Shown here one piece after another: positions 1 through 64,000 of a stretch of DNA of 64,000 bases. The notes beneath the pieces were generated by a model that saw nothing but the letters and a program-made list of their open reading frames with translations, was not told where the DNA came from and did no database searches. A program made the position numbers and the translations under genes. The stretch's first letter is position 1. Every line of letters begins with the position of its first letter. Source of the DNA: Acidobacteriota bacterium. GTDB taxonomy: Bacteria; Acidobacteriota; Terriglobia; Bryobacterales; Bryobacteraceae. The stretch is taken from contig JAFKEE010000029.1 of assembly GCA_017307505.1 (NCBI GenBank), forward strand, positions 1 to 64,000, in the 5' to 3' direction.

Positions 1-184
1 AGTCGGCGCTCGGGTTGCGTCCCCGCAGAGCCCTATCCTCCGCTCAGCTGTTGTCAGAGTGGAGCAATTAAGACCTGCCGTACAATGATTTTTCAGCGAA
101 CGGCAACAACCCCCTTAACTTCGTGTCTCACCTGAGGGGTTCAGTCCACAGCGTCAACACCTAAGTTTGCGGTGTTCCTGAGGG

Positions 185-225
185 GCGGAGCTGAAGCTCC
201 GCGCAGAATGAATTCTGTCCCACAA
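185..225. repeat. Orphan double-hairpin element, diverged from the 83-bp array
   Basis: Two adjacent hairpins with identical TGAA loops: arms GCGGAGC (185-191) and GCTCCGC (196-202), then GCAGAA (203-208) and TTCTGT (213-218), followed by CCCACAA. The eight units at 3008-3662 have the same order (hairpin, TGAA, hairpin, TGAA, CCCACAA) but different arm bases. Here the changed bases are matched on the opposite arm, so pairing is kept (one G-T pair). It lies just downstream of the M50-like gene on the minus strand. Function unknown; it could act in RNA or DNA. Confidence 0.7.
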
Positions 226-257
226 TGGCTTGGACCGAATGGTGGTTGGCGCCGAAG

Positions 258-1403
258 CTACCGGCCGGTTTGCTGAAGGGTGGCGCGGCAGAGTTCCGCG
301 CTACGGGTCCATTGTTCGCGGGCGAAGCGGGCCAGGCCGGAGTCGAGCCGGTATCTGTCAAGATGGGCCTGGGCTGCCTCCAGGTGCTTCAGTGCAAGTT
401 CGAAGCGGCCTTCGGCAATGGCGATCTCCGCGTCGAGAGCGTCGATTGAGCGTGGCTTCATGAGGGCGATCGCGCGCTTCCTCCATTCCTTTGCCCGCTC
501 AGGGTTCTTTTGAATGCTGGCGCACGCGCAGGAAGCTTCAATGAAGACGACCTGGCGATAGGGCTTCCCCACGCGGCGCAGGCCGGAGAGAGATCTCTCC
601 AGGAACGGCAAGGCGGCCGTCTCCTCTCCTTCGTCGATGAGGCGGTAGAAGACCATGAGCTGACAGTGGGCGTACTCGGGCCCAGTGGGCGGCACGCTCA
701 GCATCTGCTCCACATGCCGGCGACTCCAGTGACGGGGCAGAATTCCCTCCGCGTCCTCGGTCTGGACGGCCAGAATTGCAATCCAGGAACGTGCCTGCTG
801 AGGATGGCGGAGGAGTTGCCAGAGGCGGGCTCCGTCCGACTGGTTGACGCCGTTGGTGGCGGGGATGAGGGAAACGAAGGAGAGGAAGAGAGAAGTCCAG
901 AAGAGGGTCCCCAGCCAGGCCCAATGGCCGCTGCCGTACAGGGCGCAGAGCCAACCCGAGATCAGAGCGAATGAGGTGCTGGCGAGGGGGCCGGCTGCGA
1001 CCATCCAGGCCCATTTGGAACACTCGAAGCCGACCTTGCCGCTGAGGGGGAGGAAGCAGCCACCGAAGAGATTCCGCAGTTCGAACCGGCAGGCCCAGCG
1101 CGTTCCCGACTTCAAGAAGACAAAGCCAGCTATGGAGATGCCGCCAAACTCGAGGCCAACCAGCCGGCCGGTGATAGCGTGGGCCGCTTCGTGGATGGCG
1201 ATACCCAGCCAAAACATTGGAAAGAGCAGCAGCCCGTTGACCGCCGGCCAGTGCCATTCCGGCAACTGATTGTTATCGCGCAGGAAGAGAAAGGAGAGGA
1301 CGAGCACTCCGGTGGTGAAGCCGACGAGGTAGAGGTGGAGGTTGCCGGGAAGGGGCGGCGGGGGTTGCTCGAGGTCGAGGATGGGGGTGGCGGATTCGGA
1401 CAT
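258..1403 (-). CDS. M50-family (site-2-protease-like) membrane metalloprotease
   Basis: 381-residue membrane protein. After a Pro-rich N-terminus it has a hydrophobic segment near residues 23-41, another near 53-70, then the zinc motif HEAAH (residues 71-75), the HExxH of S2P/M50 proteases, set at the end of a membrane helix as in that family. Further hydrophobic segments lie near residues 125-180. The C-terminal 180 residues are soluble, Ala/Glu/Arg-rich and TPR-like (RAKEWRKRAIALM, LALKHLEAAQ). Expected role: cleavage of membrane-embedded substrates. The frame stays open far upstream through the 83-bp repeats, but the ATG at 1403 precedes the first protein-like sequence. A second zinc ligand (the distal Asp of NPDG) is not obvious; S-L-I-P-A-T-N near residue 185 may be the equivalent. 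Family call firm, activity less so. Confidence 0.75.
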   Translation of the reverse strand: MSESATPILDLEQPPPPLPGNLHLYLVGFTTGVLVLSFLFLRDNNQLPEWHWPAVNGLLLFPMFWLGIAIHEAAHAITGRLVGLEFGGISIAGFVFLKSGTRWACRFELRNLFGGCFLPLSGKVGFECSKWAWMVAAGPLASTSFALISGWLCALYGSGHWAWLGTLFWTSLFLSFVSLIPATNGVNQSDGARLWQLLRHPQQARSWIAILAVQTEDAEGILPRHWSRRHVEQMLSVPPTGPEYAHCQLMVFYRLIDEGEETAALPFLERSLSGLRRVGKPYRQVVFIEASCACASIQKNPERAKEWRKRAIALMKPRSIDALDAEIAIAEGRFELALKHLEAAQAHLDRYRLDSGLARFAREQWTRSAELCRATLQQTGR

Positions 1404-1576
1404 GGTTGGCAAAGACAGAGCTTCGATTGACCTCTCACAGTTTGACAGGTCGCGGTCCCAGCTTTCCTCGCGCGGCACTAACTTCTGAGGCAACAAGGCC
1501 CGACGCGTGGACTTGGCTGATTGCGTGGGGGACGGCCCGAGAGACGGACCGTCCGGTGGTGTGAGTGCGGGTCGGG

Positions 1577-2920
1577 TTAAGGATCCAGGAGGTCCGTGGC
1601 GTCGGCGTGCAGCGAGTCGATCAGCGGGGTGAACTCGAGATCGAAGGGGGAGATGCGCGACTGGAGGCGGACTGGTTCGTAGCCGAAGTCGCGGATGCAC
1701 CGTTCTTTGAAGGCCGGCGTGTCGATGGTCGCGCTGTGGAGTTGATCGGTCAGGATGAGGCCCTTGCGGTCCGTGGGGATGCCATAGCGGAACAGGAGCC
1801 GCGCGGCGTTGCGGAGGTTGGTGGTGGTGCGGCGGGCCTGGGGATCGACGAGGATGGCGTCCTCCGGGATGCCGAATTCCGTGCGCAGGGCCTTCTTCAT
1901 CTCCATCGCTTCGCTGTAGGGGGTGAGGTTGGGGTGGACGTAGCCTCCGGTGAGGAGTAGGAAGGGCGCCTTCTTTTCGCGGTACTCGCGGACGGCGAGC
2001 AGGAGGCGGAGGCGGCCGACCGGGGCGAGGGCGACACCGTCGCGTTCGGGTCCGTTGCCCAGAACCACGATGACGGTGTAGGGGTAGTTCGCCCATTGGG
2101 TGGTGGGGATGCGAGCAAATGCGGCGCGGTTTTCGCCGGCCTCCAGGGGCTCGTGGCGGCCGGCTTCGTCGTGGCTGTGGAGCAGGAGGAGTTCTACGGA
2201 GAATTTCAGGGTGGGCTGGAAGAAGAGTTCGAGGGATTTGGGATCGCTGCCGACGATGCCGGCCATGATCTGGACCATGCGGGCGAAGGCGGGCGATTTC
2301 ACGTCGTAGGACGTGAGGTCGAAGCGGGGTGCGCGGGGTGGTTGGGCCGGTGCGTTGGGTGCGGTCTGGGGCGGCGGGCCGGAGGGGGGCGGGCCGGGCA
2401 TGTGCTGGGGCGACTGGCCGAGGGCGAACGTGTCGATGGCTCGATTCATTTTGCGGGCGGCGTCTTCCCAGGCGGTTTCGAGCAGGCCGGCGGCGGGCTT
2501 CGCGTTGTAGCGCTGAAACATGCCGGAGGGGCGGAGGACGGTGTCGACGAAGCGGGTCATGGTGGGCTTGGCGGCAAGCCGGGTGAAGGCGGCTCGGGCC
2601 TGGGCGATCTCGTCGTCGGACCAGCGCATGGCTTTCGCGTAGCACTCGACGTCGGCAGCGCAGGTTTGAGGGGCGCTGGACAGGGCTGAGCGTTTGGCGG
2701 TGGCGAGGCGGGCGAGGTCGGGGTCGGCTTGGATGAGGGCCCGGACGGAGGGGGTCTGTTCGAGAGAGGAGAGGAGGTAGAAGTTCTTGTCCTGGACCGG
2801 ATGGTGGAGGGTCAGCGGTGCGGGGTGAGGGGCGGCCTGGGCCAGGAGGCTGAGGAAGAGGAGGAGGGTCGGGGTGGAGCGGGGTCCGTGCTGGGGACGG
2901 CTGGTCCGCGGGATGTTCAT
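1577..2920 (-). CDS. Exported YdcF/SanA-like (DUF218) protein
   Basis: 447 residues. The N-terminus has a signal-like hydrophobic stretch (TLLLFLSLLAQAA, about residues 18-30). The middle is all-helical and ends in a Pro-rich linker around residues 170-195. The C-terminal 180 residues carry the DUF218/YdcF fold: YTVIVVLGNG at the first strand, LLLTGG, then SEAMEMKKAL and TTTNLRNAARLL, matching the family's conserved acidic and TxxN positions. YdcF/ElyC/SanA proteins are linked to envelope and surface-polysaccharide metabolism and their biochemistry is mostly unknown. The start at 2920 gives the signal peptide; longer versions run into the repeat array and are spurious. It lies upstream of and in line with the M50-like gene, 173 bp apart. 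Confidence 0.75.
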   Translation of the reverse strand: MNIPRTSRPQHGPRSTPTLLLFLSLLAQAAPHPAPLTLHHPVQDKNFYLLSSLEQTPSVRALIQADPDLARLATAKRSALSSAPQTCAADVECYAKAMRWSDDEIAQARAAFTRLAAKPTMTRFVDTVLRPSGMFQRYNAKPAAGLLETAWEDAARKMNRAIDTFALGQSPQHMPGPPPSGPPPQTAPNAPAQPPRAPRFDLTSYDVKSPAFARMVQIMAGIVGSDPKSLELFFQPTLKFSVELLLLHSHDEAGRHEPLEAGENRAAFARIPTTQWANYPYTVIVVLGNGPERDGVALAPVGRLRLLLAVREYREKKAPFLLLTGGYVHPNLTPYSEAMEMKKALRTEFGIPEDAILVDPQARRTTTNLRNAARLLFRYGIPTDRKGLILTDQLHSATIDTPAFKERCIRDFGYEPVRLQSRISPFDLEFTPLIDSLHADATDLLDP

Positions 2921-3007
2921 GGTGTTGTCCTTGCTGGTGTCCCTGGAGAGGCCGGGGCACGTTGCTGTCATTGTAGCGGGGTCTTGGTTGATTGGTTGGG
3001 CCTTGGG

Positions 3008-3662
3008 GCGGACTGAAGTCCGCCGCAGGTTGAAACCTGCCCCACAACGTGATGGCGGGCTGGTTTGGGTTGACCGGTTTCGTGCTGGGGGCGGACTGAA
3101 GTCCGCCGCAGGCTGAAACCTGCCCCACAACGTGATGGTTGGCTGGTTTGGGTTGACGGGGTTGGTCCTCGGGACGGACTGGAGTCCGCCGCAGGCTGAA
3201 ACCTGCCCCACAACGTGCTGGCGGGCTGGTTTGGGTTGATGGGGTTGGTCCCGGGGGCGGACTGAAGTCCGCCGCAGGCTGAAGCCTACCCCACAACATG
3301 ATGGTTGGCTGGTTTGGGTTGACGGGGTTGGTCCTCGGGGCGGACTGAAGTCCGCCGCAGGCTGAAGCCTACCCCACAACGTGATGGTTGGCTGGTTTGG
3401 GTTGATGGGGTTGGGCCTTGGGGCGGACTGAAGTCCGCCGCAGGTTGAAACCTGCCCCACAACGTGCTGGCGGGCTGGTTTGGGTTGATGGGGTTGGGCC
3501 TCGGGGCGGACTGAAGTCCGCCGCAGGCTGAAGCCTACCCCACAACGTGATGGCGGGCTGGTTTGGGTTGATGGGGTTGGTCCCGGGGGCGGACTGAAGT
3601 CCGCCGCAGGTTGAAACCTGCCTCACAACGTGCCGGCGGGCTGGTTTGGGTTTACCGGTTTC
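3008..3662. repeat. Tandem array of eight 83-bp double-hairpin units
   Basis: Units begin at 3008, 3091, 3174, 3257, 3340, 3423, 3506 and 3589, each exactly 83 bp apart. Each has hairpin A (GCGGACTGAAGTCCGC), hairpin B (for example GCAGGTTGAAACCTGC), CCCACAACGTG, then a linker containing GGCTGGTTTGGGTT. Hairpin B occurs in three versions: perfectly paired (units 1, 6, 8), closing mismatch (2, 3) and one internal mismatch (4, 5, 7). Unit 3 also differs in hairpin A. Because 83 is not a multiple of 3, all three frames stay open across it and create false N-terminal extensions of both flanking genes. It lies between the YdcF-like gene and the macro-SEFIR gene. Confidence 0.93.
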
Positions 3663-3680
3663 CACCAAAATTCCGTTGGC

Positions 3681-3713
3681 AGTGTTCCTGGAAACGGCCG
3701 GTTCAGGAACACT
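3681..3713 (-). terminator. Inverted repeat downstream of the macro-SEFIR gene
   Basis: Perfect 10-bp arms AGTGTTCCTG (3681-3690) and CAGGAACACT (3704-3713) with a 13-base loop, about 70 bases past the stop of the macro-SEFIR gene. There is no T-tract, so termination is only suggested. The 9-mer GTGTTCCTG also precedes the orphan double hairpin at 172-180. Confidence 0.45.
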
Positions 3714-3782
3714 AGGTAGTCCAGCAGATCCGGGGTCGCGGAGGCTGCGCGCCTCGTTCTCAGAGCATCACTGTGGCGCGGG

Positions 3783-4760
3783 CTAGAGGTAGCACTCCCT
3801 GGATTCGAGGCGGTCGTCCAGGGGGAGGCCCAGGAGTTCGTTCAGGAGTTCCTCGCGGAATGTCTCCGATGGATCGGATGGCGGGGCATGGAAGGCGTAG
3901 CGGGTTCGGAGGTATTGCGGCAGGCCGGCGGTCAGGTTTTCCGCCCTGACGATGACCTGATATTTGGTGCTATCCGGCGGCTGGGCGGCGATGTCGCCCT
4001 GGATGATCATTGTTTCCCAGCCGACTCCTCCCAGGCGCCCTTCCGCTTTGGCTTTGTAGGCTTCGCTGGTGACGATGATGACGCGGTCCGCCAGGGCCAG
4101 TTCGTTGCACATCCATTGAGGGAGGTCCATGCCCCGGCGGAGGTGGAATTTGTCGAGGCGGACCTGGATGCCCTTGTCCATGAGGTAGTAGGCGAGTTCC
4201 TTGACCCACTCCTCGTCGCTCGGGCTGGTGGAGGTGTGGCTGATGAAGACGCGGATCGCACAGGCCTTGCGGCTGGCGAGCTTCCGCCGGTTGGCGCGCA
4301 GGTTCTCGTAGATCTCCTTGTGGAGGATGTGGATGGTGAGGCAGGCGTCGGGGGCGGCTGTTTCCTCGAAGCCCTGCTTGAGGGCGGCGACGACGGCTTC
4401 GCTGCGCAGGCCTCCGGCGCCTGCTCCGAGGAGGGGCGCGGAGATGGCGCGGACGGAGGGCTGCTGGCGGGTAAAGGTGCCGAGTGCCGCTCCGATCTGC
4501 TGAATCGCCTCGAGGGTTGAGGTCATGTCGTCGACCGAGGCGGCGTAGGCCGCGAATTGAGCGATGTGCTCGGCGCCTTCAAACGGCAGGAACTCGACTT
4601 CGCCGAGGCGCATGAGGTCGCGGGGATAACGGATGCGGCAGTTGGCGAGGGAGCGGGCCACGAAACCGGTGACGGTGCCCGTGGTGGAGCAGGGGAGGAC
4701 GATGAGATCGGAGGGCCCGTCGAAGAGATTGCCGAGGCGGAGCCGGATCTGGTTCGGCAT
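3783..4760 (-). CDS. Macro domain-SEFIR/TIR fusion protein, putative immune effector
   Basis: 325 residues, no signal peptide or membrane segment. Residues 1-165 look like a macro (ADP-ribose-binding) domain: GNLFDGPSDLIVLPCS at 10-25 and the glycine loop PLLGAGAGGLRSEAVVAAL at 109-127. Residues 168-290 match the SEFIR/TIR fold: VFISHTS (box 1), EEWVKELAYYLMDKGI, LDKFHLRRGMDLPQWMCNEL, ADRVIIVTSEAY, GGVGWE. Glu220 in WMCNEL is at the place of the catalytic Glu of NAD-cleaving TIR domains. In bacteria TIR domains act in anti-phage defence by making or destroying NAD-derived molecules, and macro domains bind such molecules; one chain would join producer and sensor. No partner gene (SIR2, membrane effector, APAZ) is adjacent. 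ATG 4760 is chosen because it abuts the macro domain and has TATAAT 7 bases upstream. Domains fairly firm, immune role inferred. Confidence 0.8.
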   Translation of the reverse strand: MPNQIRLRLGNLFDGPSDLIVLPCSTTGTVTGFVARSLANCRIRYPRDLMRLGEVEFLPFEGAEHIAQFAAYAASVDDMTSTLEAIQQIGAALGTFTRQQPSVRAISAPLLGAGAGGLRSEAVVAALKQGFEETAAPDACLTIHILHKEIYENLRANRRKLASRKACAIRVFISHTSTSPSDEEWVKELAYYLMDKGIQVRLDKFHLRRGMDLPQWMCNELALADRVIIVTSEAYKAKAEGRLGGVGWETMIIQGDIAAQPPDSTKYQVIVRAENLTAGLPQYLRTRYAFHAPPSDPSETFREELLNELLGLPLDDRLESRECYL

Positions 4761-4767
4761 GGGGATT

Positions 4768-4773
4768 ATTATA
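4768..4773 (-). promoter_or_regulatory. Consensus -10 box directly upstream of the macro-SEFIR start
   Basis: On the minus strand TATAAT ends 7 bases before the ATG at 4760, so a transcript would begin at or next to the start codon. No convincing -35 hexamer lies 16-18 bases upstream in this G-rich tract. Confidence 0.5.
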
Positions 4774-4789
4774 CGGGGTTGGCCGGGCC

Positions 4790-4945
4790 GGGCCGGTTGT
4801 TGCGGGGGTTCCGCGGGGGTCGTGGGGGTCGTGGGGGGCGCGCTTAGCCCCTCGCTTACGCTCGGGGACTGGTCCAGGGGAGGAGCCCGGGTTGAATCGC
4901 GTTTAGCGCGCGGGGTCGTGGGGGCTCGCGGGGGTGGGGGACGTT
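4790..4945. other. G-rich intergenic tract with short tandem and inverted repeats
   Basis: About 150 bp of strongly G-skewed DNA upstream of the macro-SEFIR gene. It holds a short repeated motif of the type GTCGTGGGGG (around 4819-4838), arms GCGCGCT (4838-4844) and AGCGCGC (4905-4911), and between them CCCCTCGCTTACGCTCGGGG. No convincing gene is seen on either strand. It may be a decayed repeat element. Confidence 0.45.
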
Positions 4946-4997
4946 CCCGCCCTGTCAACCTTCGAGTTTCGTTGAGGCTGCTGGCCGCCTGCGTTTT

Positions 4998-5044
4998 GTG
5001 ACAGGGGATGAACGTCCCCATTGTGGGGTGACAGGGGATGAACG
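4998..5044. repeat. Two direct copies of a 17-bp motif
   Basis: GTGACAGGGGATGAACG occurs at 4998-5014 and 5028-5044, 30 bases apart, in the non-coding stretch between the divergent macro-SEFIR and YVTN genes. Purpose unknown. Confidence 0.7.
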
Positions 5045-5120
5045 CCGCCACACCGGGGAGGGTCGCTGATCCGGGACTAGTGCGAGGCTCAGCGGGGCGG
5101 GCGCGCCAGCGGGCGAAGGT

Positions 5121-5126
5121 TATACT
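5121..5126 (+). promoter_or_regulatory. -10 box immediately before the YVTN propeller gene
   Basis: TATACT ends 8 bases before the ATG at 5135 and no Shine-Dalgarno sequence fits between, which suggests a leaderless message. Confidence 0.45.
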
Positions 5127-5134
5127 CGTTGGTC

Positions 5135-6202
5135 ATGACATGGAAGATCGATTGCATGCTGGCTGTTTTCGGATTGGCGGCAGCGGCAGTGGCGACAGCC
5201 GCTGAGACGCCTTCGCCCGCCTTGCTGGTGTTGTCGAAGACTGAACAGACCCTGGCGATCGTTGATCCGGGCAGCCACCAGGTGATTGCCCGGATTCCTT
5301 CCGGTCCCGATCCGCATGAAGTGGTGGCTTCCTCGGATGGTCGGCTGGCCTTCATTTCGAACTACGGCGGAGGCCGGTATAACACGATTACCGTTGTCGA
5401 TTTGGTGGGGCAGAAGGCGTTGGCCGCGGTGGACCTGGGCGCCTTGCGCGGGCCGCATGGCCTGGATTTCCAGGGCGGGAAAGTCTGGTTTACGGCAGAA
5501 GCGGCGAAGGTGATCGGGAGCTATGACCCGGTGTCGCAGAAGGTGGACCTGGTGCTGGGCACCGGCCAGAACCGGACGCACATGATTGCCGTTTCGCCCG
5601 ATTTGAAGTGGATGGTGACCTCCAACGTCAATTCCGCAACGATGACCTTTATCGAGAAGAGCAGCGGGCGGGCGCCGGGTGGGCCGCCTCCCGGTGCCGC
5701 ACCGGCCGGGGCCGCAGGCCGGGGTGGGCCGGCGGGTCCTCCGCCGCAGGAGTGGGACGAGACCGTGGTGGCTGTCGGCCGGGGGGCGGAGGGCTTCGAT
5801 GTCTCGCCCGACGGCAAGGAACTCTGGGCGGCGAATGCCCTCGACGGGACGATTTCCGTGCTGGATGTCCCTAACAAGAAGGTGGTTCAAACGCTGGCGG
5901 CTGACGTCGTGGGAGCGAACCGGCTGAAGTTCACTCCAGATGGGAAGCTGGTTTTCGTTTCCACTCTGCGCGGGCCGGAGCTGACGATTGTGGATGCGGC
6001 GACGCGGCGGACGGTGAAGCGGGTGAAGATCGGGCGGGGCGCGGCGGGGATCCAGATGGAGCCGGGTGGCGCGCGTGCGTTCGTGGCCTGCACTCCGGAC
6101 GACTATGTGGTGGTGGTGGATTTGAAGTCGCTGGAAGTGACGGGCAAGCTCGATGTGGGGAAACAGCCGGACGGGATGGCGTGGGCGGTGCGGGGACGGT
6201 AG
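5135..6202 (+). CDS. Exported YVTN/YNCG-type beta-propeller protein
   Basis: 355 residues with an N-terminal signal (LAVFGLAAAAVATAAE). The rest is a seven-bladed-propeller pattern: repeated blades such as LAIVDPGSHQVIARI, ISVLDVPNKKVVQTL, LTIVDAATRRTVKRV and VVVVDLKSLEVTGKL, each preceded by phrases like SPDGK. Such proteins sit in the periplasm or on the surface and usually bind proteins or redox partners; no enzyme signature is visible. An unusual Gly/Pro/Ala-rich insert (about residues 178-210) interrupts the middle blade. TTG at 5129 would add two residues; ATG 5135 is preferred and fits the -10 box. It runs convergently with the phosphoesterase gene. Confidence 0.8.
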   Translation: MTWKIDCMLAVFGLAAAAVATAAETPSPALLVLSKTEQTLAIVDPGSHQVIARIPSGPDPHEVVASSDGRLAFISNYGGGRYNTITVVDLVGQKALAAVDLGALRGPHGLDFQGGKVWFTAEAAKVIGSYDPVSQKVDLVLGTGQNRTHMIAVSPDLKWMVTSNVNSATMTFIEKSSGRAPGGPPPGAAPAGAAGRGGPAGPPPQEWDETVVAVGRGAEGFDVSPDGKELWAANALDGTISVLDVPNKKVVQTLAADVVGANRLKFTPDGKLVFVSTLRGPELTIVDAATRRTVKRVKIGRGAAGIQMEPGGARAFVACTPDDYVVVVDLKSLEVTGKLDVGKQPDGMAWAVRGR

Positions 6203-6210
6203 AAGATTGG

Positions 6211-6271
6211 AGCGGCGGCGCGGATCCCTGGTGGGAGCCACTGTGGCTCGGGTGAACGAGCGGCCGCCGCT
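6211..6271. terminator. Nested inverted repeats between convergent genes
   Basis: Outer arms AGCGGCGGC (6211-6219) and GCCGCCGCT (6263-6271) enclose an inner hairpin GAGCCA (6235-6240), TGGCTC (6244-6249). It lies between the stops of two convergent genes, which fits a bidirectional terminator, though no T-tract follows. Confidence 0.55.
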
Positions 6272-6294
6272 GGTGTACCTGGCGGGTCGGACGT

Positions 6295-7359
6295 TTAGTC
6301 CTTGATCTGGTCGTGGGTGTAGGCAGTGGAGAGCGACTCCCAGTTTTTGGAGCCGTCCTTGAAGCGCATCCAGGTTTTGTGGCGGGCTGGCGCTGAGTCT
6401 GCGATTTCGAAGACGCGGCCGCCGCGCACATGGAGGTTGGAGGGATCGTCGGGCTCGACGTGGGGATAGGCGTAGTGGCCGAGGGAACCGTCGTAGCCGA
6501 GTTCGATGCCACGCCAGCGGCCCACGTAATTGTTGACATGGTCGTGCCCGCAGTAGACGCCGCGCACATCGCCTCGATCGAGGAGCGCCGCGAAGAGCCC
6601 GCTGTTCACCGGTGATGGCGATTCGTGTTCCTGGCGGGTTCCGATGATCTTGCCGTGGTTGACCATTTCGTTGAACTCGCAGAGCGGGATGTGGAAGAAC
6701 ATCAGGCCGGGGATTTTGGCTCCGTGCTGCTTTTCCAGTTCGACGGACGTCTGGTGGTACCAGAGGATCTGATCGGCGTGGATCCAATCGTAGGGGCGGT
6801 TCCTGCCGTCCTGGAAGTAGTCGTTGGAGTCGAGGAGCCAGACGCAGTAGACCGGTTTCGTTCCGGCTGCGTTCCAGATGAGGAGATGCTGGTTCCCTGC
6901 TCCGTGGAGGCCGCGGTGGTAGCCGCCGTTGAGGTTGTGCGGATAGGCGGCGTAGAGGGCGAGGACGGCGTCCTTGCCGAGCTGGGTTTTGGGGAAGTGT
7001 TCCTGGTCGTGATTGCCGAAGGTGATCGCCCAGGGCACCTGCTTCTTCTCCATCGCGGCCGCCACGTAGCCGATGGAAGTGCGGAGCTCGGCTTCGGACT
7101 GGCTGTCCTTGCCGGAGAGGCAGTCGCCATTGACGATGACGAGTTGGGGCTTTTCGATGTCGATGAGACGCTCGGCCAGGGCTATGCCGTGGGTATCGAT
7201 GCGGGGGGTGTAGTGGAGATCGGAGATGGCCAGGACGCGGAAGAGGCCGTCCGATCCGCAGCGGAGAGGGGCGCGGCCGGGGGCTGGTTCCGGCAGTTGG
7301 GCCGAGGCGGCTACAGCGGGCAGGGCTAAGGAAGTGGCGACAAAGGATCTTCTGTTCAT
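6295..7359 (-). CDS. Tat-exported calcineurin-like metallophosphoesterase
   Basis: 354 residues. The N-terminus MNRRSFVATSLALPAVAASA is a Tat-type signal. The metal-binding motifs of the calcineurin-like phosphoesterase fold appear in order: ISDLHYTP (D-x-H), VNGDCLSG (GD), GNHDQEHF (GNHD), FHIPL and YCGHDHVNNY (GHDH). These place two metal ions for hydrolysis of phosphomonoesters or diesters in the periplasm. The sequence resembles the purple-acid-phosphatase-like bacterial group; the substrate cannot be read from the sequence. Start 7359 gives a twin-arginine three residues in; a start 15 codons earlier would bury the signal. It is separated by 113 bp from the kinase gene upstream on the same strand. 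Confidence 0.85.
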   Translation of the reverse strand: MNRRSFVATSLALPAVAASAQLPEPAPGRAPLRCGSDGLFRVLAISDLHYTPRIDTHGIALAERLIDIEKPQLVIVNGDCLSGKDSQSEAELRTSIGYVAAAMEKKQVPWAITFGNHDQEHFPKTQLGKDAVLALYAAYPHNLNGGYHRGLHGAGNQHLLIWNAAGTKPVYCVWLLDSNDYFQDGRNRPYDWIHADQILWYHQTSVELEKQHGAKIPGLMFFHIPLCEFNEMVNHGKIIGTRQEHESPSPVNSGLFAALLDRGDVRGVYCGHDHVNNYVGRWRGIELGYDGSLGHYAYPHVEPDDPSNLHVRGGRVFEIADSAPARHKTWMRFKDGSKNWESLSTAYTHDQIKD

Positions 7360-7472
7360 AGATGAATACCGGGTATGCGAGTCATAAGGACGTGGAGTAA
7401 CCACAACTTCCGATGATGGATCTTTGAGTGTAACGAAGCAGAGTGGCGGAGCAGGTTACAGGCGTGTGATTT

Positions 7473-10400
7473 TCAGCGGGATCCGGAGGGGTTCGAGTTG
7501 GTGCGGCCTGGCGGAACACGGCGGCGTAGTTCGTCGAAGAAATTGGTGATGACATTGATCGTGCGGACGGGTTCCAGCAGGTCTTTGTTCTGGAGCATGA
7601 GGAAGCGCTGGCCGTCGTTGGTTATGTCGAAGCCGAGGCCGGGGACATCGGGGAATGGGCCTTCAAAAAGGAGTTGGGGTGCGTCCGAGCGGAAGTCGGG
7701 ACTGAGTGTCACCTTGACGGAGTACATTTGCCTGCCCAGCAGGTAGAGGATCTCGGGCGCACCAGGATTCCAGACAGGTTCCCGGCCCCCATTCATAGTG
7801 ACGCGGTGGATGGCGCCGGGTTTAGGGTAGGAGGTCACGTAAACTTCGTAGCGGCCGGATTCATCGGATGAATACAGCATCCATCTGCCGTCAGAGGAAA
7901 TCTGCCCGAAGCCCTCGCCGAATGGATTCCGCAAGAAGATGCGGCGCTGCTCCGGATGCGGACGGCCGGTGGCGTCCAGGGGGATGAGGTAGATGTCGAA
8001 ACTGGTTCCGGAGGAGGGGCCGAAGACGGCCAGGACGGAGCCGTCGGGGGAGAAAGACATGGGGTACAAATAGTCCGGGCCTGTTTCGCTTCTGGACCAA
8101 AGCAATTCCGGCGCCGTTGCCCCATCGACCGGAATCCACATCAGGTCCCATTTGGAATCGTGCACCTGACAGTAGATGATGTGCCGCCCATCCGGCGTCC
8201 AGCGGGGATAGATATCTACCGACGGCGGGCCTGCTGAAACGCGTGGTGTGAGACGCACATTCGTTCCGGTCTGGAGATCATGAATCCAGATGATCATTTC
8301 AGTCACTCGAGCCTGGCCAGCGAGCGTGAGAGCAAGATACCGACCATCCGGAGAAAGGTCGAAGGCGGCGTGTATGCCATCCGGCAGACCAATGTTTTGT
8401 CTCCTGCCCTTGCGATCGACCCAGACGAAGGATGTAGCCATCTGGGGTTTGCCAGGGACGTAGACCAGCGTGCCCTCGCGGGATAAAGAGAATTGGGCAA
8501 CGCCGTACACACCTGTTCGAAGGTCGTCCGACATCGAAACGGCGGGCCCGGTCACCTCCGCCTGATCTTCCCGGAAGGGAGCGGCCATCAAGGCACCGGC
8601 AATAGCGAAAAGCAGGTGGCCGGTGGGTACGTAGCGGGCAGCATACCCCTGCAGGAGGATCCTTGGAGCCTTGTTGGGCTCAAAGAGCAGGGTGTCGAGA
8701 TCGCGGGTGGCGAGCAGACGGCGGCCTCCATTGATGGGCTCCGGCATGAAGTGAGGGCCATTCGTTACCGCCTGGACGGGACCGCCATCCGCTGAAATCT
8801 TCTTGATGCCTTCCCCTTCGTAGCGGCTGAAGTAAATGAAATTATCAGAGCTCCAGGTGGCTCCCCAAGGATTTGGCGCGTCCGCAAGGTCGTACGCCGG
8901 TCCGCCACTCACCGAGATGCGTTTCAGTTTTCCCTGAGCGAAGAAGCCCAGTGCGTCGCCGCGAGGTGAGAAGAACGGAGTATGACCGCCCTCGGTGCCC
9001 GGCAGGGGGGTGACTTTCGAAGTACTCATATCGCGCAGGCAGATGCGGGTGCCGCCGTCCATTTGCGCTACATAGGCCAATTGGGCTCCGTCGGGGGACA
9101 AGGCAAGAGCCGGACAGTCACTGGAGGGCGAGACCACGCCAGCCGCAGCGAGAGGGGCTTCGGGTGGAAGCGATATCGTGAGCCGCTGGGACGGCTTGAG
9201 TGAAGCAGAGTTGGAGGAATCTCTAAAGGCGAGTATGGCTCCGAGGGAGAGTCCGACCATAACCAGCAGGCTCACCGAGACAGTCAACCAGCCCCAGCGA
9301 GGTCCAGCGAGTACTGCACTGCGGCCCGCCGCCTCGGAGTGACCTTCCAGCAGGGCCAGCAGATCCTGGACAGACTGGAACCGATTGCCGGGCTCCTTCT
9401 CGAGGCAGCGCATCACGATGCGAGCCAGACCCGGTCGAATGCCAGGGAGAGGGGGCGGGTCTTCCTGGAGGATTGCGTTCATGATTTCACCGGCTTTTGC
9501 CCCCAAAAAGGGACATCGCCCGCTCAGGAGTTCGTACAGCACGCAGCCCAGGCTGAAGATGTCGGAGCGATGATCGACTTTATCGCCTCGTACCTGTTCG
9601 GGTGACATGTAGGATACGGTGCCCAGGACGATGCCGGAGGTGGTGAGGTCGAGTTGGGCTTGCGGCGAGGCGTCCGCACCGAGCACGGGGCGCCGATAGA
9701 ATTTCGCCAGGCCGAAGTCCAGAATTTTGACGTGTCCATCGTGTGTGAGGAACAGGTTTTCCGGTTTGATGTCGCGGTGGACAATTCCTTTGCAGTGAGC
9801 GGCGGCCAGTCCGGCAGCCACTTGCCGGGCAGTGTGGAAGAACTCCGCTTCGGCCAGGCGGCCGCGCGCGAGCCTGTGGCGCAAGGTTTCTCCTTCCAGA
9901 TGCTCCATGGCGAGAAAGACCTGACCAGCCTCCTCCCCCAGTTCATAGAGGGTGCAGATGGCGGGGTGGTTCAACGCCGCGATCATGCGGGCTTCGCGTT
10001 GGAGCCTGTCGAGCGAGGGCGGGTGGGCAGCCAACTCGGCGGGCAGGAATTTCAGGGCGACAGAACGGCCGAGGGAGAGATCCTCAGCCAGGTAGACAAT
10101 CCCCATCGCGCCCCGGCCAATGGGCGCGAGGATCCGGTAATGGGAAATCTGACTGATCTGATCGGGAGGAGCCGGCAGCGGGCCGGCGATGCGTTCGACT
10201 CTACCGATGAAGCGGTAGCCCTTTCGGGGCAAGGTTTCGATAAATCGCGGTGAGGCGGCGGAGTCGGACAGTGCATCCCGTAAGCGCTTTGCGGCGGAAT
10301 TGACGCTGTGCTCGAACTCGACGACCGTTCCGTCGGGCCAGAGCTGGGCCTGGATCTCCTCGCGAGTGATGACTTCGCCCGGCCGCTCCAGCAAGAGGGC

Positions 10401-10523
10401 CAGCACGGCCAAGGACTGATCGGGCACCCGGAGTCGCGTTTTCCCTTTCCGCAGTTCGCGCAGGGAAGTGTCGAACTCGAACGCGCCAAACCGGACTACA
10501 CCGGCGGCGCCGGCGGAGGCCAT
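7473..10523 (-). CDS. Winged-helix/Ser-Thr kinase/TolB-like propeller signalling protein
   Basis: 1016 residues with three modules. Residues 10-110 are an OmpR/CadC-type winged helix ([20 protein letters not shown], then [12 protein letters not shown]). Residues 128-395 are a Hanks-type kinase: GRGAMG (136-141), ATP Lys in ALKFL (158), HRD (249-251), DFG (269-271), MSPE (306-309); all catalytic residues are present. One membrane helix lies near 410-432. The outer part is a WD40/PD40 propeller with repeated SPDG motifs and reads like TolB. DNA-binding and kinase domains are cytoplasmic and the propeller periplasmic, so one chain could link an envelope signal to phosphorylation and transcription. 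The kinase-propeller arrangement is common in acidobacteria; the added winged helix makes it a CadC-like variant. ATG at 10523 starts directly before the winged helix. Confidence 0.9.
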
Positions 10524-11086
10524 ATTTGCCAGATCGAGCGTAACACAGATTTTTAGATCTGAATAGCTTGTTTAATCGTTTACAACAGTTTACACCGTTA
10601 CCTCCAAATGGGGTCAGATTTCGGTTCGTTGTATCGATTTGCAGCAGAAGATACCCCAATCTGTTCCCATGCAAACTGATGCTGTCTCAGTCTGGATCGC
10701 GCCCAGGATTGCGTGCCTGGAACTGACCATGCCATGGATGGCAAAACCGGTGAAAACGGAGTTGGACGGGCTGTCCATGATGCGGGCGGAGGTCCATGGA
10801 CGGGACGCCAGCCGGGAAGCGGGGCGATAGAAGTGCCGGCCGAGCGGATTCCTCGCGATACCAGTCGTCGAATTCCGACGGAGTTCTCCAGTAGGCGGCG
10901 GGCCTGGTGGCTGGGGGTTCGCAGGCAGAAATGGGAAGGGCCTGGTGAATCCGCCCGGCGAGAGGGAAAGTGTCTTGCCGGCGAAGAAGCGGATCGTTTT
11001 GATCGGGATAGGCTGTGACTCAATTGTGAGGAGCGTTCCACAGAGATTGCATCGCATTTCCCGGGGTACCGGTCCAGGGTCGGACC
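10524..11086. other. 563-bp divergent intergenic region, no gene supported
   Basis: This separates the kinase gene from the protease gene. The part next to the kinase is A/T-rich for this genome and has two similar stretches, GTTTACAACAG and GTTTACACC, plus a CAGAT/ATCTG inverted repeat, so it may hold the kinase promoter. Minus-strand open frames across 10598-11108 have Pro/Arg/Ser-heavy composition and no recognisable domain, so they were not called. Confidence 0.5.
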
Positions 11087-11860
11087 ATGAAAACCCTAAC
11101 CAGTTCAACCTGGATTGTGGCGCTAGGGTTGGCTATGCAGTCCTCCTTTGCCGCCGCGCCAAAGACGGGACGAGGGAATCTCGAGGATTTGACGCTGATT
11201 GTCACGGACACGGTGAATCTGGCGCCTGTGGAGGCGGCGGCGATGCGGAGGATTGTCAGCTTATGGATGCGGTATTCAGGGGTCCGCGTGAAGTGGGAGT
11301 GGCGGGACCCGACGATCGCTTACGTTGTGGTAACGACTGAGCGTGCTTTCCGCCAAGCGCCTGAACTGGAGATCCTGATCGCGGCGCGGAAACCCGCGGT
11401 TTACTGCAGGAATCAGCTCGTGTTGGGTGTGACGACAATCGGGACCCGCCGGGCCTCGCTGTACCTTGCGGAAATCCAGTTCCTCGACCGTTCTGTGGAG
11501 ATTGGTGTCGGCAACCTGATGGGGTTGGTAGCAGTGCACGAGATCGGGCATATGTTGATCGGGCAGTCGCATACTTTATGCGGCGCCATGGCTCCGAAGT
11601 GGGGCAAAGCAGAAGTGGAGCACCTGATGAAGCTTCGAGTGCCGTTTTCCGACGCTCAGTCGAAGCTGATCCGGGAGGAGATCCGGCGAATGGGACTCCA
11701 ACTGGCGCAACACCGGCCAGCGACTGCCAAGCCTGAGATGCTGGCCGAAGGAGTTGTGGAGAGCGCCGGCGGTGAGAATCAGAAATCAGTTGAGACGAGC
11801 GTGACGCCGCCCGGAGCGATCGAACCCCGGGTGGCGATGCCCCTCACCGGAAAGCACTGA
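11087..11860 (+). CDS. Small exported metzincin-like metalloprotease
   Basis: 257 residues. The N-terminus (STWIVALGLAMQSSFAAA) is a Sec signal. Residues 150-165 read HEIGHMLIGQSHTLC: His151, Glu152 and His155 form a zinc HExxH, with His162 as probable third ligand. The spacing HExxH-x6-H is one residue longer than the textbook HExxHxxGxxH of matrixins, a form I associate with acidobacterial proteins having HEIGH followed by a later His-Ser. A Met-containing turn (CGAMAP) follows closely. Expected role: secreted or periplasmic peptidase. No partner gene is adjacent. The Gln/Pro-rich tail after residue 205 looks disordered. Confidence 0.65.
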   Translation: MKTLTSSTWIVALGLAMQSSFAAAPKTGRGNLEDLTLIVTDTVNLAPVEAAAMRRIVSLWMRYSGVRVKWEWRDPTIAYVVVTTERAFRQAPELEILIAARKPAVYCRNQLVLGVTTIGTRRASLYLAEIQFLDRSVEIGVGNLMGLVAVHEIGHMLIGQSHTLCGAMAPKWGKAEVEHLMKLRVPFSDAQSKLIREEIRRMGLQLAQHRPATAKPEMLAEGVVESAGGENQKSVETSVTPPGAIEPRVAMPLTGKH

Positions 11861-12098
11861 AGATTGCAGGGGCAAGACGGCAGGAGTGTCTGTGGTGGTG
11901 GCGGTGGGGTGCTTGCCTCCGAGCATTCGGCTTGGGGCGGGCGGCGACGTGCTTGCGGACGTGCATGGTCCGCGGTGCGTTGGGAACCCGTTCCAATCCA
12001 TCTGAGAAACCAGGCCCAAGGGTGCGAGGCACGGGCTGGTTTCGCGCGCATTGCCGGGCTGGCTGCATGTCGCTGGCGAATCAGGATTTCGTTACGGC

Positions 12099-12272
12099 TC
12101 AGGCGTTCTCAATGGGCAATTTGCTCTTGATGCCCATCAGCAGATGCACCGCTAATGGGACTTCGTCCGGGTGCGTGGCACACCACTCGATGATGCGCTC
12201 GAGTTTGAGGCTATCGTCGGCTATGGCGCTGATTTCCATCAGCTCAGTTTCGATGGTCTCGGTGTCTCTCAT
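12099..12272 (-). CDS. Small conserved-looking hypothetical protein (57 residues)
   Basis: 57 residues, not recognised. The composition is acidic and helical (TIETELMEISAIADD, LKLERIIEWCATHPDE, LAVHLLMGIKSKL), unlike the Arg/Pro/Ser-rich shadow frames of this GC-rich DNA, which is the main reason for calling it. The ATG at 12272 has GGAAG four bases upstream; a start at 12293 adds seven residues but lacks a ribosome binding site. It sits alone upstream of the DMT transporter gene on the same strand. It could be a helical regulatory or antitoxin-like protein, but nothing shows that. Confidence 0.5.
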   Translation of the reverse strand: MRDTETIETELMEISAIADDSLKLERIIEWCATHPDEVPLAVHLLMGIKSKLPIENA

Positions 12273-12331
12273 GGCACTTCCAGCGTTGCACATGCGGATG
12301 TCGAATAGGGGGGCACAGGGGACCGGCGGAG

Positions 12332-13246
12332 CTAGCGTTTCAGGGAAGCGGGCAGGCTGGCACGGCGAATCAGAATGGCTCCGGCTAAAGAGACGGCGCC
12401 ACCGCAGAGGGAGAGAAAGGCGACTCGCTCGCCACGAACCAGAACGCCGAGGAGGAGAGCGACTCCGGGAATCAGAAAGGTGGAGGCTGAGGCCCGCGTG
12501 GCGCCGATGCGTCCGGCCGCCACGGCCAGCAGGATGTAGGCGATGCCCGTGCCGAAGATGCCGAGGGCGAGGAGGGAGAACAGGGAGGGCAGGGTCCAGT
12601 GAGCGGCGCGCAGAGCAGGCACGCCCAGTGGAGCGGTGAGCAGGGCTGCGAAGCCGACCGCGCGCCAGATGACGGGGAGCGCACCGTTGCGCTGCTGCAG
12701 GGGCCGGGCAAGATTGATGGAAAAACCGTAGCTGATGACCGCGATGAGAATGAGGAGGACTCCGGTCGCCTGATTGCTGCCCTCGCCAAGGCTAGGTATG
12801 GCGACCAGAATGGTTCCTGCAAAGCCGACGGCGAGGCCGATGAGGACGGGGCGCGGCGGGAGGCTGCGCGCGAGGAGGCTGGCCACGGCCGCGGCGAACA
12901 GGGGTGTGGCTCCGTTGAGCATGCCGGTGAGGGCAGATGATACGCGCTGTTCGGCGAAGGGAAAGAGGCTGAGTGGGAAGGCCATCCAGATGATGCCGAG
13001 AAGGGCAACGCGGCCCCAGTCGGCGCGGGCCACGGGCCGGCGGACTCCGGGGAAGAGGGAGAGGGTCAGAAAGCCGATGACCAGGCGGGTGAAGGTGATG
13101 CCATTGGGCGGCAGGCTCTCGAGTCCCTGTGCGATGAAGAGGAACGAAGCGCCCCAGATGAGCCCCGGCAGCAGAAGGAGGGTCCAATCCAGGAGGTTTG
13201 AAACGGAGTGATGTTCGGACGAGGGAGTGGCGGGGCCAGCCGTCAT
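12332..13246 (-). CDS. EamA/DMT-family drug/metabolite transporter
   Basis: 304 residues, almost all hydrophobic, with about ten membrane segments in two similar halves of five, as in EamA (DUF6) transporters. Typical motifs are visible: PGLIWGASFLFIAQGL in helix 1, FTRLVIGFLTL in helix 2, ALTGMLNGATPLFAA in helix 4, and in the second half YGFSINLARPL and ASTFLIPGVALLLG. Inner-membrane exporter of small metabolites or amino acids; the substrate is not predictable. The short hydrophilic N-terminus (residues 1-18) is His/Ser-rich. No obvious operon partner. Confidence 0.88.
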   Translation of the reverse strand: MTAGPATPSSEHHSVSNLLDWTLLLLPGLIWGASFLFIAQGLESLPPNGITFTRLVIGFLTLSLFPGVRRPVARADWGRVALLGIIWMAFPLSLFPFAEQRVSSALTGMLNGATPLFAAAVASLLARSLPPRPVLIGLAVGFAGTILVAIPSLGEGSNQATGVLLILIAVISYGFSINLARPLQQRNGALPVIWRAVGFAALLTAPLGVPALRAAHWTLPSLFSLLALGIFGTGIAYILLAVAAGRIGATRASASTFLIPGVALLLGVLVRGERVAFLSLCGGAVSLAGAILIRRASLPASLKR

Positions 13247-13329
13247 CTACTTATGGTCGCGTACGGGCGGCGAATGGACAACTTTCCGGGTGAGTCCTGG
13301 TATGGAGAGGGACGCAATTCTGCCGGCTG

Positions 13330-14826
13330 TCAGAGGTTGGGACGCGATTTGCGGGTGGCGTCGGGTTGACTCTGTCCAGGCTGACGCAGATGGAGAAGCC
13401 GGGGTGTGGTTCCGGATGGCTGCGGTCTGATGCGGGACAGGGTTTGCCGCCAGTCCGCGGCAGAGAATGCGCGCTCGAATTCCGCGACGTTGGCTGCGTA
13501 GCGCGTCAGTAACTCTTTTTTGAGGGGTGCCTCGGCGAACGAAAATTCCAGGCTCCAGCGACCGATCTGAACGACCTCATCCCAGGAAAGGTCGAAGAGT
13601 GAAATCGCGGCGAAGTACTCGTCGGTGAGGTTGGAGTCCATGACACCGCGGTCGTCGGTGTTCAGGCAGACGGGGATGCCCTGGCGGAGGTACGTGGGGA
13701 ACGGGTGGCGGCGGAGGTCGGAGACATAGCCGAGCGCGAGATTGCTGGTGAGGCTGACTTCGACGAGGCGGCGGCCTTCGCGGAGAATCTTCATTGCTTC
13801 GGGATCGAGGTAGGCGTTGGTGCCGTGTCCGATGCGTTCGGCGCCGAGGTGCAGGGTGTCGAGCACGTGGGAATCGGCCTGGCTGCTCTCGCCGGCGTGG
13901 AGGCTCAAGTGGACGCTGGGGTAGTTCTGGCGCAACTGGCGGAGGGCTGTGGCGAACCGGGCAGGGCGGCCATCGGGATTGTCCTCCCGACCGACGAGAT
14001 TCACGCCGACCCAGAGGTCGCGATTGCGCTGGACAAAGGCGAAGCCGTCGCGGAGGTCGTTCTCCGCCCCGGGCAGGAAGCGCAGGGCGGAGACCTGCAT
14101 GCGCACGGGAATCCGGGTGGCGAGAGAGTCCTGGCGGGCGAGCCGGCTCCGTATGGCGGCGGCGCCCTGGTCTTCCGTCAGGCCGTGAAATTCGCGCGGG
14201 TCGAGTTGAGTTTCGAGGTAAAGGGCGTTTTCCGACTGAAGCTGCGTTTGCGCAATGACAAGGGCATCGCCCATCAATTTGGGGTCGCGTTCCAGATCAC
14301 CGAGCCGGCGAACGAGGCGGTCGAAGAACTCGTCCCTGGATTCCGTGGGATCGAGCGTGAGGGCAGCGAGCCAAGCCTTGCGCTGGGGTTCCGTGAGAGC
14401 AGAAACAGGAGTGAAATCGCGCTGCGCGCAGGCAGAGAGTTTCTTTACGGAATCGGGGCGGAGAGTGAGCCACTGAAATGCCTCCGACTCGCCGCAGGAG
14501 CTCAGTTTCGTGCGGGTGAGGTAGCCGTGACGGGCGGCGCCTTCGAGCCAGAAGGACATCGGGATGGAGTACTCGTGGTGGTTGTGGAGATCGCCGCCTT
14601 TGGGGAGGGCCCAGATGAGGCGGTAGAGGTCCTGGTTGGAGAGGGTGGATTTGAGGTGGCGCCAGTGAGGCTCGAAGGAATCGGAGGCGGAGGCAGGAGG
14701 TATGGCGAACAGGACACCCAAGGCAAAGATGATCCCAGCAGTCAAAGGTGAGCGGGACACCCGGCTTGAACCGGTAGCCGGCTGAGAATTCCCATGAAAC
14801 GGGCTCTTTTGCGCTCGACGCGGCAT
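13330..14826 (-). CDS. Exported adenosine deaminase-family enzyme
   Basis: 498 residues. A basic N-terminus followed by a hydrophobic stretch and Ala-x-Ala (LTAGIIFALGVLFAIPPASA) marks a signal peptide or anchor. The catalytic signature is complete: zinc HxH in DLHNHHEYS, the LHAGES motif, RIGHGT with the catalytic His, and NTDDRGV with the metal Asp pair. Length and the pre-barrel region (HLKSTLSNQDLYRLIWALPK) fit the long, secreted adenosine-deaminase-related group (ADGF-like) rather than cytosolic Add. Expected reaction: adenosine or a related purine to inosine plus ammonia outside the cytoplasm, as purine scavenging. ATG 14826 follows a promoter at the right distance; upstream extension to 15015 is not protein-like. 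Confidence 0.85.
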   Translation of the reverse strand: MPRRAQKSPFHGNSQPATGSSRVSRSPLTAGIIFALGVLFAIPPASASDSFEPHWRHLKSTLSNQDLYRLIWALPKGGDLHNHHEYSIPMSFWLEGAARHGYLTRTKLSSCGESEAFQWLTLRPDSVKKLSACAQRDFTPVSALTEPQRKAWLAALTLDPTESRDEFFDRLVRRLGDLERDPKLMGDALVIAQTQLQSENALYLETQLDPREFHGLTEDQGAAAIRSRLARQDSLATRIPVRMQVSALRFLPGAENDLRDGFAFVQRNRDLWVGVNLVGREDNPDGRPARFATALRQLRQNYPSVHLSLHAGESSQADSHVLDTLHLGAERIGHGTNAYLDPEAMKILREGRRLVEVSLTSNLALGYVSDLRRHPFPTYLRQGIPVCLNTDDRGVMDSNLTDEYFAAISLFDLSWDEVVQIGRWSLEFSFAEAPLKKELLTRYAANVAEFERAFSAADWRQTLSRIRPQPSGTTPRLLHLRQPGQSQPDATRKSRPNL

Positions 14827-14838
14827 AGTACAGTGATC

Positions 14839-14866
14839 AGCATAGCGAACCGGGGGAGATTGACCA
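14839..14866 (-). promoter_or_regulatory. Promoter of the adenosine deaminase gene
   Basis: On the minus strand TGGTCA (14866-14861), a 16-base spacer, then TATGCT (14844-14839). The -10 ends 12 bases before the ATG, so any leader would be very short. Confidence 0.45.
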
Positions 14867-15038
14867 CCGCACCGGATCGATTGCTGGTCACAAGCGGGCA
14901 AGGCGCTCGGTGATAAGATTCTGGTCGCCGATTTATTGAAGCTTGTTCTGGCGATGGTGAAACAGTTATGCGCCACCACGGCCAAGTTAAGGACGGGAAC
15001 CCTGAGTGCGGGCATTGTATTTGTGAATGCGAGGATCC

Positions 15039-16526
15039 ATGCAGAATCGACGTGAATTCCTGAAGACGGGCGCTTCCACTTTGGGCGCAGCTCCGCTGGC
15101 TGCCGCCGCTCAGCCCGCGGCCGCAGGCAAGAAGATGATTGGGATGCAGGTGGGCGCCGTCTCCTTTGTCGATGAAGGCACGGACCAGGTGCTCGATATC
15201 CTGCAACAGCGCGGGGCGGTCAATACTCTATTCCTCGCGACCTTCACCTATGGACGGGGCATCGCCGGCCGGCAAGTGCCCGGCCAACCACTGCCTGATC
15301 ACGGCAAGCAGGTGCATGACCTCGATTTCCATGGCGGCAACTACGGCGTGGTGCGGCCGCAATACTACAAGGACACCGGCATCCGGCCGGAAGCTACGCG
15401 GGCGCCGGATCATGGATCGCTGGATATTATCAGCGAAGTCCTGCCCAAGGCGAAGGCGCGCGGACTGAAAACGATTCTGTGGACTGAGGATGTCTGGCGG
15501 TACGACATTCCCGGGATTGAAAAGTTGCAGGAGGTCGACCTGTACGGCCGGAAGGTGCGTCGGATGTGTGTGAATAATCCGTACCACCGGAATTTCCTGA
15601 CTGGCCTGGTGGAGGATTACACAAGGTCGTATGACATCGACGGGATCATGTGGGGGTCGGAGCGGCATGGTGCGCTAGGCACGGCGCTGGGCGCGAATCA
15701 TGGCGGACGAGGGAGCGATCCGGGCTCGGTGGGCTGCTTCTGTGAGTTCTGCGAAAAAAAGGCCCGACAGGAAGGGAACGTCAAGATCGAGCGCGTGAAG
15801 GAAGGGTATAAGGAACTGGAACGGTTTGTCCGGGCGAGCCGGTCGGGCCAACGTCCGGTGGATGGCTACGAAGTGACCTTCTGGCGGATCCTGATGCGCT
15901 ATCCGGAGATCCTGGCCTGGGAGCAGTTCTGGCATGACGGTTTGCGTGAGATCTACGCCGCGATGTATGCGAAGGCGCACTCGATCAAACCGAGCATGCA
16001 GGTGGGCTGGCACATCTGGCACAACAACTCGTTCAGTCCCTTCTACCGGGCGCAGCAGGACCTGCAGCCGCTGTCGAAATGCTCCGACTTTCTGAAGATG
16101 GTGATGTATCACAACTGCGGCGGAGAGCGGATGGCGAGCTACATTGATAGTGTCACGGGGACGGTGTATGGAGATCTGCCGAAGCAGGAAGCGCTCGACT
16201 ACCATTACCGGGTGCTGAACTGCCGGGAGAGGAGCTATGAGCAGATCCCGTTCACGGGGTTCTCAGCGGATTATGTGCAGAGGGAAGCGCAGCGAGCCAT
16301 GGATGGGGCAGCCGGCACGAAGACGTTGATCTGGCCGGGCATCGACATTGATATTCCGACGGCAAAGAATCACAGCAAGAGCACTCCGCAGGGTACGAAA
16401 GATGCTGTGATGGCGGCTTTCCAGGCGGGTGTGCCGGGGGTCATTCTTTCCCGCAAGTACTCCGAGATGATGCTGGCGAACCTGAGTGGAGCTGGAGATG
16501 CGGTGCGGGAGATGAAGCTGGCCTAG
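15039..16526 (+). CDS. Tat-exported TIM-barrel-like protein, possibly glycosidase-related
   Basis: 495 residues with a Tat signal (NRREFLKTGASTLG, then an Ala-rich h-region). The body looks like a glycoside-hydrolase-type (beta/alpha)8 barrel without a recognised family: GLKTILWTEDVWRYD, YDIDGIMWGSERHG, then a cysteine pair in GCFCEFCEKKA which could bind metal, and SMQVGWHIWHNNSFSPF. Tat export with the CxFC pair fits a folded metalloprotein. A nearby ATG at 15027 is in frame, but 15039 has GAGG at the right spacing and puts RR at residues 4-5. It is divergent from the adenosine deaminase gene. I do not recognise a characterised homologue. Confidence 0.7.
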   Translation: MQNRREFLKTGASTLGAAPLAAAAQPAAAGKKMIGMQVGAVSFVDEGTDQVLDILQQRGAVNTLFLATFTYGRGIAGRQVPGQPLPDHGKQVHDLDFHGGNYGVVRPQYYKDTGIRPEATRAPDHGSLDIISEVLPKAKARGLKTILWTEDVWRYDIPGIEKLQEVDLYGRKVRRMCVNNPYHRNFLTGLVEDYTRSYDIDGIMWGSERHGALGTALGANHGGRGSDPGSVGCFCEFCEKKARQEGNVKIERVKEGYKELERFVRASRSGQRPVDGYEVTFWRILMRYPEILAWEQFWHDGLREIYAAMYAKAHSIKPSMQVGWHIWHNNSFSPFYRAQQDLQPLSKCSDFLKMVMYHNCGGERMASYIDSVTGTVYGDLPKQEALDYHYRVLNCRERSYEQIPFTGFSADYVQREAQRAMDGAAGTKTLIWPGIDIDIPTAKNHSKSTPQGTKDAVMAAFQAGVPGVILSRKYSEMMLANLSGAGDAVREMKLA

Positions 16527-16554
16527 GACTCTCCGGGCCGAGGCTAAAAACAAA

Positions 16555-16599
16555 GGCCATCAGAAACCAGCCGCGCTCTGCGACTCGTTCCTGATGGCC
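16555..16599. terminator. Inverted repeat between convergent genes
   Basis: Nine-base arms GGCCATCAG (16555-16563) and CTGATGGCC (16591-16599) with a 27-base loop between the stops of the convergent TIM-barrel and sulfotransferase genes. Likely bidirectional terminator; no clear T-tract. Confidence 0.55.
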
Positions 16600-16632
16600 C
16601 GGTAGAACGTAGCGATTCGCCGGCGAACGAGG

Positions 16633-17547
16633 TTATCCCCGGACACTCTCCAGCACCTGGCCGGTTGCCAGCCAGTGAGCGCATTCGGGGCCGAGTTCGG
16701 CCAGCGCCCGTGCTTCATACTCCGCCGATTCGGCCTCGGTGAGCGTATCGCGCCAGCGCCCGTTGGTGCCCTTATTGATGAAAGTCTTCGCGCCACCGAC
16801 CCAGGCGGCACCTCCCATGGGCACGACCTTTTCGCCGTGCTCCTTCATCCAGTCGAAGGTGCAGTGCTCCACGATGGTGTCCCACTTGCTTTCGTCGATG
16901 GGGATGTCCAGAAACGCAGCGATACGCCGCATCTCTTCAGGCATGTGCTTCTTGAGGACGTCGAAGTGCACCAGGAGAAGGTTCGGGAGATGACGGATAG
17001 CCCACCAGCTGCGGACATTCTCCCACAACGACCAATACGGGAATCCATCGCGATCCAGCCAGTCGCGCCAGTAGACACGGATGTCGTCCGGCGGCGGCCC
17101 CAGGGGCGGTCCGACCAAGCCCGGGCTCTTGTTCAGCGCATCGTACATGATCTCGTTGCCGTTACGGTGGTGGTTGTAGAGGCTCCACAAGACATCGCGG
17201 CCATCGCGGCCGATGTAGATGTATTTGGCCTTGGGAGAGTAGACAAGGGCTTCCACGGGAAGGTGAGTTTTCACGAACCGCCGGTGGGTCTGTTCTTCCA
17301 GGGCGGGCAGCTTTATCTCCTTGGGCGGAACGCGGAAGTCCACCCAGGGCGAGATCGACTGGGTGTCACGCTCCGTGTCGCCGCCGAAGAGCATCTGCGA
17401 AACAATCTGCTGCATCCAGGTTGTGCCGGACTTCGCGTAGGTGGAGATGATGATGTCGTCATCCCTGAATTTAAAGTCGTTCCAGACCGTGGAATCGATG
17501 TGCTGGTTGTGCATCTCCCTGGTCTTCTGAGGCCATGCAATTTGCAT
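16633..17547 (-). CDS. PAPS-dependent sulfotransferase
   Basis: 304 residues, cytosolic. The 5'-phosphosulfate loop YAKSGTTWMQQIV begins at residue 37, and the 3'-phosphate site appears as YIYIGRDGRDVLWSLYNH, the two PAPS-binding motifs of the Sulfotransfer_1 family. A catalytic His candidate is in FVKTHLPVEAL. The C-terminal WVGGAKTFINKGTNGRWRD matches the family's RKGxxGDW region. It moves sulfate from PAPS to a hydroxyl or amine acceptor (steroid, phenol or sugar-like); the acceptor is unknown. PAPS can come from the CysDNC genes at 25.8-29.1 kb. A strong AGGGGAG ribosome site lies 9 bases before the ATG. Confidence 0.9.
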   Translation of the reverse strand: MQIAWPQKTREMHNQHIDSTVWNDFKFRDDDIIISTYAKSGTTWMQQIVSQMLFGGDTERDTQSISPWVDFRVPPKEIKLPALEEQTHRRFVKTHLPVEALVYSPKAKYIYIGRDGRDVLWSLYNHHRNGNEIMYDALNKSPGLVGPPLGPPPDDIRVYWRDWLDRDGFPYWSLWENVRSWWAIRHLPNLLLVHFDVLKKHMPEEMRRIAAFLDIPIDESKWDTIVEHCTFDWMKEHGEKVVPMGGAAWVGGAKTFINKGTNGRWRDTLTEAESAEYEARALAELGPECAHWLATGQVLESVRG

Positions 17548-17611
17548 TGAAGTCGTCTCCCCTCTTTGCGGAAGCGGTTGTCCCAGCCGCCCCGACCCAG
17601 TAATCCCTAGA

Positions 17612-17680
17612 CCCGGGTTCGCCCGGGACTCGAAGAGTGGAATTAATTAGAGCACCGTTGGCCTCGACTCGCAAGTCGAG
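17612..17680 (-). terminator. Two strong hairpins downstream of the MBL hydrolase gene
   Basis: CTCGACT (17663-17669) pairs with AGTCGAG (17674-17680), and CCCGGG (17612-17617) pairs with CCCGGG (17622-17627). They lie 75-145 bases beyond the stop of the MBL hydrolase and before the sulfotransferase start. No T-tract, so termination is likely but not certain. Confidence 0.45.
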
Positions 17681-17754
17681 CTAGCAAGAATCAGCAGAAG
17701 GACAGGTTGTTGCCCCGAATGGGCGTGGTGGAGCGGAACGGCCTCGGCTTCCGG

Positions 17755-18678
17755 TTAGTAAACCGTCAGGTCCTGACCATTGACGACGATCCCGTGATAG
17801 GTCCGGCGGATCTCTTTGACGAGATCCACTTCCTGCTGAGGGCCGAAGTAGAGCTGATGGTAGAGCACGAGCAGCTTTGGTTTGGACTTCGCCGCAAGTT
17901 CCGCCAACTGCTTCGTGGAGGTGTGGAAGTTCGCGTGGTACCGGCCGCGCCGCTGGCCGAAGACCAGGTCGAAACGGTCTGCAGAATAGACCTCATGGAC
18001 CAGAACATCGCATTGCCGGCAGGCTTCGGCAATGCTCTCACTTAGCGCCGTATCCCCGGAGATCACGATGGAACGCCCTCCGGCTTCAATGGCGTAGCCA
18101 AACGCCTGGGGCCACGAGCCGTGCGGCACGGCCAGCGCGCGCACCGAGATGTTCTCGTCCTTGTAGACAGGACCCGCGCCTTCGATCTCATGGACGACGG
18201 GCTCAAGGGTGCGCTTGTTCAGCCCCTCAAAGCCTTCTGTCCTGACCTGGATGTCGGCCCCATAGGCTTCCATCAGATGGGAGGTCATGGCCGCGATGCC
18301 TTTGGGACCGAACACCTGCAGCGGCTGGCGCCGTCCCACCACCCAGGGCGTAAGGAGCAAATCCGGATAGCCCAGAGTGTGATCGGAGTGTAAATGAGTG
18401 AAGAAGACGTGGGTGAGGTTGGTAGCGTCGAGGGCCTCAATACCGAATTTCCCGGAAGCGGCCTGGGCCCGGCGGACCACTCCGGGTCCGGCGTCGAACA
18501 GATAGCTGTGCCCGTTGACCACTACAGCGACACAGGGGCCTGAGCTCGAAGGGTCCGGGATGGGGGTTCCGGTGCCCAGGAGGACCACTTTCGCTGGTTC
18601 GGCGGCGCCGGCGGAGGTTCCGGCACCAAGGAACCCGGCAAACAGTACCAGAAGACTCGTGGGTTTGGGTAGCGGCAT
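17755..18678 (-). CDS. Exported MBL-fold hydrolase (AtsA/RNase Z-like)
   Basis: 307 residues with a signal peptide (LLVLFAGFLGAGTSAGAA). The metallo-beta-lactamase metal motifs are clear: VVLLGTGTPIPDPSSSGPC, LFDAGPGV, then FFTHLHSDHTLGY (HxHxDH), VISGDTALSES (metal Asp) and LVLYHQLYF (final His). The LGTGTP start and overall order match the RNase Z/alkylsulfatase-like AtsA branch, and export excludes a tRNA-processing job. Sulfate-ester hydrolysis is therefore a reasonable but unproven guess, supported by the sulfotransferase and arylsulfotransferase-like genes nearby. Its start is 44 bp from the divergent MFS gene. Confidence 0.8.
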   Translation of the reverse strand: MPLPKPTSLLVLFAGFLGAGTSAGAAEPAKVVLLGTGTPIPDPSSSGPCVAVVVNGHSYLFDAGPGVVRRAQAASGKFGIEALDATNLTHVFFTHLHSDHTLGYPDLLLTPWVVGRRQPLQVFGPKGIAAMTSHLMEAYGADIQVRTEGFEGLNKRTLEPVVHEIEGAGPVYKDENISVRALAVPHGSWPQAFGYAIEAGGRSIVISGDTALSESIAEACRQCDVLVHEVYSADRFDLVFGQRRGRYHANFHTSTKQLAELAAKSKPKLLVLYHQLYFGPQQEVDLVKEIRRTYHGIVVNGQDLTVY

Positions 18679-18721
18679 GAATCAAACCATTTCGATCGGC
18701 GTTCCGGCCGGAGGGTGTATT

Positions 18722-20251
18722 ATGGCCCAATCCTTACTCCTCTGGGAAGTAGATTACCGAAAGGGGCCAGCCTTGAAGTCTCCGCCGTCGCCACCCGTGC
18801 CATCCACCCCCGCGGGCCAGCAGGTCCGCCCACCCGAAACACCGGATCCGGGGCGATGGAGAGCGCTGGCCGTGGTGCTGGCCGCGGCCTTCCTTGTCGG
18901 CCTCGACTTCTTCGTCGTGAACGTGTCCATCCCGTCGATCCGGACCACTCTGCACGCGACGTTCGCTGAAGTCCAACTGGTGATTGCGAGCTATGGCCTG
19001 ACGTACGGGGTGTTACTGATCTCGGGGGGACGGCTGGGCGACATCTACGGCCGAAAGCGGATGTTTATCTGGGGCGTGGTGGCGTTCACTCTGGCGTCGC
19101 TGCTTTGCGGCCTCGCGCCGACGCCTCTCTTCCTCATCGCCGCGCGGGCCGTACAGGGCATCTCCGGCGCGATGCTGTTCCCTCAGGTTCTCTCGATCAT
19201 GCAGATCACTTTTCCGCAGAGCGAACGAGCCAAGGCGTTCGGCCTGTTTGGGACTGTGATCGGCACGTCGTCGTTTTCAGGCAATGTGCTGGGCGGGCTG
19301 CTGGTGAGTGCGGACTTCTTCGGGCTGAGCTGGCGGCCTATCTTCCTTATCAATCTTCCGATCGGACTTCTGACGGTGCTCGCGGCCATGAAGTTTCTGA
19401 AGGAGTCGCGCTCGCCAAAGGCCCGCCGGCTCGACCTGGTGGGTGTCGCCCTGATGACACTTGCGCTGACGATGCTGCTCTATCCCCTGATTCAGGGGCG
19501 GGAAGCCGGTTGGCCTGTATGGGCCTTTGTCTGCCTGGCGGCATTCCTGCCCGTCATGGCGATCTTCGTCAAGTACGAGCAATGGGTGACGAATCGGGGT
19601 GGTTCGCCTCTGGTGGAACTGGCCCTCTTCCACGACCCGGCATTCGTCATCGGCCTGTTCAGCGGGGTTTGCTTCTTCAGCGGAGCCGCGGCCTTCTTCC
19701 TGATTTTCACGATCTTCCTGCAGAACGGAATCGGCTACTCCCCGCGAGAGGCCGGGCTGACTCTAGCCTGGTTCGCCATCGCTTTCCTGGGGAGTTCCCT
19801 GGCCTCGATGCGAGTGCAGCCCCACATCGGCAGCAGGATCATCAATCTGGGTGCTGCCCTCATGATGACCGGGCTCTCCCTGCTGCTAATGCGCACAGCG
19901 GCCAGTGGTGCCGCGCTATCTGGCCTCGACCTGGGGCCGATCCTCCTGCTGTATGGCACTGGGCAAGGCTTCGTCATGCCAACGCTCATCAGTACGATTC
20001 TGATCAACATCAAAGGGCACGACGCCGGCTCGGCCTCCGGCGTTCTCAGCACCGTGCAGCAAGTTTCGTTCGCCACTGGTGTGGCGGTCATCGGGACCGT
20101 GTTCTTTAGCGCGCTGGGCAGCTCGACATCGGTGGAGGCCTTCATTCATTCCCTGCGAGTGGCCTTCACCGTGAACATTTCGCTGCTGTCCGTGACTTTC
20201 CTGCTGATGTTCAGGATCCCTCGCTTCCCGGCGCGGGAGGTCCACCATTAG
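18722..20251 (+). CDS. MFS exporter, DHA2 (EmrB-like, 14-helix) family
   Basis: 509 residues. After a Pro-rich cytosolic N-terminus of about 50 residues come some 14 membrane segments. Motif A appears as GGRLGDIYGRKRMF, the first helix as VGLDFFVVNVSIPSI (the D-x-x-V-V-N-V-A-L-P type of DHA2), and motif C-like glycine-rich stretches follow (GTVIGTSSFSGNVLGGLL). Expected: proton-driven export of drugs or hydrophobic metabolites. The GGAGGG at 18710-18715, six bases before ATG 18722, fixes the start; the frame stays open further upstream but overlaps the divergent MBL gene. A role in exporting sulfated products is only positional inference. Confidence 0.88.
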   Translation: MAQSLLLWEVDYRKGPALKSPPSPPVPSTPAGQQVRPPETPDPGRWRALAVVLAAAFLVGLDFFVVNVSIPSIRTTLHATFAEVQLVIASYGLTYGVLLISGGRLGDIYGRKRMFIWGVVAFTLASLLCGLAPTPLFLIAARAVQGISGAMLFPQVLSIMQITFPQSERAKAFGLFGTVIGTSSFSGNVLGGLLVSADFFGLSWRPIFLINLPIGLLTVLAAMKFLKESRSPKARRLDLVGVALMTLALTMLLYPLIQGREAGWPVWAFVCLAAFLPVMAIFVKYEQWVTNRGGSPLVELALFHDPAFVIGLFSGVCFFSGAAAFFLIFTIFLQNGIGYSPREAGLTLAWFAIAFLGSSLASMRVQPHIGSRIINLGAALMMTGLSLLLMRTAASGAALSGLDLGPILLLYGTGQGFVMPTLISTILINIKGHDAGSASGVLSTVQQVSFATGVAVIGTVFFSALGSSTSVEAFIHSLRVAFTVNISLLSVTFLLMFRIPRFPAREVHH

Positions 20252-20284
20252 CCAGCCAATGGAGCCCGGTGCGCCGGGATCCGG

Positions 20285-22138
20285 CTAGCGGGCCGGCGGA
20301 GTGTAAAGGTCTGCGACTCTGTTGCTCCGGTAGATCATGGCTCCGGTGGTCTCCAGGGCGAAAACCACCTTACCCTGGGGGGTCACTTCCAGCGATTGTC
20401 CGGCAAATGAGATGCCCTGCAGCAGGGAACCGGTGGTGAAGTGGAAGTTCCCATTGCTGAGGCGTTGCGCCGAGCCAACCCAGGGCGCATACACCCCAAG
20501 ATCGGTGTTCATGACCAGGGTTGCCGTCCGAGCCTTCTCGTCGATTTTCCAATACTGGCCGCGGGTGTGGGCAGTGGGGTCCTTCTTCTTGCGCCGCTGG
20601 CCGTTGTCGAGCAGCAGCAGCGTGTCGGAGTTCGGGGGCTCGAACCCGGCGTCGTGCTGATAGGAGAACCAGGGCGCCTTTTCGCCGGTATCCACCTTCA
20701 AGTCTCCGTCTTCGCCTAACCGCCAGAGCACCTTGCCCGAGCCCTTGCCGTCCTGGTAGTCGATCTTAGCCACCCAGTCCTGCTCCGGCATGGACAGCAC
20801 CAGATTGCCGTCCTGGCGGCTGTAAGCGAGCGCATTGCCGTGCAGCCAGTCGTTTGCGACGGGCGCGAGGAATACCGGGGCGCATCCACCTCCGCCCACG
20901 GGGCCGCGGCATTTGTCGTCGCCGCGCGCGGCCCTGGAGACATCGAGATGGTCCAAGGCGTTCCACATCCATCTCACCTGCAGGTCCTCATCGAGGTCGA
21001 GGATGAGCACTGAGACGACATCGATGGGGTCCTCGGAACCCTGGGCGCCGTCGGGCATCATGCGTTCCAGACTGGCGATGGCAATGGTATGGCCGTTGGG
21101 AAGGCGAATCGCATCGTGATGGAAGCCCGGGACGCACTGCTGCCCGTTGGGTTTGCAGACGGAGTGGATGCCACGCTGTTCCAACTGGTCGGCCACGCTC
21201 GCGATGTTTGTTTCGCGGATTGTGTTGCCCACCAGGTCCACTTCGGAGAGGACCTGCGTGCGGCTGTTTTCCTCATTGATGCCGCCGCTAAAGACCAGAA
21301 AGCGTCCGCCGGGGAGCATGCGAGTGAGAGAGCGGTCGCTGAGTGGCAGGTACCACACCAGGTTGCCGTTGAGATCTGTGGCAATGGGCCGCTGGACAGG
21401 CAGTTCGATGCTGTAGACCAGAAAGGGCTCGGTCGAGGAGGCGGCGGAGTCGCGCGGCGTCACCACTTTGAGCGGTGCGTAGTTCCCGTCGGCGATGCCC
21501 GTGTGGAAGGTAACAGGGGGTCCGGGCCGGGCGGAATCGCCGGTCAGCACCTCGGCGCGCATCTGGTAGGTGGTGTCGGCGAGCATCCCGGCGACGTAGA
21601 TATTGCTGCTGCGAGTTCCGGAACAGGGCTGGCTGCCGGTATGCTGATCCTTCCCTGCCTCGCCTTCCCGATGGAAGGCCACCCGGAAGCGGCTACCTTC
21701 CGGACAGGCTGGAGCGCTGAACAAGGCAACGAGCGGATTGGCGGTCGGTGTCGCCACTGGCGTCTGCCCGGAGGCTCGCGCCAGAACGCGAAATGGAAGT
21801 TCGGCTTCAGCCGTCAGCTTCGAGGTGACGTTTTTCATCGTCACTTTCACACGGGCCTCATGTTCGTACAGTTCGGGGCGCCAGGCAAAACTCTGCTGGG
21901 GGCTGTAATCCCTAACCACCCGGAAGGCGGCCCCATCCACGCTCACGCTGTAGCGAAAGCGGTATTTCCCCATCAGCTTGAGCGGTTCGCCTTCCTCCCT
22001 GGGCATTGCCGTGAGCCCGATGACGGTTCCGACTTTTTGAGGAGACGGCAGACTCGACACGAGACCAACTGCCGGGGCGCTCCAGCAGACGGGAAACGAG
22101 GCAACGACGGTAAGGGCGAACAGCACGGGCGTTTTCAT
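20285..22138 (-). CDS. Arylsulfotransferase (ASST)-like exported protein, copy 1
   Basis: 617 residues with a signal peptide (FALTVVASFPVCWSA). Residues 20-240 are an Ig/fibronectin-like N-terminal region (YRFRYSVSVDGAAFRVVRDY). The rest is a propeller with the ASST pattern: GFHHDAIRLPNGHT (His340-His341), WLHGNALAYS (His433-x-Asn435), MPEQDWVAKID and SYQHDAGFEPP (His495), matching by order the active-site histidines of PAPS-independent aryl-sulfate sulfotransferases. That family moves sulfate between phenols in the periplasm. It pairs with a second copy at 23039 on the other side of the TauE/SafE gene. Start 22138 gives the signal peptide. Activity is plausible but unproven. Confidence 0.8.
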   Translation of the reverse strand: MKTPVLFALTVVASFPVCWSAPAVGLVSSLPSPQKVGTVIGLTAMPREEGEPLKLMGKYRFRYSVSVDGAAFRVVRDYSPQQSFAWRPELYEHEARVKVTMKNVTSKLTAEAELPFRVLARASGQTPVATPTANPLVALFSAPACPEGSRFRVAFHREGEAGKDQHTGSQPCSGTRSSNIYVAGMLADTTYQMRAEVLTGDSARPGPPVTFHTGIADGNYAPLKVVTPRDSAASSTEPFLVYSIELPVQRPIATDLNGNLVWYLPLSDRSLTRMLPGGRFLVFSGGINEENSRTQVLSEVDLVGNTIRETNIASVADQLEQRGIHSVCKPNGQQCVPGFHHDAIRLPNGHTIAIASLERMMPDGAQGSEDPIDVVSVLILDLDEDLQVRWMWNALDHLDVSRAARGDDKCRGPVGGGGCAPVFLAPVANDWLHGNALAYSRQDGNLVLSMPEQDWVAKIDYQDGKGSGKVLWRLGEDGDLKVDTGEKAPWFSYQHDAGFEPPNSDTLLLLDNGQRRKKKDPTAHTRGQYWKIDEKARTATLVMNTDLGVYAPWVGSAQRLSNGNFHFTTGSLLQGISFAGQSLEVTPQGKVVFALETTGAMIYRSNRVADLYTPPAR

Positions 22139-22239
22139 ACTTGGTAGATCAGTATGACATGCACCTGGCGCGGCCATGCCCGATTTGCTGTTATTATGTT
22201 CCGACCGCCTGACCGGGGGGCCAGGATCACAAGAAGTCG

Positions 22240-22986
22240 ATGGAATTCCTACTGGGCTTTCTGATTGCGGCCGCCGTCGGGTTGACGGGGGTCGGCGCGG
22301 GCAGCATTACGGCACCCGTCCTGATCCTGTTCTTCAACGTCACGCCAGCGCTGGCTGTCGGCACAGCCCTCAGCTTCGCCGCGGCCATTAAATTTGCCGT
22401 GCTGCCGGTGTACCTGAAGCGGCGGCAAGTGAACTATCGCATCCTGCGCCTGCTGTGCGCGGGCGGGGTTCCCGGCGTGCTCTTCGGGTTTTACGTCATG
22501 GACAACCTGGATGCCAGCCACTACCAGCGAGTGATCTTCGGGATGCTGGGTATCACGATCATGGCTGTATCGCTGGCCAACCTGTTCCGGGCCATCCGGA
22601 ACCGGACCCCGATCAGCGGGACCGATCATGCGCGATGGCTGCCTCCGATCGCCGCGCTGATTGGCGGCGAAGTGGGATTCTCTTCCGCTGGAGCCGGGGC
22701 GATGGGTGCGGTGGCCCTGTTGAACCTGACGAGTCTGACACCGGCCCAAGTGGTCGGCACGGACATGGTGTTCGGACTTGTGATTTCGATCCTCGGGGGA
22801 GGGCTTCATCTGAACGCCGGCCATTTCAATTCATCCATACTGATGAAGCTGGTCGCCGGCGGCATCCTCGGCGCGATCAGTGGTGCAGCGCTTTCTTCGG
22901 TGGTACCCCCGCGGCCGCTGCGATTGGCCCTTTGCGTCTGGCTGGCGATCCTTGGATTGCAGTTGTGTTGGAAAGCTCTCCTGTAG
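22240..22986 (+). CDS. TauE/SafE-family membrane transporter
   Basis: 248 residues with about eight membrane helices in two repeats, each opening with the family's glycine-rich motif (AAAVGLTGVGAGSITAPVLI near residue 10, and IGGEVGFSSAGAGAMGAVAL in the second half). TauE/SafE proteins export sulfite, sulfoacetate or related organosulfur anions. It sits between two divergently arranged ASST-like genes and upstream of cysDNC, so sulfur-anion transport is a reasonable inference. It ends 52 bases before the second ASST gene on the same strand. Confidence 0.88.
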   Translation: MEFLLGFLIAAAVGLTGVGAGSITAPVLILFFNVTPALAVGTALSFAAAIKFAVLPVYLKRRQVNYRILRLLCAGGVPGVLFGFYVMDNLDASHYQRVIFGMLGITIMAVSLANLFRAIRNRTPISGTDHARWLPPIAALIGGEVGFSSAGAGAMGAVALLNLTSLTPAQVVGTDMVFGLVISILGGGLHLNAGHFNSSILMKLVAGGILGAISGAALSSVVPPRPLRLALCVWLAILGLQLCWKALL

Positions 22987-23024
22987 GCTTTCATATATAT
23001 CTTTCCAGAATGTCTTGTGTATGG

Positions 23025-23030
23025 CATACT
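23025..23030 (+). promoter_or_regulatory. -10-like box before ASST copy 2
   Basis: CATACT ends 8 bases before the ATG at 23039. A CATACT also ends 12 bases before the start of ASST copy 1, on the minus strand. Together with the short spacing this suggests near-leaderless transcripts for both paralogues. Confidence 0.4.
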
Positions 23031-23038
23031 ACAGGGCC

Positions 23039-24880
23039 ATGCGGGACATTCTGGGTCGACTGTTCGCTTTCTCTCTGTTGGCAGGCAGTGTTGCCGCGGC
23101 ACCATTGGCCGTACATCTGCACGCAACGTTGCCCTCGCCTCAACCCGTGGGCGTTTCCATCGGTTTGACGCCGCGAGTCGATAACGCGGTCGGGCTGCAC
23201 ACCTACCGCTATTCCGTCAGCGTCAACGGTGGACCGTTCCGGGTGGTGCGGGACTTCAGCCAGGACAAGGAATTTGTCTGGAGCCCGGAGCTATACGAAC
23301 ACGATGCAGCCATCCACCTGATTGCCCGCAACAACAAGACCAAGGAAGTGGCAGAGGATGAACTGCGGTTCCGCATCGTGCCCAGGGCGACCGCAAAGGG
23401 CCCGGTGGTGACCCCGACGGCCCACCCGCTGGTGGCGCTGTTCAGCGCTCCACCCTGTCCGGAAGGTAGCCAGTTCCACGTCTCCTTCCAGGCAGTAGGC
23501 GAGCAGACACTGGCTCGCACCCCCGACCAGCCCTGTGGAGGGACCCTGAGCAGCAACGTTTATGTAGCAGGGATGCGCGCCGCCACGGATTACCGGCTGC
23601 GGGCGGAGGTGGTGACTGGCGGGACAACAAAACCGGGCACCTGGCTGCCGTACCAGACCGGCATACTCGACGGCGACTTCTCGCCGGTTTCCGTCGCGGT
23701 GCCCCGTGCGGGCGGCAAACCGGCCACCGAACCGGTGCTGGTCTTCAGCGCCGCGTCGGTCGCCTCCGGGCGGCGGCCATTTGCAGTCGACCTGGAAGGC
23801 CGGATCATCTGGTACATGCGGTCAGCCGACTTCCTGACCCGGATTGTTCCCGGGGGCCGCTTCCTGGCCCTGGCGGAGGGACAGAACTCCGTCAACTCGA
23901 TGCGCCGATTGCAGGTGCTGCGCGAAACAGACCTCGCCGGAAACGTCATTCGTGAGACGAACATTGGACGGGTCGCCGAACAGCTGGAACTTCGTGGGAT
24001 TCACTCCGACTGTCAAAAAGGCGGCAAGGAGTGCGTGCCCGGCTTCCATCACGAAGCCATCCGGCTGCCGAACGGGCACACCCTGGCAATTGCCGGACTC
24101 GAACGGATCATGCCGGCAGGGACCCAGGGTTCGAAGGAGCCCGTCAATGTCCTCGGTGACATCGTGGTAGACCTCGACCAGGACTTCCAGGTGACCGGCG
24201 TTTGGAACACGTTCGATCATTTCGACGTAAAGCGGGCGTCGGTGTATGACGCCAAGTGCAAGGAAGGCCGTGGAAGCGGGGGCTGCCCGCCCATCTTCCT
24301 CACCGCCGAGGCAAATGGATGGACCCACAGCAATTCGCTCAACTATATCGCCTCGACCGGGGACTTCCTGATCTCCATGCCCGAACAGAACTGGGTCCTC
24401 AAGGTCGACTGGAAGAACGGAAAAGGCAGTGGCAAGGTCCTCTGGCGGCTGGGCAAGGACGGCGATTTCACAGCGAAGTCGGACGATCCCAGCCCCTGGT
24501 TCTCCTACCAGCACGACGCGGGCTTTGAACCGGCGGGCTCGAACATCCTGACGATTCTGGACGATGGCCACGTCCGCTACGAGCACGACAAGAACGCCCA
24601 CAATCGGGGCCAGGCGTGGCGGCTCGACGAGGAAAAGCTGACAGCGACGCCCATCCTGAACGCGGATCTCGGCGTTTACGCCATCGCGGTGGGCTCGGCG
24701 CAGACCCTGAAGAATGGCGGATACAGCTTTGAGGCCGGCTTCATCAATCCCGCTTCCCCCTATGGACGCACCGTCGAGACGGATGCCGACGGCAAGGTAG
24801 TTTACGCGGTCGACGTGGAGGGGATTGTTGTGTACCGCAGCTACCGGGTCAGCGATATGTACTCGGCGCCGATCAAGTAG
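23039..24880 (+). CDS. Arylsulfotransferase (ASST)-like exported protein, copy 2
   Basis: 613 residues, clearly paralogous to the gene at 20285-22138 over its whole length: signal peptide (LFAFSLLAGSVAAAP), Ig-like N-terminal region (YRYSVSVNGGPFRVVRDF), then the propeller with GFHHEAIRLPNGHT (His337-His338), WTHSNSLNYI (His430-x-Asn432), MPEQNWVLKVD and SYQHDAGFEP (His492). The histidines align with those of copy 1, so both copies look intact. An ATG at 23021 would add six residues; 23039 is kept because it begins the signal peptide. It is followed after 11 bases by the PHP gene, so they are probably cotranscribed. Acceptor and donor are unknown. Confidence 0.8.
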   Translation: MRDILGRLFAFSLLAGSVAAAPLAVHLHATLPSPQPVGVSIGLTPRVDNAVGLHTYRYSVSVNGGPFRVVRDFSQDKEFVWSPELYEHDAAIHLIARNNKTKEVAEDELRFRIVPRATAKGPVVTPTAHPLVALFSAPPCPEGSQFHVSFQAVGEQTLARTPDQPCGGTLSSNVYVAGMRAATDYRLRAEVVTGGTTKPGTWLPYQTGILDGDFSPVSVAVPRAGGKPATEPVLVFSAASVASGRRPFAVDLEGRIIWYMRSADFLTRIVPGGRFLALAEGQNSVNSMRRLQVLRETDLAGNVIRETNIGRVAEQLELRGIHSDCQKGGKECVPGFHHEAIRLPNGHTLAIAGLERIMPAGTQGSKEPVNVLGDIVVDLDQDFQVTGVWNTFDHFDVKRASVYDAKCKEGRGSGGCPPIFLTAEANGWTHSNSLNYIASTGDFLISMPEQNWVLKVDWKNGKGSGKVLWRLGKDGDFTAKSDDPSPWFSYQHDAGFEPAGSNILTILDDGHVRYEHDKNAHNRGQAWRLDEEKLTATPILNADLGVYAIAVGSAQTLKNGGYSFEAGFINPASPYGRTVETDADGKVVYAVDVEGIVVYRSYRVSDMYSAPIK

Positions 24881-24891
24881 AAGGACGTTCA

Positions 24892-25767
24892 GTGATCGAC
24901 CTACACACCCATACGGATCGCTCAGATGGATCGACCGCACCCGAAGACCTGGTTCGGCAGGCGATGGCTGAGGGACTGCAGGCCCTGGGCATCGCGGACC
25001 ACGACACGCTCGCCGGCTATGAGGCGGCGCTGCCATTCGCCGCGGATTGCGGGCTGGAACTAATCTGTGCCGTCGAGCTGAGCACGCGTCCCAGTGAAGT
25101 CCGCGAGCCGGGTAAAAGGGAGCGTTCCGTTCACGTGTTGGGCTACTGGCTGACGGAGCCGCCCACGGCGGAGTTCCGGTGCTGGCTGGAGACGCAACAG
25201 AGCAGCCGCCGCCGGCGCAATGCCGATCTGATACTGAAGCTGCAGCAACTGGGTGTTTCCATCAGGATCGAAGAGGCAGAGGTCTATGGGCGCAACCAGG
25301 TGGGGCGTCCCCACATTGCCCGCGTGTTGTGCGACAAAGGCTACGTTTCGACAATTCAACAGGCCTTCGACGTCTACCTGGCCGACGACGCGCAGGCGGC
25401 CGTGGAGCGGGATGAGCCGACCCTGGAAGAGGGAATCCGGCTGATTCAGGAATCGGGGGGCATGTCGTCGCTGGCCCACCCGGTGAGGCTGCCCCAGAGG
25501 GGCTCCGAACTGGTGAGACTTGTGGAGCGTCTGGCCGACGCCGGATTGCAGGGGATTGAGGTCTTTCACAGCGAGCACTCGGCGGCCGATTGTGCGGAGT
25601 ATGCGGAGCTTGCCAGGCGATTCGATCTGATCCCGACGGGGGGGTCGGATTTCCATGGGGAGAATAAGCCAGGTATCCGGCTGGGCCAGGGCATCAATGG
25701 AAACGCCTGCCTTCCCTATGGTTTCCTGGAACAGATGCGGGAGTTGTGCACGGTGAAGCGCCTCTGA
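24892..25767 (+). CDS. PHP-domain phosphoesterase (YciV/RNase AM-like)
   Basis: 291 residues, cytosolic. The PHP metal motifs are complete: MIDLHTHTDRSDG (HxH), IADHDT, CAVELST (metal Glu), AHPVR and GGSDFHG with the final D-x-H. The order and length match the YciV/TrpH group, which hydrolyses short nucleic acids and 3',5'-phosphates; some of these hydrolyse pAp, the by-product of PAPS-dependent sulfotransfer. That makes it a natural partner of the PAPS genes just downstream, an inference from position and family. It starts at GTG with AAGGA upstream, 11 bases after the ASST stop. Confidence 0.83.
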   Translation: MIDLHTHTDRSDGSTAPEDLVRQAMAEGLQALGIADHDTLAGYEAALPFAADCGLELICAVELSTRPSEVREPGKRERSVHVLGYWLTEPPTAEFRCWLETQQSSRRRRNADLILKLQQLGVSIRIEEAEVYGRNQVGRPHIARVLCDKGYVSTIQQAFDVYLADDAQAAVERDEPTLEEGIRLIQESGGMSSLAHPVRLPQRGSELVRLVERLADAGLQGIEVFHSEHSAADCAEYAELARRFDLIPTGGSDFHGENKPGIRLGQGINGNACLPYGFLEQMRELCTVKRL

Positions 25768-25847
25768 ATGAGCCGGCATCCGGTTTCAACATTCGAGGTT
25801 GATAGTGCACGCGCGGGGTGGTGACTGATGGATTTCGAGGGAGCAGA

Positions 25848-26768
25848 ATGACAGGCAGTACGACGGCAGGCTTGACGCTTACGCACCTGCGGATGCTGGA
25901 AGCGGAGAGCATCCACATACTCCGTGAGGTAGCGGCGGAGTTCCAGCGGCCTGTCATGCTCTACTCCATCGGCAAGGACTCGTCGGTGATGGTGCGCCTG
26001 GCGCAGAAGGCCTTCCATCCGGGCAAGATTCCCTTCCCTCTGCTGCACGTGGACACGACTTACAAGTTTCGGGAGATGATCGAGTTTCGCGATCGCTTCT
26101 GCGCCGACATCGGGGCGCGGCTCATTGTTCACACGAACAGGGCGGCCGTCGACGCCGGAGCTAATCCCTTCGATCTCGGAACGCAGAAGTGCTGCGGGCT
26201 GCTCAAAACCCGGGCGCTGCTGGACGCCTTGGCCGAGGGCGATTTCGATGCGGCGATCGGCGGCGCCCGCCGGGACGAGGAGAAATCGCGAGCCAAGGAG
26301 CGGGTCTACTCGTTTCGGGATTCGCACGGGCAGTGGGATCCCAAGAACCAGCGACCGGAGCTATGGAATCTCTTCAACTCGCGTTTGAACCCCGGTGAGA
26401 GCATCCGCGTCTTCCCGTTATCCAATTGGACCGAGTTGGATGTCTGGCAGTACATCCATCTGGAGAACATCCCGATTGTGCCGCTCTATTTCGCCAAGGA
26501 GCGCGAGATGATCGTGCGGGGTTCCTCCCTGATTCCCGTCGAAGTCGATATTCCGTTGCGGCCGGGCGAAAGGAAGGAACGCGTGATGTGCCGCATGCGC
26601 TCACTCGGCTGCAGCCCGTGTACCGGCGCCATCTACTCGGAGGCAGACACGTTGCCGAAGATCATCGAAGAGATGATCCTGGTGCGGCGTTCCGAGCGAG
26701 AGAACCGGGTGATCGATTTCGACCAGGAAGGCTCCATGGAGCTGAAGAAGCGGGAAGGGTATTTCTAA
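25848..26768 (+). CDS. cysD: Sulfate adenylyltransferase subunit 2
   Basis: 306 residues, the usual length. The PP-loop is [10 protein letters not shown] (residues 39-48), followed by [38 protein letters not shown] and the C-terminal [15 protein letters not shown]. CysD makes adenosine 5'-phosphosulfate from ATP and sulfate with the GTPase CysN. ATG 25848 has GGGAG upstream; an earlier in-frame start at 25818 adds only non-conserved residues. The stop is one base before the GTG of cysN, so the two are translationally linked. No PAPS reductase (cysH) lies in the window, so PAPS may be meant for sulfotransfer here. Confidence 0.96.
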
Positions 26769-26769
26769 C

Positions 26770-28485
26770 GTGACGTCTCCCTCGGAAGCCCAAACCGGCA
26801 TTGAGCAGTTCCTGCGCCGGGAAGAAGAGAAAGATCTGCTGCGGTTCATCACCGCAGGCAGCGTGGACGACGGCAAATCCACTTTGATCGGCCGGCTGCT
26901 TTACGATTCCAAAGGCGTCTACGAAGATCAGATCACCTCGATCCGCAAAGCGACGGTGAATGAGACGGCGGGCGCGCTGGACTTCGCTCTGCTGACGGAC
27001 GGCCTGCGGGCCGAGCGCGAGCAGGGGATTACGATCGACGTGGCTTACCGCTATTTCGCAACCCCGAAACGCAAGTTCATCATCGCCGACACCCCGGGTC
27101 ATGAGCAGTACACGCGGAACATGGCTACCGGCGCTTCCACGGCGAACCTGGCTATCGTCCTTATCGATGCGCGCAACGGTGTGCTGCCGCAATCGCGACG
27201 CCACGCGTTCATCGCCTCGCTGCTTGGAATCCACCACGTTGTGGTGGCCGTGAACAAGATGGACCTGATGGATTACAGCGAGCAGGTCTTCAACCGGATC
27301 CGCGCCGAATTCAGTTCCTTTGCCGCGCAGCTCAATATTCCCGACCTTTACTTCATTCCGGTGAGCGCGCTGCTGGGCGACAACATCGTCACAAAGAGCG
27401 ACCGCATGCCGTGGTTTGAGGGCGCCAGCCTGCTGCACCATCTGGAGACCGTGCACATTGCCAGCGACCGGAATCTCTCTGAGATGCGCTTCCCGGTGCA
27501 GCTTGTGGTGCGGCCGAACCAGCAGTTCCGCGGTTATGCGGGCCAGGTCGCATCCGGAGTGCTGAGGCCGGGCGATCCCGTGATGGTGCTGCCTTCCGGG
27601 CGGACTTCCCGGGTGAAGTCGATTGTGACGTACGACGGAGAGGTCACTCGTGCGTTTCCCCCGATGTCGGTGACTGTGGCGCTGGAGGATGAAGTGGATG
27701 TGAGCCGCGGCAATATGCTGGCTCCGCCGTCACATCCGCCCCATGTGACGCGCTGCATCGACGCCCGACTGGTCTGGATGGGTGATCAACCGCTCGATCT
27801 ACGCCGGCAGTACCTGATCAAACACACGACACAAACGGTGAAAGCCCAGGTCCGTTTCATCCGGTACCGGGTGAATGTGAATACGCTCGAGAAGCTGCCG
27901 GCGCCGGAGCTGAGGCTCAACGAAATCGGCACCGTTGTGATCGACACCCACGCGCCACTCTTCGTGGACCAGTACCGCCGGAATCGGGCCACGGGCAGTT
28001 TTGTCCTGGTGGATCCCGTTTCCAACGCCACCGTCGCCGCGGGCATGGTTACGGGGCGCGACCCGAGAGTCGCGGATCCGACCATGCCGGAGTCACAGCC
28101 TGCGACGGAAGGACGAATTCCGGAAGCCGAGCGCCAGCAGCGCGTTGGACACGCATCTGCTCTGATCTGGATGAATGGGGGCGCCCATATCGGTTTCGCC
28201 GTGGAGAGCGAACTGTTCCAGAGGGGCTACCTTACGCATGTGATCGCGGCCCAGACGGACGGAAGCGTTCTACTGGAGCTTGCGCACAATCTCACGGCGG
28301 CCGGGCTGATTACTATCTGCGCTGCCGATTTCCTGTTTGAAGTGGAGCGTGAGCGGGCCGGGGCGTTGACTGAGCCTGAGCGGTTCTTGGAGGTCAACGC
28401 ATCGGCGTTCACGAGTCCGGAGGAAGCGGCGCAGGCGATCGTGAGGGAACTGGAAGCGAGAGGCATCACTCCTCGGAAGGTGTGA
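26770..28485 (+). CDS. cysN: Sulfate adenylyltransferase subunit 1 fused to a degenerate APS-kinase domain
   Basis: 571 residues; plain CysN proteins are about 430-475. The GTPase part is complete: GSVDDGKST (30-38), [13 protein letters not shown], then the two beta-barrel domains. From about residue 455 the tail aligns by eye with APS kinase: [24 protein letters not shown] and [15 protein letters not shown] correspond to the start, helix and ISPY regions of CysC. The P-loop is gone: GLSGSGKST is replaced by residues 470-478 (Gly-Gly-Ala-His-Ile-Gly-Phe-Ala-Val), and the DGDxxR motif is missing. It cannot be a working kinase and an intact cysC follows. The domain may be structural or sense APS/PAPS. 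GTG start, one base after cysD. Confidence 0.92.
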
Positions 28486-28517
28486 AGGACGGGGCAGAAT
28501 AGGACTAGGGGCGCAGT

Positions 28518-29090
28518 ATGCAAACAGGCTGTACATTATGGTTCACCGGAATGTCGGGCAGCGGCAAGAGCACGCTCTCCAATATGCTCAGCGACCGCCT
28601 GCGCGCGATGGGGGCGCGGGTGGAGGTGCTCGACGGCGATGTGATCCGGACTCAGTTATGCCGCGGCCTCACATTCAGCAAGCAGGACCGCGAGGAGAAT
28701 ATCCGGCGCATCGGTTTTGTCTGCGAACTGCTTACGCGCAATGGAGTGATTGCGATTGCCGCCGCGATTTCGCCCTATCGCGAAGGCAGGGATGAGCTGA
28801 GGGCGAGAATCGCCAACTTCGTGGAGATTCACATGGATTGTCCGGTGGACGTCCTGGTGGAACGCGACGTGAAGGGATTGTACAAGAAAGCCCTGGCGGG
28901 GGAGATCAAACATTTCACCGGGATCTCGGATCCGTATGAGCCGCCACTCGCGCCCGAGGTGATCATCGATTCGTCGAGGCAGACTCCGGAGGAAGGGGTA
29001 GCGGCGATCCTGAGCTGCCTGGAGGGGCTCGGCATCATCTCTTCTCCTTTCGAGATGACGCCGGAGTCGGGGGAATCACGCCAGAGTTGA
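28518..29090 (+). CDS. cysC: Adenylylsulfate (APS) kinase
   Basis: 190 residues, normal length. Walker A is GMSGSGKST (residues 11-19), followed by the substrate motif LDGDVIRTQLCRGLTFSKQD, ENIRRIGFV, AAISPYREGRD, and KGLYKKALAGEIKHFTGIDPYE-like sequence before PEVIIDS, all typical of CysC. It makes PAPS, the donor for the sulfotransferase at 16.6 kb. It lies 32 bases after cysN with AGGGGCG upstream, in one operon with cysD and cysN. It is the working kinase of the cluster, in contrast to the degenerate copy at the end of CysN. Confidence 0.95.
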   Translation: MQTGCTLWFTGMSGSGKSTLSNMLSDRLRAMGARVEVLDGDVIRTQLCRGLTFSKQDREENIRRIGFVCELLTRNGVIAIAAAISPYREGRDELRARIANFVEIHMDCPVDVLVERDVKGLYKKALAGEIKHFTGISDPYEPPLAPEVIIDSSRQTPEEGVAAILSCLEGLGIISSPFEMTPESGESRQS

Positions 29091-29139
29091 GGACTCGCCG
29101 GTTGCGCACGCTGCGGGGCGCCAGGCCGTAACCGGATCG

Positions 29140-30132
29140 TCAGTTCCTGGAAGCCGGGACCGGCTCACCGGCGCGAAGGCCTTCCGATTGGTCAGAGCGC
29201 GCGAGTTCCTCTCGCGCCACCGGTTTGACCTCGGTGCGCCAGAGATAGGGGGACACACGTTGTGTGCCCAGGACAGCCCCGGCCGCCTCGCCCATGCCCC
29301 ACGCCCAGGCAAGCGGTACGGTCGCAGCCAAGGATGCCAGGCTGACGCCGGACGATTTCCCCGCGCGCCGGAAGTTGATGCAGGCCCGTTTCCAATGAAG
29401 GAAGGCAATCGCCGGAGCCGCGAGAGGATACAGCAACCGCAGAGGCAGCGCCCATTGCCTGGTCCGCACTGCCCCGAAGCCAAGTCCGACGATGGCGAGC
29501 AGCAGGAATTCGTAAGCGCAGCCCGGCGGGTCGAAATGGCGCATCCGGGCCCTCTCTTCCAGGTAGAAGCGCCCGCCCTGCCGGCGCAGATGCCGGACCA
29601 GGAACGCGCCCATCAACATGTCGCCGGCGAGTGCGGAACCGCGCTGATGCAGCAGTTCGGTGCGGATCACAACGTTCCACCCACAGAGGACGCCGGTTGG
29701 GCCGCCTTTGACAGGCATCATCCATTCCCCGTAGCCGATCAGGAAGGACCCTTCCGCCCAGCAGGTGGTACGGTTGCCGGGCCGCAGTGCGGGACCGACG
29801 GCGTCCCATCCTTCCTCAAGGCGTTCGAGAATCATCTGTGTCCACTCCGGGTCAGGCAGGCAGTGATCCTCGGCGAGCATGACATAGGCGCTGGAGGCAA
29901 ACCCGATCCCGATAGCCCGCGCCTCGTGCAGATCCGCCGTCCCCACATCGACAATCACCAATCCAGGCGAGAGTGTAGCCGCCTGCACAGCGGAGGGACC
30001 CAGGTTGGCCGGACAGAGAACCAGGATCTCCAGAGCATCCCGGCAAGTCTGAGCCTCCCATGTATCCAGTGCAGCCAGAATCGTGTCGAAGCCCTTCATG
30101 GCGGGCAGCAGAATGGAAAGCCGGGGTTTCAT
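29140..30132 (-). CDS. Family-2-like glycosyltransferase
   Basis: 330 residues. The N-terminus has a GT2/GT-A start (LSILLPAMKGFDTILAALDTW), a strand ending in EILVLCPANLG, then VMLAEDHCLPDPEWTQMIL in place of the DxD region, and the later GGPTGVLCGWNVVIRTE. A hydrophobic pair near residues 215-260 suggests membrane association. It is likely to add a sugar to a surface glycan; donor and acceptor are unknown. Its ATG overlaps the stop of the GT8 gene by four bases (ATGA), so translation is coupled and the pair probably works on the same glycan. Confidence 0.75.
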   Translation of the reverse strand: MKPRLSILLPAMKGFDTILAALDTWEAQTCRDALEILVLCPANLGPSAVQAATLSPGLVIVDVGTADLHEARAIGIGFASSAYVMLAEDHCLPDPEWTQMILERLEEGWDAVGPALRPGNRTTCWAEGSFLIGYGEWMMPVKGGPTGVLCGWNVVIRTELLHQRGSALAGDMLMGAFLVRHLRRQGGRFYLEERARMRHFDPPGCAYEFLLLAIVGLGFGAVRTRQWALPLRLLYPLAAPAIAFLHWKRACINFRRAGKSSGVSLASLAATVPLAWAWGMGEAAGAVLGTQRVSPYLWRTEVKPVAREELARSDQSEGLRAGEPVPASRN

Positions 30133-31070
30133 AGAAATCTGTGCTTCCACAAGTATTGCTCCAGTGGATAGAGCAAGGCACGCAGGTGCCGGTCGTAGAT
30201 ACTGGTGAACCGGTCGCGGAGATGCGACGGTTCACGGGCGATGAGAGGGCGGGCGCCGGCCAGCGCTGCCTGGTAGGGAGCGTTGAAAGGTCCGGCGATG
30301 GGCGCCCGCCAGGGCTTCATGCGTCCGGCGAAGTGGACGATACCCGGCCGCTTCCATTCATCGCCGCCCTGCCTGTCAAATGGCCGGCCGGCGCGGCTCG
30401 CCAGAAGATTCCAGCATTGATCGAGATGTTTCCAGTCGTCCCACAGGACGGCATTCAAAGCTTCCTGGTGCAGGAAGTCTATGGGCTCGCGAGTGTACTC
30501 AAAATAGCGCAGGGCACGCTGCGTTACAGCGCGTTCCCGCCAGCGGCCGAGATGGATGAGGAGCACTCCGCAATTAAAGTAGGGTGTGTCCCGCTGGATG
30601 CCGAGCGCCCGCCAGTCTTTCACGCCGCGCGGACTGGAACACAGCGGGACGGCAGCATCGGCCGCGGCCGCCAATACATGCCCCTCCAGGGGCGTTGCCC
30701 AGAGCTCCGCGATATCGCCCAGCACCAGCATGTCGGCATCGAGAAACAGGACCCGCTCCAGACTGGAGGGCAGGACTTCGGGCAAGAGCAGCGGCGAAGA
30801 AGCCTCGGGGGGATAGTGGCGCACTCGCGGAGCTTTCGCCAGCAACCCTGGAGTCAGGAGAATCGAATGAGTTTTGAGGATCGAGGAGATGACACCCAGG
30901 GTGGCATCCGGAATTCCGGAGTGAACCAGATAGAGCTCACAGGCTGCACCGTGCCGGAGATGCTGCTTCAGGGAACTCAGCATCACCACGAGAGGTGTTA
31001 CATAGTGGCGGTTGACGGCGCAGACGATGGGTATGACCGGACTTGGATCCTGCGCCGCTGGCACGCACAT
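30129..31070 (-). CDS. Family-8 glycosyltransferase
   Basis: 313 residues. The GT8 signature is clear: IPIVCAVNRHYVTPLVVMLSSL at the N-terminus (donor-binding strand), the metal DxD in LFLDADMLVLGDI, TPYFNCGVLLIHLGRWRE, HQEALNAVLWDDW and a final HFAGRMKPW. These enzymes add galactose or glucose to lipopolysaccharide or glycogen-like acceptors. ATG 31070 puts the first strand close to the N-terminus; a TTG at 31124 would add 18 residues with no clear support. It is overlapped by the GT2-like gene by four bases and ends the pair's coupling there. Confidence 0.83.
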   Translation of the reverse strand: MCVPAAQDPSPVIPIVCAVNRHYVTPLVVMLSSLKQHLRHGAACELYLVHSGIPDATLGVISSILKTHSILLTPGLLAKAPRVRHYPPEASSPLLLPEVLPSSLERVLFLDADMLVLGDIAELWATPLEGHVLAAAADAAVPLCSSPRGVKDWRALGIQRDTPYFNCGVLLIHLGRWRERAVTQRALRYFEYTREPIDFLHQEALNAVLWDDWKHLDQCWNLLASRAGRPFDRQGGDEWKRPGIVHFAGRMKPWRAPIAGPFNAPYQAALAGARPLIAREPSHLRDRFTSIYDRHLRALLYPLEQYLWKHRFL

Positions 31071-31205
31071 ATCAGCGCACGCTCCGAAATACCATACCGT
31101 GTTCGCGACTCCATTTCCCCTCAATCATAAAGTAATTCGGCAAATGAACGGAAACGGTGATAAGGAAACGCCGCCTGCCAAATGACGCGGAGAAAAATCA
31201 AGGGG

Positions 31206-32450
31206 CTACACCGGATCGAAGTCCCAACCAAAGCCCGGACGGTCTGAGGGGGCAGTGTAGATGCCATCGGGGCCCCTGGTGACACGAAAATCCTCCTCGA
31301 AACGCTTGTAGACTTCCGGCGGACCTCCCGGAGCGGGCAGGAACATCTCCGCCCAGGGACTATTGGTGGTCGCCATGATGAAGTGGAGACCGTCCTGCGT
31401 CGTTCCACCGCCGTGAGGGATGACCGGGATGTCGTAGGCGGCGGCGAGGGCAGCGATCTTCCTGGCTTCCGTCAGACCGCCGCACCAGTGCAGGTCGGGC
31501 TGCCAGATCTCAGCGGACTCGTGTTCCAACAGATTGCGGAAGCCGTAGCGGCCATACTCGTGTTCGCCGGTGACGATGCGGGTGGAACGGATAGCCTTGC
31601 GCAGGCGGCCGAAGCCGGCGTAGTCGTGAGGCTGAAGCACCTCCTCCATCCAATAGATGCGATGCGGTTCCAGAAGGGCGGCCATCTCCAGGGTGTAGCG
31701 TTCAGTCCACGCCATCCAGCAATCGAGCATGATCTCGCCGTCCGGACCCAGCAGGGCTCGGGCTCGCTTCACGACTTCCTCATTCCGGCGCATTCCTTCG
31801 CGGCCGTCCGCAGGTCCGTGCGGCATGGCCAATTTGAGGCGCCGGAAACCAAACTCCACATGCTGCTCGAGGTCATTGCCGGTGCAGTAAGCGGGGATTC
31901 GATCCTTGGTTTGTCCTCCAAGCAGCTTGTAAACCGGCATCGCCAGGGCATTGCCAATGAGATCCCAGAGGGCCAGGTCGACTCCACTGATCGCATTCAT
32001 GGTCACGCCCATGCGGCCATAGTGCATGGTGGAGCGCCATTGGATGTCCCAGAGTTTTTCGATGTCAAAGGGGTCCTCACCCAGCAGCAGTTTCGTGAGG
32101 TGCCCCTCCACGATCGCGCCACCCCCGGCTCCTCCGCGGCCGTAGCCTTTGACGCCCTTGTCCGTGGCGATCTCCACCGTAAAGCCCGGCACTTTGCCGG
32201 GATCCGGAAAGAACAGCGAGCGGGTGGCCTTATAGCGTGGGTAAATCGACATCGGATTGGCGACTTCCACGGCCTGCGTGCTCCAGGAGCCAGGAGCGGG
32301 CGTATAGCTGGGTACCGGGCGCTTCGGCCGGGTGTTCACCAGACGAACGGAGGTGATCTTCAACCTGCTTTTACCGAGGTCAGGAAGCTGCGCCACAGCG
32401 GGGGCAGCGCCGGCAAGGAGTCCGGTGGAGAAGAAAGTACGGCGGTTCAT
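31206..32450 (-). CDS. Tat-exported enolase-superfamily (mandelate racemase-type) enzyme
   Basis: 414 residues. A Tat signal (MNRRTFFSTGLLAGAAPAVA) precedes a complete MR/MLE-type enolase fold: capping domain, then metal ligands at MLDCWMAWT, MEEVLQPHD and TGEHEYG, and DLHWCGGLTEARKIAAL with HGGGTTQD near the end. The latter resembles acid-sugar dehydratases such as L-rhamnonate or D-galactonate dehydratase. The usual members are cytosolic, so the Tat leader is unusual. The start at 32450 gives the signal. The reaction is probably dehydration or racemisation of a sugar acid; which one is unknown. Confidence 0.85.
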   Translation of the reverse strand: MNRRTFFSTGLLAGAAPAVAQLPDLGKSRLKITSVRLVNTRPKRPVPSYTPAPGSWSTQAVEVANPMSIYPRYKATRSLFFPDPGKVPGFTVEIATDKGVKGYGRGGAGGGAIVEGHLTKLLLGEDPFDIEKLWDIQWRSTMHYGRMGVTMNAISGVDLALWDLIGNALAMPVYKLLGGQTKDRIPAYCTGNDLEQHVEFGFRRLKLAMPHGPADGREGMRRNEEVVKRARALLGPDGEIMLDCWMAWTERYTLEMAALLEPHRIYWMEEVLQPHDYAGFGRLRKAIRSTRIVTGEHEYGRYGFRNLLEHESAEIWQPDLHWCGGLTEARKIAALAAAYDIPVIPHGGGTTQDGLHFIMATTNSPWAEMFLPAPGGPPEVYKRFEEDFRVTRGPDGIYTAPSDRPGFGWDFDPV

Positions 32451-32687
32451 GGTGATTGGCCCACACGATATCAGGATGCGGAGTGAACGGGAACCGCCAC
32501 GCAGCCGGTCGCGCTCTTCCACTCCCTTCGCAAGGGCGTTACGATGCCTGTGCCGTCCCGTGCGAACGAGGCCAGTCGCGAAGGGCGCAACGTCGAAGGG
32601 AGGGCGGAACCGCGCTGGCATCGGCAAGGAACCCGAAGTTCCCGGCGCGCCCGCAAAATCGGCTCGCTCCGAACGAATCGTCCGTCC

Positions 32688-32693
32688 TAGAAT
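32688..32693 (+). promoter_or_regulatory. -10-like box right before the methyltransferase start
   Basis: TAGAAT ends 6 bases before the ATG at 32700. This supports the upstream start, which carries the Tat-like leader, rather than the internal ATG at 32772. Confidence 0.4.
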
Positions 32694-32699
32694 TGAGAG

Positions 32700-33563
32700 A
32701 TGCTGAGGCGGCGTGCATTTCTCTGGGCAACGGCCCTTCCTGCGCTTCGAGGGCAGCAGAATCAGCCGAATATGTTTGGTAACGCCGAATCGTACGAGCG
32801 CTTCATGGGGCGTTGGAGCCGCCTGATGGCGCCCAAGCTGGTGGAGTTCAGCGGACTGGCGGCGGGAAGCCGCGTGCTGGACGTGGGCTCCGGCACGGGG
32901 TCGCTCGCCTTTGCGGTGGCAGGGCGCGACGAGCGGGCGCAGGTGGACGGGATTGACCCGTCAAAAGAGTACGTGGCTTTTGCAGCACAAAGGAACCGCT
33001 TCGCCGGGCGCGTGCGGTTCCAGGTGGGCGACGCGCAGAATCTTGGGATGCCGGATGGCCGGTTCGATGCGGCTCTCTCGCTGCTGGTGTTCAACTTCAT
33101 TCCCGATGAGCGAAAGGCCTTGCACGAGGTGCGCAGGGTGACCCGGCCGGGTGGGCGGATTGCCGCCGCGGTTTGGGATTACGGCGAGGGGATGCGCATG
33201 CTGCGCATATTCTGGGAGGCGGCCGTCGCAGTGGATCCGGAGGCAGGCAGGCTCTCAGAGAAGGCGATGAAGCTTTGCCGACAGGGCGAGTTGAGTGCCC
33301 TGTGGAAGCAGGCCGGCCTGGTAAATGTCCGGGAGGAGCCGCTCGAGATCGCCACGCGGTTCGAATCCTTCGCGGATTACTGGGACGGTTTCCTGCTGGG
33401 TCAGGGAACCGCAGGCGCTTACACGGTTCGGTTGAAACACGAGACGCAGGTAGCGCTCCGCAACGAACTGAAGAAGCGGCTGCAACTGCGGTCGGAGGCG
33501 GAGCCGTTCAGCCTGCCGGCGCGGGTCTGGGCCGTGCGAGGCGATGTGCCGTTCACTGCCTGA
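32700..33563 (+). CDS. Class I SAM-dependent methyltransferase with Tat-like leader
   Basis: 287 residues. The SAM-binding motif I is VLDVGSGTGSLAFAV, followed by VDGIDPSKEY (motif II acid), VGDAQNLGMPDGRFDAAL and VRRVTRPGGRIAAAVWDY, the order of UbiE/COQ5-like enzymes. The first 24 residues (LRRRAFLWATALPALRGQ) look like a Tat leader, which is odd for a SAM enzyme; the more common start for this family would be the internal ATG at 32772 (MFGNAESYERFMG). The -10 box before 32700 favours the longer form. Substrate unknown. Confidence 0.82.
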   Translation: MLRRRAFLWATALPALRGQQNQPNMFGNAESYERFMGRWSRLMAPKLVEFSGLAAGSRVLDVGSGTGSLAFAVAGRDERAQVDGIDPSKEYVAFAAQRNRFAGRVRFQVGDAQNLGMPDGRFDAALSLLVFNFIPDERKALHEVRRVTRPGGRIAAAVWDYGEGMRMLRIFWEAAVAVDPEAGRLSEKAMKLCRQGELSALWKQAGLVNVREEPLEIATRFESFADYWDGFLLGQGTAGAYTVRLKHETQVALRNELKKRLQLRSEAEPFSLPARVWAVRGDVPFTA

Positions 33564-33601
33564 CTGGACCGGCGCTGCGGCGCCAGTGGGGTGCAGTGGG
33601 C

Positions 33602-34162
33602 TCACACAGCCTGCTTGCTCATCCGGACGATGGGAAGCCTGGCGCCATTGGCGAGTGGAACTTCGATGTGTTCCACGGCAACATAGCCTTTCATGCGATA
33701 CAGTTTCTCGCCCGTGAGGGTGGCACCCATTTCAAATCTTCGAAAGCCCGCCGCCCGGGCCGCAGCCTCGCAAGCCTCGAGGATCCTCCCGCCGATGCCC
33801 TTTCGAGCCCAGTCCGGGTGAATGAAGAAGGCGCGAATTCTGGCTGCGTCGACCTCCGAATCCAGAAGGTCATCCTCACGGACATTGGCCTGATCACTGC
33901 CGAAGAGGGTCCTGCGCCTGCTCCATCCGCCGCAGCCGACAAGTCCGGCGTCCGGCGATTCCACGACATAGTAAGTCTGGTCGGCGATCAACTGAGTGTC
34001 CACGCCGAAGACGGTCCCGAGCGCGCCGGCGATCTGTTCCTGTGAGTAGTCACCGGCCTGCAACCGGCGGACGGAGATCTCGATAAGCGCACGGAGTGCC
34101 GCGACGTCTGAAGGGCGCGCTGCGCGCAGAGGAAGGGCGTCCGGGCTGGAAGAGCGGTCCAT
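33602..34162 (-). CDS. GNAT-family N-acetyltransferase
   Basis: 186 residues with the GNAT fold: LRAARPSDVAALRALIE at the N-terminus, then AARIRAFFIHPDWARKGIGGRILEACEAAARAAG, which contains the acetyl-CoA pyrophosphate loop (RKGIGG), and MKGYVAVEHIEV at the end. It acetylates an amine; the acceptor is unknown. It is the last gene of a likely three-gene operon (DUF1801, VOC, GNAT) and starts four bases after the VOC stop. Confidence 0.85.
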   Translation of the reverse strand: MDRSSSPDALPLRAARPSDVAALRALIEISVRRLQAGDYSQEQIAGALGTVFGVDTQLIADQTYYVVESPDAGLVGCGGWSRRRTLFGSDQANVREDDLLDSEVDAARIRAFFIHPDWARKGIGGRILEACEAAARAAGFRRFEMGATLTGEKLYRMKGYVAVEHIEVPLANGARLPIVRMSKQAV

Positions 34163-34166
34163 TGCG

Positions 34167-34565
34167 CTATTCCAGCGGCCGGCCCTGAGGCGCCGGCTTG
34201 CGCCGGAGTTCCACCAGTCCGAAGATGTTGCCCTCTGGATCGACGCCGTCCCAGGTGCCCCAGGGCCGTTCGATCAGGACCACTCCAAGCGTTCTCAGGC
34301 GAGCCAGTTCCGCCTCGAGATGCCCGGCTTCGAGAACCAGCTTATATGGGCTCTCCTCACGCGGTGTGGGCGGCGAGGTGATGTTGATCTGTTGTGCGAG
34401 ATGCGGCGGGATTGCGTGCAGAGCCAAGGTCGTTGAGCCGGCGTCAAACTCCAGCCAGGTGTCTCCGCGCGACTCATCCAGCGGGCGCAGCCCCAAAACC
34501 TGCGTGTAGAACTTCTCCATTACGGGCAGCGACTTCACGAAGAGCATTGTGGATTGGAGGCGCAT
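34167..34565 (-). CDS. VOC/glyoxalase-fold protein
   Basis: 132 residues with two beta-alpha-beta-beta-beta modules: LFVKSLPVMEKFYTQVLGL then TWLEFDAGSTTLALHA; second module YKLVLEAGHLEAELARLRTLG then GTWDGVDPEGNIFGLVEL. The final Glu and the D-PEGN motif are the classic vicinal-oxygen-chelate ending. Members bind a metal and act as glyoxalase, dioxygenase or antibiotic-binding proteins; many are of unknown job. ATG 34565 begins directly at the first module; an upstream frame to 34874 overlaps the next gene and is Arg/Pro/Ser-rich. Middle gene of the DUF1801-VOC-GNAT operon. Confidence 0.83.
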   Translation of the reverse strand: MRLQSTMLFVKSLPVMEKFYTQVLGLRPLDESRGDTWLEFDAGSTTLALHAIPPHLAQQINITSPPTPREESPYKLVLEAGHLEAELARLRTLGVVLIERPWGTWDGVDPEGNIFGLVELRRKPAPQGRPLE

Positions 34566-34612
34566 GTGGTGATGGTGGCTTGCGAGTGAAGGCGGGTCAG
34601 CAACTTCGGTAC

Positions 34613-35038
34613 TCAGAGATGGCGGATCCACTCCTGGAGTAGATGGGTGAAAGCCAGTCGCTCTGCTTCTATGTGCTCCAGATCCCGAAAGGTCACCAGG
34701 GCGCGGTCCTTCGCCAGCCATTCCAGGAGGGAGTGCGGATCGGGAATTGAAACACCGGTTTCGGAAATGGCATTCTTTTTCGCACCAAAGTGGAGGATCA
34801 CGCCGAGGCCGCCGCGGGCACGCAGGTTCATCGTGGCGAAATGCTCTGTGATGAAAAAGCTGGGCGCGTTCCATTTGATGGCTTCGCCGATGGCCGGATC
34901 GACCGACAGAATCAATTGGCGCAAGGCGAGGATCTCCGGCTTGCGCGGGTGATCGAGATTCGCAAGAAAGACATCCACGCTCCCGGAGGAAGAGAGCGCA
35001 GGCAGAGGGGACCGCGGTCTGGCAGGTTTCGGTTTCAT
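34613..35038 (-). CDS. DUF1801 (YdhG-like) protein
   Basis: 141 residues. The DUF1801 pattern is visible: VDVFLANLDHPRKPEILALRQLI, then GEAIKWNAPSFF, LRARGGLGVILHFG and the C-terminal helix. The fold resembles the frataxin-like/YdhG group; its function is unknown. First gene of an operon with VOC and GNAT genes; such trios are frequent in soil bacteria and often look like accessory stress or detoxification genes. Confidence 0.82.
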   Translation of the reverse strand: MKPKPARPRSPLPALSSSGSVDVFLANLDHPRKPEILALRQLILSVDPAIGEAIKWNAPSFFITEHFATMNLRARGGLGVILHFGAKKNAISETGVSIPDPHSLLEWLAKDRALVTFRDLEHIEAERLAFTHLLQEWIRHL

Positions 35039-35281
35039 GGCGGCTGGCGCGTGCCTGGTTCGTGCCTCAGTTTAGCTTACGAAACGGGAAGAGGGGCCTG
35101 GCTTCGCTGGCCGGTCCCCCTAACGCCGTAATCCCTGTAGACTGTTGGGGGACGCGAGCAGTATGCGTTTCACCGGATTCACCGAAGCGAATCAGATCCG
35201 CACCCCCTGCCTTCCGGCCGGACCGGCGGAATACTGTCCTCGTCTGCCGGCGCCCCGAAGGGCGTCATGGGAGCAATCATT

Positions 35282-36241
35282 ATGAAGAAAAGTATCCTCG
35301 GCCTGCTGATGGCGGGCCTGTTCGCGTCTCTGACGCCGCTTGTGGCCGCGCCGCCCATCCGTGTGATGCTGCTTGACGGGGAACAAGGCGGACCCTACCA
35401 CGCCTGGCAGGAGACCTCGCCCTATCTGAAGAAGATGCTGGGCGATGCGGGGATCTTCAACGTGGACGTGGTGACGGCTCCACCGAAGGGGGCCGACTTC
35501 AGTACCTTCAAGCCGGAATGGAGCAAGTACCAGGTTGTCGTTTCCAACTACGATGTGCCGGACGAGCGCTGGCCAGACAGCCTGAAGGCCTCGTTCGAAG
35601 AGTACATCCGGAAAGGGGGCGGCCTGGTCTCGGTGCATGCCGCCGACAACGCCTTCCCGAACTGGAAAGAGTACAACCTGATGATCGGCGTCGGTGGCTG
35701 GCGAGGGCGGAATGAGAAATCCGGTCCGCACTTCTACTACGAGAATGGGAAGCTGGTCTCGGATCCGTCTCCGGGTTCCGCCGGCAGCCATGGCGCCCGG
35801 CTTGCCTACAAGATTGTGAACCAGGTGACCGATCATCCGATTACGAAGGGCTTACCTAAGGAATGGATGCACGTGCCGGATGAATTGTATGCGAATATGC
35901 GCGGTCCGGGCCAAAACATGACGGTCCTGTCGACAGCCTGGTCAGATCCGGCCAATCGGGGTACCAACCACGAGGAACCTATCCTGATGGTGCTGAGCTA
36001 CGGGAAGGGTCGCATATTCCACACGGTGATGGGCCACGACCTGGCCGCGTTGAATTGCGTGGGTTTCATCGCCACCTATCAGCGCGGGACCGAATGGGCG
36101 GCGACCGGCAAAGTAAAGCAGAAGGTCCCGGCGGATTTCCCCACGGCGGAGAAGTCGAGCACGCGAGCGGAATACGCTCCGCCTGCCGGCTGGACCTCGC
36201 CGGGAGGGCGTCCGAGACCGCCGGCCGCTCCGGCCAAGTAA
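35282..36241 (+). CDS. Exported ThuA-like (trehalose utilization fold) protein
   Basis: 319 residues with a signal peptide (LGLLMAGLFASLTPLVAA). The ThuA-like, glutamine-amidotransferase-type fold follows: VMLLDGEQGGPYHAW, VVVSNYDVP, FEEYIRKGGGLVSVHAADNAF, DHPITKGLPKEW, EPILMVLSYGKGRIFHTVMGHD. The class-I amidotransferase Cys is not evident (SVHAAD occupies the nucleophile region), as usual for ThuA. The family is linked to sugar or glycoside metabolism and acts in the periplasm here. GGGAG nine bases before ATG 35282 fixes the start. The Pro-rich C-terminal tail looks disordered. Confidence 0.85.
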   Translation: MKKSILGLLMAGLFASLTPLVAAPPIRVMLLDGEQGGPYHAWQETSPYLKKMLGDAGIFNVDVVTAPPKGADFSTFKPEWSKYQVVVSNYDVPDERWPDSLKASFEEYIRKGGGLVSVHAADNAFPNWKEYNLMIGVGGWRGRNEKSGPHFYYENGKLVSDPSPGSAGSHGARLAYKIVNQVTDHPITKGLPKEWMHVPDELYANMRGPGQNMTVLSTAWSDPANRGTNHEEPILMVLSYGKGRIFHTVMGHDLAALNCVGFIATYQRGTEWAATGKVKQKVPADFPTAEKSSTRAEYAPPAGWTSPGGRPRPPAAPAK

Positions 36242-36251
36242 GCGAATCGCG

Positions 36252-36339
36252 GGCCCCTGTGTCGAGATCAGCTCCAGCCAGGCTGCAGGGGCCGGCGCAG
36301 GATTGCAGGCGGATGGCCCGGGCTGTTGGCGGCCCGGGC
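36252..36339 (+). terminator. GC-rich inverted repeats after the ThuA-like gene
   Basis: GGCCCCTG (36252-36259) pairs with CAGGGGCC (36286-36293), and GCCCGGGC (36316-36323) with GCCCGGGC (36332-36339). They lie between the ThuA stop and the sensor kinase promoter and may stop transcription; no T-tract. Confidence 0.45.
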
Positions 36340-36386
36340 GACGCCGGCCGATTCAGGATTCAGGAGACGATTCCGACCGATTCGGC

Positions 36387-36392
36387 TAGAAT
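36387..36392 (+). promoter_or_regulatory. -10-like box right before the histidine kinase gene
   Basis: TAGAAT ends 8 bases before the ATG at 36401. A weak AGGTGA lies in between, so both a leaderless and a very short-leader message are possible. Confidence 0.4.
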
Positions 36393-36400
36393 GCAGGTGA

Positions 36401-38071
36401 ATGGGCAGATCGTTCAGCTCACGAAGCCTCCTCGCAGTCAGCGCTGTGCTGGCGCTGTTGCTGGTGGGGCTCGCCGTGCTGCAGTACCGGTGGTCCGCGC
36501 GGGTATCGGCGGCCGATGCCCAGCGGGAACGGGAACACCTGAACTCATCCGGTCAGCTCTTTGCGAGCGAGTTCAACACAGCAGTCAGCCAAGCGGTCCG
36601 GTATCTCCAGAACGAAGCCAATACCGCGCTGAGAGCCGGAACGCCGCTGAGCAGTCCTCCCAAGCTGATTGAGGAGCTGTATTACCTGAACCTGCCTGAG
36701 AAGAAGCAGCAGGAGTTCCTGAAGCTGAATTCGGAAGGAGTCTTCGTTCCAGCCTCACTTCCGGCGTGGATGCCGACGGCGCAGTGTTCCCTCAACTCAG
36801 TGGACGAGCCCGCAACCATCCTCGCCCCCATCTTCGATATCGTCTCAGCCGATCGCAGGCTCCCGGGTGAAACCCACATTTCGAAAACCATCAAGTGGGG
36901 GATGGATCGTTGTTTCATTGCCCGTCTCGACCGCCGGTACCTGAGCAACATCCTGATTCCCGGTCTGATTCAGAAGAGCTTCGGAAGTACGGCTTTCAGC
37001 GAGTACGACTTCGCGGTGGTTTCCCTCGATAGGCCGGACCAGCGTCTTTACGGTGCCGCGCTGCACCCGGACTTGCGGACCACGTTTCCCCCAATGGAGT
37101 CGGGCCTGCCGATACCACCCCCACCGGCTCAATCCACTGGAGCCCTTCCCAGGCAGCGTACAGCCATCTTCATCCAGCGCGAGAATCTCGTATTCTCCAG
37201 AAGCCTGAATCCGTTGCGAGGCACAGGCTTATGGGAGTTGCAGGTCGCCCACAAAGGCATGCCGATGGAGGCGGCTTTTGAGCGCAGGCGCTGGCAGGAT
37301 CTCCTCCTGAGCCTGGGTGTGGATCTGCTGCTCTTTTCCGCTGTTGCCTTTCTGGTTCTTGCTGCGCGGCGCATGCAATGGCTCGCCGACCAGAAGATGA
37401 GGTTTGTGGCGGGAGTCTCGCATGAACTCAGGACGCCGGTGTCAGCCATCGCCATGCTTTCCCGAAATCAGGCGGACGGCCTGGTAGCGGGCCCGGACAA
37501 GGTGAAGCAGTATGGGGAGTTGATTCACCAGCAGAGCCGGCGGCTGAACGAGATGGTGGAACAGACCCTGCAACTGGCAGGAATCCACTCGGGGCTGCGC
37601 CGTCCGGCCAAGGATGAGATCGACCTGCGGAGCCTGATTGAGGATTCCATCGGCGCTCGGCGCGAGGAGTTGAGCCGCGGCGGCTTTGAGGTGGAGGTTG
37701 ATCTCGCGCCGGAACTGCCGCCGATTGTCGGCGATTCGAAGTTGCTGCGCACCGCGTTCGACAATCTGCTGGACAATGCGTTGAAGCATGCCGGCGAGGG
37801 CCGGTGGATCCGCGTGACCGCGGTCCACGATACCCTGGAGAAGGAGATCCGCCTCAGCGTGGAGGACCGCGGCGCCGGGATCGATCCGACAGATCAGGCT
37901 GAAATCTTTGAACCATTCAGCCGCGGACGGGCAGCCGTGGAGGCCCAGATTCCCGGCTCCGGCCTGGGCCTGAGCCTGGTTCGCAGCGCCGCCGAAGCGC
38001 ACCGGGGCAGTGTGACCTTGGTGAGCAGGCCCGGGCGCGGCAGCACCTTCACGCTGCATCTGCCCCTATGA
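36401..38071 (+). CDS. Membrane sensor histidine kinase
   Basis: 556 residues. One membrane helix near residues 10-27, an extracytoplasmic sensor region of about 270 residues without a recognised domain, and a second helix near residues 305-325 (LLLSLGVDLLLFSAVAFLVL). HisKA follows: FVAGVSHELRTPVSAIAML with phospho-acceptor His341. The HATPase part has the N box (DNLLDNALKHAG), G1 (EDRGAGIDP), F box region and G2 (GSGLGLSLV). The Ala/Gln-rich sensor with Pro-rich loop has no PAS or HAMP signature. Its stop overlaps the ATG of the response regulator by four bases, so the two are one signalling unit. Confidence 0.92.
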   Translation: MGRSFSSRSLLAVSAVLALLLVGLAVLQYRWSARVSAADAQREREHLNSSGQLFASEFNTAVSQAVRYLQNEANTALRAGTPLSSPPKLIEELYYLNLPEKKQQEFLKLNSEGVFVPASLPAWMPTAQCSLNSVDEPATILAPIFDIVSADRRLPGETHISKTIKWGMDRCFIARLDRRYLSNILIPGLIQKSFGSTAFSEYDFAVVSLDRPDQRLYGAALHPDLRTTFPPMESGLPIPPPPAQSTGALPRQRTAIFIQRENLVFSRSLNPLRGTGLWELQVAHKGMPMEAAFERRRWQDLLLSLGVDLLLFSAVAFLVLAARRMQWLADQKMRFVAGVSHELRTPVSAIAMLSRNQADGLVAGPDKVKQYGELIHQQSRRLNEMVEQTLQLAGIHSGLRRPAKDEIDLRSLIEDSIGARREELSRGGFEVEVDLAPELPPIVGDSKLLRTAFDNLLDNALKHAGEGRWIRVTAVHDTLEKEIRLSVEDRGAGIDPTDQAEIFEPFSRGRAAVEAQIPGSGLGLSLVRSAAEAHRGSVTLVSRPGRGSTFTLHLPL

Positions 38072-38754
38072 GTCACAGCATTCTCTTTGTGGAAGACGAA
38101 GCCGCGTTTGCGGTGGGGATGATCGACCGACTGGAGTCGGAAGGCTACACGGTGGAGTGGGCCCAGACGGGCATGGCCGGCTATGATCTGGCCCTCGCGC
38201 GGCATTTCGACCTGATCGTCCTGGATGTCATGCCGCCCGGCAAGAACGGCTTCGACATCTGCCGGGACCTGCGCCGGGGAGGCCAGAATGTGCCGGTGTT
38301 GATGCTGACGGCGCGGGGCGAGGTGGTGGACCGCGTGGTTGGCCTCAAGCTGGGCGCCGACGACTATGTGCAGAAGAATTGCGAGCCCGTGGAACTGATG
38401 GCGCGCATCGAGGCGCTGCTGCGCCGTTCCGCGGCTCCAGCGACGATCACAGCCGAGCGTGCCGAGTTTGGCGACCTGCGGGTGGACCTGCGCAGGCACG
38501 AGGTAACCAGGGCCGGGAAACCGCTTTCCCTATCGCCTGTCGAGTTCCGGCTGCTCGAGTACCTGATCGAACGCCGCGGCGCGGTGATCACGCGGGAAGA
38601 ACTGCTGGAAAATGTGTGGAATCTGAGCGGGGACACGATGAGCCGGACCGTGGATGTGCACGTGGCCGGCCTGCGGAAAAAGATCGAGGAGGACCCTCGT
38701 TACCCCCGCCTTTTACTCACGGTAAAGGGCGCCGGCTACAAACTTGCGGTCTGA
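38068..38754 (+). CDS. OmpR-family response regulator with altered K-P motif
   Basis: 228 residues. The receiver has the acidic pair (FVEDEAAF), phospho-acceptor Asp53 in DLIVLDVMPPG, Thr81 (LMLTAR) and the conserved Lys103. The residue after the Lys is Asn instead of the usual Pro (YVQKNCEP in place of YVTKPFEP), so the typical cis Lys-Pro turn is missing. The C-terminal half (130-228) is a winged helix (LSPVEFRLLEYLIERRGAVI and TVDVHVAGLRKKIE, VKGAGYKL). It is the partner of the kinase that overlaps it by four bases. Target genes are unknown, but the next genes (TIGR03435, TonB receptor, VWA) are candidates by position. Confidence 0.93.
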   Translation: MSHSILFVEDEAAFAVGMIDRLESEGYTVEWAQTGMAGYDLALARHFDLIVLDVMPPGKNGFDICRDLRRGGQNVPVLMLTARGEVVDRVVGLKLGADDYVQKNCEPVELMARIEALLRRSAAPATITAERAEFGDLRVDLRRHEVTRAGKPLSLSPVEFRLLEYLIERRGAVITREELLENVWNLSGDTMSRTVDVHVAGLRKKIEEDPRYPRLLLTVKGAGYKLAV

Positions 38755-38815
38755 CGCTTACATTCCTTACATACAATTTGCTCGCCGAACATCCAAATCG
38801 ACGCAAGCTATTGAC

Positions 38816-39697
38816 ATGAAATCCAGTTTCGCCTGTGCACTGATCCTTTCCTGCTGTGTTGCGTTCGGCCAGCAGGCGGCCGGGACGCTCGCGTTCGAAG
38901 TGGCGTCGATCAAACTGTCCGAACCTCAACAGATGGGCCGCATCCGGGTGATGATGGACACCGACGGCGGCATGTTGCGGTATTCCAATGTTTCCCTGAA
39001 AGACTGCGTCCGGGTCGCCTTCAAGGTGAAAGAGTTCCAGATCGAAGCTCCGGACTGGCTGGGCAACCAGCGTTTCGACATTGTGGCCAAGTTCCCGGCC
39101 GGCGCAACGGAGAAACAGGTTCCGGAGATGCTGCAGGCATTACTGGTGGAGCGGTTCAAGCTGACCACTCACAAAAACTCCAAGGAGGGCGCCATCTACG
39201 CCCTTGTTGCCGGTAAGAATGGTCCGAAGCTGAAACCTGCCGAAACGACGACACCGGCTGCGGCGCCGGAGGCCAAAGCGCCCGGCGGCGGTCCGCCCCG
39301 AGGCGCTGTGATGATGATGATGGGCCCGGAGGGCGCGCATCTGAAGGCCCCTTCGGTGACCTTGTCCGGACTGGCTGAGATGATCTCCCGCTTCGCCGAG
39401 CGTCCCGTTGTCGACATGACGGGGATTGAAGGCCAGTATGATTTCGATCTCGTGTTTACGCCGGAGACCATGCGTGGCATGCCCGGTGGCGGGCGTGGAC
39501 CGATGGGGGGACCTGGTCCTGGTGGTCCGCCTCCTGGCGGGGGTCCTGGCGGCGGACCTGGAGGCGAAATCCCCGTCGAGCGCGCAGGCTCGATCTACGA
39601 CTCCGTGCAACAGTACGGTCTGAAACTGGAACCCCGCAAGGCGCCAATGGAAATGCTGGTGGTCGACCACATCGAGAAGCTGCCTACCGAGAACTAG
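38816..39697 (+). CDS. Exported TIGR03435-family (acidobacterial) protein
   Basis: 293 residues with a signal peptide (FACALILSCCVAFGQQ) and the family signature FEVASIK right after it. Further family landmarks are LKDCVRVAFKVKEFQI, WLGNQRFDIVAKFPAG, EMLQALLVERFKLTTH, YALVAGKNGPKL, MISRFAERPVVDMTGIEGQYDFDL and the C-terminal EMLVVDHIEKLP. A Gly/Pro-rich stretch (residues 225-258) interrupts it before the last block. The family is restricted to and expanded in Solibacter-type acidobacteria; its function is unknown. A -10-like TACAAT at 38772-38777 would give a leader of about 32 bases, so it may have its own promoter. Confidence 0.9.
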   Translation: MKSSFACALILSCCVAFGQQAAGTLAFEVASIKLSEPQQMGRIRVMMDTDGGMLRYSNVSLKDCVRVAFKVKEFQIEAPDWLGNQRFDIVAKFPAGATEKQVPEMLQALLVERFKLTTHKNSKEGAIYALVAGKNGPKLKPAETTTPAAAPEAKAPGGGPPRGAVMMMMGPEGAHLKAPSVTLSGLAEMISRFAERPVVDMTGIEGQYDFDLVFTPETMRGMPGGGRGPMGGPGPGGPPPGGGPGGGPGGEIPVERAGSIYDSVQQYGLKLEPRKAPMEMLVVDHIEKLPTEN

Positions 39698-39740
39698 CGC
39701 CCACCGTGGAGACCGGCTGACCGTGCGGGAGCCATCCTGA

Positions 39741-39757
39741 CGCCTTCGTTCAAGGCG
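39741..39757 (+). terminator. Small hairpin after the TIGR03435 gene
   Basis: CGCCTT (39741-39746) pairs with AAGGCG (39752-39757) around a five-base loop in the gap before the TonB receptor gene. Too small to be sure. Confidence 0.3.
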
Positions 39758-39819
39758 CCGGAGTGAGGTCAGCCGGAACTCCGCACCGAGCGAACCTTCT
39801 GATCGATTTGAGACTAGCC

Positions 39820-42800
39820 ATGGATTTTCGACGCATCAGTCACATTCTTGGACTCTGCGCTGTCATTGGACTCCTGCTGCCCGTTCTGGCGGCCTCTGAA
39901 AGCCGGGGCCGCGTCCTGTTCAAAGGGCTGCCCGTGCCCGGTGCGACGGTGTCGGCCCAGCGGGACGGTAAGTCGTTCACGGCCGTCACCGACCTGGATG
40001 GCCGGTACATGTTCCCCGACCTGGCCGATGGTCCCTGGACGCTTCAGGTCAAAATGTTTGGCTTCGAGATCATACGCCAGGAAGTCACGGTTGCCGCGAA
40101 CAGCCTGGCCCGGGAGTGGAGTCTGACGCTGCTCTCGATGGAACGGATCAAGGCGGATATCCAGGTGGCAGTGGCCCCACCCAAACCGGTTCCTGCGGCG
40201 CGCACCGCGGACGTACCCGCCAAACCTGCGCAGCCCGAACCGCGCAAAACAGCCATCGCCGCCCCTGCCGCCGGCGACGACGAGATGAGCCAGCGCGCCG
40301 CCGACGGCCTGCTGATCAACGGCAGTGTGAATAATGGCGCGGCCTCCAATTTCGGACAGGCGGCGGCGTTCGGGAACAACCGCTTTGGCGGCAAGGGTCT
40401 CTACAACGGGGGGTTGGGCATGACGCTCGGCAACTCGGCCTTCGACGCCCGCCCCTATTCGCTGACCGGTCAGAGTACTCCGAAAGCCGGCTACAACCGG
40501 TTGACGGGCATGGCGAGCCTGGGTGGGCCGCTGAAGATCCCTCATCTCCTCAAGAATGGCCCGATGTTATTCCTGGGCTACCAGTGGACGCGAATTAACG
40601 ATGCGACCACAGCGACCTCGCTCGTGCCGACGCTGGCGCAGCGCGCGGGCACCTTTCCGGATGTGGTTCTGGATCCTCTGACTGGAAGCCCCTTTCCCGG
40701 GAATGTCATCCCTCAGAACCGGATCAGTCCACAGGCTCGCGCATTGCTGAACTACTACCCGCAGCCCAACTTCAGCGGCAACGGCGGCTACAACTTCCAG
40801 GTGCCCCTGCTGAATCCGACCCATCAGGATGCCCTGCAGACCCGAATCTCCAAGACCCTGGGCCGGAGCAACCAGGTCTTCGGCCAGTTCAGTTTCCAGC
40901 GCACACGCGAGGATGATCCGGACCTGTTCGGCTTTCTGGATAAGCGCAACCTGCAGGGTATTAACAGCGGAGCCAACTGGACCCACCGCTTCAGCCAGCG
41001 CCTGTTTCTCAACCTCGGGTTCCAGTACAGCCGTCTGTCCACCAGAATGACGCCCTTCTTCGCTAACCGTCTGAATGTGTCCGGGGAGGCCGGTATTGCC
41101 GGAAATAATCAGGATCCGGTCAATTGGGGGCCGCCGGCACTGAATTTCTCCAGCGGCATCGCCGGTCTGTCTGACGCACAGAGCGCCTTCAACCGGAGCC
41201 AGACGAGCGGCGTCTCCGGTTCGATGCTCTGGACCCATGGCGCGCACAACATCGCGTTCGGAAGTGATCTTCGCAGGCAGCAATTCAACTACTTTTCACA
41301 ACAGGATCCGCGCGGCACATTCACCTTTACAGGTTCGGAAACGGGTTCCGACTTCGCTGACTTCCTGCTGGGGACGCCTCGTACCAGTTCCATCGCCTTC
41401 GGCAATCCTGACAAGTATTTCCGCCAGACCGTCTATGATGCCTACGTTACCGACGACTGGCGCATCAACCCATCATTCACGCTGAACGGAGGCGTGCGTT
41501 GGGACTACGGCGCGCCCATCACGGAACAGCAGAACCGCCTGGTGAACCTCGACCTCGCTCCAGGCTTTGCGGCAGCCTCCCCTGTCCTGGCCAGCAACCC
41601 GAAGGGAGGCTTGAGCGGACAGCAGTATCCCAATTCCCTGCTCCGGCCATTCAAGCAGGGGTTCTCGCCGCGAGTCGGGATTGCCTGGCGCCCGCTGGCG
41701 GCGTCGTCACTGATCGTACGGGCCGGCTATGGGATCTACTACGACACTTCGATCTACCCTGCCCTGGCCACCAGGCTGGCCCAGCAGCCGCCTCTTTCCA
41801 CGACGGCGACCGTCCAGAACAGCGCGGAGAATCCACTCACCCTGGCGAATGGCTTCCGCTCCGCAACGTCGGGTGGCGGCAACACGATCGCGATTGATCC
41901 AAACTTCCGGCCCGGCTATGCACAGAACTGGCAATTGAGCGTACAACGCGACCTGCCGGGCTCCATGCAGATGACGGCTACCTATGCAGGCATCAAGGGA
42001 ACTCACGCGATGCAGGCGGTCCTGCCGAATACGTTCCCAATCGGCGCGGTGAATCCCTGCCCTACGTGCCCGGCAGGCTTTGCGTATCTGCAGTCCAGCG
42101 GCAATTCCAGCCGGCAAGCGGCGCAGATCCAGTTGAGGCGCCGCCTGCGCGGCGGCTTTACCGCTTCGATGCAGTATGTGTTCTCAAAGTCCATTGATGA
42201 CGCAGCCGCGCTGGGCGGTCCGGGCGGCGCGTCCGGGAACCAGGGGGGCGGAGGGCAGCAGATGGGCGCACAACCGGCTTCGCCTCTGGCAGGGCTCGGG
42301 GGGCTGTCCATCGCGCAGAACTGGCGGGACACCGGTGCGGAGCGCAGCCGGTCGAGCTTCGACCAGCGCCACCTGCTGACCGCACAGGTTCAGTACACCT
42401 CGGGCATGGGACTCAGCGGCGGCAGCTTCCTGAACGGTTGGAAGGGTACGCTGCTCAAGGAGTGGAGCCTGGCCACGCAGATCACGGCGGGCAGCGGACT
42501 GCCGCAGACACCGGTATATCTCGCCGCCGTGGAGGGCACCGGGGTCACGGGCACGATCCGGCCCGATTACACGGGAGCCCCCCTTTACAGCGGGGCGCCG
42601 GGCCGATTCCTGAACTCCGCCGCCTATACGGCGCCACAACCGGGCTCCTGGGGCAGCGCCGGACGGAATACGATTACGGGCCCTTCTCAGTTCACCCTGA
42701 ACGCCTCGATGGCACGAACATTCCGCATGACCGACCGGCTGAATCTGGATCTGCGCCTGGATTCGGTGAACCTGCTGAACCGGGTGAATTTCTCGAACTG

Positions 42801-42891
42801 GAACACGACGGTGAATGGCGCCCAGTTTGGCCTGCCCGCGGCGGCGAACGCGATGCGGAGCATCCAGATGACATTGCGGGTGAGGTTCTGA
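39820..42891 (+). CDS. TonB-dependent receptor with N-terminal carboxypeptidase-regulatory-like domain
   Basis: 1023 residues. Signal peptide (LGLCAVIGLLLPVLAAS), then a carboxypeptidase-regulatory-like beta domain (GLPVPGATVSAQRDGKSF, DLDGRYMFPDLADGPWTL, residues 27-105), a Pro-rich linker (about 120-155), and a long outer-membrane barrel of aromatic-rich beta strands ending in LRVRF, the C-terminal Phe needed for barrel assembly. This long architecture is the acidobacterial Oar-like family. No clear separate plug with a TonB box is visible. It probably imports a large carbohydrate or siderophore-like substrate. Start 39820 begins the signal; upstream codons are not protein-like. The VWA gene begins three bases after its stop, so they are one operon. 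Confidence 0.88.
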   Translation: MDFRRISHILGLCAVIGLLLPVLAASESRGRVLFKGLPVPGATVSAQRDGKSFTAVTDLDGRYMFPDLADGPWTLQVKMFGFEIIRQEVTVAANSLAREWSLTLLSMERIKADIQVAVAPPKPVPAARTADVPAKPAQPEPRKTAIAAPAAGDDEMSQRAADGLLINGSVNNGAASNFGQAAAFGNNRFGGKGLYNGGLGMTLGNSAFDARPYSLTGQSTPKAGYNRLTGMASLGGPLKIPHLLKNGPMLFLGYQWTRINDATTATSLVPTLAQRAGTFPDVVLDPLTGSPFPGNVIPQNRISPQARALLNYYPQPNFSGNGGYNFQVPLLNPTHQDALQTRISKTLGRSNQVFGQFSFQRTREDDPDLFGFLDKRNLQGINSGANWTHRFSQRLFLNLGFQYSRLSTRMTPFFANRLNVSGEAGIAGNNQDPVNWGPPALNFSSGIAGLSDAQSAFNRSQTSGVSGSMLWTHGAHNIAFGSDLRRQQFNYFSQQDPRGTFTFTGSETGSDFADFLLGTPRTSSIAFGNPDKYFRQTVYDAYVTDDWRINPSFTLNGGVRWDYGAPITEQQNRLVNLDLAPGFAAASPVLASNPKGGLSGQQYPNSLLRPFKQGFSPRVGIAWRPLAASSLIVRAGYGIYYDTSIYPALATRLAQQPPLSTTATVQNSAENPLTLANGFRSATSGGGNTIAIDPNFRPGYAQNWQLSVQRDLPGSMQMTATYAGIKGTHAMQAVLPNTFPIGAVNPCPTCPAGFAYLQSSGNSSRQAAQIQLRRRLRGGFTASMQYVFSKSIDDAAALGGPGGASGNQGGGGQQMGAQPASPLAGLGGLSIAQNWRDTGAERSRSSFDQRHLLTAQVQYTSGMGLSGGSFLNGWKGTLLKEWSLATQITAGSGLPQTPVYLAAVEGTGVTGTIRPDYTGAPLYSGAPGRFLNSAAYTAPQPGSWGSAGRNTITGPSQFTLNASMARTFRMTDRLNLDLRLDSVNLLNRVNFSNWNTTVNGAQFGLPAAANAMRSIQMTLRVRF

Positions 42892-42894
42892 TCG

Positions 42895-44991
42895 ATGCGT
42901 TGGGCCATCCTATTTTCCTTTGTATGGACGCTGTCCGCAGCCGGACAGCAGGTGGGCGAGAACGCCCAGCCAGGTAAAACAGAGACGGCGACATTCACGG
43001 CCGGAGCGCAGCTGGTCATCGAGACAGTCACGGTCACGGACAAGAAGGGCCAACCCATCGAGGGCCTGACCGCCAAGGATTTCACGGTGACGGAAGACGG
43101 TGTGCCCCAGCAGATCCGGGTCTTCGAGTACCAGAAACTCTCCGCGCCGGCGACCGGGGCACCGGCCTCGGGACCTGAACAGGTGAAAGTCTACGAGAAA
43201 TTGGGGCTGACAAGGATTGCGCCCGACCAGCAAGGGGAGGGGCGCTACAAAAACCGCCGCCTGATGGCGTTGTACTTCGATATGACCGCGATGCAGCAGG
43301 CGGAACAAATCCGTGCGCTCGCCGCCGCTCAGAAGTTCATTCTAACCCAGATGACCCCGGATGATCTGCTCTCCATCCTGCGCTACTCGGGCGGAGCCGT
43401 GGAGGTGTTGCAGGACTTTACCGGCGACCGCAACCGCCTGCTCAGCATCCTGCAGACCCTGATCATCGGCGAAGGCCAGGGATTCGACGAGTCGACCAAC
43501 GACGCGGCTACCGGCGATGCAGGAGCAGCCTTTGGCCAGGACGATGCCGAATTCAGTATCTTCAACACCGACCGGCAACTGTCAGCATTGCAGACAGCCG
43601 CCAAGATGCTGGGACAGCTTAGCGCCAAGAAATCGCTGATCTACTTCTCCAGCGGTCTGCGGCTGAATGGCATGAACAACCAGGCGCAGTTGATGGCCAC
43701 CGTGAACTCAGCGATCCGCGCGGGCGTTTCGTTCTGGCCCATCGACGCGCGTGGCCTGGTGGCCGACGCCCCCATGGGGGATGCCTCGCAGGCATCGCCG
43801 GGCAATGCCGCGATGTACTCGGGTGCGGGCATGCAAGCGAACACGGCCCGGTTCCAGCAGTCGCAGGATACGCTGCATGCACTGGCGGCGGATACCGGCG
43901 GCAAGGCCCTGTTCGATACGAACGACCTTACCAAGGGCATCGTGCAGGCGGCGGAGGCGATTTCCAGCTATTACGTGATCGGCTACTACGCATCCAATGC
44001 GGCGCAGGATGGCAAGTTCCGGCGGATCAAGATCACTCTCAACAACGAGGTGGCTGCGAATCTGGACTACCGCCAAGGCTACTTTGCCGGAAAGCAGTTC
44101 GCAAAGTTCTCTGCCGCGGACAAGGAGCGTCAACTGGAGGATGCGTTGATGCTGCCCGATCCGATCACGGAGTTGACGATCGCCATGGAGATCGACTACT
44201 TCCAGTTGAACCGGGCCGAGTACTATGTGCCCGTCGTGGTGAAGATCCCGGGGCGCGAACTGGCCCTGGCCAAGCGGCGCGGCGCAGAACGGACGGTGAT
44301 CGATTTCATTGGGGAAATCAAGAACTCCTTCGGGACAACCGTCATGAACGTCCGGGACAAGGTTACGGCGAAGTTGAGCGAAGCAACCGCGGCGGAACTG
44401 GTGAAGCGGCCGATCGTCTATGACACCGGGTATACGCTCCTGCCAGGTGATTACACCATCAAGTTCCTGGCGCGGGATGCGGAAACGGGCCGGATCGGGA
44501 CTTACCAGTCGAAGTTCGTGATCCCCAACCTGAACAAGGATAGCGATCGGCTCGCCATCAGCTCCGTCGTCCTAAGCAGCCAGCGCGTGGATATGAAGGA
44601 TGCGTTGTACAACGCGATGAAGGAGAAGGAGCGCCGGGACGACGTGAACCCGCTGGTGCAGGATGGCCTCAAGCTGATACCCAGTGTGACACGCGTATTC
44701 AGCAGGGATCACAACCTGTATGTGTATCTGCACTCCTACCAGCAGGGGCTGTCTGAAGCTCAGCCGCTAATCGCCGTGGTGAGCTTTTACAAAGGCCAGG
44801 AGAAGGCGTTCGAGTCAGTACCGGTTGAAGTGAATGGGGGCGGTACCGGGCGCCTCAAGACACTGCCGATTCAGTTCGATATCCCGCTGGCGCAGCTCCA
44901 GCCGGGCAGGTATGAGTGCCAGTTGACGGTGCTGAATCCGGCCGGACAGAAGGCTGCGTTCTGGCAGGCTCCGATTCTGGTGGTGCCATAG
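42895..44991 (+). CDS. Exported VWFA-related acidobacterial protein
   Basis: 698 residues with a short signal (ILFSFVWTLSAAGQQ). The N-terminal block DKKGQPIEGLTAKDFTVTED and the VWA-like domain (residues 115-385) fit the VWFA-related acidobacterial family (TIGR03436). The MIDAS line reads YFDMTAMQQ, so the usual DxSxS is altered (Asp-x-Thr-x-Met), and SAKKSLIYFSSGL is the later strand. The C-terminal part is Ig-like beta. It may form a surface or periplasmic protein complex together with the receptor encoded directly upstream; only three bases separate them. Function of the family unknown. Confidence 0.88.
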   Translation: MRWAILFSFVWTLSAAGQQVGENAQPGKTETATFTAGAQLVIETVTVTDKKGQPIEGLTAKDFTVTEDGVPQQIRVFEYQKLSAPATGAPASGPEQVKVYEKLGLTRIAPDQQGEGRYKNRRLMALYFDMTAMQQAEQIRALAAAQKFILTQMTPDDLLSILRYSGGAVEVLQDFTGDRNRLLSILQTLIIGEGQGFDESTNDAATGDAGAAFGQDDAEFSIFNTDRQLSALQTAAKMLGQLSAKKSLIYFSSGLRLNGMNNQAQLMATVNSAIRAGVSFWPIDARGLVADAPMGDASQASPGNAAMYSGAGMQANTARFQQSQDTLHALAADTGGKALFDTNDLTKGIVQAAEAISSYYVIGYYASNAAQDGKFRRIKITLNNEVAANLDYRQGYFAGKQFAKFSAADKERQLEDALMLPDPITELTIAMEIDYFQLNRAEYYVPVVVKIPGRELALAKRRGAERTVIDFIGEIKNSFGTTVMNVRDKVTAKLSEATAAELVKRPIVYDTGYTLLPGDYTIKFLARDAETGRIGTYQSKFVIPNLNKDSDRLAISSVVLSSQRVDMKDALYNAMKEKERRDDVNPLVQDGLKLIPSVTRVFSRDHNLYVYLHSYQQGLSEAQPLIAVVSFYKGQEKAFESVPVEVNGGGTGRLKTLPIQFDIPLAQLQPGRYECQLTVLNPAGQKAAFWQAPILVVP

Positions 44992-45010
44992 GCCGGGCGG
45001 GCCCCGGCCT
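44990..45010. terminator. Hairpin terminator between convergent genes
   Basis: Arms AGGCCGGG (44990-44997) and CCCGGCCT (45003-45010) with a five-base loop, beginning within the stop codon of the VWA gene and lying between it and the convergent MBL hydrolase. Compact GC stem suited to termination; no T-tract. Confidence 0.6.
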
Positions 45011-45029
45011 CCGCACCTATCGGCGGGAA

Positions 45030-45821
45030 CTAGAGCACCATTGGCGTCGTGCCACCCAACTCCGGCCAGCGCAAGCGGGTGGTGAGGCCGGCTTCGGCGA
45101 ACGCCAGGGCGATTTCGTTCTTTCCCTCGGAGAAATGCTGCCAGCCTTCAAAATGAAGCGGAACAATTGTCGCATCCGGGAATGACCGTGCGAACTCGAC
45201 CGCCTCGCCGGCCGTCATGGTGAGATGCTGAGGACCAACTACCGGCACGCGGGCGGCGCCCAAGTTCAGAAAGGCGGCCTTCACCGGGAACCGGCGCCCA
45301 ACCTCGGCAATCTCCTCGTACCAGACCGTGTCGCCGGAGAAGTAGATGCTCCGGTCTGGCTCATCCGAGTACGAAAGGACAAAGCCCACCACGGGCCCGC
45401 GGTCGCCGTCGGGCGGGCCGTGCCGCCCTGGAGTAGCAACCACATTCAGCTTGCTCCCGCCAAGAGCCGGTAATTCCAGCGTCTGCCACGGTTTCATCCC
45501 AAGGCTGTTGCCACCCAACCGGCCGGCCCCGTCCTCCGTCGTCAGCACGGATCTTGCGGTGGAGAGGAGCACGCGTCCGGCGCGATCCAGATTGTCGAAA
45601 TGGTGGTCATGGCTGAGCAGCACATAGTCCACTGTTCCGATTTGATCAGCGGGGATTGCGGGTCCGGTGAGTTTCGTCAGCGTGACAGGCCCTGTCGTAT
45701 AGTCTTCGCCCGGCGGGTCGAAGGTAGGGTCCGTCAGCAGGCGGACGGAGCCAAACTCAATCAGAGCCGTTGGCCCGCCGATATAGGTGAGGGAGAGTGG
45801 ATGGCCGGTCATCTGACCCAT
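45030..45821 (-). CDS. MBL-fold hydrolase (UlaG/YcbL-type beta-lactamase superfamily)
   Basis: 263 residues, cytosolic. The metal motifs run YIGGPTALIEFGSVRLLTDPTF, LLSHDHHFDNLD (HxHxxD type), TPGRHGPPDG, IYFSGDTVWYEE and VPLHFEGW. This order, with SHDHHFDNLD, fits the L-ascorbate-6-phosphate-lactonase-like (UlaG/PhnP-like) group, which hydrolyses phosphate or lactone substrates; the substrate is unknown. ATG 45821 or 45812 could start it; no clear ribosome site decides. It lies next to, but does not overlap, the permease gene. Confidence 0.82.
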   Translation of the reverse strand: MGQMTGHPLSLTYIGGPTALIEFGSVRLLTDPTFDPPGEDYTTGPVTLTKLTGPAIPADQIGTVDYVLLSHDHHFDNLDRAGRVLLSTARSVLTTEDGAGRLGGNSLGMKPWQTLELPALGGSKLNVVATPGRHGPPDGDRGPVVGFVLSYSDEPDRSIYFSGDTVWYEEIAEVGRRFPVKAAFLNLGAARVPVVGPQHLTMTAGEAVEFARSFPDATIVPLHFEGWQHFSEGKNEIALAFAEAGLTTRLRWPELGGTTPMVL

Positions 45822-45874
45822 TGGATTCCACTCGCCGGGATTCGGATTCCAGAGGAACCGGGCCTACCCGGTGC

Positions 45875-48547
45875 TCAATCCTCCGCGAGGGCCTCCATTG
45901 GAGCGATGCGTGCTGCCCTGAGGGAAGGAATCAGGCAGGCGACCAGGGCCACTAAGCCGATCAGCACGACAGAACCGGCGAGGGTTGCGAAATGGAGCGG
46001 CGGAACATGAAACAACAAAGCCTGCATCGATTCGCCTGCGAACCAAGCACCCACCAGTCCTGCTCCGATGCCTACGTTCAAGAGGCGCAAGGCCAATGTC
46101 AGGAACTGTGTCCGGATCTGCACCGGCGTTGCGCCGAGTGCCATGCGAAGACCGATTTCGCGGCGGCGCTGGGTGACCGCGAAACTGAGGACTCCATAAG
46201 TGCCGATCGCCGTGAGTAGCATCGCGACCACCGAAAAAATGGCCGCCGCCAGTGCGGGAGATCGATAGGCAATGAGGCTGTCCGCAATGCGCGCCTCCAT
46301 GGAGCGGACGTCACTCAACGGGAGTTCCGGATCAATCTGCCGAACCGTCCGCTGAAGGGTACGAGCCATCAACTCGGGCGCCAGGCTGGTGCGGATGACG
46401 ACAAAGAGACTCTCATCCGATCGCAAGGCATAGGGGAAATATACGGCGCCTTGTGCGGCTTCATCGGTAAGACCGGCCTGCTTTACATTCCCTACCACCC
46501 CGACGACAGTGAAGGCCTCCTCATCGGATTTCACATCCGGGCCGTTGAACACCTTCTGCCCGAGCGCGCTGGAGCCCGGCCAGTAGTAATGCGCGAAGTC
46601 TTCGTCAACCACGCAGACGCGCCCGCTCCGGCGGGAATCGTCGGCGGTGAGAAAGCGCCCTTCCCGCAACTGGAAGCCCATGGCCGCGAAATAATCCCCA
46701 TCGACCCCATAGGCAAAGTGTCCACGGGGCGCCTCGCCCGGCCGGCGGATGTGCCCTGCCACTGCGGCAGCGCTCTTCCCGCTTCTGCCGCTCAGCGGCA
46801 CGTTATTCACTACACCTGTGGCGGACACACCCGGCTGATTGGCGAGTGCCCGCAGCAGCTTTGCATTGAAGGCCAGTCGGTCGGGCCAGTTGCGGTAGCT
46901 GCTCCACGGCACGGAGATCTGACTGGTGAGAACATGGTCCGCACGGAACCCGGGCGAGACAGCCATGGCCCGTTCGAGGCTAAGACCCAGAACGCCCGCA
47001 CCGGACAACAGCACGAACGCCAGCGCAATCTGGGCCACGATAAACGCATGACGCAGCCGCTGCGCGGCACGGTTCGAGGTGCCTCCGCGTGAGTCAGACC
47101 GGAGAGCCGCCGTGGAGCGGTTGCGCAGGTTCAACCACACGATGGGGGCGGCTAACAGAGCACCCAACAGAATGGCGCCCAGAAAAGCGGCGGCGGCGAT
47201 GCGTCCATCGAGGGCGATCTGGCTGCCCAGCGGCAAGCGATCGGCGCCTAAGGCAGCGAGCAATCGTATGCCCGCAGCACCGACAAGAAGCCCGAGCAAC
47301 CCGCCGCCCATCGTGAGCAACGAAGTCTCTACAAACGCTTCGCTGACAACGTGCAGACGGCTCGCTCCTAAAGCCTGGCGGACCGCGATCTCCTTCATCC
47401 GTGCGCCGGCCCGTACGAGCAGCAGGTTCATCAGGTTGACGGCGCCAATGAGCAGCAGGGCGATCGCTCCAGCCTGCATCCAGAGAAGAACAGGCCGGAT
47501 GCCGGCCACATGATCCGCATGGAGACCTGCGACGACAGACCGGAATCCCGCGTCTGCCAGAAAGGCTTGTTCCTTGGGGTTGTCTGCACCTAGCGCCGCA
47601 TTCTGGGCGTCGATCTGCGTCTGCGCCAGACCGAGGCCGGCCCCCGGGGCGAGACGGGCAATCATGTGCTTCGAATTGCCGCCTGAGTGGCGATTGTTCG
47701 GGCTTCTGTCTTCAGGGCTCGACGACAGCGGGCGGAACAGCATTGCCTCTGAGGAGAGGAAACGGAAGTCCGGTGGCAGGATGCCGACGATCGTGGCAGG
47801 GCTCCCATCCATGCGCAGCTGACGCCCGATCGCGGCCGGATCCGCCTGGAAGTGCTGGCGCCAGTATCCGTCGCTGAGAATGACCGCCTTGTCAGTCTGG
47901 AAAGAAGTTTCCTGTTCCGTGAAGGCCCTACCGAAAACAGGACCTGATCCGAGCGTGGCGAAGAACTCGGGTGTCACTTGAAGGACCTGTTCGCGAGACG
48001 TATAGCCCGGCTCGCCAACAACGGCTGTCGCATTTCGGAAGAGAGATAGAGAGGAAAATGCCGGAATGCGCCCGCGCCGCTCGTAGTAATTGGTGAGGGA
48101 GGAACCATCCCGCTCCACGCCGGCTTTGGGGTAGGAGTTGTAGATGGTCACCAACCGGTCCGCATCGGGGAACGGGAGAGGGCGCAGCAGGATCGAGTCC
48201 ATCACGGCAAAGATCGTGAGGTTCGCACCCAGGCACAGGGCAATCGTCAGCAGCGCCGTAAGTGTGAAGCCCGGTGATTTCCTCAGCAGCCGCGCGGCAT
48301 AGCGCAGCTCTCTGCCGAGCTCGTCGAAAAAGTGCAGCCTGCGCGCTTCGCGGCACTCCTCCTGAATCGTATTCATCGCCCCGAACTCCATACGCGCCCG
48401 CCGTTCCGCCTCAGACGGCTCGACCCCAGACTGGATGAGCTCCTGAGTGTATTCCTCCAGGTGAAACCGGAGTTCGTCGGCCATCCCGGCTTCGAAACTC
48501 TGGCGGCGTGAGAGGGCACGCCACAGCGATCGGACACCGCCCAGCAC
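45875..48547 (-). CDS. ADOP-type orphan ABC permease (MacB/FtsX domains)
   Basis: 890 residues. The first 70 residues form the acidobacterial orphan-permease N-terminus (FRFHLEEYTQELIQSGVEP-like, then ERRARMEFGAMNTIQEECRE). A membrane helix near 87-110 leads into a MacB-type periplasmic core (LRPLPFPDADRLVTIYNSYP), followed by FtsX blocks: GAIALLLIGAVNLMNLLLVR with ARMKEIAVRQALGASR, and a second at the C-terminus (GTYGVLSFAVTQRRREIGLR). No ATPase gene is adjacent, as usual for these. It may act in efflux or envelope stress. GGAGGAG seven bases before GTG 48547 sets the start; a longer version to 48571 is also in frame. It begins one base after the PadR stop. Confidence 0.85.
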   Translation of the reverse strand: MLGGVRSLWRALSRRQSFEAGMADELRFHLEEYTQELIQSGVEPSEAERRARMEFGAMNTIQEECREARRLHFFDELGRELRYAARLLRKSPGFTLTALLTIALCLGANLTIFAVMDSILLRPLPFPDADRLVTIYNSYPKAGVERDGSSLTNYYERRGRIPAFSSLSLFRNATAVVGEPGYTSREQVLQVTPEFFATLGSGPVFGRAFTEQETSFQTDKAVILSDGYWRQHFQADPAAIGRQLRMDGSPATIVGILPPDFRFLSSEAMLFRPLSSSPEDRSPNNRHSGGNSKHMIARLAPGAGLGLAQTQIDAQNAALGADNPKEQAFLADAGFRSVVAGLHADHVAGIRPVLLWMQAGAIALLLIGAVNLMNLLLVRAGARMKEIAVRQALGASRLHVVSEAFVETSLLTMGGGLLGLLVGAAGIRLLAALGADRLPLGSQIALDGRIAAAAFLGAILLGALLAAPIVWLNLRNRSTAALRSDSRGGTSNRAAQRLRHAFIVAQIALAFVLLSGAGVLGLSLERAMAVSPGFRADHVLTSQISVPWSSYRNWPDRLAFNAKLLRALANQPGVSATGVVNNVPLSGRSGKSAAAVAGHIRRPGEAPRGHFAYGVDGDYFAAMGFQLREGRFLTADDSRRSGRVCVVDEDFAHYYWPGSSALGQKVFNGPDVKSDEEAFTVVGVVGNVKQAGLTDEAAQGAVYFPYALRSDESLFVVIRTSLAPELMARTLQRTVRQIDPELPLSDVRSMEARIADSLIAYRSPALAAAIFSVVAMLLTAIGTYGVLSFAVTQRRREIGLRMALGATPVQIRTQFLTLALRLLNVGIGAGLVGAWFAGESMQALLFHVPPLHFATLAGSVVLIGLVALVACLIPSLRAARIAPMEALAED

Positions 48548-48548
48548 G

Positions 48549-48890
48549 CTAGATCTCCTCCGGAGTGGCACTCAGGGCGGCGGACATCGCGGTGGCCAGC
48601 CTGTTCCAACTCGCTGTTTCTTCCCGCAGGCGGCGCCGTCCGGCAGGCGTCAGGGTGTAAAACTTCGCCTTACGATTGTTGTCGCTTTGCGCCCATTCAG
48701 CCGCAATGAGTTCCTGGTGCTCCAGGCGGTAGAGGGCTGGATAGAGCGACCCTTGCGGAATATCGAGCGCCTCGCCGGAGATCTGCTTGATCCGCAGCAG
48801 GACGCCGTAGCCGTGCAGCGGCTTGAGGGAGACCGCCTTGAGGATGAGCATGTCGAGCGTGCCCGGTAGAAGTTCTGCTGATTTCGCCAC
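48549..48890 (-). CDS. PadR-family transcriptional regulator
   Basis: 113 residues, all of it the PadR winged helix: LLPGTLDMLILKAVSLKPLHGYGV, ALDIPQGSLYPALYRLEHQELI, and RKAKFYTLTPAGRRRL. No effector domain is added. In acidobacteria such genes sit directly upstream of ADOP permeases and are thought to control them. Two copies of a TCCTAG half-site lie around its own promoter, so it very likely represses itself and the permease. It is followed by the permease start one base after its stop. Confidence 0.92.
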   Translation of the reverse strand: MAKSAELLPGTLDMLILKAVSLKPLHGYGVLLRIKQISGEALDIPQGSLYPALYRLEHQELIAAEWAQSDNNRKAKFYTLTPAGRRRLREETASWNRLATAMSAALSATPEEI

Positions 48891-48899
48891 GAACGCTTC

Positions 48900-48947
48900 T
48901 CCTAGTTTGCCTAGGAATAGCGTAGCCCGGCTCTCCTAGTTTGACAA
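48900..48947 (-). promoter_or_regulatory. PadR-ADOP promoter with TCCTAG operators
   Basis: On the minus strand TTGTCA (48947-48942), a 17-base spacer and TACGCT (48924-48919) form a promoter. An inverted repeat TCCTAG (48900-48905), CTAGGA (48911-48916) lies just past the -10, and another TCCTAG half-site (48934-48939) lies inside the spacer. This layout fits PadR autorepression. Confidence 0.65.
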
Positions 48948-49143
48948 GGGGAGAAAGTCGTAACAATTCGGGAGCCCGGCAGGCAGTTCCGACGCACGAA
49001 GGACACCCTCTCCCCTCTGTGTTCCCTCCCCCATCGCCCTGGATATGGGAAGGTGGCGAGATTCCTGGTCAACCTATAAGAGCGGTTTACGCTTGCGGCC
49101 GGGTAGGGCATGCTGGAGATACGCCGTGCACGAGGAGGCTGAA

Positions 49144-50085
49144 TTGCCCGATAATCCACTTCATCCGAAACCGACCATCCGATCATGTGGGGCGCCGGAA
49201 GTTCATCAGCGCCTGCTGCAGAATCCCGAATATCAGTCGCGCCGCCTGGAGATCGAGCGGCATCTGGCCCGCTTCCTGCTGTTCGGATTGGAAAGCGCCC
49301 GCGAAGGCGTCACCGAGATTCCGGTCGTGGTTCATGTTGTGGCCTCCACGCCGGAGGGCAATATCAGCGATGCGCAGGTGAAGAGCCAGATTGAAGTGTT
49401 GAACAGGGATTACCGGGCGGCAAACCCCGACATCAGCAAGGTACCCTCTGTCTGGAGCAACCTGACGAGCGATACGCGCATCCAGTTCGCCTTGGCCACA
49501 ACGGACCCGCAGGGCGCGCCCACTTCAGGGATCACGCGCACTACGACCAAGACGGCCTCTTTCGGAACCAATGACGATGTAAAGTCGGCCGCGACCGGTG
49601 GCGCCGATGCGTGGCCGGCGGACAAATATCTGAACATCTGGGTGTGCCAGCTGGGCGGCGGCTTGCTGGGCTATGCCCAGTTCCCTGGTGGGCCCGCCCA
49701 AACCGATGGTGTCGTGATTCTCCATTCCGCCTTTGGGACCCTGGGCACCGCGGAGGCTCCGTTCAATCTCGGCCGGACCACCACGCACGAGGTCGGCCAC
49801 TGGCTGAATCTGCTCCACATCTGGGGCGACCGCCTGGATTGCAGCGGCAATGATGATGTGGCTGACACGCCTCCGGCACAAAGACCCAACTACGGGAAAC
49901 CGCAATTCCCGCATATCTCATGCGGCAACGGTCCCAACGGCGACATGTTCGTCAACTACATGGACTACGTCGACGACGATACGATGGTGATGTTCACGCT
50001 TGGGCAGGCAGCTCGCATGGCCGCGGCGCTGGATGGGCCCAGGTCGACCATCGGCAAGATGATCGTTCCTACCCCAGCAACTTAG
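49144..50085 (+). CDS. M43-family zinc metalloprotease
   Basis: 313 residues. The zinc motif is [11 protein letters not shown] (His215, Glu216, His219, His225), with Asn in place of the Gly usual in HExxHxxGxxH, followed by [18 protein letters not shown] with the family's Met-turn. N-terminal [13 protein letters not shown] and VVVHVV match M43 pappalysin-like proteins. No signal peptide is evident. TTG 49144 is chosen since GAGGAGG lies five bases upstream and family members begin near here; a GTG at 49126 and an ATG at 49045 are in frame alternatives. Likely a peptidase acting in the cytosol or released. The stop is followed by a small gene in the same frame. Confidence 0.8.
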
Positions 50086-50094
50086 GAGCTCCCA

Positions 50095-50406
50095 ATCGAC
50101 GAATCGTACCTGCTCCGGGGCTGGCTTCACTCGCATGAAGAGGATTCCGGCGAGTCGATGGTGTTCCGTCCGCAATCACACCAGTTTCCGCCCAGCCGCG
50201 GCCGTTACGGTTTTGTCCTGCAGCCCGGTGGGGTGATGACCGCTACAGGACCTTCCACCGGCGACGCTCCATCGGCGAGCGAAGGCGGAAGCTGGAGCCT
50301 GCGCGAGAGGGAGTTGCTCCTGCAGGGGCTGGGGGAACAACAGCGGCGCTACACAATCGAGGAAGTGAGCAGGGACAAACTGGTCCTGCGGCAGGTGCGG
50401 GGGTAA
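50095..50406 (+). CDS. Small lipocalin-like protein with HSHEED motif, apparently starting at ATC
   Basis: 103 residues if read from ATC 50095. The sequence begins DESYLLRGWLHSHEED, then VFRPQSHQFPPSRGRYGF and YTIEEVSRDKLVLR. I recall small bacterial proteins with W-x-H-S-H-E-E-D followed by F-P-P-S-R-G-R; they look like one beta-barrel, of unknown function. The first ATG (50158) comes after this motif and no ATG, GTG or TTG lies in frame between the protease stop (50085) and 50158. AGGAG (50084-50088) overlaps the stop and is six bases before ATC 50095, the ideal spacing. CTG 50110 is an alternative, as is read-through of the UAG, since the frame is that of the protease. Confidence 0.65.
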   Translation: MDESYLLRGWLHSHEEDSGESMVFRPQSHQFPPSRGRYGFVLQPGGVMTATGPSTGDAPSASEGGSWSLRERELLLQGLGEQQRRYTIEEVSRDKLVLRQVRG

Positions 50407-50449
50407 CTCCGTGCGAACGGGCAAGGCAAAACGCTCTCTGGCTGAATCT

Positions 50450-50463
50450 TGAGTGAGCACTCA
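50450..50463. promoter_or_regulatory. TetR-like palindromic operator
   Basis: TGAGTG (50450-50455), AG, CACTCA (50458-50463) is an inverted repeat of the type bound by TetR/AcrR regulators. It lies 79 bases before the NAD(P)-binding gene. No TetR gene is in the window. Confidence 0.45.
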
Positions 50464-50541
50464 CGCATCAATTAAACAGGAAGAGAAGGAACCGGACAGG
50501 CACCCGGCGGCGGATCCGCTGCCAGACCAGGGAGAAGAAGG

Positions 50542-51210
50542 ATGAGAGTACTCGTTTTCGGCGCGACCGGCATGATAGGCCAGGGCGTTCTCCGTGCGGC
50601 CCTGATGGACCCTGGAGTCGAGTTCGTCCAGACCGTGGGCCGCACCCCTACAGGCGTGGAACACAAAAAGTTGCGTGGCCTGGTTCACCGCGATCTGCTT
50701 CGTCTTGAGCCCATCGAACCCGAACTCCGCGGCTTCGACACCTGCTTCTTCTGCCTGGGCGTCTCTTCAGCGGGGCTGTCGGAACCTGAATACAAGGTCG
50801 TGACGTACGACATCGCCATGGCGGTGGCGGAAACCCTCTGCCGCCTCAATCCAAACATGACGTTTGTCTTTGTCTCCGGCGTCGGGACGGACAGTACGGA
50901 ACATGGCCGCATGATGTGGGCGCGGGTGAAGGGGGCAACGGAAAAAGCCCTGATGCGCCTGCCGTTCCGAGCCAGCTACATGTTCCGGCCAGGATTCATA
51001 CAGCCGGTCGACGGTGCCCGCTCAAAAACGGCGCTCTACCGCTTCGTCTACACGGCGTTGACGCCCCTGATGCCTCTGCTCCGATGGATGTTTCCGGCCT
51101 ATGTACTGACCACCAACGAGATAGGGCTGGCAATGCTGCGTGTGGCCAGGCTTGGATATCCCCGCCGGATACTGGAAACCAAAGACATCCGCGCACTACT
51201 GACAACCTGA
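50542..51210 (+). CDS. NAD(P)-binding epimerase-like protein
   Basis: 222 residues. A Rossmann fold opens the protein (VLVFGATGMIGQGVLRAAL), then TVGRTPTGV, LEPIEPELRGFDTCFFCLGVS, MTFVFVSGVGTD and ARVKGATEKALMRLPF, which match atypical SDR (NmrA/TIP30-like) proteins. The catalytic Tyr is not obvious (VKGATEKAL lies where YxxxK is expected), so it may be a sensor or chaperone rather than a dehydrogenase. AGAAGAAGG lies before the ATG. It precedes the SDR gene by 13 bases; both probably share the promoter with the TetR-like operator. Confidence 0.82.
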   Translation: MRVLVFGATGMIGQGVLRAALMDPGVEFVQTVGRTPTGVEHKKLRGLVHRDLLRLEPIEPELRGFDTCFFCLGVSSAGLSEPEYKVVTYDIAMAVAETLCRLNPNMTFVFVSGVGTDSTEHGRMMWARVKGATEKALMRLPFRASYMFRPGFIQPVDGARSKTALYRFVYTALTPLMPLLRWMFPAYVLTTNEIGLAMLRVARLGYPRRILETKDIRALLTT

Positions 51211-51223
51211 AAGGAAACTACTC

Positions 51224-52108
51224 ATGAAATCGAAAGTCTGGCTCATCACCGGGAGTTCGCGCGGTTTGGGACGCGCCTTTACTGAGGCCGTCCTGGCAGC
51301 GGGCCACCAGGTTGTGGCGACAGCACGGGACCCCAAGCAACTGTCTGGCCTTGTCCAAACACACCCGGCAAACCTGCGGGCAATTGCCTTGGACGTCACG
51401 GACGCGTCTGCCGCCCGCGAGGCAGTCCGCACAGCGGTAGCCGAATTTGGACGTCTGGATGTCGTTGTAAATAATGCCGGATACGGCAACATGGCCGCGG
51501 TGGAAGACGTGAGCGAGGAGGACTTCCGTGCCCAGATGGAGACCAATTTCTTTGGCGTTGTGAACGTCTCGCGCGCCGCACTGCCCCAACTGCGGAGCCA
51601 GCGGTCTGGCCACATCATCCAAATCTCGTCCATCGGAGGACGAAGCAGTTCTCCGGGCCTGTCCGCCTACCAGTCGGCCAAGTGGGCCGTAGGCGGATTC
51701 TCCGAAGTGCTCGCCAAGGAAGTGGCCCCCCTGGGCATCAGGGTCACCATTGTGGAGCCCGGCGGCTTCCGGACAGACTGGGCGGGATCTTCCATGACGA
51801 TCGGCCCTGTCCGGGAGGAATACCAGCCAACCGTCGGGCGCTACGCGGAGTTCATGCGCCAGCACGACGGGCAGCAGATGGGCGATCCGCGAAAGGCGGC
51901 CCGGGTCTTGCTGCAACTGGTGGAATTGGAGGCGCCGCCGCTGCATCTTTTGCTGGGCAGCGACGCACAGTATGTGGCCGCCGCTTCCGCCGCAAACCGG
52001 GCGGCCGAGGACGCCAGGTGGAAGGATCTGGGCGCCTCAACCGACTTCGACGACGCCCCGGGCATCGAGGCGCTGCTCTCGAAACTCCCGGCCAATTCCA
52101 AAGCCTGA
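51224..52108 (+). CDS. Classical SDR-family oxidoreductase
   Basis: 294 residues. The cofactor motif is TGSSRGLGRAF, followed by LDVTDA, VVNNAGYG (NNAG), ISSIGGRSSSPGLSAYQSAKWAV (catalytic Ser, Tyr and Lys), VEPGGFRTDW. All catalytic residues are present, so this is a functional short-chain dehydrogenase, NADP-preferring by its basic residue after the first strand (ARDPKQ). The substrate is unknown; the C-terminal extension is like that of the larger bacterial SDRs. It is 13 bases downstream of the NAD(P)-binding gene in the same operon. Confidence 0.9.
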   Translation: MKSKVWLITGSSRGLGRAFTEAVLAAGHQVVATARDPKQLSGLVQTHPANLRAIALDVTDASAAREAVRTAVAEFGRLDVVVNNAGYGNMAAVEDVSEEDFRAQMETNFFGVVNVSRAALPQLRSQRSGHIIQISSIGGRSSSPGLSAYQSAKWAVGGFSEVLAKEVAPLGIRVTIVEPGGFRTDWAGSSMTIGPVREEYQPTVGRYAEFMRQHDGQQMGDPRKAARVLLQLVELEAPPLHLLLGSDAQYVAAASAANRAAEDARWKDLGASTDFDDAPGIEALLSKLPANSKA

Positions 52109-52175
52109 ACTGCCAGACGGATTCGCGGCAGGGGGAAGGCCAATCGGCACCCTGCCGCACACGTTCGCCGCCCGC

Positions 52176-52733
52176 CTAGTAAGGCTTCTCCCCAACCCAG
52201 TTGCCGGGTGGATTGTAATAACAGACCCAGACTTCGCGCTGGCCGCGGCGAGCCACCGCACAACCAACCTGCGTCGTATTGCGCCAGACGACCTGCGTAT
52301 AGTGCCCGCACTGGGCGCCGCGCCGGCAGGTATTGCTCGACAGGTTGTAGTCTTTCGCCTCCGAAGCCCAGTTGCCTACCACGAACTGCGGCGTGGCCCG
52401 GTCACCCTGGATTTCGAACAGGTTCTCGCCGTACTTGCCCGACGGCCGGTGCCGGAACTGTCCATTGGACGCCAGCGATCTGGACCACTCACGGGCTAAG
52501 GACTCCAGTTGTGTGGACCACTCCAACGGCGGCACCCCAACCCGGGCGCGGATCGCGTTATGGGCAGCGAGTATAGGCCGCGCTATGGACTCGGTTGGGG
52601 CCGAACGGATGGGCAGGCTCATCAATGAGAGGAGCAGGAACGAGGTAGGAAAACTGGGCGTCAGCCGCACAATTCGTACCTTAGCATTGGCGGGGGCGCG
52701 CTGGACAAAACGCGATTCGCTGTTTATTCCCAA
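52176..52733 (-). CDS. CAP (SCP/PR-1) domain protein
   Basis: 185 residues. The CAP pattern is clear: ILAAHNAIRARVGVPPLEWS, LAREWSRSLASNGQFRHRP, YGENLFEIQG, VVGNWASEAKDYNLSSNTC, CGHYTQVVWRNTTQVGCAV and VWVCYYNPPGNW, including the two His and two Glu of the shallow site and paired cysteines. Expected to be exported: a hydrophobic segment (FLLLSLMSLP) is at residues 32-41, preceded by a long basic N-terminus. CAP proteins bind sterols or lipids or act on the envelope. The exact start is uncertain. Confidence 0.82.
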   Translation of the reverse strand: MGINSESRFVQRAPANAKVRIVRLTPSFPTSFLLLSLMSLPIRSAPTESIARPILAAHNAIRARVGVPPLEWSTQLESLAREWSRSLASNGQFRHRPSGKYGENLFEIQGDRATPQFVVGNWASEAKDYNLSSNTCRRGAQCGHYTQVVWRNTTQVGCAVARRGQREVWVCYYNPPGNWVGEKPY

Positions 52734-52765
52734 TCGGCGAAAGCGTGCGTGAGTATTCCCTGACG

Positions 52766-53077
52766 TTATTCGGGCGCCGAAACCGGCTGGCAGTCTGGCC
52801 GGGCCTGTCCCGTGGACATTAGGAACTGGGGCGGGCGGCCATGCTTTGACGCCAGAACGGCGGCACGCCGCTGATGCTCGCCTGCATCCGCCTTCGCGCG
52901 GCTCCGCAGAACGGCATACTCTTCGAGAGTGATTCGATTCGCCAGACGCCGGTTCACCAGTTCAGCGGCGGCAGTACGGAGTTCCTTGCCCCAGTTGCGG
53001 TTGCTCATCTCCAACTGGGCAGCCTGTTCGACGGAAACAACTGATGCGTCTCCCGGCCATTCGCTCATTTCCCTCAT
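52766..53077 (-). CDS. Hypothetical protein (103 residues)
   Basis: 103 residues, not recognised. The composition is balanced and helical (EQAAQLEMSNRNWGKELRTA, NRITLEEYAVLRSRAKAD), unlike a shadow frame. AGGAAAT lies before ATG 53077 and AGGGAA before a second ATG at 53068, so either start works. No signal peptide or membrane segment. It runs in the same direction as the CAP gene downstream and after a 111-base gap from the esterase gene; no function can be assigned. Confidence 0.5.
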   Translation of the reverse strand: MREMSEWPGDASVVSVEQAAQLEMSNRNWGKELRTAAAELVNRRLANRITLEEYAVLRSRAKADAGEHQRRAAVLASKHGRPPQFLMSTGQARPDCQPVSAPE

Positions 53078-53188
53078 ATTTCCTATGATCGGCAGAATCT
53101 GCCAGGGAATTTAGGAAGATTCGAGGTGGGCCGCATTAATAGAGCTCGGCCCACCCTCGCTGCAGGAGCAAAGCAAGCCCTTGCAAGG

Positions 53189-54337
53189 CTAGCGGAACAA
53201 TTTGGGCGCGAATTCATTCAAATAGTCGCGCCAATTCAGCCACGTGTGGCCCCCTTCGGTTTCCTTGAAGACCGGCTCGAAGCCGTGCTTCTTGAGCATC
53301 TCAATGGTTGCCTTAGTGGTCCCCAGCAGGAAGTCATCTTTCCCGGTCGCAAACCACAGTACCTTCAAGCCCGGCTTCAGCTTAGCGTTATCCAGCATGG
53401 CAGCCCGCTCGGTCTCCCATTCCGGAGGGATCACAGGAGCGGTGGATCCGGCAGTTCGCGGTCCACGGCCAAAGACGCCGGAACTGAACACACCCATATA
53501 CCCAAACTGGTCCAGGTGAGCCATGCCGATGTTGAGCGTCTGTCCGCCGCCCATCGACAACCCGGCGATGGCGCGATTCTGGCGGCCTTTCAGCACACGG
53601 TAGTGGCTGTCGATGTAGGGCATGATATCGGTCGTGAAATCGTCGGCGAACTCGTCACGCGCGCCGGCAGTCCGCGGCCCCATGACGGTAGAGGTATGGC
53701 CGGCAGGCATGACGACGATCATCGGTTTGGCGGTCCCGGCGGCAATCAGGTTGTCGAGGATGAAGCCTGCGCGCCCGACGGAAGTCCACGAATCGTCGCA
53801 GTCACTGGCTCCGTGCAGGAGATAGAAGACGGGGAACTTGCCCTTGCCTAACTCGTAGCCCGGCGGAGTGTAGATATGCATCCGGCGATTGCGGCTGAGC
53901 GATTTGGAGTAATAAGTGACGGCGGCGACCGCCCCATGCGGGACCTGACCGGCATCCACCCAGGCGGCGCCTGGCACGACAACCAGACTCCAGCCGTTTG
54001 TGTTCGATTCGCTCATCATAGGATTCCGCGGATCCATGGCCGCGACGCCATTCACCACAAAGCGGTAGCGGTACGCGCCGGCCGGCACGACAGGGCTTGT
54101 TCCTTCCCACACGCCGTTAGCGCCTTTGGTCATCGGCAGCGCGCCGCGCGTGAGTCCAGGTAAATCGCCCCCCTGTAGTTCCACTGTCTCTGCTTTGGGT
54201 GCGGTCAACCGGAAAGTGATCGTGCGCTGGGCCGAGACCTCGGGCGACACCACGGGCGGCGTCTGAGGCGCCTGAGCATGCACCATGGCCGAGGCCGCGA
54301 ACATCGCGGCGGCGGTCCACATGGCCTTTCTTTGCAT
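53189..54337 (-). CDS. Exported CE1-type esterase (feruloyl/enterochelin esterase-like)
   Basis: 382 residues with a signal peptide (WTAAAMFAASAMVHA). Residues 35-125 are an early-set/CBM48-like beta domain (FRLTAPKAETVELQGG, YRYRFVVNGVAAMDPRNP). The alpha/beta hydrolase follows: FPVFYLLHGASDCDDSW, IVVMPAGH, then GLSMGGGQTL (nucleophile Ser), GKDDFLL (acid) and GGHTWLNWR (His). This arrangement matches secreted feruloyl or acetylxylan esterases and Fes-like esterases. Likely role: removing acyl groups from plant polysaccharides outside the cytoplasm. It is divergent from the alpha-galactosidase gene, which fits polysaccharide use. Confidence 0.87.
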   Translation of the reverse strand: MQRKAMWTAAAMFAASAMVHAQAPQTPPVVSPEVSAQRTITFRLTAPKAETVELQGGDLPGLTRGALPMTKGANGVWEGTSPVVPAGAYRYRFVVNGVAAMDPRNPMMSESNTNGWSLVVVPGAAWVDAGQVPHGAVAAVTYYSKSLSRNRRMHIYTPPGYELGKGKFPVFYLLHGASDCDDSWTSVGRAGFILDNLIAAGTAKPMIVVMPAGHTSTVMGPRTAGARDEFADDFTTDIMPYIDSHYRVLKGRQNRAIAGLSMGGGQTLNIGMAHLDQFGYMGVFSSGVFGRGPRTAGSTAPVIPPEWETERAAMLDNAKLKPGLKVLWFATGKDDFLLGTTKATIEMLKKHGFEPVFKETEGGHTWLNWRDYLNEFAPKLFR

Positions 54338-54416
54338 AATGATTACTCCTTGAATCTGGCTCTCGCCACGCCGATGCTATCACGGCCGATCGCCCACAAG
54401 AGGGTTCCCTTTCGCC

Positions 54417-54569
54417 TGGAAATCGGGATTACGGCAACTCGAGATCCCCGTCGACGGCGCCATCCATCTCGACAGCGGGAGGATTGGCTCCTACGACAAA
54501 TGGCAGGATGGCTTCGGGGTTGGCACATTCCAACTCGGTGTTGTTGTGGTCAAACGGCTTTGTCTATAG
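54417..54569 (+). pseudogene. Possible remnant of a protein-coding gene
   Basis: In one frame 54417-54569 reads like real protein and ends at TAG: it includes LRQLEIPVDGAIHLDSG, RIGSYDKWQDGFGVG and TFQLGVVVVKRL. There is no start codon with a ribosome site and the frame loses sense upstream, so it may be the end of a deleted gene. It overlaps the promoter of the alpha-galactosidase gene. Not recognised. Confidence 0.3.
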
Positions 54570-54570
54570 T
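54541..54570 (+). promoter_or_regulatory. Promoter of the alpha-galactosidase gene
   Basis: TTGTTG (54541-54546), 18 bases, TATAGT (54565-54570). The -10 ends 13 bases before the ATG at 54584. Confidence 0.45.
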
Positions 54571-54583
54571 GGTCTAGACCTCC

Positions 54584-57106
54584 ATGCCTTGCAATCCCCG
54601 CTCTACTTCGCTCTTCTTCCTTGCCATCATTTTCATCTGCTCCAGTTCACTCGCCGCCGGCGATCCAGACCCTAAGCCCGCACTCTTCGAGGCCCGGCAC
54701 TGGACCGCCGCTAAATTCCTGTCACAGCCGGACTCCCGGCCCGCCCGCGCTCAACTCATTGCCCGGACCAAACAGGGCAAGTTCGACCGCAATGGGCGAC
54801 GCGACCGCAAACTACTGATCGCGGGCAAGAACTACGAACGGGGCCTCGCCATGCCCACACCCGGCGAGATCGTCGTCCAACTGGCGGCGCCGGCCAGGTC
54901 CTTCGACGCCATCGCAGGCGTGGATAGCAACGATCTCGGCTACTACGACAACGCCGGTCGCGGCAGCGTGGTTGCCTCTGTAGAAACAGGCGGCCGCCAG
55001 GTCTACCAGTCAGGCACCCTGAAAGAAGGCATGGCCGGGGTCCCAATTCATGCGGACCTGGGTGGCGCCACCGAATTCCGCTTGAAACTGGCAGCGGTGG
55101 GCGAGCGGCCCCGGACTTACCAGTCCGAGTGGGACCAACTGGACTGGGCAGAGGCCCGGGTCACGATGGCCGACGGCTCTGTTGTCTGGCTCGCTGACCT
55201 GCCGGCCGGACCACTGCCGGCGCCCTATGCCGTGGAACCGCCCTTCTCGTTCCGTTACGGCGGACGCCCCTCCTCGGAGTTCCTCAACCAGTGGAAGGTG
55301 GAACGGGAGAGCCGGGCTATCGATGCCCATCGAACCAGGATCCGGATCACCTACACGGATGTCTCCACGGGCCTGCAGGCACGCGCGGAAGCGGTGGCTT
55401 ATGCAGACTACCCCACCGTTGAGTGGACAGTCTATTTCCGGAATACCGGTACGCAGCCGACTCCCATGCTGGAAGACATCCAGGCAATCGACACCGAATT
55501 GGAGCGCACGCCCGAAGGCGAATTCCGGCTCCATCACAGCATTGGCAGCCCGAACTCACCCACCGATTTCCGGCCGCTGGAAACCATCCTTGCACCCGCA
55601 GCGCGCAAGGCATTCGTTGCCAAAGGTGGGCGACCCACCGATTCGGACCTCGGCAACTTCAACCTCGAATGGGCGGGCGGTGGGGCGATCGTTGCTGTGG
55701 GCTGGCCGGCGCAGTGGTCCGCTGAGTTTGTACGCGATAAAGCCACAAAAGTGAGGATCCGCAGCGGGCAGGAGCTGACGCATTTGCGCCTGCTCCCCGG
55801 TGAGGAGATCCGGACTCCGCTCGTCGTCCTGCAATTCTGGCGCGGCCGCGACTGGCTGGATGCGCAGAACGTCTGGCGGCGCTGGATGCTGGACCACAAC
55901 TTGCCCCGCCCGGGTGGCAAGCTTCCGCCGCCAATGCTCTCCAGCGGCAGTTCGCGCCAAACGGTGGAGATGCAGGAGGCGAATGAAGCGAACCAGCTCC
56001 AATACCTGAACCATGCCCTGGATGCGGGGCTGAAGCTGGACTACTGGTGGATGGATGCCGGCTGGTATCCCTATCAGATCGGTTGGTACAAGACCGGTAC
56101 CTGGGAAGTGGATCCAGTCCGCTTTCCCCGCGGTTTCGTGCCGATCTCAGAGGCAGCTCACAAACGCGGCGCAAAGACCATCGTCTGGTTCGAACCGGAG
56201 CGCGTCACCGACGGCACCTGGCTTCAGAAGAACCACCCGGAGTGGCTGTTGGGCCCAGATGGAAAAGACAAACTGCTGAATCTGGGTAATCCCGACGCGC
56301 TCCACTGGGTGACGGAACACATCAGCACCCTCATCCGGACCCAGGGCATCGATCTCTACCGCCAGGATTTCAATTTCGAACCGCTGAAGCTCTGGCGCGG
56401 CGCCGACTCCGAAGACCGGCAGGGCATCACAGAGAACAAGTATGTCTCCGGGTATCTGACCTACCTCGACGAGCTGCGCCGGCGGTTCCCCGAGATGCTG
56501 CTGGACAACTGCGCCTCAGGCGGTCGTCGCGATGACCTGGAAACGCTGCGTCGGGCCGTGCCGCTGTGGCGCAGCGACTACGCCTACGATCCCGAGCCCA
56601 TGCAGCAGTTCACGTATGGCATGGCTTTGTGGATCCCGTATTTCGGCTCGGCTTTCAACTCGCTGGATCCCTACATCTTCCGCAGCCAGATGACGCCGGC
56701 CCTCTCCATCGGCATGGTGGCAGAGCGCTATGAGAACGGCCTCCCGCGCATGAAGACCCTTCTGGCCCAGTGGCGGCGCGTCGCCGAACTCTATGCCGCG
56801 GATTTCTATCCTCTGACACCCTACACGACGGAGAAGACCGGCTGGCTGGCCTGGCAGTTCAACCGGCCCGAGCGCGGCGACGGCGTAGTCCAGGCGTTCC
56901 GCCGCGCCGGTAATGCGTTCGAACTGGCGAAGTTCCCCCTGCGGGGTGTGACACCTGGAGCCCGTTACAAGATCACCAATCTGGATACGGCACAGTCCGT
57001 TGTTCTCTCAGGGCTGGAGCTGTCACAGGCAGGCTTACCCGTGACTCTCACGGCGCGTCCAGGCTCAGTGATCCTGCTGTATGAAAAACTGCCCGCGGCC
57101 CGTTGA
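54584..57106 (+). CDS. Exported GH36-type alpha-galactosidase with NPCBM-like domain
   Basis: 840 residues. Signal peptide (SLFFLAIIFICSSSLAAG), then an NPCBM-like domain (about 50-195: LLIAGKNYERGLAMPTPGEI, FDAIAGVDSNDLG), a beta-sandwich (PPFSFRYGGRPSSEF and on), and a TIM barrel. Nucleophile Asp595 lies in LYRQDFNFEP and acid/base Asp665 in WRSDYAYDPEP, with WWMDAGWYP and CASGGRRDD between, the GH36 order. It would cleave alpha-1,6-galactosyl bonds in the periplasm. The symporter and a galactokinase-like kinase are 3-6 kb downstream. It runs convergently with the beta-helix gene. Confidence 0.9.
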   Translation: MPCNPRSTSLFFLAIIFICSSSLAAGDPDPKPALFEARHWTAAKFLSQPDSRPARAQLIARTKQGKFDRNGRRDRKLLIAGKNYERGLAMPTPGEIVVQLAAPARSFDAIAGVDSNDLGYYDNAGRGSVVASVETGGRQVYQSGTLKEGMAGVPIHADLGGATEFRLKLAAVGERPRTYQSEWDQLDWAEARVTMADGSVVWLADLPAGPLPAPYAVEPPFSFRYGGRPSSEFLNQWKVERESRAIDAHRTRIRITYTDVSTGLQARAEAVAYADYPTVEWTVYFRNTGTQPTPMLEDIQAIDTELERTPEGEFRLHHSIGSPNSPTDFRPLETILAPAARKAFVAKGGRPTDSDLGNFNLEWAGGGAIVAVGWPAQWSAEFVRDKATKVRIRSGQELTHLRLLPGEEIRTPLVVLQFWRGRDWLDAQNVWRRWMLDHNLPRPGGKLPPPMLSSGSSRQTVEMQEANEANQLQYLNHALDAGLKLDYWWMDAGWYPYQIGWYKTGTWEVDPVRFPRGFVPISEAAHKRGAKTIVWFEPERVTDGTWLQKNHPEWLLGPDGKDKLLNLGNPDALHWVTEHISTLIRTQGIDLYRQDFNFEPLKLWRGADSEDRQGITENKYVSGYLTYLDELRRRFPEMLLDNCASGGRRDDLETLRRAVPLWRSDYAYDPEPMQQFTYGMALWIPYFGSAFNSLDPYIFRSQMTPALSIGMVAERYENGLPRMKTLLAQWRRVAELYAADFYPLTPYTTEKTGWLAWQFNRPERGDGVVQAFRRAGNAFELAKFPLRGVTPGARYKITNLDTAQSVVLSGLELSQAGLPVTLTARPGSVILLYEKLPAAR

Positions 57107-57120
57107 CGCAGCGCCGTACG

Positions 57121-59052
57121 TCACCAGAGAGCGATCTTCAGCTCACCCTGCCCTGGCTTCTCAAACGGCCCGGGCGTGGGTCTGGTCTCACTGCGGGGCT
57201 TGCCGGCAAAGTCGGTACTGAGAATCAGTTCGGAACCGTCGGCGTTCTCGAAGGCAAGTTTAGGGATCCGTGCGGTCCCCAGGTGCCCGGTGGTGACACG
57301 CTGCGTCGCGGCTTGGGCCAGATCGGAACCGAGGTTGAGGATCAGATACCCGTGGTCGCCTTCCTCCACGATCCTGGGTTTGGGCTGGACAGCGGTACTG
57401 ACCAGAGGAGTAGTCTCGCGAGAGTAGGGCCGCGCCCCGCTGAAATAGACATTCCCGGCCGCCTGCAGCGGCGCCTCCCGCGTGTCGTAGACCCAAAGAC
57501 CGTAGCCATCAAAGCGCCGGGCAGGCGCCGGAGCGGAACTCGCCGTTGGAGGAGGCTCAATCCCGCCGATCAGAATATTGTTGTAGAAGCGGTCATCTCC
57601 GCCTTTGATGTTGCTGAGCCCGGCTAACGCTGTGGAGTGAGCACGGTGGTAAGGCGTAGAGCGATTGAGCTCCGGACTACTGCTGATGCGGCCGGCCATC
57701 AGGTTGTGCGCATACGCTCCGCCCTCTGACCAGTCCCGCAGGCTGATCTCAGAGAGCAGCACGTTATTGTCGACGACGAACGGCCCGTGGTCCACTTCCG
57801 CAAAGATGTCGTCCGTCGTGTTGTCGTAGAACAGATTGCCCGTGACCCGGGTACCCTGCGCCATCCAGTCGAGCCATAAGCCGCGGCCTGCGTTGTGAAT
57901 CCGATTGCCCTTGATCACGACGTCAATCGCAGCGTGCAGTTTAATCCCACCCATCTCGGCGCCTGTAAACTGCCGCTTGGCCCAGACACTGTAAATGTGA
58001 TTATTGAGGATCTGGCTGTAGACCGCGCCCAGGCTCCCGGCGATGCCGGCCTGCTCGCAATTGAAGATCGTATTGTTCCGGACTATGTGAGAGCCAATCT
58101 TTTCGCGGGACCAGCCGATCTCCAGCGCGCGCAGGATCACCTCGTTGTAGTGAATCGCTCCGTCCCGGCTGGGATCATTCATCCAGACGTTGTGCCCCGT
58201 CTTGCGATCCTTGCCCAAGGTGACACAGGAGCATTTCGAGTCGCTGATCACGTTGTTCTCGATGATCCAGCCTTTGCTCCAGTGCGTGCCAATCAGGCCA
58301 ATCTGTTCGGCGGTGGGCGCCGCCCATTGCGTGGCAGCCTGTTTCAGGTGGAACCCGCTCACCGTAATGAAGTCGCGGCCGGGTGCGTCCGGATAGAAGC
58401 AACTGTCCCTGACATTGATCTCGACAAGCTCCTCGTTGGGGTTCCTGTCGTGGAAGTTCGCATAGATGTGGGTGTTCCGGTCATCCACTTCGGCGAACCA
58501 GGTCCACATCGAACCCTCGCGATCGCGGCCATCCGCGAAGGCCTGCGGGTGCATCACCCGTTCGAGCAGATTTGTCTCCCACAACGACTTGCCATTCAAA
58601 TAGACCTCACCCGTGTGATGGGGCCGGCCTTTGTCATTGAACCAGTCACCGACAATCAGATCTCGATATGGGTTATAGGAGCCAAAGAATGCATTTGGGA
58701 TGGTCACCTTCCAGACGCCCGGCTGAAACAGCGTCCACCCTCGAATCACCTCCGCACCCGAAACAACAACCGTCTCGCCGGCCGCAGCCCGGTAGACGAT
58801 CCGCGAGGCCTCCGACGTCCCTCCGCGCGGTGGCGTCACCCGCTCCCGGTAGGTTCCGGCGTGCACGGTGACGACATCCCCGGGCTGAGCCGCCTGGGCC
58901 GCCGCGGAGATCGTCCTGAATGGAGCGCCAGCAGATCCGTCATTGCCATCACGCCCCTGGATCGAGACGTGATACTCCACGGCCTCGGCCGCGGGCATCA
59001 ATAGACTCAGGGGTACGAGCAAGCCCACCATCCGCCGCGTCATTCGCATCAT
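57121..59052 (-). CDS. Exported right-handed beta-helix protein (DUF1565, pectate-lyase-like)
   Basis: 643 residues. Signal peptide (LLVPLSLLMPAAEAVEY), DUF1565 entry YHVSIQGRDGNDGSAGAPF with TISAAAQAAQPGDVVTVHAGTYRE, then many parallel-helix turns with asparagine ladders (IENNVISDSKCSCVTLG, RNNTIFNCEQAG, LNNHIYSVWAK, GNRIHNAGRGLWLD, GNLFYDNTTDDIFAE, VDNNVLLSE). This is the fold of pectate lyases and alginate or polysaccharide lyases; the catalytic residues cannot be named. Likely a polysaccharide-binding or cleaving protein. ATG 59052 has GGAGG seven bases upstream; an earlier frame is also open but lacks a signal. Confidence 0.85.
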   Translation of the reverse strand: MMRMTRRMVGLLVPLSLLMPAAEAVEYHVSIQGRDGNDGSAGAPFRTISAAAQAAQPGDVVTVHAGTYRERVTPPRGGTSEASRIVYRAAAGETVVVSGAEVIRGWTLFQPGVWKVTIPNAFFGSYNPYRDLIVGDWFNDKGRPHHTGEVYLNGKSLWETNLLERVMHPQAFADGRDREGSMWTWFAEVDDRNTHIYANFHDRNPNEELVEINVRDSCFYPDAPGRDFITVSGFHLKQAATQWAAPTAEQIGLIGTHWSKGWIIENNVISDSKCSCVTLGKDRKTGHNVWMNDPSRDGAIHYNEVILRALEIGWSREKIGSHIVRNNTIFNCEQAGIAGSLGAVYSQILNNHIYSVWAKRQFTGAEMGGIKLHAAIDVVIKGNRIHNAGRGLWLDWMAQGTRVTGNLFYDNTTDDIFAEVDHGPFVVDNNVLLSEISLRDWSEGGAYAHNLMAGRISSSPELNRSTPYHRAHSTALAGLSNIKGGDDRFYNNILIGGIEPPPTASSAPAPARRFDGYGLWVYDTREAPLQAAGNVYFSGARPYSRETTPLVSTAVQPKPRIVEEGDHGYLILNLGSDLAQAATQRVTTGHLGTARIPKLAFENADGSELILSTDFAGKPRSETRPTPGPFEKPGQGELKIALW

Positions 59053-59137
59053 AGCCAGGCCTCCCTGTGGCAGGGCACTCTGAGCCCGTCGCGATTCTAT
59101 CAAAGGCGTCCGGCGGAACGGCTCTGCACCTGCTCGC

Positions 59138-60280
59138 CTACAGCATCTTGCCGAAACTGGTGATGCGCGTATCTATGTCATCCCGGATCTTTTCAATCAC
59201 AGCCTTGCTGGCACCGGTGACGTGCGAGTAGGCGTCCCAATTGAAGTCGCATACCGGAAGCGTCGGATCCTTGGCATCGGCCGGACGTAGTGCGGTCCAA
59301 CGGTTGCGCGCCGCCAGCCAACGAACCAGGATTGTGACCTCTTTCTGCTGGATGTAATTCAAGTTCTGTCCGACGGCCGCTCCACCCTGGGCGCCGCCAC
59401 CCGTCGGGCTGGCTGGCATCTTGCCGCCCACACGATGCAATCCACCCGCAAATTGGATCGCGCCTATGCCACCGCCGCCACCCAAAGGACCCGTCTGCGC
59501 CTTCTTCACTGGGACTCTCGCAAAGACCGACGGATTCGGAGCCCCACTGTCCACATCCAGCGCCTCCGGATGCCAGAGTATTTTGTCCCACGTGAAGTGC
59601 TTGTCCAACTGACTCCCGTACGGCGTCAAGGATTCCGCGAAGTCCAGCAGCATCCAGTTGATGGGCCAGGCGCGCCAGTTCCGCCGCGGCTCCGCGAGAA
59701 ACATCGCTCCGGCCAGTGTTGGCAACATGCCGCCGTATGCCGCCGTGGATCCTGGTGCGGGATTGGAAAAAAGCCGCCGGAACTTCACGGCGAATTTCTG
59801 GGATTCCTTCATCTGATTCAAGCCAAGTTGAATCACCTGCCGGGCAATCTCGCGATAGGTCGGCGGCACCCCATCATTCCATTCGCCCGCGGGAGGAGCT
59901 CCAGCCTTGCCATCATCGAAAACGTACAACCGCCCATTGATCGCCAGGCGCCGCCCGTTCCAGTTCATGAAGAATGCACCGCCCGCCGCGTTCTGTGCCT
60001 GGATCATGCCCAGCCACTGACCCGGCGTCATCGGATCCAGCAGGAAGGGCGTCTGGCGCGTCGTACCATTGCCCCCCGCAGGGGCTGGTTTAGACGCCTT
60101 GTCCATGCGCGCTTCCAACAGATGCAGAGCATAGTGACCGCTCACGTAACCCTTAAATCCACCCTCTGACACGTACAGGTCTTGTAGCAATGAAACCTTC
60201 CAGTTACCCAGAGTCCGCACGGAGCCCGCACCCGGGAGCCCCGCTCGCCTAGATAAATATAACTTAATCAGGTTTCCCAT
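59138..60280 (-). CDS. Hypothetical protein with Gly-rich insert
   Basis: 380 residues, not recognised. Trp- and aromatic-rich helices (MTPGQWLGMIQAQNAAGGAF, WPINWMLLDFAESL, HFTWDKILWHPEALDV) and a Gly/Ala-rich low-complexity part near 285-305. No signal peptide or membrane segment is clear. The first codons are unusually A/T-rich (AAGTTATATTTATC) and could in fact be promoter DNA of a shorter gene starting later, so the start is uncertain. It lies between the beta-helix gene and the symporter and probably belongs to the same sugar-use region by position only. Confidence 0.55.
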   Translation of the reverse strand: MGNLIKLYLSRRAGLPGAGSVRTLGNWKVSLLQDLYVSEGGFKGYVSGHYALHLLEARMDKASKPAPAGGNGTTRQTPFLLDPMTPGQWLGMIQAQNAAGGAFFMNWNGRRLAINGRLYVFDDGKAGAPPAGEWNDGVPPTYREIARQVIQLGLNQMKESQKFAVKFRRLFSNPAPGSTAAYGGMLPTLAGAMFLAEPRRNWRAWPINWMLLDFAESLTPYGSQLDKHFTWDKILWHPEALDVDSGAPNPSVFARVPVKKAQTGPLGGGGGIGAIQFAGGLHRVGGKMPASPTGGGAQGGAAVGQNLNYIQQKEVTILVRWLAARNRWTALRPADAKDPTLPVCDFNWDAYSHVTGASKAVIEKIRDDIDTRITSFGKML

Positions 60281-60499
60281 TCCAGCAAATCAGCGAGCGC
60301 ACTTTTGATCCATGCGAGTTATCGCCTCCCGCGATCTTGCCGCACGGATACCGGCCTATCTGTTGACCGGATGACGGATTCAACGCCGTTCATTGACACA
60401 CCAAGCCCGCTGCTGATAGCTTCTGCGTGGACACGTTTTCCAGAACAACGGAGTGCCGTGTTAAGTCCTGCCCACACTCAATCTCAGACAGTCCTGCGA

Positions 60500-62248
60500 A
60501 TGGCCGGCCGGCTGCTGATCGTCGGCGCGATCTCCCCGCTGCGGCTCTCCGCTGCTCCGGCAGTCTCGCCCGCAAAGCTGATCAGCCTGTCTCTTCTGGA
60601 CGTCATCGTCGTGTGCCTCTACTTCGCGCTGGTCCTCGGCATCGGGCTCTACCTGAAACGCCGGATCAAAGCCAGCGACGACTTCTTCTTCGCGGGCAAG
60701 GGCGTCGGGGCCTGGGTCGCGGGACTCAGCTTCGTCGCCGCCAATCTCGGCACCCTCGAACTGCTCGGTTGGTCTGCTTCGGCCTATCAATATGGGATGC
60801 TGGCCGTCCACTGGTATTGGATCGGCGCTGTGCCGGCGATGCTCTTCCTCGGCATCGTCATGATCTCCTTCTACTACGTATCCAAGGCCCACTCCGTGCC
60901 GGGCTACCTCATGTTGCGCTACGGCGAAGGGTCGCGCCTTCTCTCCGCCATCTCCTTCGCGGTAATGACCGTCCTCATGAGCGGCATCAACATGTACTCC
61001 ATGGCCGTCGTCATGAAGGTGATCCTGGGCTGGGACATCCACTTCAGCATCCTGGTTTCCACAATTACCGTCGGCGTATATGTTGCGTTGGGCGGACTCC
61101 TCTCCGCCATCGTCAATGAAGTGGTTCAGTTCGTCCTGATCTGGGCCGGAACCCTCGCGATCCCCGTCTTCGGCCTCATTGAAACCGGTGGCTGGAACGG
61201 TATGGTCGCCCGCATCGCCCAGCGGTCCCCCTTGCAGGACTACACCCACATCTGGCGCAACATGGGCGCCGCCGCCGACAACCCCATGGGCGTTCACTGG
61301 ACAGGCATCGTCTTCGGACTCGGCTTCATCGGCGCCTTCGGCTACTGGACCACTGACTTCCTCGTGGTCCAGCGCGTCATGGCCGCTCGCGACCTGCGCG
61401 CCGCCCGAATCGCCACCACCATCGGGGCGGCCTTCAAGATGCTCCTGCCCGCCATCGTGATCCTGCCCGGCTTGCTGGGCCTGGCGGTCTTACCCATGCG
61501 GCTCACGGGCGAGACCGAAGCCCTGACCACTGGAGGCCACAGCTTCAACGAAGTCATGCTGCTGATGATGGCCCGCTACCTCGGACCCGGCTTCCTCGGC
61601 ATCGGCGTCACCGCCCTGATCGCCGGCTTCATGTCCGGCATGGCGGGTAACATCAGCGCCTTCGCCACTGTCTGGACCTACGACATCCACAAACCCGTCT
61701 TCGACCGGCTGGCCGGCGACGCCAGGTGCCTCCGGGTCGGCCGTTGGTGCACGGTGATCGGACTCGCTGCCAGCATTGGAGCCGCCTACCTGGTCATGCA
61801 GTTCGCCAGCATCATGGACTACGTGCAGGCCCTGTTCGGGTTCTTCATCATTCCGCTCTTCGGAACCGTGATCCTCGGTATGCTCTGGAAGCGCGCCACG
61901 CCGGCCGGCGGCTTCTGGGGCCTGCTCGCGGGCACACTCTCTTCCATCCTGCTGTGGCTGGTCGTCAAGATGAATCCGGCCGCGTTGGCCATCCTGGCGC
62001 TATCGCCGGATGCGCAGCCGATGGCCGAGAACCTCTACCGCTTCATCTGGTCGTGGCTGGTCTGCATGATCGTCACCATCGCCGTCAGCCTTGTCACTCA
62101 GCCGAAGCCGGACTTGGAATTGCAGGGCCTAGTCTACGGCTTGTCGGACATGCCCACCGAAGCGGGAATCCCGTTTTACCGCCGCTCAATCTTCGCGGCG
62201 ATCGTGGTCGCCGCCTGCTTCCTGGCCCTGAATCTCATCTTCTGGTAG
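60500..62248 (+). CDS. Sodium:solute symporter (SSS family)
   Basis: 582 residues with about 13-14 membrane helices. The SSS pattern is present: FALVLGIGLYLKRRIKASDDFFFAG, VGAWVAGLSFVAANLGTLELLGWSASAY, VPGYLMLRYG, AVVMKVILGW and the second-half GFMSGMAGNISAFATVWTYDIH. It carries sugars or other solutes with Na+; SSS members near alpha-galactosidases often carry galactosides or galactose. ATG 60500 leaves a short leader; longer versions to 60305 are not protein-like. An upstream TTGACA (60393-60398) may be part of its promoter. Divergent from the hypothetical gene, in line with the URO-D and GHMP genes. Confidence 0.9.
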   Translation: MAGRLLIVGAISPLRLSAAPAVSPAKLISLSLLDVIVVCLYFALVLGIGLYLKRRIKASDDFFFAGKGVGAWVAGLSFVAANLGTLELLGWSASAYQYGMLAVHWYWIGAVPAMLFLGIVMISFYYVSKAHSVPGYLMLRYGEGSRLLSAISFAVMTVLMSGINMYSMAVVMKVILGWDIHFSILVSTITVGVYVALGGLLSAIVNEVVQFVLIWAGTLAIPVFGLIETGGWNGMVARIAQRSPLQDYTHIWRNMGAAADNPMGVHWTGIVFGLGFIGAFGYWTTDFLVVQRVMAARDLRAARIATTIGAAFKMLLPAIVILPGLLGLAVLPMRLTGETEALTTGGHSFNEVMLLMMARYLGPGFLGIGVTALIAGFMSGMAGNISAFATVWTYDIHKPVFDRLAGDARCLRVGRWCTVIGLAASIGAAYLVMQFASIMDYVQALFGFFIIPLFGTVILGMLWKRATPAGGFWGLLAGTLSSILLWLVVKMNPAALAILALSPDAQPMAENLYRFIWSWLVCMIVTIAVSLVTQPKPDLELQGLVYGLSDMPTEAGIPFYRRSIFAAIVVAACFLALNLIFW

Positions 62249-62337
62249 CTGTGTGGGGGCCCCGACCCGGAATCAGGCTCTATCTCTTAGAAACGGATTT
62301 ACATCCCTGGAATACCGTAATAATGGAGTCAGCTCCG

Positions 62338-63354
62338 ATGACACGCAAACAGCGAATGCAGCGCGCCTTGCGCCGCCAGCCGGTCGATCGCCTGCCCACA
62401 CAGTCCAACTACACCAAAGTGATGGCGCGGACGCTCGTCGGTTATTTCCAGACGGACGAAGCCGCGCTGGGCGAACGCCTCGACAATCACCTGTTGCGCG
62501 TCGACCTCACCCATACCCGCTCCACCAACGCGGACGGCTCGATCGAATTCGACTGGTGGGGCGCTGGCTGGGACACCCGCACGGAAGGCTACTGGCACTC
62601 CTTCGCTCCTCTGCACGAGACGCTGGATCTCGACGCCTTTTCCTGGCCGGATCCCACCGAACCAGGTCTCCTGGACTCGGCAATCCGCACAATCCAACGC
62701 GACGGTGAACTTCAGTTCATCGCCCCCAACCTCGGAATGTGCCTCTTCGAAAGAGCCTGGGCTCTGCGCGGCTTCGATGCGTTTCTGATGGACATGATCG
62801 ACCGCGTGGACTGGGTGGAAGACCTGCTGGACCGCATTACGGCCATCCAGTGCACGCTGGCCAGGAGGTTCGTCGCCGCCGGAGTGCACGGAGGATACTT
62901 CGGCGACGACTATGGCGCGCAGCGCTCCATGCTCTTCTCCCCGCGCCTGTGGCGGAAGCTCTACAAGCCCCGCCTCGCGCAGATGTTCGCGGTCTTCACG
63001 GACGCCGGCCTGCCGGTCATCCTGCACTCCGACGGCGACATCCGCGCCATCCTGCCAGACCTTGTCGAGATCGGACTCACCGCCTTGAATCCCGTCCAGC
63101 CCGAAGTACTCGATCACGCCTGGCTCTTCCGGGAGTACGGCGCCAGACTCAGTTTCTACGGTGGAGTTTCCACCCAAGGTGTATTGCCCAACGGCTCCCC
63201 CGAACAGGTTCGGGCCGCGACGCTCGCCTGTGCCCGCGACCTGGCGCCCGACGGCACCGGCCTGGTCCTGGGGGCATCCCACCGCATGCAGTCCGACATC
63301 CCAGTCAAGAACGTGGAGGCCATGCTCAATGCTTTCGACACTACCGTCCGTTGA
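62338..63354 (+). CDS. Uroporphyrinogen decarboxylase-fold (URO-D) protein
   Basis: 338 residues. The URO-D-like pattern runs MTRKQRMQRALRRQPVDRLP, DLDAFSWPDP, GMCLFERAWALRGFDAFLMDM, GGYFGDDYGAQRSMLFSPRLWRKLYKPRL, ILHSDGDIRAILPDLVEIGL, LSFYGGVSTQGVLP. The DDYGAQ stretch with SDGDIR and the GGVSTQ end are the group of non-heme URO-D homologues close to corrinoid methyltransferases (MtaA/CmuA type) found in sugar gene clusters. Heme synthesis is unlikely. A second in-frame ATG is at 62323. The following GHMP gene starts inside it. Function in this cluster is unknown. Confidence 0.8.
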   Translation: MTRKQRMQRALRRQPVDRLPTQSNYTKVMARTLVGYFQTDEAALGERLDNHLLRVDLTHTRSTNADGSIEFDWWGAGWDTRTEGYWHSFAPLHETLDLDAFSWPDPTEPGLLDSAIRTIQRDGELQFIAPNLGMCLFERAWALRGFDAFLMDMIDRVDWVEDLLDRITAIQCTLARRFVAAGVHGGYFGDDYGAQRSMLFSPRLWRKLYKPRLAQMFAVFTDAGLPVILHSDGDIRAILPDLVEIGLTALNPVQPEVLDHAWLFREYGARLSFYGGVSTQGVLPNGSPEQVRAATLACARDLAPDGTGLVLGASHRMQSDIPVKNVEAMLNAFDTTVR

Positions 63355-64000
63355 ATGGACCGTCGACTCGCTCGCACGCGCCCGGCGCATGGCTGAGGAG
63401 TTCCACCGCGAGTTCAGGGGCGAACCGGAACTCTGGGCGCGCGCCCCTGGCCGCGTCGACCTGATGGGCAGCCACACCGACTACAACCTCGGCTTCGTCC
63501 TCACGCTTCCAATCAGTAAAGACACCTGGATCGCAGCCCGCCACCGCGACGACGGCATCGTCCGCCTGCACTCCCTCAACCTGGAGGCCACTGACCAATT
63601 CCGCCTCGACCAGATAAACCGCGCCGCCGGCTCGAAGTGGCGGAACTACGTGCGCGGCGTGCCTGCGATCCTGCAGCAGGAGGGACTGAAGCTCAACGGC
63701 TGCGATGCGGTCGTGCACAGCACGGTCCCCCTGGAAAGCGGACTCAGTTCCTCCGCGGCACTGGAGTGTGCGGTGGCTACCATCTTTGAAGAACTTGGCG
63801 GCTGGCACCTGTCTCCTCAAAGAAAAGCTCAACTCTGCCAGAAAGCGGAAAACCAGTTCGCAGGCGTAAGTTGCGGCATCCTCGACCAGTACTCCGCCTG
63901 CCTCGGCCTGGACGGCTGCGCCCTGGTGCTCGACTGCCGCGATCTGTCGACACGCACCATCCACGTTGCGGAGAGCATCCGCATCGTCATCTGCAACACC
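63329..64000 (+). CDS. Galactokinase-like GHMP kinase (cut by the window edge)
   Basis: First 224 codons, continuing past 64000. The GHMP motifs are APGRVDLMGSHTDYN (about residues 39-53), the ATP motif PLESGLSSSAALE, and FAGVSCGILDQYSA with the catalytic Asp. The galactokinase signature is normally GRVNLIGEHTDYN; here Glu is Ser48, Asn is Asp44, Ile is Met46. The Glu holds the sugar 6-OH in galactokinases, and arabinokinase-like enzymes have GRLDVMGG at this place, so a different sugar such as a pentose is possible. ATG 63329 overlaps the URO-D gene by 26 bases and has GGAGG nine bases upstream. Confidence 0.85.
   Translation, partial: MLSTLPSVEWTVDSLARARRMAEEFHREFRGEPELWARAPGRVDLMGSHTDYNLGFVLTLPISKDTWIAARHRDDGIVRLHSLNLEATDQFRLDQINRAAGSKWRNYVRGVPAILQQEGLKLNGCDAVVHSTVPLESGLSSSAALECAVATIFEELGGWHLSPQRKAQLCQKAENQFAGVSCGILDQYSACLGLDGCALVLDCRDLSTRTIHVAESIRIVICNT

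Follow-up and report, generated by a model that had tools for sequence, protein, structure and literature searches.

Dead APS-kinase domains on an ATP sulfurylase are already known from fungi, where the domain serves regulation in Penicillium and is a structural remnant in yeast. According to two papers (PMC3734648, PMC3779200), the allosteric domain of the fungal enzyme binds PAPS, and the yeast domain is said in the second of them to have no defined function. Another kind of fusion occurs in the two-domain APS kinases of T. denitrificans and Entamoeba, where, according to PMC13213808 and to a work cited in PMC4373884, the kinase is functional and the sulfurylase half is not. No description of a pseudo-APS-kinase fused to CysN, either short or full-length, was found in the available parts of the open-licence PMC literature, and the CysN-fused form is apparently undescribed.

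The locus studied here is located in a window of 64,000 nucleotides, this being the whole stretch of DNA analyzed, from a soil bacterium with a genome of 9.39 Mb in 75 contigs. The named relatives of the window CysN are Acidobacteriota of the Bryobacterales/Solibacter group (L013–L015, L025). The genes cysD, cysN and cysC follow one another head to tail on the plus strand (Table 1), with cysN running from a GTG at 26770 to a stop codon at 28483–28485, and cysC starting with the ATG at 28518, 32 bases past that stop. Residues 1–430 of CysN constitute an ordinary CysN (TIGR02034, 596.8 bits versus a cut-off of 336.1), and the 141 residues past this core comprise a variable linker followed by a domain of some 120 residues. 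The original prediction of an intact cysC 32 bases downstream was confirmed, as the protein displays intact GMSGSGKST and DGDVIR motifs and scores above the cut-off of NF002059 (261 versus 244 bits). Concerning annotation, the window CysN passes the model for bifunctional CysN/CysC (NF004035, PRK05506) by 1.3 bits (716.3 versus a cut-off of 715), with a match that covers residues 5–493 only. Since the kinase part is dead as judged below, the automatic name "bifunctional" may mislead, and it is likely that CysN proteins of this kind are annotated as bifunctional sulfurylase/kinase even though their kinase is dead.

Table 1. Window coordinates of the cysDNC genes, of the parts of CysN and of related genes.
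Feature	Position	Strand	Basis or remark
cysD, ATP sulfurylase catalytic subunit	25848..26768	+	TIGR02039, 458.8 bits; ends 1 base before cysN
cysN, 571 aa, with C-terminal pseudo-APS-kinase tail	26770..28485	+	ORF; TIGR02034 and NF004035 matches
CysN GTPase/EF-Tu-like core, residues 1–430	26770..28059	+	Pfam GTP_EFTU, GTP-eEF1A_C; TIGR02034 over residues 24–427
Variable linker, residues 431–450	28060..28119	+	60% aa identity to same-genus genome G005 (core 97%)
Pseudo-APS-kinase domain, residues 451–571	28120..28482	+	hhalign, AF2 model, Foldseek, VIA
ERQQRVGH helix, residues 454–461	28129..28152	+	E, R, R, H invariant or ≥90% conserved in 55 short tails
Strand 1 and lost P-loop site, residues 464–475	28159..28194	+	Alignment with kinases, site table
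LFQRG of helix 1, residues 482–486	28213..28227	+	LFDRG in relatives; short-tail alignment, motif counts
Former DGD site (AAQ) and deletion of ~18 residues removing the arginines matching Mtb R483/R497	28246..28260	+	Alignment, site table
Lid-deletion junction (~45 alignment columns), after residue 546	28405..28410	+	Alignment
Intact cysC	28518..29090	+	Profile matches; sole PF01583 match of the genome
PHP-domain gene	24892..25767	+	Best NCBIfam model 3′,5′-nucleoside bisphosphate phosphatase, 175.6 bits, below the cut-off of 400
Sulfotransfer_1 gene	16633..17547	-	Profile search; sole PF00685 match of the genome

The relationship of the C-terminal stretch of CysN to CysC, which had been proposed from the sequence, was borne out by a profile-profile match and by the predicted fold. 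When scanned alone, the window tail stayed below the cut-offs of TIGR00455 (E 1.1e-4, 21.9 bits, cut-off 138.7) and Pfam APS_kinase (E 0.044, 14.3 bits, cut-off 21.1), and phmmer with this single tail against the PDB found no APS kinase. A profile built from 55 short tails and free of full-length kinases matched 11 standalone CysC (hhalign probability 97, E 1.2e-10), and its best seven matches in the PDB were all APS kinases (E 0.0008–0.006). The structure prediction advised with the original prediction was run on CysN residues 431–571 with AF2, fed with an alignment that contained full-length kinases; the model (pLDDT 89.3, pTM 0.80) recovered the APS-kinase fold, with Z 17.0 and an rmsd of 1.5 Å over 121 residues to 3uie_A, an Arabidopsis APS kinase. 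The top 46 rows of a Foldseek search with the model were APS kinases or APS-kinase fusions. The values for ATP sulfurylases were Z 12.0 for that of P. chrysogenum (1i2d, rmsd 2.5 over 113 residues) and Z 10.6 for that of yeast (1j70, rmsd 2.6 over 106 residues), while PSTK, an unrelated kinase, gave 10.7. In model numbering, the predicted elements are a helix (22–29), a strand (34–39), a helix (42–54), a strand (59–62), a helix (68–80), a strand (84–89), a helix (94–103), a strand (109–112) and a helix (120–133). As judged from sequence and model, the tail is an APS-kinase domain by descent, which arrived as a CysN-CysC fusion and then lost catalysis.

Two other origins were considered. A chance open frame past a lost stop codon was ruled out by the match of the tail profile to CysC. 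A recent copy of the adjoining cysC was also discarded, as the tail is family-wide and its type of helix 1, LFDxG (LFQRG in the window), is absent from all 39 standalone CysC.

The predicted disappearance of the P-loop and of the DGDxxR motif was verified in the alignment with kinases: where strand 1 passes into helix 1, the window tail has NGGAHIG, a stretch devoid of Lys, Ser and Thr and five columns shorter, and at the DGD site it reads AAQ followed by a gap. Beyond what the original prediction noted, the window tail lacks, relative to the kinases, not only the 5 columns at the P-loop but also about 18 after the DGD and about 45 over the lid. The 18 or so deleted residues carried the two phosphosulfate-binding arginines. 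In M. tuberculosis CysC, according to PMC4373884, APS is held by R483, F492, R497 and K562, and the dimer interface is formed chiefly by helices 2 and 3. By motif-based mapping, the equivalents of those four residues fall into gaps in 19 to 21 of the 21 short tails mapped, that of the window included; as the short tail retains helix 3 and not helix 2 in this mapping, kinase-type dimerization may be weakened. So far as sequence and model can tell, the kinase domain of the window CysN is dead, and its tail is trimmed to a four-stranded mini-domain with neither an ATP pocket nor an APS/PAPS pocket.

Selection on the tail was estimated by comparison with a genome of the same genus (G005). The dN/dS ratios were 0.015 for the CysN core, 0.024 for cysD, 0.050 for cysC, 0.060 for the PHP gene and 0.084 for tail residues 451–571, or 0.058 for residues 451–535; in the last 36 residues, with 54% identity, the synonymous sites were saturated. 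Of the other pairs, 12 gave a usable dS; in these the omega of the tail was 0.05–0.30 and above that of the core in 10 of them, the values being rough since many dS were >1; a thirteenth pair was saturated. The dN/dS values indicate that the tail is under constraint, weaker than that of the core. Despite the missing active site, polar positions are conserved in the 55 short tails, namely E24, R25, R28, H31, E49 and R50 in alignment numbering, and the window tail is without the arginine and the aspartate of the LER.LFD motif. A separate observation concerns the extreme C terminus, where G-x-G-I ends 59 of 73 short-tailed CysN of the host family and several tailless ones (loci L097, L123–L181 and L242–L274 surveyed), and is lost in the window copy. 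As its codons vary, it looks conserved at the protein level; that it merely provides a coupled downstream gene with a ribosome-binding site is less likely, as, besides the codon variation, many loci have no start codon directly behind.

The search for the same fusion in related genomes, suggested in advance, found a short tail in 74 of 94 CysN loci of the host family. These loci are the CysN matches at E ≤ 1e-100 in 90 of 121 host-family genomes, all of them read and counted by hand: 74 short tails of at least 95 aa (window included), 2 irregular tails (L150, L243), 3 active fusions, 13 tailless loci and 2 unreadable ones (L248, L267). The share was 55 of 59 among the loci nearest the tailed query, and 33 further rows (E ≤ 1e-100) lowered it to the figure given. 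The tail lengths in the family range from 103 to 157 aa. Among named genomes, the best 80 of 283 loci drawn with the window CysN included 21 short, 25 full-length pseudo and 5 active tails, 27 loci without kinase tail and 2 CysH-fused, and 29 phylum-wide loci drawn with a full-length pseudo query included 10 full-length pseudo, 10 short and 8 active tails and 1 locus without; both draws depend on the query and are not frequencies. Some other architectures were seen along the way. CysN with a CysH-like instead of a CysC C-terminal tail occurs in marine Gammaproteobacteria (L084, L086). Four loci of the same class or family (L226, L250, L253, L263) carry an active fused CysC, 51–59% identical to the standalone CysC of the window, perhaps a second, later fusion. 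Finally, APS_kinase matches (E 1e-29 to 1e-35) lie inside open frames of 982–1000 aa in five genomes (G066, G067, G099, G115, G142).

Full-length pseudo-kinase tails related to the short ones occur in several phyla. They were defined as tails of at least 160 aa that do not fit a regular expression combining P-loop and DGD, which gave 36 cases, 35 after removal of L150 (unreadable end), of which 34 are readable, L042 being outside the reading pattern. The P-loop lysine and both arginines are kept in 22 of 23 aligned tails of this class, and the serine following the lysine is Asn in 15. DGD occurs in none of the 34 readable tails, which is partly a matter of definition, as the class was delimited through failure of the pattern, and the arginine after it is kept in all 34. 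A separate CysC-like ORF was present in the fetched flank of 6 of 10 Acidobacteriota loci with such a tail. Since both arginines are kept, the idea of a PAPS sensor is better suited to these proteins, and on their sequences they seem better candidates for a fungal-like PAPS control than the short tail.

The history of the short tails was traced on trees built with CysN cores, tail excluded, of 169 and 74 rows. The short tails formed one large group of Acidobacteriota and a separate group of Gammaproteobacteria, plus Motiliproteus (L045), and the gammaproteobacterial group adjoins full-length pseudo tails (L063, L081). A single clade of 37 short rows was rejected (AU p 1.2e-7), so that, on these core sequences, the tail was shortened at least twice. 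The APS-kinase fold was also predicted for one of the short tails of Gammaproteobacteria (pLDDT 86.5), whose model matches 3uie_A with Z 13.9 and an rmsd of 2.1 over 110. The LFDxG signature of helix 1 links the short tails with the pseudo-kinase class: 55 of 86 short tails and 23 of 35 full-length pseudo tails have it, against 1 of 10 active fused kinases and 0 of 39 standalone CysC.

Concerning the genomic context, the only CysC and the only Sulfotransfer_1 gene of the genome are both within the window, which also encodes two ASST-type arylsulfotransferases and a TauE family transporter. A possible sulfation region can be delimited at 16633–31124, with Sulfotransfer_1, two ASST, TauE, PHP, cysDNC and two glycosyltransferase genes, where the product of the PHP gene possibly disposes of the sulfation by-product PAP. 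A second cysD-cysN pair is found on contig 57 of the same genome (L123, 7542–10585), followed by cysH and a TauE-type gene; its CysN tail is of 49 aa only, and its CysH bears CC and CxxC, presumably the mark of Fe-S APS reductases. As the only CysC and Sulfotransfer_1 accompany one pair and cysH the other, the window CysDN copy probably serves sulfation and the contig-57 copy cysteine synthesis.

The occurrence of APS kinase in the relatives was recorded by PF01583 search, which found it in 89 of 121 host-family genomes (12 of the 32 without a match being identified by subtraction) and in 11 of 14 controls. Out of 73 host-family genomes with a short-tailed CysN, 18 gave no match and 3 gave weak partial ones (E 4.4e-7 to 3.4e-5, 25–32 bits, above the Pfam cut-off and covering part of the model). 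Of these 18, 14 have a completeness of at least 95%, including one in a single contig with 100% (G130). As no PAPS-making enzyme was seen by this search in these 18 genomes, or only weakly in three more, a general PAPS-sensing role of the tail is unlikely.

The reading that we prefer is that the tail is kept as a structural or assembly part of CysDN, to which a probability of about 0.45 can be assigned. The APS-kinase domain joined CysN through a CysN-CysC fusion, and the fused kinase lost catalysis and was later cut down to a mini-domain in this lineage. This mini-domain may aid the folding or the stability of CysDN, or help CysDN units to join into larger complexes; its mode of action would resemble that of the truncated yeast domain and not that of the PAPS sensor of filamentous fungi, while PAPS for sulfation would be made by the separate downstream CysC. 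A structural role is ranked first because the tail has lost its pockets but is still under constraint, because polar positions on its surface are conserved, and because there is a precedent in yeast, whose APS-kinase-like domain is reportedly needed for oligomer formation and not for activity (Lalor 2003). The keeping of the remnant by related bacteria and the renewed origin of the short form in Gammaproteobacteria also speak for a structural part of the enzyme. Against it, 13 of the 94 host-family loci are tailless, including the second CysN of the same genome, 3 carry an active fused kinase, and yeast ATP sulfurylase resembles the predicted fold no more closely than PSTK does. Further points against it are the faster evolution of the tail than of the core in most pairs, the low identity of its last 36 residues to G005, the motif residues lost in the window copy, the possibly weakened dimerization and the statement in PMC3779200 on the yeast domain.

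Some of these facts would fit as well a slowly eroding relic with little or no function, kept simply because its loss is not favored, which seems to us rather unlikely. The variable length of the tail, the tailless loci, its evolution faster than that of the core in 10 of 12 pairs, the repeated origin of short forms and the loss of host-family motifs in the window copy are what such a relic would display; however, the dN/dS ratios, even if rough, are far below 1 in the 12 pairs and between window and G005, the polar positions are conserved across 55 tails and an open tail of at least 95 aa persists in 74 of 94 loci. The tail could also be a docking site, in which the pseudo-kinase would pair with the separate CysC in the way kinase subunits do and pass APS directly to it. 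The proximity of cysC in the window and its position beside cysN in G005, the CysC-like ORF in the flanks of the full-length pseudo loci, and a cluster that looks devoted to sulfation are consistent with docking, as is the median tail length of 144 aa in genomes with APS kinase versus 122 aa in those without (p 0.005, uncorrected). Nevertheless, this length difference was gone under kinship correction (5 independent pairs, median p 1), G005 was the only one among 60 host-family loci with CysC in the fetched flank, and 18 of the 73 tailed genomes lack an APS-kinase match, with 3 more weak; docking is to be considered distinctly improbable.

As for the suggestion that the tail is a bacterial equivalent of the fungal feedback domain, its architectural half stood: there is a dead APS kinase on a separate ATP sulfurylase family and, as CysN is an EF-Tu-like GTPase of a family other than the fungal one, the similar architecture was reached separately. 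The functional half did not fare equally well. A sensor of PAPS (or APS) as in filamentous fungi would agree with the same domain being in the same place on an ATP sulfurylase, with the structural match to the P. chrysogenum enzyme and with a window cluster that would make PAPS; against this, the APS-contacting residues are deleted in the short tails, and 18 of 73 tailed genomes gave no APS-kinase match, most of these 18 being nearly complete. On these grounds, PAPS feedback by the short tail was rejected as the leading idea, and it is the least credible of the explanations considered, with very little probability left to it.

A broader proposal, which we regard as rather doubtful, is that a multi-phylum, undescribed group of CysN-fused pseudo-APS-kinases exists, in which the full-length forms would be PAPS/APS sensors on CysDN, convergent with those of fungi, whereas in Terriglobia and in Methylococcales-like Gammaproteobacteria the pocket would have been stripped independently, leaving the remnant as an assembly module, like the Penicillium and yeast states. 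If confirmed, the two fungal-like states would appear on the unrelated bacterial ATP sulfurylase CysDN in several phyla, and active fusion, full-length pseudo-kinase and trimmed mini-domain would form a natural series for testing how an enzyme turns into a regulator and then into a scaffold.

Compared to the known systems, the window CysN shares with yeast ATP sulfurylase a truncated C-terminal APS-kinase-like domain, with the difference that the yeast domain sits on a homohexameric Sat-type enzyme and the window tail on the GTPase subunit CysN. With the allosteric enzyme of P. chrysogenum it shares a dead C-terminal APS kinase; the fungal domain binds PAPS, while the short tail of the window has no pocket for it, and the full-length pseudo tails are the closer parallel. 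The domain order is the same as in M. tuberculosis CysNC, whose kinase is reported to be active, whereas that of the window is dead by sequence. The enzymes of T. denitrificans and Entamoeba are also half-dead fusions of sulfurylase and kinase, in which the dead half is the sulfurylase.
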